Below are positions 1 to 25,805 of a DNA stretch of 25,805 nt, one piece after another. The notes under the pieces are model-generated. The model saw only the letters and a program-made list of their open reading frames with translations. It did not search any database and was not told the origin of the DNA. Made by a program: the position numbers and the translations under genes. The stretch is from a virus, in the IMG/VR virus record IMGVR_UViG_3300006751_000113, positions 1 through 25,805 of that record; one strand, 5' to 3'. Within the stretch, counting starts at the first letter, position 1, and each line of letters opens with the position of its first letter.

Positions 1-3000
1 AACTCTTGCTCCTGCATTATCATACCAAACTAAATCTTGACCAGCGGTAAATGCTTCACCCTGAACCTCAGTCAAATACAAAGTATTTAAATTTGTATTT
101 GTTGCTATTGTAATTTCAGCATTAGATCCTTTACCACCTGCAGAGGTAGTATCAAGACCTACTTTATCACCTACATTGTAACCAGATCCAACACCATTAA
201 TTGCTGCACCAGTAACAACACCACTACCATTTGTTGTAACATTAAAACTTAAACCATTTCCAGATCCAATAATATTGTATGTTGCAACGTTATTAACTGT
301 TGTGCTAGGTGTATAATCACTACCAGCGTTGTTAATACTTACACTACCAACGTCTCCACCAACTTTTTCAATATACCCATAAGGATGAGTAGTAGCAGCA
401 GTAGTAGCACCTTCACTAATTTTTCTTCCTGGAATTAGTGTAGAAACTAAACCAGCATTACCAGCGATAGGTATATTATCATGTACAACTTTTAATTTTC
501 TTGGAAGAGTTGTGACTGAATTTGATAATAGTCTTGGTATTTGACTATTTTCATTTCCAAGACTTGGGTTATAGAAATAAACTGTACCCAAAGTTTGAGT
601 AAATTTAGCTTTATAAAGCTTAAATTTCAAATCTTCAAATTGGCTTGGAGTCCAAATAGTTCCATTCTGAGACTTAAACAAACTACCACCAGTATACTGA
701 CGGGTTACCATTACAGATTCTGCATCTGGTAAACTTTGCGTGTTTACAGTTGTCTCACCCATTCTAGCAATCCAAGCTTCATAGTTATCAGAAGATGGTG
801 CGAGTACTACTAATGCATACTCTTCATTTGGTTGTAGATAAATTGGTGATGGGAATGTAACTTTAGTCGCTACCTCTGCGGTAGAAGACGTATTAATTTG
901 TGATGGTTCAAGTGTAACGCGAGCAAAATCTTGTACTACTTGATCTGTTGGAGTACCCAACTCAACTGTTCTAACTTCAACAGTTACTTTTTCATTCTCA
1001 TCCTTATTGGCAAAGAATAAATCTACAGATGTTAAGAAGGCTCCAGTCTCATCAACAGTAAATGTTTGAGCTAATGGGTCCTTTCCTCCACCACGTCTTG
1101 GTGGTGGTGGTGGTGGTGGGGGTGGTCTTCTTACAACAACTGTAGTTTGACGATATGTATCAACTATACCATTACTACTATAAGTTGTTTCACCACTACT
1201 AATCAACAAACTTCCTTTTAATGGAACTGCATTTGTTGAACTAGAAGTTAGTTTAAATGTTTTAGTACCTGTCGTAAATCTTAAAGGTGGTACTGGATTT
1301 GTTAATGGATTTCTAATATAGAATGCTCCTCCAAGATCTCCAAAGGTATCTGTAACTAATGTAGTCGCAGCAACATTCGCCTCAGCACCACTAGAATGCC
1401 CGACTATAACTGTAGTCGTAGCAGGTGGAACATACCCCCAGAAAGATCCTATAGCGTCATCTGATAGTGCTTCAGGATCAATATTTAATACAGTAGAAGA
1501 TGCTGAATAATTACCAGGTAAACTAATTGAAGTATTGAATGGATTAGCATTAAATGTCGTAGCTGGATTACTAGTTTTATGGTTCGGAGCTACTACTCTA
1601 AGTCTTGCAGTTTCTACGCCACCAGGACCAAAAACACTAACTGTTTCACCAATAGTGAATGTTCCACTCACCATAGTAATTTCAATAAGTTTAGGAACAA
1701 TATCAATTCCACTAGTACTATCAAAGAATGGATAATACCTAGTAATTGGTTTTAGTCCACCAGCAGCAAATGCAACGTTTCTAGAACGCATATGTGGATC
1801 TGGATGACTACTAATCTTAATAGTCTCAATCCATTCAAAATCTCTATCGCCAGTTTCATTTCTTGTGCCACCATCAACAAAAACATCCCTTACCCAACTA
1901 TCTGATTCTGGAGTCAATTGTACACGACCCTGAAAATCAATCATATTAAATGGGTTTACATTCTCAACTCTAGATGCTAAAGGTTGTTCAATCCAATCAA
2001 CCTCATCATATGCTAATGTAATTAAATCACCAGTTTTTTGAACATTAGAGTCTAATAAATCTAAATTTGTTGAAAAATCAGCTGTTGTGCTATCAATTTC
2101 TGTATCTAATGCTAATTCTGGTTTGATTGAAAATAAATTTAAAGGAACATTCATTTCCTTCTTATTACCATTAATATCTACACTACAATCAGCATTATCA
2201 AGATCTAATAAAGAAACATTCTTAAAGTCATCTACAAACCATCCAGACTTAAATCTAGAAAGTCCACTAGCATCATTAACTTGTAAAGTCTTTGTATCAA
2301 GCTCTAATAAACTTAATGATGTAACAACTTCTAAAGTATCAATTCTCTCATCTAATTTACCAATATCTCTCATCGTATATCTTCTATTATCCTTAACACG
2401 CACTATGGCATCTGCTGGATCATAGAGATATGCTGGAAGATGAATAGTAGCGATATCCATCGCACCTTCAACATTTGTTGGTTCTTTAGGTTCTTTAGAA
2501 GATATACCCTTAATTACAGAGAAATTTCCTTCAGTATCAAGAACTAACTTATCAATTCTTGGCAAATAATGCTTGTATCCAACTAAAGAACTTTCATCTG
2601 GTGATGGAATTAGTGTTGGATTTGCAGTATTGCTAGAAAAAACTCTTGAAGCAAACCAGAATGGAGATTCAGTTGTTGTATTTACAAAGGTCGATACTCT
2701 TGGTCTAAAATCTATAATATCCGATACTCTAGTACCATTAGGCAAAACAGGAATATCTTTACTGTATCTTTCTGCATCATATGAATCTACAGTATATACA
2801 TCACCACTATCATTAGATGGGACAGTATATACATCATAAACCACCATTAATTTTCTTGCTGGTTTTCGGAAAGTCTTTCTTCTTATCAACCTAGAATAAT
2901 CATAATATTGTTCTCTTTGTCCATTATCAAGACTATATCCATCAGTAATATTCAAATAATTACCTAAGGTTATACCTTGTAAATTACTAATAATATTTGA

Positions 3001-5718
3001 TTCTTGGAATGTAATCTGTTCTCCAATTACAAATCTATTCTGATTTAAATAACAAACTTCAACTTCAGTAGCAGAAGATCTAGTGGCTAACTGAGCCATT
3101 GCTCCACTAACAGCACCAACAAGGGTTTCTCCCAAAACAGTATTTGTATCTAATCCCAATCCAGACATAAAGACCAATTTGTCTAAAGAAGGATTTGATG
3201 TATCTAATGATTCATATACACCAACTACATTAACTACATCTGGAACATTTAAACATATTTCTCTATCTTGAACTCTATTTCCATAATAGTGACTTGTAGA
3301 TAATCCACTAAGTACAGTAGAAACTCCGACAACACATCTATCAATAACTAACTTTTCGCTTCTAACAAAATTCTTTTGCTTACTTTTTAATCCAATTTTT
3401 CTTACTGTTGTACCAACAACAACATTACTTTGATTATTTGCTAATCCTTTAATAGTTACTGACGAACCATCATTATTCAAAGTAAATTGATCACTAGTTA
3501 AATCTGCAATAGTAGTGCCAGAATAATGTATAGAATATCTTTCAGCATCAAATGTTTCAAAGAACGCACTAGAAATACCAGTAGAAGCAATAGGAATAGA
3601 CATTTCCCCACTACCAGAAGTAGTTTCACCAGTAATCTGTTTAGATACAAATAAATTCGAATTTGAAATATTCATATCCGAAATATCAAAAGAATCTAAA
3701 GGAGCATATAATCCTTCATGTTCATTATTGAATGAAGTTGATTTAAGTACTTTTATTGAAGATTGTGTTGGTGATGTAGGAAGAGCTCCCGAAAATATGC
3801 CTGTAGTAGCTGCAGTAAGAGTAAGAGTTAATCCATCAGTACTAATAGCATCAACGTAATTATAAGTTGCTGAAGACAAATAAGATGTCTGATAACTTAC
3901 ATAATCACCTACTTGTAATCCTGTAAAGTCTCTTCCTGCACAAGTTGCAATACCACCTACAGAAATATTAACCTGATCGGTAACTTGAATTCCTGGTATA
4001 TTTTGTTCTTTTAATACAACATCAGCACCAAAATCAGCACTATATCCAGAAACTGTCGATGTATCGTGATAAACAGATTTTATATCTTCAATTCCATATG
4101 CTCTAACAGTAGTAATACCTCTACTAAATGATGGGTCTTCATTAAATATAATTTCTTCACCAACAATGAATGTGCCTGAAGTATCAGAAAGTCCATAATT
4201 AGTAGAACTACCTCTAACAGACAAATATCCAGTAGCACCACTCTTTAAACCTCTTACATAAGATCCAATTGGTGCTTTATCAGTCCCAGCTGCGGTACTT
4301 ATGGTTATATCTGTAATAGTTTGAATATCATACAAATATAAATCCCATTCGGTAGATGCACCTGTATATGGAGCATCACTTAACTTCAGTGCATATACTT
4401 TAGCAGTACCAACAAGATCACCATTTCCTGCGGTAGTAGAAGCCTTTCTCTGGAGAAATAAATTAACTTTAGCATCAGCACTATTAACATCTATAACAGG
4501 TGCTCCAGTAACATTATTAACTTTTATCGAACTTCCTAGTTCAAAGGGAACTAAAGCAGTATTAACATCTCTCTTATCTCTTGGTTTTTCTACATCTACA
4601 ATAGTAGTTCCTGGTTTATCAACATCAAATCCCCTTACATAAGCCTTTCCTGCGGATGCTTTTACACACATTAAGTCATCAGAAGGAGTATTTAATTGCT
4701 CAGTTACTTGATTTGCTAGATAAATTCCTTTATTTGAAATACCATCACTTAATGAGTTCGCTACTTCAACATCAAAATTACCAACAGAATAATTTCCAGA
4801 CTCTTCAAAAGTCCTCTTAGCGAAATAATCTTTAATATGGGAATATTGTGATGTATTTTGTAATTTCTTAACTTCACCATTATCAAGCTTTATTAATTCA
4901 ACAAAACTTTTATCGTTATAATCAGTTAATGGTTTTTTGGATAAAACAGTACTAATTTTTAATCTATCTGCTCCAGGTGCCGCATAATTAGAATATCCTC
5001 TAGCATTATCATATAAAGAATCATCATCCTTAGCAGTAATAATTTCTTCTAAAATATTTAAACCAACTCTATATGAAGGAGTATTTGAATATGGATCAAG
5101 AACAATTTTATCAGCAGCAACATCTACAAAAGTACCTCTAATGAAATATACACCCTGTGTAATTCCAACAGCACATCCAATTGCAGAAGCATTTAAAGAT
5201 ATAAGAGTAGATACAGTATTTCCAGCATTAACTGCAGTGTTTCCATAAACAAAAGACTCTTCTGCTATTAAATCTTCACCATCTTCTAGAGTTTTTACTG
5301 CATTATCAGAACCAGAACTCAAATATTTTATAAAGAGTGTTAAATCTGTAATTTCAGAAGATGAAGATTCTAAAGCATAATTATCAACAGTTACAGTAAC
5401 ACCACTAGACTGACCTGTTAATCTTATCCCTTTTAACTTATCTGCATATAATGAAACGGGAATCCCTTGATGTTCAGCATCTATTTTAACTGAATAATAC
5501 TCAGGATCATAGTTAAGACTCCCAGGGATCACCATTGATCCTTCTTTGAAGATATGACTACCAAACGAAGACACTTGCTCCTGGAGCATTGTCTGAAGAG
5601 TAGTTAACTCTCTTGCTTGTACAGGATGTCCTGGTTTAAATAAGACCTTGTAAAAGTTATTATCCTTATCAAAATCATCATAATAAGGACTTATATTTAA
5701 ATTAGTTTTCTGTGGCAT
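1..5718 (-). CDS. DUF4815-type virion structural protein, 3' end outside the window
   Basis: I read this minus-strand frame codon by codon from the ATG at 5718 to base 1 and found no stop, so at least 1906 residues belong to one protein that continues past the edge. The first 70 residues (start MPQKTNLNISPYYDDFD, then QARELTTLQ and FGSHIFKEG) match the DUF4815 family of cyanophage structural proteins as I remember it. A later DFRPRV stretch (about residue 1020) also fits. Residues 1532-1540 are nine prolines flanked by Arg-Arg on both sides. Next comes a conserved cyanophage domain beginning DPLAQTFTV (about 1546-1750), probably a beta-sandwich, then a GSGY-type beta module at about 1784-1870. 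The gene starts 6 bases after the gp8 stop, with a weak AAAGAA leader. By position it would follow the baseplate wedge genes and could form an outer baseplate or fibre-like part. The family is fairly secure; the exact role is inferred. Confidence 0.85.
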   Translation of the reverse strand, partial: MPQKTNLNISPYYDDFDKDNNFYKVLFKPGHPVQARELTTLQTMLQEQVSSFGSHIFKEGSMVIPGSLNYDPEYYSVKIDAEHQGIPVSLYADKLKGIRLTGQSSGVTVTVDNYALESSSSEITDLTLFIKYLSSGSDNAVKTLEDGEDLIAEESFVYGNTAVNAGNTVSTLISLNASAIGCAVGITQGVYFIRGTFVDVAADKIVLDPYSNTPSYRVGLNILEEIITAKDDDSLYDNARGYSNYAAPGADRLKISTVLSKKPLTDYNDKSFVELIKLDNGEVKKLQNTSQYSHIKDYFAKRTFEESGNYSVGNFDVEVANSLSDGISNKGIYLANQVTEQLNTPSDDLMCVKASAGKAYVRGFDVDKPGTTIVDVEKPRDKRDVNTALVPFELGSSIKVNNVTGAPVIDVNSADAKVNLFLQRKASTTAGNGDLVGTAKVYALKLSDAPYTGASTEWDLYLYDIQTITDITISTAAGTDKAPIGSYVRGLKSGATGYLSVRGSSTNYGLSDTSGTFIVGEEIIFNEDPSFSRGITTVRAYGIEDIKSVYHDTSTVSGYSADFGADVVLKEQNIPGIQVTDQVNISVGGIATCAGRDFTGLQVGDYVSYQTSYLSSATYNYVDAISTDGLTLTLTAATTGIFSGALPTSPTQSSIKVLKSTSFNNEHEGLYAPLDSFDISDMNISNSNLFVSKQITGETTSGSGEMSIPIASTGISSAFFETFDAERYSIHYSGTTIADLTSDQFTLNNDGSSVTIKGLANNQSNVVVGTTVRKIGLKSKQKNFVRSEKLVIDRCVVGVSTVLSGLSTSHYYGNRVQDREICLNVPDVVNVVGVYESLDTSNPSLDKLVFMSGLGLDTNTVLGETLVGAVSGAMAQLATRSSATEVEVCYLNQNRFVIGEQITFQESNIISNLQGITLGNYLNITDGYSLDNGQREQYYDYSRLIRRKTFRKPARKLMVVYDVYTVPSNDSGDVYTVDSYDAERYSKDIPVLPNGTRVSDIIDFRPRVSTFVNTTTESPFWFASRVFSSNTANPTLIPSPDESSLVGYKHYLPRIDKLVLDTEGNFSVIKGISSKEPKEPTNVEGAMDIATIHLPAYLYDPADAIVRVKDNRRYTMRDIGKLDERIDTLEVVTSLSLLELDTKTLQVNDASGLSRFKSGWFVDDFKNVSLLDLDNADCSVDINGNKKEMNVPLNLFSIKPELALDTEIDSTTADFSTNLDLLDSNVQKTGDLITLAYDEVDWIEQPLASRVENVNPFNMIDFQGRVQLTPESDSWVRDVFVDGGTRNETGDRDFEWIETIKISSHPDPHMRSRNVAFAAGGLKPITRYYPFFDSTSGIDIVPKLIEITMVSGTFTIGETVSVFGPGGVETARLRVVAPNHKTSNPATTFNANPFNTSISLPGNYSASSTVLNIDPEALSDDAIGSFWGYVPPATTTVIVGHSSGAEANVAATTLVTDTFGDLGGAFYIRNPLTNPVPPLRFTTGTKTFKLTSSSTNAVPLKGSLLISSGETTYSSNGIVDTYRQTTVVVRRPPPPPPPPPRRGGGKDPLAQTFTVDETGAFLTSVDLFFANKDENEKVTVEVRTVELGTPTDQVVQDFARVTLEPSQINTSSTAEVATKVTFPSPIYLQPNEEYALVVLAPSSDNYEAWIARMGETTVNTQSLPDAESVMVTRQYTGGSLFKSQNGTIWTPSQFEDLKFKLYKAKFTQTLGTVYFYNPSLGNENSQIPRLLSNSVTTLPRKLKVVHDNIPIAGNAGLVSTLIPGRKISEGATTAATTHPYGYIEKVGGDVGSVSINNAGSDYTPSTTVNNVATYNIIGSGNGLSFNVTTNGSGVVTGAAINGVGSGYNVGDKVGLDTTSAGGKGSNAEITIATNTNLNTLYLTEVQGEAFTAGQDLVWYDNAGARV
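1099..1125 (-). repeat. Triplet run encoding nine consecutive prolines
   Basis: The plus strand carries a run of TGG triplets with one GGG. On the coding strand this reads as nine proline codons (eight CCA, one CCC), residues 1532-1540 of the DUF4815 protein. Arg-Arg stands on each side and Gly-Gly-Gly follows. It separates the long N-terminal part from the conserved DPLAQTFTV domain and looks like a rigid hinge or linker. Confidence 0.95.
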
Positions 5719-5724
5719 TTTTCT

Positions 5725-7293
5725 TTAAAATTCCAAGATGATTTTAATGTCTTCTTTTTGTCTAGAATTACGTGCAATTAATGACCTATTGTTCAAATAG
5801 ATAATTTCACCTGATCCTTTATTTATCTCAGGACTAGCAAGACCTGCTGAGAACTGAGTATCTAAACTAATAAGTTTATTTCCAGTTGGATTGGTGGTAA
5901 TTCCAGTAAAGTTAGTATCAACTGCTCCAGAAAACCCAGAAATGCTAGTTACAGCATTTGCTGATGATTCAAAGGGTACAACTGTAGACATAGTTGTAAT
6001 ACCAGCATAATCTGTCGTATCATGAGTGGCAGCATTATAAAATAATGATCTATCACTCCAATATTTAAGAACCATAGTTTCAGCATCGTAAGATGCTGTA
6101 TATCCTTTGGCAATATCACCACTAGATGTTTCTTGATTAATTGCAACCCCAACTGTGGGAAGAGTTCCACTAACAGAAGAGAATTTAAGTGCACTTAAAG
6201 AAGAGTATTGATTTTCACTAAAGACCGAAGTTGATCCGATTGATGTTGGATTTTTTACAATACCAATTTGAGCGAATTTCGTATCTATTGGAAAATCTTT
6301 TGATGAATCATCAAATCTAGCATATATTAGAATCTTATCTGTCCCTAATTCTTTATATAAATCAAATCCATGCCCCTTTGAAGGTGGTATGATTGGAATT
6401 AGATTAGCATAAGATCCTTGAGCGTTAGTAGCGATATTGGTATTAATAGAACCAAGATCAACTACTCCATAAGTATATCCTTTACCACCAGATGATACGA
6501 TTGTTTTGGATATTTTACCGCTAACAACATCTACAACAACTTTACCACCAGAACCATCACCTATAATATTAACTTCTTGTCCTAGTCCACCTGAATATCC
6601 AAACCCTTGTTTGTCGATATAAACAGTTTTAATTTGATTATTATTGACCGTAGAGTCACCATTCTCTCTAACTGATTGTATTGGGGCATCAGTAGATGAT
6701 TCCCAACTATTAGGTACAGAAATATAATCAGTAGAATCAAATTTGATAATATCACTAGGAGGTACTGTAAAGAGATACTTCCAGATATAACCATCACCAC
6801 TTTCACCTGCTCTAGATGGTTCTAAATCAGTAAATAATGGTTCATCTTGTGAAGCATTACCTGTGGTTGAAATTCCCGATGATGCGTTTTCAATACAAAT
6901 ATAAACTTGGAAGTTTTTATTCATTACATAATAATTCGCATCATATAACCTAGAAGACTTTGTTATAGGTGATTGATTTGTAATATCATAATCATGACGA
7001 TACATCTCATATCTTGTTCCTGCTGTCCAATTAATCCTTTTAACTAATCGCCTAACATTAACACTGGTAACCTTTTTCCCAAAAATGGTAGTATCCCCAG
7101 TATGATCAAGATTATCAAAACTATCTACTGGACTTGGAATATTCGTATTCCACGTAGAAGTTCTTCCAAATCCAACAGTAGTCGGGTTCGGGAGTCCCAA
7201 GAAAACATAATAAGAGTTTGTAGGGTCTTCAATAGTCTCTACAAAGTTATTTGCGTTGAGAATTCTGAATTGATCTGTTACAATAGCAGCCAT
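5725..7293 (-). CDS. gp8: Baseplate wedge subunit gp8
   Basis: This 522-residue protein is recognised as the cyanophage form of T4 gp8, a baseplate wedge component. Diagnostic stretches are the N-terminus MAAIVTDQFRILNANNFVE, the SYYVFLGLPNP segment, FGKKVT near residue 73, the YEMYRHDY and SRLYDANYYVMNKNFQVYIC segments, and SGDGYIWKYLFTVPPSDIIKFDS near residues 165-185. It is clearly longer than T4 gp8 (334 residues). Part of the extra length is a glycine-rich beta module at about residues 225-285, with QGFGYSGG and GGKGYTYG turns, of the same type as in the giant and DUF4815 proteins. It starts 27 bases after the giant's stop, behind its own TATAAATA late promoter. The leader reads GCGGATTATAATG, with only a modest ribosome-binding site. 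Confidence 0.93.
   Translation of the reverse strand: MAAIVTDQFRILNANNFVETIEDPTNSYYVFLGLPNPTTVGFGRTSTWNTNIPSPVDSFDNLDHTGDTTIFGKKVTSVNVRRLVKRINWTAGTRYEMYRHDYDITNQSPITKSSRLYDANYYVMNKNFQVYICIENASSGISTTGNASQDEPLFTDLEPSRAGESGDGYIWKYLFTVPPSDIIKFDSTDYISVPNSWESSTDAPIQSVRENGDSTVNNNQIKTVYIDKQGFGYSGGLGQEVNIIGDGSGGKVVVDVVSGKISKTIVSSGGKGYTYGVVDLGSINTNIATNAQGSYANLIPIIPPSKGHGFDLYKELGTDKILIYARFDDSSKDFPIDTKFAQIGIVKNPTSIGSTSVFSENQYSSLSALKFSSVSGTLPTVGVAINQETSSGDIAKGYTASYDAETMVLKYWSDRSLFYNAATHDTTDYAGITTMSTVVPFESSANAVTSISGFSGAVDTNFTGITTNPTGNKLISLDTQFSAGLASPEINKGSGEIIYLNNRSLIARNSRQKEDIKIILEF
5820..5827 (-). promoter_or_regulatory. Candidate internal late promoter (GATAAATA) for the DUF4815 gene
   Basis: The minus strand reads GATAAATAAAGG inside the 3' end of gp8, 102 bases before the DUF4815 ATG. 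It fits the NATAAATA late consensus known in T4-like cyanophages and shares ATAAATAAAGG with the gp25 promoter at 23394-23401. It is only a sequence match; such 7-mers can occur by chance in AT-rich DNA. Confidence 0.4.
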
Positions 7294-7312
7294 TATAATC
7301 CGCTTTTTTCTG

Positions 7313-7320
7313 TATTTATA
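7313..7320 (-). promoter_or_regulatory. T4-type late promoter (TATAAATA) of gp8
   Basis: This is an exact TATAAATA on the minus strand, immediately after the TAG stop of the giant gene and 20 bases before the gp8 ATG. T4-like phages use this -10-only element with the gp55 sigma factor and the gp45 clamp. The spacing gives a leader of about 13-15 bases. It would allow gp8 to be expressed separately from the 13.7-kb gene upstream. Confidence 0.85.
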
Positions 7321-10300
7321 CTAGAGATTCTTCCTTAACGCTCCACTCTGCCTTAATCCATAAACTCTTCGTTGGATTGTCGGGAATGTTGACAGTCCAG
7401 AATCAACGGTAAGGCCAGTTACGCCAATAGAAATTGGTGAGGTAGATCTAACGATATTGCCAATACTGCCATGTCCCCACAACCTACCCCAAGAGTAGTT
7501 TCCAACTCCAGTTGTGGCACTTCCAACAGTATTGATACCAATAGTGCTTATTCCAGAATGTACGTTACAAGTAACTATTCCAGTAGGTATATTAATCGCA
7601 TTAATATAATAGATATTATCTACGAAAGTTGTTCCTATTCCAACAACAGCAGCATTAGTAGTATGGATGGATGTTACACCATTACCAACATTGGTATTAA
7701 AGACGTGAATTGGATATCCAACATCCAAATTAGCAGCAGAAGATAAAGTAAATTGTAAAGCAAGAGGTGCTCCAATACCAGCGACTGTACTAATGCCAGT
7801 AATAGTTCCAGCATATCCAGTTACAGTACGTATATCTTTAATTGCTTCTGTATCAAATGAAGGTGTATTAGCAAGAACTTGTGGAGCAATAGTATATCCT
7901 AAACCAGGATTTGTAATACTAATTGGAGTAGTTAATTTCCCATTAGTAATTGTGACCGTTGCTGTAGCAGTAGATCCTATACCAACTCCAATATGAGGTG
8001 GTGCACCAATTGAAACAGCAGTTGTTGATCCAACATATCCACTACCAGCACTAACAATGTTAAGTGATTGAACTGTGCCGCCTACAGAAACCGCAGTAAT
8101 ACTAGCAGTTTCTGGATTGTTATTATTAACAATCAATGCACCACAATTTTCAATAACAAGACTTGCTGAATTATCTTCTTCATAGTTAAAGAATTGTGCG
8201 TCATCAACAAATATTTCAACACCTGTAGTTGATAGATCCTTTATAATTCTCGCTGTTGGATAAACCATAGATTCAATCGAATCTCTTGACTTATAAACAA
8301 GTTCTCCATTAAGTTGCTTATCGGATTTTTGCTTATTCCAACTTAATGGTTTATATTGGGTCTCATTAATACCAGCACCAGTATATACATTTGTTTCTAT
8401 TGTATCAGAACTAGCTAAATGATAAACTGTTCTTTCATCCTGATCTACAGTTGTAGTATAATTATTATTTTTATATGACCGAATATTATCTCCAGGTTTT
8501 AGAGATTCGACAATGTTGCTGACAATCAAACTATCATCACCAGTTGTTCCTCTATAGAAGAATATAGAAACATTATCATCTGTTTCTGGTGGAACATTAA
8601 ATGTAAATGTAGTTCCTCCTTCAAACTCATAACCTTCGCCAGGATTTTGTAGAACACCATTGATAAAGATTAGTAATACTGGTGTTAAATTAATTAATGC
8701 TGAATCTGGATGATTTGTATCAATTTCAAAACTTAATAACTCAGACTGATATTTTAATGGGAATCTAGTTCTAACACCATCTTGAAGATCTAGAATAGGA
8801 TCAATATAATCAAATTCACCAAGATTCCATGAAGATAGACTATCAGTGAATGTATCAATAACAGTAAGTTCAAAATCAGATGTAATAGATGGAAGATGCC
8901 TATCAGTTACCAATCCAACTGGTTTAAATACATCTCCTCTCTTAAATCCATATCCACTTCTACTAATATCAAAGGTTGAAATTTCAAAGGCAGATGGAAT
9001 ACCAACAGTTCTTGATGTTGGTAAAGTTACTGTTCCTATCGTTGTAGTAACAATTCCAACTAAAGTGTGAATAGCAGAAGCAACATCAGCACAATTTCCT
9101 TGATTATCAATCGTAATAGTATTATCAACAGATTGTGTTATAGTTGTATAGTAAGCACTTGCTACTCCAACATTAACGGTAATATTATTTCCATTTACTG
9201 CTGTTACTGCTAAATTACTGTTATGTGCAGGATCAGTTGCTCTAGGATAAGAATGATTAGTACGATTATCATCTCTAGAACAAGTAAACGTCAGACCGCT
9301 TGTAACGATCCCTACAGTGCTGCTAGTATTCGCATTATGATTAGCGACAGTAAGGACTAAATCACCAGTTGTAGCGTCATATGTAGCGTTTGTAGCAGTC
9401 GCTGCACCAATACCAGGAGAGGAGACAGTAATACTACCTATACCACAACTTACAAATTGGTGGGCATGTTGAGCACCTAAAACAGCAGACTGATTTCTCA
9501 TTACATCAACTGCTACATTAGCAGCTTCTTTGAATGCATAAATCGACTGTTGCTCTTCGCCAACAAGATGTGCTGCTACTCCACCACTAATATAAAGACT
9601 TGCAGCATCGTAAATTCTATCATTACCACCATATTCTAAATTCCATTCAAGAGATTTAAGAACATCTACAATATCATCCTTACAATTTTGATTATTACCT
9701 GTAGGGATAGTAAATCCTGGATAATTATCCAACATTCTTCCTACAGCGATATCTGCAATGAAGTTTCTATTGGCAGCAATAAGATTAACAGCATCAGAGA
9801 ATCTATCTGGTGTTGGTTTTGAAGGTCCGACACCCAAATCTAATAATGTTCCGAAACCAGTCTCTGTAGTTGCTCCCATACCAACTCTAGAAACACCAAG
9901 TATTGGAAGATTATGATAAGTTGGTTGTGGAATAATTATTTCTGGATTAACATAATTAGCACCTGCTGCACTAACAGTAAATTCTAATCTACCACCAGTT
10001 CCATTAGGTGATATTCCAACAAATATACTAAAGGTAGTACTAGTTACTGCTGTTATTGCTACTTTATTATTATAAGCAGGATCATTTACGCGAGGATATT
10101 TGTGTACGCTACTATGTGAATCTTGAGCACAAGTAAAGGCAAAAGCATCTGGTGTAATTTGAACAGTACTTGTTGCAATCTGAAGAGCAGCAGCAGTAGA
10201 AGATACAAATGTATGTGTTGAAGTATCAGATGGTGACTTACCAACATCAATTGTATAATTATCATTATCTATTTTTGTAACTGACATCCATTTCTTACTA

Positions 10301-13300
10301 ATTGGATCAGTAGCTCTTGGATAGGAATGATTAGAAGCATTTCCGTCTTTAGTACAAGTAAATACCAAAGATTCGTCCTGAATCTTGACTAAATCACCAG
10401 TAGCGCGACCATGACCAGTAGCTTTAATGTTTAATATACCAGTTGTAGGATTATATGTTGTTCCAGATTCTGCTTGATCAGTAGTTGGAGCAGTTAAACC
10501 ATGACTACTCTTAGTTAACCTCAAAATACCAGTTAATGGATTATAAGTTGGTGTTCCTGTTGGTGTAAGAGCAGTACCGCCAGTTGGGGTAATTGAATTG
10601 GTTAATGTGCTACCAGCAGAATTAAATGTATGAGTATTAGATATGACATTAGCAGTTACAACACCACCAGCACCAGCACCACCACCAGATCCAACACCAA
10701 CAGTAATTGTATGTGGAGATACTGCAGTAATTGCTAAAGTGGCATTATGTGCAGGGTCAGTTGTTCTAGGATAAGTGTGATTAGTTGCATAATTATCTCT
10801 ACTGCAACTAAATGTTAATGAATTTGTGACAATTCCAACAGTATTAGAAACAGTCAATCCGTGATTAGGAATTGTTAACTTTAATGCTCCGCTAATAGAT
10901 GTATATGTTGCATCAGTAACCGTAAATGGACCACCAGCATTTGCTGTAATAGAATTAACACCAGCAGATACAAATTTATGGGTATATGCTATATCAGTTA
11001 CTCCAATAGCAACTGTGCCTCTATATCCAGATCCAAGAATATCTGTTGATCCGATTCCAACTGATACAATCCCTCCATTAGTATTAGTAACCGCAGTTAC
11101 AGACGCTCCAACAAGAGGAGCAACACCCAATCCACCAGTAGATCCAAGTGATACAATCAGACCACCTCTTGGAAGTTGATTTAAATTTATATCATTCAAA
11201 TCTCTAATAATTGTTCCATTCTCAGAAGCAATACCAGTGTAATTAACACTAGTGATACCAACGTTTTCTTCATAAGAATAATTATTTCCAGTGTTATTAG
11301 TTGATGTTGGTTTCTGGAATATTCCATTAAGAAGTAAAAGTGTACTTCCAGTGTCAATTCCAGCAGTATTAGCACCACCAACAGTTACTGTATATGTGTG
11401 TCCGATTCCAGTAAATTCAACAGAATTATCATCATATACAACATTATCAGTATAATCATTTCTTAAATAGACTCTTGCATTAAACTCAGATTTAATCTCT
11501 GGGAGATTATAATTATCAGTTTGTGATGTAGCATTACTTCCTTTCGGTGCTTCAGTGAAATGAACTTTACTTCCAACAATATTGAATGATCCTGAATATT
11601 TTCTTACTTCAGTAGTATCCGTATGAGTAGCAGCAGATGATCCAACATATCCTCTTCCTACTTGAACTATATTTACATTTCCAGATCCTATAGGTCCAGC
11701 AGCAGTTGTACCAACACCAACTGCAATTACTTCCATATATTCATCATCTACCTTCAAAATATCTGTTGGTGCAAGACTTGTAATACCAGAAAGGGCAAAG
11801 AAAGTAGTACCTATTGAAACATTACCACTTAAAGTATGATTTACTGGTGTCCATGCTAATGGGGATTGAATCATCCCATCTACTGTAATTAAACTCTTCT
11901 CATTCTTCTTGGACATCTCAAGTTCATGAGCATTTCCAGATCCAGTATTAGTAAATGTTACAGCAATTCCTGCGGCAGCATATACTGGATTTGCTGCAAT
12001 CTTAAATTTATCTTTATTAATTCTAATAGCATAAACATTTGCTGGACAAATAGTAGTTGTACCAATACCAACTCCACCAACAACACTAGTTGCTGTTTCT
12101 CCAATTCCCATAGGAGTTGCGGCAACTCCAGTAAATAGTGATTTCTCTGTATAAACTAATCTTTCACCAGTCTCAAAGAAATGATCTGTAATGGAGAATA
12201 TTCCAGTAACAGGATCTAATACTGAAGCAACAGAAGGGTCAAATACTTTCTCATATATTGGAACTCCACTGTGATTTAAAGTAAATGCAGTTTTATTAGA
12301 TCTATCTCCATTAAAGGCATTATATGCCATTAAACTTAGAGATTCAGTAGCAGATCCATATGTTAAATCTGGTGCACTAACATTCAAATCACTTTCAGTA
12401 TAAATTACTTGATTGAATGTTTGAACTTGTATAGCAGCACCACCAAGCATTGAAGCATCTGGATAGAATTTAAGATTCAGATCCGAACCAGTATATTCAG
12501 AACCAAATGTACCAATTCCTGTTGTAGTACCAATCGATACAAATGGATATGTAACATCATAAGTATTTTTAGTATCATGCAACATCAATACTTGATGTAA
12601 AGCACTAGTTGTTCCTAAAGAAACTCTTACTAAACTCTTAACAGCAGTTACACTACCAGTATTAACTCCAACAATAGTTGAAGCAGCAGAAACATTAGAG
12701 TAATCTGCCTCTAAGTATAGAGATCTCTCATTTCCAGCTGGTTGTCCTGATGGAGCAAATCTATATGTTCCAATTCCACTAGCCGTAGATCCAAATCCAA
12801 CAATTCTTGATCTTACTAATACCTGATTAGATGAAGTATTATCATATGTTAAAGATAGTATATTTGAATCAATATTCGAAGTAAATGTTCCAATAAAGTT
12901 GGATGAGAACTCTGGATAGGTACTAGTATCAGTATAGTATTCTGAAATATATGAATGTGTTCCATCATGAGTCAAATACAGTTCAACAAAGTTCTTCTCA
13001 TTTGTTATCTTATCTGTAAGTTCTACAGAAGCATGATAAGAATCTAATTCGTTAATATTACCTGAAACTACAATAGTAGATGTTCCAGTACCAACAATTG
13101 TGCTAACACCAGTAACATCAACATATCCAATGGATTGAGTACCAATTCCTGCTAAGTCTGTATTAAATGAATTCTTATAGATCTTAAGATCATAATCACC
13201 CTCAAACTTATCAGCAGGAGTAAATCTTATAGTAGACTTACCACTCGAAGTCATATTACCAGACAATTCACCCAATTGTGCTGAAGTGCTGTATAAATTT

Positions 13301-16300
13301 GCTTTTTCTAAGGTATAAATGTCATTAGTTTCCCCAAGAACTACTAATTCTGTAACTTGAGTTTCATTATTATTAGGATCTACAACCTGAATTATATAAG
13401 AAGAATAAACATCATCAATATCCAGATCAATATATCCATCTAGATTTGATTGTGTGCTAGAGAATTGACTACTAATATCATCTACCATTAGAACTCTATT
13501 AGTTCTACACTCAATATAATCTGTTAATTTTTTACTATTAACTTTTAGGAATTTTGATTTGGATCCATTATTTGCAGTATCAACATCAATAACGTGATCA
13601 TAGATGTTAATTCCATCTACCCGTAACTGCTCCAATAAGAAATATGTACTTATTTCCTCTGGAGTAAATGATGATAATGAAATTGCTTTAGAAGAAGATG
13701 TTATTCCAACATCAGCAAAGTTCTTAAGTCCTGTAGTATGAAGTAAACGATTTACTGGATTTACTAAATCTTCCCATGGAACTGTACTCTTAACGGTATA
13801 AGATAAGTTCTGATAGTAATCATTATCTGGTAGAACCTGATGATCTTCATTTAACTTACCAATATCATCTGACCACCCTTTATCTTGTCTTAATGAATAA
13901 TCAATATTAAATCTACCTGAGTTCTCAGTTATTGAATTAATCCTAGCAATAGTTCCACTTAAAGATCCTTTTATAATATCGCCAACTTTTATACGATATA
14001 ATCCAAAAACTTTAATATAATCTGGTTCAGTTAAATTGATTGAAAGATCTACAACAGTATATACATTCCCAATTTTTACTAAGAGTGGTTCATTATCAAT
14101 AAAATCATCTCTAGTCTGGGTTACACTAAATTTAGGATAATTATTATAATTTACAATAGTTGCATAAGAATTTTGATCTGTTTTAGCAATACCAATATTG
14201 CTACTAAGTGCAGATAGATTAAATTCAACTTCAGCTGGTTCTGTATGCAAATAAGCAGTTACTGTAAATGTTTGATATTTGTAATCTTCTGAGTTAAAAC
14301 CATCTCCAGCACTAAACAGTTCAATTCCTTCTACAAATATCTCTTGACCAACAGTAAAGACTGCTGTACTAAATCCACCAATAGGAGTAGTTAAGATACA
14401 CTGTACACGACCAGGAGTGTTGGTGAATGTATTTACATTCTTAATACTAACTCCATTACTATTATCCAGAGCAACTATTCTTTGTTCTTGAGCACTTAAA
14501 CCTCTAGGTTCCTCTAATATCTTAACACTACCAACGGATGATCCGATTAATTCTGCTTCTAGTAAACCCTCTTCAACTTTCTCTCCAGTTACTGGATCTA
14601 CAATTATTAAAGTTGGTGCAGATGAGTAGTAATTACCACCATTAGTAACATCAACTGCAGTAACAGTATTAGAATTAATAACAGATACAATTGGTGAAAC
14701 AAATGCTTCTGGTCTTAAAGTTCTATCACAAGAATACTCAAATCCAGGATCAAGAATTCTAACATTATCAATTCTACTAATATCAGCAGATAATGGTAAA
14801 ACTTCAGCATTTTTTCCTTCTGAAGATGCTATACTTACAAAAGTTGGTAATTTCTTATATCCATACCCACCAAATGTCTTTTGAAGACTATCTACTCCAC
14901 CATTAGCAGATTTTGATCTAGTAGAATACTTAAGAACATTTGTTTTTGCTGGTATGCAAGTAAGTGATTCTGGAACTTTTGGTAGAGATATTGTAAATTG
15001 CGTTGATACTCCAATAACAGGAATACCAAATGCTGAATATGTGCCACTATATGAACTATCAATATAAGTGATTTGTGCATTATTTGATACATCAGTATCA
15101 GAAGTACTAATGAATCCTGATCTTTCAAGATTGTAGAAAAGATTTACTGGATTATTTTTAGTATAATTTAATGTTAATGTAGCACCTGGAGTAACACCTA
15201 CAGTACCAACCGCACTAACAATAAATGAATCAGTCTTACCTGTCGAAACAAATTCATTTTTAAACCCATTATCATAGAATAATTTAAGTTCAAATCCACT
15301 AAGTGAAGTATCTGATACATCAAAAACTAAATTATTATCTCTAAGAACCGAAATTGGTGGATTAATTGAAGATAACTCTTGACCAGCACCACCAGTATTA
15401 GTAGTTACGCCAACAATAGTAGGTGGATATGTAATTACATCGTTACGTGTTAGTCCTAACTGAATATTGTCATCATCTATACGATAAACGTAATAAGAAC
15501 CTGTAGATAGTCCAGTAGCAGAACCAGAATAGAATACCTTATCTCCAGTACTTAATTCGTGATCACCAAGACCCAATATATCTGTTTTTATGGATGTATT
15601 AGTGAATGATATTGGATTAGTTATTAATTTATCATCTACTGCGTTATACTTTAATCTTATTGCTGTAGAAGCACCAACACCAACTGATTCATTTGGATTG
15701 GCAGTAAGAGTAACAATATCATTATTAGTTAATCCGTGTGATGTAGAAACAGATACTACTGAATTAATTTTCTGAATTTTTCCTGTTACTTGATTATTCT
15801 TAAGTCTGCTATATTGTGATTCGATAGTATAATCAAATCTATTAGTACCAGGAGTAACAAAGAATAAACCATTAGTGGTTACAATGTCTCCAAGTTGAGT
15901 TGCAATACCAATATAATCTTTCGACTTATTAATAATATAAACAGTTTGATCGTTTCCTGAAACAGGTAAAGTGAATGGGTTTCCACTACCATCCAATACA
16001 TTCAAAGTTGCTCCAGAAGCAGGTTTTTTAAATGTTACTGATTGATTTGTCTTAAATGGATGATTTGGTGCATATATGCTTTGTGTTTGAACTGAAATAG
16101 ACTCTGTTAATTCTCCTATTGAATAATTCCTACTTGTTCCTACCCCTACATCTGTTCCAAGACCAACACTTTCAAATGGATTAAAATAATATACGTCATT
16201 TACTTTAGAATTAAAATAATCAGTTTGTACTGGAATCGTTAAGTAACTTGGTGACAAATCAACAGATGTTGATGTTGATATAAATGCTCCGCTATTAGCA

Positions 16301-19300
16301 CCTCTTTGAACCCTTAAAATCTTTCTATCTGTAAATGTATTAAGAATTTGTAACTTTTCTGGTCCTATCCCAATAAAACTTCCAGCAACAAAAGAATCTG
16401 GAATTGATGTGACATAAACATCAGTTACAATTCCTGCAGCAGCAACTGCCATTCCTTTAGCAAGTACTGTTCTATCTGTTTGTATCCCTATTGTATGAGA
16501 CCCTGTAAGAGAGTTTATTGCAGAAGTTGTTAGTCCTGATACTACAATATCGTCATTTGAGAATAAAAGATGTGATGTTGATATGTAAGCAGATACTTCA
16601 TTAGCATTTTTCCAAACAAATACGGCATCATTATAGGTTTCAATATTTGTTGTAATATTTGTAATATCTTTACCGGTTAATGTATAAACTCCAGCACTCA
16701 ATCCACCACCATTAGTTCCTGTATTGTCAAAGGTAGCAGAATCTCCAATTTTATACCCACTTCCTGCTCCAATAACCTGGAAAGAATCTACAGAACCTTT
16801 CTTGACAGACTCAACTACAGATACTTGATCAATATACTCATTTGATTCTATTAAGAAGTCATTATCTGCATGTTGATCAGTTGTCTTATATGGGAAGGTA
16901 TTTCTAAGTAAATCTGAGTTATTAAAGTCAAAATTATCTTGATTGATTAAGAAGTTGTCTTCAATTGGATTTGATCTATAACTATCTCCAATAAAATAAG
17001 GGAATTCTGGTTTTAATTTACCAGTAGTAACATCTGTAGTTACTCCTACAAAATATGCATAGATTCCATTAGGATAATCTGGAGTTCTGCAGTATCTACC
17101 ATTATTTTCATCTAAATCACCTGAATTGTCAAAAGCATAATCATCTACGAAAAATCCTCCACTAAATCCTACAGGTCTATCTGATACATTGGCAGTATTG
17201 ACAACATATCCAGATTGTAGCATTTGTATTGCAGAGTTTTTATCTGCAGGATCACTATATCCAAATGGACCGTAAATTGGATTACCATCATAAGCCCACC
17301 CAACAATAGGTGAGTGATCTATTCCAGTATCACCAAAATTCTCTCTACCAATATCAGTTGAATATCCAACAACAGAATACTTAAGTTTATTATCACCTTC
17401 AACTAATATATCATTACCAAATCTATCAAAATTATTGATAGACAATCCTCTAACTTTTTGATTAAAGATTATACCTGATCCAGGAGCAGTTACTTTGATT
17501 GATGTTTCGTTCTGAATATAATTAACACCTTGATTATTTACTATAACCTCAACAATTTCACCATCTTTAACAACAGCTCTTAACTTAGCACCTACCCCAC
17601 TCGTAATACCAACAACTTCTAAATCAGGTGCAGCGGCATATTCTATACCTCTGTTAATAATATCTACAGAAGTTACCTTCCCACCATTAATAATTGGTCT
17701 TAATTCAGCTCTTTTTCCATTCTTTATAGTAATTGATGGTGTTCTTTCAAAATTAAGAATAGTACTTCCATATCCAACTCCACCTTCATATGCATAAGCA
17801 CCAATTACTGATCCCCGAACCTTAGGAGTTGCTGTTATTACTCCTACAACTCCAGATGCAGTATTTGTATATTCAGCATTAATAATAACTTCTATTGGTG
17901 GATACTCAAAATTATGATATCCAGATCCTATTGATGTAAAGTTAATATACTTGTTTATTCTATGATTATTAGTTACTGTCCCTGCAAAACCAGCACTAGC
18001 AAGTCTAAAGGAATTATCATCTAATTTAATAATAGAATATTGTGTTGTAGTTGTAGTTATTCCAGTAGATGTGGTTAATCCAGATATACTTGTTCCTGTT
18101 GTAGAATATACAATATTCTCTCCATCTTTAAACCCGTGATCTTTATAGGTAACTGTTGAATTAACTGTAGAGATTCCTATTGGTTTTACAATTAATTTTC
18201 TATTTGTATATCCACTTCCAGATTCTAATACCTGAATGTCTTGTATTGTTTGTTTAGTATCATAAATTCTAAATTTATGTACACCAACACCACTTGCCGT
18301 AGTAAATCCTACTGTATTAATTCCAGCAACATAATTGGCATGAGTTGGATATAGTTCTACTGTTCTAACATTAATAGATTTGGCAAAATATATTGTTCCA
18401 CTTTGTAATGATTGATTCTGATCAGTATTAAGTCCCTTATAATCACCAGTACTAATCTCATCATGTCCATTTTTATCATAAACAATAGCCTGACCATTTA
18501 ATAGATTATGATTAGTGCTAAACAGTATCGTCTCATCAGTAAGAGAAACACCACCACCACTGGTAGTTGGTCTGCCATCAAACGTTAATTCTCTATATCG
18601 TTTCCCAAGAGTAGTATCTAAAACTGCTCCATCACCATTACCACCAATAAGAGTTATAGAATTAACCTTTTCAATATCAAAATCTTGAGGGTCAATAGAA
18701 ACTGATTCAACAACACCACTAATAACTGGTTGTAGTAATGCAGTTGATCCAGTACCTGTTGGAGAATTTCCAACTACAAAGGTCGGTGGATTAATTACAT
18801 CATAATTTGAACCACCATTGAATATATCCAATCCATCAAAAGGACCATAAAAGACCTTATCATCTGATTTATAATTGGCTATCTCAACACCATTAATTAA
18901 TATACCTAATGCTCCAGGAGTAGTCTTAACACCTTCTCCAGACTTAATATTTGCCTCTGGTGGGAACTTTTTAAGTAATTTTTGTGCACCTATTCTTCTA
19001 TTACGATGTGTTGATAAAATAAATGAATGTTCTCCAGTTCCTGCTGCAAGAGGTTCAAACTCTTCACAGGTACCTGTAACAATAAATGATCTTGAAACAT
19101 ATAATTTTATCTGGTTTTTATTACCTAAAACCTCTACGTAATAAATTCCTTCACGTAATCCAGTGATTGTAGTGGTTTCTGGATTGTAATATACTGCATC
19201 TCCAGTAAGAAAAGGGACATCTGTACTAAAAGAAAGAATTGTGTATTTTGCAGTAATATTATTGTATCCCTGAATTGCTGTTCCTGATGCATTAGTAAGA

Positions 19301-21036
19301 ACACTTTCTGCAAGGTCTCTTGTAATTTCATAAGATGGTAGCGAATTTGCGGCAACATACAAATAATCACTATTTTCACTATAAACATTCTGAATATTAG
19401 ATGTAAGTTTATAGTTTCCATAATCAATATCTGCTACATTACTGTAAGCTTTTCTTAAATTTCTTCTTATATCATAAAATTTGTTTGATAAAGGAGTAAA
19501 TCCACTTAAATTATTTAAAATAACCTCTTTTGTAAGAGCATTTATATTACTTACCGTAGCATTACTTGCAACAATATTCTGTTCGTTCCGATATAAAACA
19601 TCTACACTATCACCTACCTTTAAACTAGAGTCATCAATACTAGAATAGAGGGTAAATGATGATCCAGATATCGATTTTATTTGATATCTTGAAGATGTAT
19701 TATAAATCCAAGAATTTGCAAAGATTTCTTTCCTAGTTTTACCTGATTCTGGGTTATAAATCTTCTCACCTAGGTTTCTAACCGTGATTTTTTCCCCTTC
19801 TCTGGCTAAATTAATGTCAGAAACAGGAACAAATTCGGATAAAACACCCGTAATTCTTAATTCTACCTTCTTAGCAGTATCTCCGTCCTCATATCCATAG
19901 ATAATTTCATTAGATCTTAGGTCAGATGCTGTACTAATACCAGATGTTACACCACTACAACTTAAAAACTGATTTAAAGTCTTTTCAGTATAGGTAATAT
20001 GAGTATTAAGACCACAAATAACTGTTCCAGTTGCACCAAATCCAACTGTAGAGTCTACTGTAATAACAGATGACCCAATAGATATTTGATCTTGAACTAT
20101 TGTCTTACCTGGAATAGAAAAACTACCCTTAATAAGTTCTTGTTCGTCAAAACCAACAAAAAGACCTAGTTTATAATACGATATTCCCTTCCTAGTAACT
20201 ATTTCAACTTCAGAAACAGATGCCTGAGTTACACTATCAGTAGATTTCTTGATAGTTTGTCCTACTAACTTATTAGGATCTCCTGATAATGGTTCTGCAA
20301 GTATAACTTCACGTCTAATAAACTCTGCACTTGATGGTTTAACCAAGTATTCTTCAAGGTCAACTACCTTTGGAGTAACTCCATATAAGACATTAAAGAG
20401 GATTCTAAAAGATTCTTCAGTACCTTTTGACTGATAGAACGCTCTAGATTCTTTTATAAAGTTACTAACGTTTAATGTAGAGGTAAAATCAACATCTTCT
20501 AACCCAGGAGTTAGGGTATGTTTGATCTTTTTGTAAAATTCTTTTAAAAATAGTGAACTTAAGTTCTGTACACTTGATCCAGATAGATGATCATCTATTG
20601 CTGTGTCTGTAAAAACGAGTTCTTCAGGTGCATTTTCAGCATGATATGTCGTAATTCCACTAAATCCACGAACACATCCAGTAAAAGTATTGGTTGTTAG
20701 ACCCGTATATGTAATAATTTCATCATTAATCTTTAAAAGACCATATTCTTTAGGGTAACCCTTAGTAGTACCAACATTTATAGTAGTGCTAGTAGTACTA
20801 ATTCCACTAGAAAGTGTAGTTGTACCTGAAATTGTATCTGGAGTTAGGTGATCTAACTTCAAATATTGGTCTAAATTATCAACAATATCAATATTACCAC
20901 CTTGATATTCTTGAGAAACGTAATATTGCTTTAAAAATTCGGCTGCTTTAGGACTTTCAGATAATATAAACTCTGGCAGCTGGTTGTCAAGTACCTGCTG
21001 AATCTTTATTCTGGTATCAAAACCCGTAGTTATCAT
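7321..21036 (-). CDS. Giant 4571-residue baseplate/tail protein in the gp7 position
   Basis: This is one uninterrupted frame of 4571 codons, near half a megadalton by estimate, starting ATG after an AGGGA site 2 bases past the gp6 stop. Residues 1-240 form a conserved cyanophage N-terminal domain (NQLPEFILSESPK, KQYYVSQEYQGG, TPGLEDVDF, KGTEESFRILFNVLYG). The rest is a Gly/Ser/Thr-rich chain of beta modules: GSGY or NGGxxY turns, HGLxxGDxV units, LKIDDE...RGxxG units (near residues 95-140 and 3060) and NGVxQxP units (three copies, the last near 4150). A YHYH-type domain lies at about 1226-1334, four FTC/YPR repeats at about 3400-3962, and a helical segment at about 3731-3846. T4 gp7, a baseplate wedge protein of 1032 residues, occupies this position between gp6 and gp8; equivalence is inferred from order, not from sequence. 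No frameshift or internal stop is present. Confidence 0.9.
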   Translation of the reverse strand: MITTGFDTRIKIQQVLDNQLPEFILSESPKAAEFLKQYYVSQEYQGGNIDIVDNLDQYLKLDHLTPDTISGTTTLSSGISTTSTTINVGTTKGYPKEYGLLKINDEIITYTGLTTNTFTGCVRGFSGITTYHAENAPEELVFTDTAIDDHLSGSSVQNLSSLFLKEFYKKIKHTLTPGLEDVDFTSTLNVSNFIKESRAFYQSKGTEESFRILFNVLYGVTPKVVDLEEYLVKPSSAEFIRREVILAEPLSGDPNKLVGQTIKKSTDSVTQASVSEVEIVTRKGISYYKLGLFVGFDEQELIKGSFSIPGKTIVQDQISIGSSVITVDSTVGFGATGTVICGLNTHITYTEKTLNQFLSCSGVTSGISTASDLRSNEIIYGYEDGDTAKKVELRITGVLSEFVPVSDINLAREGEKITVRNLGEKIYNPESGKTRKEIFANSWIYNTSSRYQIKSISGSSFTLYSSIDDSSLKVGDSVDVLYRNEQNIVASNATVSNINALTKEVILNNLSGFTPLSNKFYDIRRNLRKAYSNVADIDYGNYKLTSNIQNVYSENSDYLYVAANSLPSYEITRDLAESVLTNASGTAIQGYNNITAKYTILSFSTDVPFLTGDAVYYNPETTTITGLREGIYYVEVLGNKNQIKLYVSRSFIVTGTCEEFEPLAAGTGEHSFILSTHRNRRIGAQKLLKKFPPEANIKSGEGVKTTPGALGILINGVEIANYKSDDKVFYGPFDGLDIFNGGSNYDVINPPTFVVGNSPTGTGSTALLQPVISGVVESVSIDPQDFDIEKVNSITLIGGNGDGAVLDTTLGKRYRELTFDGRPTTSGGGVSLTDETILFSTNHNLLNGQAIVYDKNGHDEISTGDYKGLNTDQNQSLQSGTIYFAKSINVRTVELYPTHANYVAGINTVGFTTASGVGVHKFRIYDTKQTIQDIQVLESGSGYTNRKLIVKPIGISTVNSTVTYKDHGFKDGENIVYSTTGTSISGLTTSTGITTTTTQYSIIKLDDNSFRLASAGFAGTVTNNHRINKYINFTSIGSGYHNFEYPPIEVIINAEYTNTASGVVGVITATPKVRGSVIGAYAYEGGVGYGSTILNFERTPSITIKNGKRAELRPIINGGKVTSVDIINRGIEYAAAPDLEVVGITSGVGAKLRAVVKDGEIVEVIVNNQGVNYIQNETSIKVTAPGSGIIFNQKVRGLSINNFDRFGNDILVEGDNKLKYSVVGYSTDIGRENFGDTGIDHSPIVGWAYDGNPIYGPFGYSDPADKNSAIQMLQSGYVVNTANVSDRPVGFSGGFFVDDYAFDNSGDLDENNGRYCRTPDYPNGIYAYFVGVTTDVTTGKLKPEFPYFIGDSYRSNPIEDNFLINQDNFDFNNSDLLRNTFPYKTTDQHADNDFLIESNEYIDQVSVVESVKKGSVDSFQVIGAGSGYKIGDSATFDNTGTNGGGLSAGVYTLTGKDITNITTNIETYNDAVFVWKNANEVSAYISTSHLLFSNDDIVVSGLTTSAINSLTGSHTIGIQTDRTVLAKGMAVAAAGIVTDVYVTSIPDSFVAGSFIGIGPEKLQILNTFTDRKILRVQRGANSGAFISTSTSVDLSPSYLTIPVQTDYFNSKVNDVYYFNPFESVGLGTDVGVGTSRNYSIGELTESISVQTQSIYAPNHPFKTNQSVTFKKPASGATLNVLDGSGNPFTLPVSGNDQTVYIINKSKDYIGIATQLGDIVTTNGLFFVTPGTNRFDYTIESQYSRLKNNQVTGKIQKINSVVSVSTSHGLTNNDIVTLTANPNESVGVGASTAIRLKYNAVDDKLITNPISFTNTSIKTDILGLGDHELSTGDKVFYSGSATGLSTGSYYVYRIDDDNIQLGLTRNDVITYPPTIVGVTTNTGGAGQELSSINPPISVLRDNNLVFDVSDTSLSGFELKLFYDNGFKNEFVSTGKTDSFIVSAVGTVGVTPGATLTLNYTKNNPVNLFYNLERSGFISTSDTDVSNNAQITYIDSSYSGTYSAFGIPVIGVSTQFTISLPKVPESLTCIPAKTNVLKYSTRSKSANGGVDSLQKTFGGYGYKKLPTFVSIASSEGKNAEVLPLSADISRIDNVRILDPGFEYSCDRTLRPEAFVSPIVSVINSNTVTAVDVTNGGNYYSSAPTLIIVDPVTGEKVEEGLLEAELIGSSVGSVKILEEPRGLSAQEQRIVALDNSNGVSIKNVNTFTNTPGRVQCILTTPIGGFSTAVFTVGQEIFVEGIELFSAGDGFNSEDYKYQTFTVTAYLHTEPAEVEFNLSALSSNIGIAKTDQNSYATIVNYNNYPKFSVTQTRDDFIDNEPLLVKIGNVYTVVDLSINLTEPDYIKVFGLYRIKVGDIIKGSLSGTIARINSITENSGRFNIDYSLRQDKGWSDDIGKLNEDHQVLPDNDYYQNLSYTVKSTVPWEDLVNPVNRLLHTTGLKNFADVGITSSSKAISLSSFTPEEISTYFLLEQLRVDGINIYDHVIDVDTANNGSKSKFLKVNSKKLTDYIECRTNRVLMVDDISSQFSSTQSNLDGYIDLDIDDVYSSYIIQVVDPNNNETQVTELVVLGETNDIYTLEKANLYSTSAQLGELSGNMTSSGKSTIRFTPADKFEGDYDLKIYKNSFNTDLAGIGTQSIGYVDVTGVSTIVGTGTSTIVVSGNINELDSYHASVELTDKITNEKNFVELYLTHDGTHSYISEYYTDTSTYPEFSSNFIGTFTSNIDSNILSLTYDNTSSNQVLVRSRIVGFGSTASGIGTYRFAPSGQPAGNERSLYLEADYSNVSAASTIVGVNTGSVTAVKSLVRVSLGTTSALHQVLMLHDTKNTYDVTYPFVSIGTTTGIGTFGSEYTGSDLNLKFYPDASMLGGAAIQVQTFNQVIYTESDLNVSAPDLTYGSATESLSLMAYNAFNGDRSNKTAFTLNHSGVPIYEKVFDPSVASVLDPVTGIFSITDHFFETGERLVYTEKSLFTGVAATPMGIGETATSVVGGVGIGTTTICPANVYAIRINKDKFKIAANPVYAAAGIAVTFTNTGSGNAHELEMSKKNEKSLITVDGMIQSPLAWTPVNHTLSGNVSIGTTFFALSGITSLAPTDILKVDDEYMEVIAVGVGTTAAGPIGSGNVNIVQVGRGYVGSSAATHTDTTEVRKYSGSFNIVGSKVHFTEAPKGSNATSQTDNYNLPEIKSEFNARVYLRNDYTDNVVYDDNSVEFTGIGHTYTVTVGGANTAGIDTGSTLLLLNGIFQKPTSTNNTGNNYSYEENVGITSVNYTGIASENGTIIRDLNDINLNQLPRGGLIVSLGSTGGLGVAPLVGASVTAVTNTNGGIVSVGIGSTDILGSGYRGTVAIGVTDIAYTHKFVSAGVNSITANAGGPFTVTDATYTSISGALKLTIPNHGLTVSNTVGIVTNSLTFSCSRDNYATNHTYPRTTDPAHNATLAITAVSPHTITVGVGSGGGAGAGGVVTANVISNTHTFNSAGSTLTNSITPTGGTALTPTGTPTYNPLTGILRLTKSSHGLTAPTTDQAESGTTYNPTTGILNIKATGHGRATGDLVKIQDESLVFTCTKDGNASNHSYPRATDPISKKWMSVTKIDNDNYTIDVGKSPSDTSTHTFVSSTAAALQIATSTVQITPDAFAFTCAQDSHSSVHKYPRVNDPAYNNKVAITAVTSTTFSIFVGISPNGTGGRLEFTVSAAGANYVNPEIIIPQPTYHNLPILGVSRVGMGATTETGFGTLLDLGVGPSKPTPDRFSDAVNLIAANRNFIADIAVGRMLDNYPGFTIPTGNNQNCKDDIVDVLKSLEWNLEYGGNDRIYDAASLYISGGVAAHLVGEEQQSIYAFKEAANVAVDVMRNQSAVLGAQHAHQFVSCGIGSITVSSPGIGAATATNATYDATTGDLVLTVANHNANTSSTVGIVTSGLTFTCSRDDNRTNHSYPRATDPAHNSNLAVTAVNGNNITVNVGVASAYYTTITQSVDNTITIDNQGNCADVASAIHTLVGIVTTTIGTVTLPTSRTVGIPSAFEISTFDISRSGYGFKRGDVFKPVGLVTDRHLPSITSDFELTVIDTFTDSLSSWNLGEFDYIDPILDLQDGVRTRFPLKYQSELLSFEIDTNHPDSALINLTPVLLIFINGVLQNPGEGYEFEGGTTFTFNVPPETDDNVSIFFYRGTTGDDSLIVSNIVESLKPGDNIRSYKNNNYTTTVDQDERTVYHLASSDTIETNVYTGAGINETQYKPLSWNKQKSDKQLNGELVYKSRDSIESMVYPTARIIKDLSTTGVEIFVDDAQFFNYEEDNSASLVIENCGALIVNNNNPETASITAVSVGGTVQSLNIVSAGSGYVGSTTAVSIGAPPHIGVGIGSTATATVTITNGKLTTPISITNPGLGYTIAPQVLANTPSFDTEAIKDIRTVTGYAGTITGISTVAGIGAPLALQFTLSSAANLDVGYPIHVFNTNVGNGVTSIHTTNAAVVGIGTTFVDNIYYINAINIPTGIVTCNVHSGISTIGINTVGSATTGVGNYSWGRLWGHGSIGNIVRSTSPISIGVTGLTVDSGLSTFPTIQRRVYGLRQSGALRKNL
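9150..10840 (-). repeat. Four-copy Cys/Asp/His/YPR repeat region in the giant protein
   Basis: Four segments match F-[ST]-C-x2-D-x5-H-x-Y-P-R-x2-D-P exactly. They lie at about 10840-10690, 10395-10225, 10170-10005 and 9325-9150 (residues about 3400, 3548, 3623 and 3905 onward). Each is followed by an ITAV-like strand and a [TI]-V-x-V-G strand. The first and last copies are also alike at DNA level (shared stretches around the CTAGGATAAG of the YPR codons) and share an upstream HGL/TVGIV unit, so the whole repeat is about 100 residues long. Confidence 0.85.
9500..9845 (-). other. Helical domain embedded in the giant's beta-repeat region
   Basis: Residues about 3731-3846 break the Gly/Thr-rich pattern. 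They have long runs of Ala, Leu, Glu and Asp that read as amphipathic helices (for example FSDAVNLIAANRNFIADIAV, DVLKSLEWNLEYGG and AFKEAANVAVDVMRNQ). I recall similar segments in other cyanophage structural proteins but no assigned function. It sits between the third and fourth FTC/YPR repeats and may be a multimerisation or docking element. Confidence 0.65.
17035..17360 (-). other. YHYH-type domain in the giant protein
   Basis: Residues about 1226-1334 contain GWAYDGNPIYGPFGY followed by LDENNGRYCRTPDYPNG and YAYFVGV. This is the order of motifs I associate with the YHYH domain, found in secreted bacterial proteins and in marine phage structural proteins. The domain's biochemical role is not established. 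In this protein it may be a surface-exposed module. Confidence 0.75.
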
Positions 21037-21037
21037 A

Positions 21038-22957
21038 TTATTCCCTGATTAATTCTCCATTTGTATGGCTTGATGTAACTTTAAATCCGATGCCAGATAT
21101 TTGTTCACCTGAAGAAATGGTGTCTTTAACCATATTTATTGAACTATCAGGGATGTTTAAATTCAAATACAGATCAGTTACTCCAATTACATCATTTGAG
21201 TCTGGTATTGCTTGAATTTCAACAATATCATTAGGTTCATCGGTAGATGTTATATTTACAGTAGTTAGATTTACAGTACCTGTTGTATAATTTACAGTTC
21301 CAGCAGATGCTATAACAACCATAAATTCATTAGTTTCTGCATCTTTCTTAACAACAGATAATACACCCAATCCACTACCATCTAAATTACCAGAACTATC
21401 CTTATTAGGAATGTCTGTAAGATAAACTGTATTCGAATTACCTGAGATTTTAAACCCGGTACTCTTTATATTTAACCCATTAGGACTGATATGGAATTTA
21501 TTACCATAACATAACTTATATTGGGCAAATTGATTAGTAACTGCCTTCAAATTTCTTCTAATTCTAACCCTTGTAATGTTAGATGTGATCGCACTATCAA
21601 TATTATCAATAACATTTAGTACTTTACTATACTTAAATCGCCCACCAAACTTATTAATATCACCAGATTCAGAATAAGTTGTCAAACTTTTAATAATATT
21701 ACTCCTTAAATCACTAACATTACTAACTTGACTACTATTATAGTAAATATAAGACTCTATTTCGACATAAAGTACCTTAAGATCTAATATTTTCTGATTA
21801 ATACCAGTCAAAGAGTAGTTCTTTAGGTTAGAAAGTATCTGTTGCTTGTCAAAATCAGATACATAATCACCATTTTTAGGTTTAATAGTGATAGAAACAG
21901 TCCCAAACTCAGGAGGATCTAGTTCTTCACCACCAACAACCGATACAGTCTCTGTATTTGGGTATATTTGTTGTATTATAGACTCATAGTCTCTTGCTGT
22001 AACTGCTCTATACTGTGCTGAATACAGTCTAGGAGCAAAATACTTAACAGAATCTAACGACTCAATGTCACCACCATTAGATGCAGCTATAATTGTATTA
22101 ATATCAGGTATATTAATAGGTGATATTATCTCATTAATTGACCCTGTTAGACTACCAGAGAATGAAAATAGTGAAGGTCCATTACCTTCTTTACCATCAG
22201 TAGTAATGTAAGTAACTGTTATGACAGCATTATCATCTAATTTCTTACCAAAGATACCATCACCAAACAATAATTCATATCTTTCGTCTTGAACTTCTTG
22301 TAATAAGTATGTCTCTGAACTAGATTTAATATTCAATATATTATCAATCTTCTTATATTCTCTACCAATACCACTATCACCTATACCTTTAACATATACA
22401 TTAATAGTAGATGTATCAATATAAGAATTATCTAAAGTAAATCTCTGATCTAATGAACCATCTACAACAAAAGACTTCGTTAAGTAAGTTCCTTGATATA
22501 AACTAATAGGATCTGTTGCTGTTCCAAAGGTAGAAACACCATTTTTAATCGTTGTTGTTATGTTTTCTGGTATCGAAAATACATACGACGTATCATTAAC
22601 AGCACCAACTGCCACTAACCCTGCCTGTAGCGTCATCGTAGGACTTGTAGAGGTAGTTGAGACACTAAATGTGACATCTGCCTTTGCTGCTGTCCTAGAA
22701 CGCGGTACGTATCCTATATTTCTAGCTAATGAAACAACATTCTCTCTTAATGTTGCAGAGTCTAAGAAAGACTCATTAACAATCATATTAGAGTTGAATG
22801 CTGTAATATACGTATTATATGCTAAAGTATCAATTAAAACTGAAAAGTTAGATCCTTCAAAGTCAAAATCCGTAAATGTACTATTCGCACGGAGATAATC
22901 TTTGATTGATACTTTTATTTGATCAAAATCTAAGTTTGTAAATTTAGTAAACGGCAT
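21038..22957 (-). CDS. gp6: Baseplate wedge subunit gp6
   Basis: This 639-residue protein is close in length to T4 gp6 (660), which joins neighbouring wedges into the baseplate ring. The N-terminus (FTNLDFDQIKVSIKDYLR, then FEGSNFSVLIDTLAYNTYI and VNESFLDSATLRENVVSLAR) is the conserved gp6 start. The middle contains the baseplate-J-like stretch AVTARDYESIIQQIYPNTE and VVGGEELDPPEFGTV (about residues 310-345). Its ATG lies 3 bases after the gp25 stop, and the AGGTAA that serves as the likely ribosome-binding site includes that stop codon, so it is probably coupled to gp25. It ends 1 base before the giant's start region, forming a compact gp25-gp6-giant operon. No abnormality seen. Confidence 0.95.
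   Translation of the reverse strand: MPFTKFTNLDFDQIKVSIKDYLRANSTFTDFDFEGSNFSVLIDTLAYNTYITAFNSNMIVNESFLDSATLRENVVSLARNIGYVPRSRTAAKADVTFSVSTTSTSPTMTLQAGLVAVGAVNDTSYVFSIPENITTTIKNGVSTFGTATDPISLYQGTYLTKSFVVDGSLDQRFTLDNSYIDTSTINVYVKGIGDSGIGREYKKIDNILNIKSSSETYLLQEVQDERYELLFGDGIFGKKLDDNAVITVTYITTDGKEGNGPSLFSFSGSLTGSINEIISPINIPDINTIIAASNGGDIESLDSVKYFAPRLYSAQYRAVTARDYESIIQQIYPNTETVSVVGGEELDPPEFGTVSITIKPKNGDYVSDFDKQQILSNLKNYSLTGINQKILDLKVLYVEIESYIYYNSSQVSNVSDLRSNIIKSLTTYSESGDINKFGGRFKYSKVLNVIDNIDSAITSNITRVRIRRNLKAVTNQFAQYKLCYGNKFHISPNGLNIKSTGFKISGNSNTVYLTDIPNKDSSGNLDGSGLGVLSVVKKDAETNEFMVVIASAGTVNYTTGTVNLTTVNITSTDEPNDIVEIQAIPDSNDVIGVTDLYLNLNIPDSSINMVKDTISSGEQISGIGFKVTSSHTNGELIRE
21133..21140 (-). promoter_or_regulatory. 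Candidate internal late promoter (AATAAATA) for the giant gene
   Basis: The minus strand reads AATAAATA within the 3' end of gp6, 97 bases before the giant's ATG. It fits NATAAATA, the late consensus of T4-like cyanophages. The first base differs from the two stronger TATAAATA sites. It could provide extra transcripts for the longest gene in the block but is a sequence match only. Confidence 0.35.
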
Positions 22958-22960
22958 ATC

Positions 22961-23368
22961 TTACCTAGTTGCTTCTAGAATAAAGGTGTATTCCTGTGGA
23001 AAATCTTGCCCTTGTCCTACAATTGTATAAAAGACACTCACTGCAAATTCATAATCATCAGGACGAGGTGTTACTTCTACTTGTAAATTCTCAATCCTAT
23101 CCTCAAAGTTATCTAGTGTAGTTTCAATTTGACTCTGAATATTGGACGCAGTACCATAATCTACAAAATTAAACAAACTAGAACGTACCTCCGATCCTAA
23201 TAAAGGATTGAAGAAACGTTCTGTTGGTATTGTTTCTACTAAATTACGTACAGATCTTTTAATTGCACTTTCATTTTTAAGTATAGGTAAATCCTTTGTT
23301 ACCGGATGTGGGATAAAGGAAAGACTTATATCTTTAAAGGTTCTAGATATTCTCTGAACGACGGCCAT
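22961..23368 (-). CDS. gp25: Baseplate wedge subunit gp25 (GPW/gp25 family)
   Basis: This 135-residue protein matches T4 gp25 (132 residues), the wedge protein that contacts the tail tube and sheath start and belongs to the GPW/gp25 lysozyme-like fold family found in contractile tails and type VI secretion. Key segments are FIPHPVTKDL (residues 18-27), the RNLVETIPTERFFNPLLGSE stretch (about 41-60) and the C-terminal YTIVGQGQDFPQEYTFILEA. It is the first gene of the late structural block, 26 bases after TATAAATA. No Shine-Dalgarno-like sequence stands before the ATG; instead the arm of an inverted repeat ends three bases upstream. The spacing to gp6 is 3 bases. Confidence 0.96.
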   Translation of the reverse strand: MAVVQRISRTFKDISLSFIPHPVTKDLPILKNESAIKRSVRNLVETIPTERFFNPLLGSEVRSSLFNFVDYGTASNIQSQIETTLDNFEDRIENLQVEVTPRPDDYEFAVSVFYTIVGQGQDFPQEYTFILEATR

Positions 23369-23371
23369 ATA

Positions 23372-23390
23372 GCAAGACAGTATTTCTTGC
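23372..23390 (-). promoter_or_regulatory. Inverted repeat just before the gp25 start codon
   Basis: The coding strand reads GCAAGA-AATACTG-TCTTGC, a 6-bp stem with a 7-base loop; a G-U pair can extend it. The downstream arm ends three bases before the gp25 ATG, so a folded hairpin would cover the ribosome-binding region. A late transcript starting about 6 bases after TATAAATA would begin inside the upstream arm and lose part of the stem. Confidence 0.7.
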
Positions 23391-23393
23391 CTT

Positions 23394-23401
23394 TATTTAT
23401 A
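23394..23401 (-). promoter_or_regulatory. T4-type late promoter (TATAAATA) of the gp25 operon
   Basis: This exact TATAAATA lies directly after the TAG stop of the 48-residue gene and 26 bases before gp25. The 11-base string TAGTATAAATA (stop codon plus promoter) is identical to the one before gp8 at 7313-7323. It should drive late expression of gp25, gp6 and the giant. Confidence 0.87.
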
Positions 23402-23548
23402 CTACCTACCCTGTCCTTTGTATTTTTTACGAGGCGAGTTACGCGAAGTCGCAGTATATTTCGTATGCTTACCAGTACCTTGACGAGTCTTTTTCGGCTG
23501 CGCCTCTACAAAACTCTCACCAGATAACGTTGTTCTTACTTTACTCAT
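23402..23548 (-). CDS. Very basic 48-residue protein, unknown function
   Basis: The frame runs ATG to TAG and begins MSKVRTTLSGESF. It has 13 Lys/Arg and only two acidic residues, with Gly and Ser spread through a C-terminal half that ends YKGQGR. It has no hydrophobic core of note, so it is probably disordered and may bind nucleic acid or an acidic partner. I recall similar short proteins beside the glycosyltransferase gene in other cyanophages but no function. An AGGGAG ribosome-binding site stands about 8 bases before the ATG, and the start overlaps the end of the 65-residue gene by 8 bases, which supports real, coupled translation. Its stop codon abuts the gp25 late promoter. Confidence 0.82.
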   Translation of the reverse strand: MSKVRTTLSGESFVEAQPKKTRQGTGKHTKYTATSRNSPRKKYKGQGR

Positions 23549-23738
23549 TTAATAACTCCCTATTATCGTATAAACTTGGTTCATCCTTCAACATCTCAGT
23601 TTTAAGATCGTCTGGATTGGGAGAACCGGTCTCATAAAAATCCCGTGATAAATCTCCCATTGTTTCGAAGTATTGATCCTCTGTTAAATTAGAATGAATC
23701 AACCTACCCTTACAGTAAATATTATACTTCTCTTTCAC
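23541..23738 (-). CDS. 65-residue conserved-type phage protein, unknown function
   Basis: This small protein starts with GTG, and the G of that codon is the last base of the upstream TAG stop (TAGTG), so translation probably restarts there. A GAGG about 10 bases upstream can serve as ribosome-binding site. The N-terminal part (YNIYCKGRLIHSNLTEDQYFETM) resembles short cyanophage proteins of the form YxxYxKxxxxxxxLxEEEF, predicted as a beta hairpin plus helix; the rest is acidic (pattern NPDDLKTEMLKDEP). It has no signal peptide or membrane segment. It lies between the glycosyltransferase-like gene and the basic 48-residue gene. Function not recognised. Confidence 0.8.
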   Translation of the reverse strand: MKEKYNIYCKGRLIHSNLTEDQYFETMGDLSRDFYETGSPNPDDLKTEMLKDEPSLYDNRELLNE

Positions 23739-24493
23739 TATATAACCCTCATCTTCTCATGTCCTACCCTTACCCTTGGATCACACCATATCTCATACCC
23801 TGCCTCCTTTGCATCTAAACAAAAACTAACATCTTCTCCACACATATCCTGTACCTCTCCACTCTCAAATACTTGCATCTTTGGAGCAAACCAAGGATAC
23901 TTCATCTCATCATTCTCCCATACACCATGCTTAATTAATAACCATCCAAATCCTGTATAGTCAACTTGAAAAGGTTTTCTCCTCTTACTCATACTCTCAA
24001 TAGTCTCATGATTCATTACTCCACCATTACTTCTGAAATCATCCTCATCCATCCAATGTGCTACAGATGTAGTCTTACCATCCTCCGTACAATACCATCC
24101 ACTTGCTAAATCTTTATCCATTAATACTAATTGCCAAAACTTCTCAGTATTAAACACTATATCACTATCAATCCATAATTGCCAATCATAATGTAACTTA
24201 CCATCCCAAGGTTTTTGATTAGGTCCTCTTAATACATTCGCACCTAAACACTTACATCTAGCAAAGTTTACCATACTAGAGTAATCTTGACTGATCTGTA
24301 TACTGGCTCCTGCTTGAACTAAATCAAAACATAGTTGAACGAAACTCTTTAAGTATGCATATGATACTCCTCTACCAGGTAAACAAAATACAATAGTCTT
24401 ACCCTTGACCATTGCCTTCGCTGCATCATAATCCCATTCTGGTTCTTTAACCTTCTTAGGTGCGTTTGCTTTAACAGTAAATCCTTTAGCCAT
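23738..24493 (-). CDS. GT-A-fold glycosyltransferase-like protein
   Basis: This 251-residue protein has the features of a GT-A glycosyltransferase. A strand and turn TIVFCLPGRGVSYAY (about 33-47) begins the nucleotide-sugar-binding half, and DYSSMVNFARCKCL follows. A DxD-type metal motif lies in WIDSDIVF (Asp109-Ser-Asp111), and a C-terminal GED...AGYEIWCDP...VGH stretch (about 219-245) resembles the acidic and final His motifs of family GT2. The first 25 residues are lysine-rich and probably outside the fold. I recognise close relatives in cyanophages, where the substrate is unknown; it might modify virion, host surface or DNA. The start is supported by AAAGGA 5 bases before the ATG and by an exact sigma70 promoter upstream. 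It has eight cysteines, unusually many here. It is first of a three-gene coupled cluster. Confidence 0.8.
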   Translation of the reverse strand: MAKGFTVKANAPKKVKEPEWDYDAAKAMVKGKTIVFCLPGRGVSYAYLKSFVQLCFDLVQAGASIQISQDYSSMVNFARCKCLGANVLRGPNQKPWDGKLHYDWQLWIDSDIVFNTEKFWQLVLMDKDLASGWYCTEDGKTTSVAHWMDEDDFRSNGGVMNHETIESMSKRRKPFQVDYTGFGWLLIKHGVWENDEMKYPWFAPKMQVFESGEVQDMCGEDVSFCLDAKEAGYEIWCDPRVRVGHEKMRVI

Positions 24494-24516
24494 AATTCCT
24501 TTAGTGCTTCAATTCA

Positions 24517-24545
24517 ATTATATCAGTTTATATAGTAAATGTCAA
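24517..24545 (-). promoter_or_regulatory. Consensus sigma70-type promoter of the glycosyltransferase cluster
   Basis: The minus strand has TTGACA (24545-24540), a 17-base spacer and TATAAT (24522-24517), with TGA before the -10 giving an extended TGnTATAAT. Every position is consensus. The start site would lie near 24510, leaving a leader of about 17 bases. This type fits an early or host-polymerase promoter, in contrast to the late promoters downstream. Confidence 0.88.
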
Positions 24546-24559
24546 TCTCGCTAACACTC

Positions 24560-24733
24560 TCATTGGTCATCTGTCATTATAATAATATCTCCGTTATCTA
24601 CAACAAACCTTACCCCTGTTCCCTCATACCATCCTTCCCCATTTATTAACCACTCTGGTAAATTAACATAATATTCACCAGTTACCGTATCAACCTCTAT
24701 GAGCCGAAAATTATCATCGGTATTTTTTTTCAT
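24560..24733 (-). CDS. 57-residue protein, possible AbrB-like swapped-hairpin domain
   Basis: The frame runs from ATG (24733) to TGA. It starts MKKNTDDNFRLIEVD and continues with TGEYYVNLPEWLI, GWYEGT and a VDNGDIII strand near the end. The pattern strand - LPxxL - GWxxGTxVxF - DNGDIxI is like the AbrB/MazE-type DNA-binding hairpin, of which short versions occur in cyanophages; this is a pattern judgement without a search. It is acidic, which is less typical of a DNA binder. There is no clear ribosome-binding site before the ATG, but a TATAAT lies about 23 bases upstream. The stop is 15 bases before the -35 of the glycosyltransferase promoter. Codon use and GC resemble the AT-rich genes to the left rather than those to the right. 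Confidence 0.7.
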   Translation of the reverse strand: MKKNTDDNFRLIEVDTVTGEYYVNLPEWLINGEGWYEGTGVRFVVDNGDIIIMTDDQ

Positions 24734-24755
24734 ATAACTGAAATCACATATCGAA

Positions 24756-24784
24756 ATTATATAGTCTTTATACTTATTTGACTA
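24756..24784 (-). promoter_or_regulatory. Possible promoter of the 57-residue gene
   Basis: TATAAT lies at 24761-24756 on the minus strand, with TAGTCA (four of six matches to TTGACA) 17 bases upstream at 24784-24779. It is 22 bases before the ATG at 24733. The -10 is exact but the -35 is weak. Confidence 0.45.
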
Positions 24785-24861
24785 AACATCGCTGACGCTC
24801 TGTCTTCGACCCTATAGACCATTTTATACTTACGAAAAAAAATCTGGATACTGGGGAATTC

Positions 24862-24875
24862 TATAATCGATTATA
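24862..24875. repeat. 14-bp perfect palindrome TATAATCGATTATA
   Basis: The sequence equals its own reverse complement. It contains TATAAT on both strands, and a further TATAAT on the plus strand overlaps its right end (24872-24877). No good -35 box stands at the right distance in either direction. It may be an operator-like site or only AT-rich sequence. Confidence 0.6.
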
Positions 24876-24978
24876 ATATATCGGTCGTTCGTAACACTTT
24901 GTAGGTTAGGGGAGTCATCGAAAATCAACGACGGGGGCGCGAACGGGGCACGACTGCTGATTCACGAACGAATGGCAT

Positions 24979-25006
24979 AAAAAAGGCAGGGTCATCACTC
25001 CTGCCT
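24979..25006 (-). terminator. Rho-independent terminator after the GC-rich gene pair
   Basis: On the minus strand AGGCAGG (25006-25000) pairs with CCTGCCT (24990-24984) across a 9-base loop, followed by a run of six T. It lies about 50 bases after the stop of the 144-residue gene and would insulate the genes to the left from it. Confidence 0.88.
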
Positions 25007-25058
25007 AATAACCTTTATCCACTCTGCATCCTTTTAGGGCGATTGCACTCCCATGCGC

Positions 25059-25493
25059 CTAATGACCCTTAAACCGATTGAAGTCGATTGCCTGTAATGC
25101 GCCAAGCAGTCCTTTTGCATAATCCTTTAGACCCGTCGCATTCTTGACCGACTGATCTAGGAAATTGCATGACTGCGCGGCGATGTCGATGGCGTTGTCC
25201 GTGTGGCGGTCTGAGAAAAGACGAAACTCACGAAGGATGGCAGGACGATCACCCGCATGCAGAACATAGGCAGCGGCAAGGGCATCATACTCTTCGGGCA
25301 ACCACGTGCGCTCCGATGCCTTGACTGCTTTGACCGTTGCTTCAATTGCACTGGTCAAAATCTGACGACCACGCTTGAAAAGCACGCGGTCTTCCCTGTC
25401 ACCTAGATTCGCCAAACCAAATGCTTTCACGTATGCTGCGTTCTCTTCGTAGAATTCGATCGCGTCTTGCTGGTCTGAGGTGAATGCTGTCAT
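25059..25493 (-). CDS. 144-residue protein, possible Myb/SANT-like helix-turn-helix segment
   Basis: I place the start at the ATG at 25493 (MTAFTSDQQDAIEFYEEN). An in-frame GTG at 25577 would add 28 residues with a Pro/His-rich, unconserved-looking sequence and is less likely. The protein is mainly helical. Its centre (about residues 63-112) reads W-x2-EEYDALAAAYV, GDRPAILREF, RHTDNAI and C-x3-LD, a three-helix spacing like Myb/SANT or related helix-turn-helix domains; this is inference from pattern only. No membrane segment or signal peptide is visible. The coding sequence is about 50% GC, much richer than the structural genes, with G/C-ending codons. It is followed by a strong terminator and preceded by another GC-rich small gene. 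Overall function not recognised. Confidence 0.72.
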   Translation of the reverse strand: MTAFTSDQQDAIEFYEENAAYVKAFGLANLGDREDRVLFKRGRQILTSAIEATVKAVKASERTWLPEEYDALAAAYVLHAGDRPAILREFRLFSDRHTDNAIDIAAQSCNFLDQSVKNATGLKDYAKGLLGALQAIDFNRFKGH

Positions 25494-25586
25494 GATGGGG
25501 TGGGGTTGCTTTACTCTCTTATAATACACGGTTTTGGGGTGCTGTGGTAGAAAAGTGTGCACCTCATAAACCGTCACACGATACTG

Positions 25587-25805
25587 CTAACGACCAACCC
25601 CCATGCTAAAATTAGCGTAAGAGAAAACTTCACGGTCAACCAGTTTCCATGATCCTGCTTCGGTGTGCATCACGTATCCTTCCGCGTCAACTGCCTCATC
25701 CTGAATCCATGCGTCAGGTCCATCGCCGTGGCAGCACAAATCGAGTGCCTGTTCCTTGATCGCTTTCACTAGAACCCAAAGGCGGACCAACTGATAATTT
25801 GCGAA
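25587..25805 (-). CDS. Small unknown protein, 5' end outside the window
   Basis: The frame is open from the stop (TAG) at 25587 to the right edge. A TTG at 25790 could be read as a start, but the codons before it (FANYQ in the same frame) continue without a stop, so the true start is probably just outside. The 72 visible residues include LVRLWVLVKAIKEQALDLC, a likely amphipathic helix, then an acidic stretch with DGPDAWIQDEA and a C-terminal SWKLVDREVFSYANFSMG. No family is recognised. GC is about 50%, as in the 144-residue gene that follows it, and the two are probably co-transcribed. Confidence 0.65.
   Translation of the reverse strand, partial: FANYQLVRLWVLVKAIKEQALDLCCHGDGPDAWIQDEAVDAEGYVMHTEAGSWKLVDREVFSYANFSMGVGR

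Follow-up and report, generated by a model that had tools for sequence, protein, structure and literature searches.

In bacteriophage T4, genes e, 49, soc, I-TevI, I-TevII and segB are preceded by a late promoter that overlaps an inhibitory hairpin in the leader (PMC3014915, PMC2988022), and the T4 late motif occupies positions -13 to -6 relative to the transcription start (PMC1524935). The leader hairpin of T4 gene 25 has the opposite effect, as it enhances translation by bringing a distant Shine-Dalgarno sequence to the AUG (PMC3014915). No description of the T4-type hairpin/late-promoter arrangement in cyanophages was found in the open-access literature searched. We analyzed a leader of similar layout in front of the baseplate gene gp25 of a T4-like cyanophage, represented by a 25.8-kb virus record (G000; this whole stretch of DNA is referred to as the window) in which the genes considered here all lie on the minus strand. 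The genes concerned and the promoter of the upstream gene cluster are:

22961 to 23368, minus strand: gp25, baseplate wedge subunit (Pfam PF04965, 2.9e-12; PHROGs phrog_261, 1.5e-50)
21038 to 22957, minus strand: gp6, baseplate wedge subunit, the gene after gp25 (Pfam/PHROGs; phrog_219, 4e-196)
5725 to 7293, minus strand: gp8
23402 to 23548, minus strand: 48-aa ORF, phrog_516; its stop codon (23404-23402) is directly next to the late promoter (sequence, PHROGs)
23541 to 23738, minus strand: 65-aa ORF, phrog_3252, upstream cluster (PHROGs)
23738 to 24493, minus strand: 251-aa ORF, phrog_1574, upstream cluster (PHROGs)
24517 to 24545, minus strand: perfect sigma70 promoter, TTGACA-N17-TATAAT, presumed early (12/12 matches)

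The gp25 leader resembles the T4 e/49/I-TevI type in having a late promoter just upstream of the gene, a hairpin that is computed to lie over the initiation region of read-through RNA, and a predicted late start inside the 5' arm of this hairpin. It differs from that type in the cyanophage host, in preceding a baseplate gene, in the lack of a Shine-Dalgarno sequence in the late leader and in being known from sequence and computed folds only. With T4 gene 25 it shares the identity of the gene and a hairpin between an upstream sequence and the AUG, but here the late promoter overlaps the stem and the Shine-Dalgarno-like word would be missing from the predicted late RNA; the 80 nt preceding T4 gene 25 showed no TATAAATA. 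The initial annotation of this locus, which proposed an early-off, late-on switch on the precedent of T4 genes e, soc and 49, overlooked the enhancing leader hairpin of T4 gene 25 itself.

The late promoter is the solid part of the observation and is near-universal at gp25. Loci were collected from IMG/VR with six protein queries (the S-RIM2 query gave three loci) and from named phages, and N[AC]TAAATA was present in 370 of the 374 usable gp25 leaders, most commonly 20-23 nt before the start. The strand distribution of ATAAATA in P-SSM2 is 61 on the coding strand vs 5 on the opposite strand, and other cyanophage genomes are biased likewise. The whole window holds four occurrences of ATAAATA vs about 18 expected, all on the minus strand, as if the word were avoided outside promoters. 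The elements of the leader are located as follows:

23394 to 23401, minus strand: T4-type late promoter TATAAATA (sequence; N[AC]TAAATA common at gp25; ATAAATA strand bias)
23388, minus strand: predicted late transcription start (+1), sixth base after TATAAATA, placed by T4 geometry
23385 to 23391, minus strand: 5' arm of the inner hairpin, GGCAAGA, holding the predicted +1 (sequence, fold)
23371 to 23377, minus strand: 3' arm of the inner hairpin, TCTTGCT, next to the gp25 start (sequence, fold)
23398 to 23406, minus strand: 5' arm of the outer helix, GGUAGUAUA, overlapping the promoter and present in read-through RNA only (MFE fold)
23363 to 23371, minus strand: 3' arm of the outer helix, UAUAUGGCC, including gp25 start-codon bases (MFE fold)

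Direct reading of the minus strand gives TATAAATA at 23401-23394, GCAAGA at 23390-23385, a loop AATACTG, TCTTGC at 23377-23372, TAT, and the ATG at 23368-23366. The 6-bp inverted repeat GCAAGA/TCTTGC described in the initial annotation is present, with its downstream arm ending three bases before the gp25 ATG; the spacing between TATAAATA and the repeat, given there as four bases, is three (23393-23391). Including one G-U pair (23391/23371), the stem reaches 7 bp. The inner hairpin alone has a folding energy of -7.8 kcal/mol (z -3.3), which was equaled or bettered in 2 of 200 shuffles, and the 25 nt between the motif and the ATG (GGCAAGA-AAUACUG-UCUUGCU) were matched in stability by 20 of 3000 shuffles. 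In longer read-through RNA, the predicted fold adds an outer helix of GGU.GUAUA with UAUAU.GCC in which two start-codon bases are paired, and with this outer helix formed the inner helix has two competing registers. For read-through RNA, the computed probability of being unpaired was 0.01-0.42 for the AUG and on average 0.06-0.21 for bases -12 to -1, whereas RNA starting at 23388 gave a mean of 0.64 over the same bases. In the proposed comparison of read-through and late leader, the start is thus predicted to be masked in the former and open in RNA starting at 23388. The late start had been expected within the first arm of the repeat, and the position given by T4 geometry, 23388, lies in the 5' arm, where the predicted start abolishes the stem. 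Predicted folds keep neither helix when the RNA starts at 23388 or later and keep the inner stem when it starts at 23390 or earlier. The early-off/late-on reading depends on the start position, since 23388 is taken from T4, with the motif at -13 to -6. An intrinsic terminator or attenuator was considered for the hairpin and rejected: on the sense strand the gp25 stem is followed by AUAUGG instead of a U-run, and the sole terminator-like match at the hairpin lies on the opposite strand, where it complements the promoter region and has no visible plus-strand gene to serve.

The strong sigma70-type promoter that had been proposed upstream of gp25 was found intact in front of the 251-aa phrog_1574 ORF. 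A TTGAC-/TAT--T pair precedes the same gene in P-SSM2, S-SRM01, S-SSM7, S-CAM9 and P-TIM68, five of the six other phages inspected, and an early-type start before the upstream cluster therefore looks conserved; in the sixth phage, S-SKS1, no -35/-10 pair was found, and its annotated start is maybe too far downstream. The claim that no terminator separates this promoter from gp25 holds for strong terminators; the only terminator-like site in between on the minus strand is weak and lies inside a coding region (24415-24390). The interval between gp46 and gp25 has been described as a hotspot with small genes (PMC3037559). The 48-aa phrog_516 protein (PKKTRQG...KYRGQG) is encoded upstream of gp25 in nearly 300 fetched loci, and in several annotated phages auxiliary genes for ferredoxin, oxygenase, CP12 and AdoMet decarboxylase, absent in the window, lie between the two. 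The upstream gene cluster (23550-24750) has a very strong GC skew (-0.3 to -0.67), which is not seen from gp25 onward. The end of the window (24900-25805) has about 50% GC vs about 35% elsewhere, lacks the strong skew and has a match to phage DNA limited to 72 bp of S-CAM3; it may be a recent import or a chimeric contig end.

Combining these elements, we propose that RNA polymerase from the early promoter at 24545-24517 would read through into gp25, and that the resulting RNA would fold into a two-layer hairpin (inner helix GGCAAGA/UCUUGCU, outer helix GGU.GUAUA/UAUAU.GCC). This hairpin would cover part of the AUG and the region where the 30S subunit lands, leaving gp25 poorly translated. Late polymerase with a phage gp55-type sigma factor would initiate within the 5' arm, at about 23388, and the late RNA would lack the stem and carry a short open leader. 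Whether the gp25 leader acts as an early-off, late-on element in this way is, in our estimate, evenly balanced. One point against the switch is that ribosomes could melt the outer helix, which lies immediately beyond the stop codon of the preceding ORF.

In a real switch, structure should cross the late start site and be removed by starting there. A spanning score was therefore defined as the ensemble energy of the whole leader minus those of its two segments, upstream and downstream of the start, and was compared with dinucleotide shuffles in which the promoter was preserved. In the T4 control, the six top leaders included I-TevI (-16.4), gene 49 (-14.3), I-TevII (-13.2), segB (-12.4) and e (-12.0), all reported as hairpin-controlled late genes of T4 (PMC3014915 or PMC2988022). 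Among the three T4 genes originally cited as precedent, e and 49 are thus recovered, while soc has a weaker score (-5.8, p 0.05). Strong scores for spanning structure were also obtained for both of two divergent T4 late leaders that share overlapping TATAAATA motifs (T4T 116440-116491). The gp25 leader of the window scored -13.1 kcal/mol, in the same range as T4 e, 49, I-TevI, I-TevII and segB, and 4 of 3000 shuffles were as low. It was the strongest among 118 deduplicated gp25 leaders, in a scan that possibly took CTAAATA over ATAAATA in some leaders; a repeat scan preferred ATAAATA. The gp8 gene of the same window has a late promoter and a spanning score of about 0.

The stem was not retained among relatives. 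In 21 related leaders that share CAAGA with the window, 49% of the stem cells were paired, and the alignment of these leaders, from which compensatory changes had been hoped for, contained no double-sided changes in the stem. RNAalifold found no consensus structure in the related CAAGA leaders, and most close relatives have a weak stem or none, a loss that the initial annotation had itself named as evidence against the switch. The T4 e stem is kept in close relatives, unlike the gp25 stem here, although such retention is not a strict criterion. The 5' side of the CAAGA leaders is nearly invariant and the 3' side variable, and the fixed 5' side is better explained by constraints on the promoter or the initial transcript. 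Another clade has a different two-layer structure, with TGTCAT/ATGGCA as outer and ACAGG/CCTGT as inner helix, in which 95% of the cells are paired and changes are single-sided only. In the leaders of one clade (L005, L008, L012, L022, L047, L049, L061 and L067) base pairs form between the gp25 ATG and the CAT of CATAAATA (TGTCAT/ATGGCA), so that in read-through RNA of that clade the start codon would be masked by the promoter itself. In the gp25 leaders of S-RIM2 (GATGTGA-TAA-TCGCATC) and P-TIM68 (TACTGTAA/TTATAGTA), this position is occupied by unrelated stems that also span the predicted late start site. Given these unrelated stems in other clades, in S-RIM2 and in P-TIM68, structure recurs at the gp25 leader position, but no single stem is inherited throughout.

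Spanning structure was also analyzed in the late leaders of eight cyanophage genomes. Late leaders of genes other than gp25 showed a shift of about -1.0 kcal/mol vs shuffles, and the shift and excess were largest with the break placed about +4 to +8 after the motif; 250 gene starts without late motif showed a shift of +0.45. When compared with 696 control gene starts that have an intergenic gap of at least 35 nt and no late motif, significant leaders (p<=0.033) made up 17 of 129 late leaders (13.2%) vs 25 of 696 controls (3.6%; Fisher 6e-5), and strong structures 16.3% vs 7.2% (p 0.0017), p-values that are only indicative because leaders are related by descent. As a set, gp25 leaders were modestly enriched (6/64 at p<=1/31). 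The idea that gp25 leaders are more strongly structured than those of other late genes was dropped, as both showed the same modest shift. Among late leaders, structure had no relation to the gap to the upstream gene, and leaders with and without an upstream terminator-like T-run were alike, contrary to the predicted excess without T-run. Several of the strongest cyanophage leaders precede genes for homing endonucleases, endonuclease VII-like proteins or other nucleases. In a homology search nucleases followed 7 of the 20 top-scoring leaders vs 0 of 10 weak ones, a comparison for which a Fisher test is circular since the queries were taken from the top hits; of six other homologues in the nuclease test none was strong and two were at p<0.1. 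The link of strong leaders with endonuclease genes, as in T4, is suggestive only.

A second arrangement was found at 11 late motifs in these eight genomes, six of them in S-CAM7, which are directly followed by an intrinsic terminator. In eight of these 11 terminators, vs about 0.4 expected, the 5' arm starts between -3 and +2 counted from the motif end, and as the terminators begin within a few bases of the motif the late start would fall in or near their 5' arm. Loci with such an overlap are L460, L467, L437, L471, L477, L478, L479, L480, L402 and L410, and examples lie before a 725-aa major-head-like gene in S-RIM2 and before phrog_13937 genes in S-CAM9 and S-T4. Like the gp25 hairpin, these terminators place the late start in or next to a 5' arm; unlike it, they have a U-run and would stop read-through transcription. 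A late start inside the terminator arm would spare the late transcript from termination, and an equally open reading of the 11 sites is the compaction of terminator and promoter into one stretch.

The main rival to the switch is a genuine late promoter combined with a functionless stem that arose by chance from A/T-rich sequence, which we consider a possible but less probable state of affairs. It would account for the lost or weakened stem of most close relatives, in which TATAAATA and the AAGAAA after it are fixed, for the failure of RNAalifold to find a consensus in related leaders, and for the promoter of gp8 in the window, which comes without such structure. It sits less well with the few shuffles that reach the spanning score of the gp25 leader, with the enrichment of late leaders as a class over matched controls, and with the avoidance of structure at this place by ordinary gene starts.

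Two further readings give the hairpin another role. A split ribosome-binding site as in T4 genes 25 and 38, with the hairpin bringing a distant Shine-Dalgarno sequence AAAGG (about 23394-23390) to the AUG and thereby enhancing translation, has a proven counterpart in the hairpin between Shine-Dalgarno and AUG of T4 gene 25 (PMC3014915), and on read-through RNA AAAGG does lie about 21 nt upstream with the stem in between. It is nevertheless very improbable: the G bases of AAAGG are taken up by the stem, AAAGG would precede the predicted late start, the outer helix pairs the start codon, Shine-Dalgarno-like words at -30 to -16 are as frequent in gp25 leaders (12%) as in other late leaders (11%), and the arrangement is reported to be lacking in distant, non-coliform T4 relatives (PMC3014915). 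The hairpin may alternatively act on reinitiation, limiting access to gp25 by ribosomes that terminate at phrog_516, or on RNA stability by protecting a processed 5' end. The phrog_516 stop codon directly adjoins the promoter, and the start of the stem roughly coincides with the expected end of a ribosome terminating there, but most relatives have phrog_516 and gp25 separated by other genes, so that coupling of the two is not a conserved theme, and we regard this reading as unlikely.

The early-off/late-on reading is the best single explanation of the gp25 leader; it is plausible and partly supported, with about the same chance of being right as wrong. It draws on the sequence, the conservation of the promoter, the predicted folds and the enrichment, from which we infer where late RNA starts, that read-through occurs and how translation is affected; for this reason, and because the stem is not conserved, membership in the T4 kind is unproven, and the leader is a probable case of the T4 hairpin switch, not a conserved gp25 switch. 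The statistics suggest that many late genes of cyanobacterial viruses use a T4-type switch. Tentatively, and with some doubt, cyanobacterial T4-like phages may insulate late genes, including structural genes such as gp25, from early read-through across the genome: the late start would lie within the 5' arm either of a leader hairpin (blocking translation) or of an intrinsic terminator (blocking transcription), and stems would turn over fast around a fixed promoter, with the gp25 leader of the window as one strong instance. So far, the genes for which the T4 hairpin switch has been discussed are those of lysozyme and endonucleases and a few others in T4. If the switch operates at gp25, its range would include the start of a baseplate operon in cyanophages, and it would explain the early silence of late genes sited directly behind early clusters.
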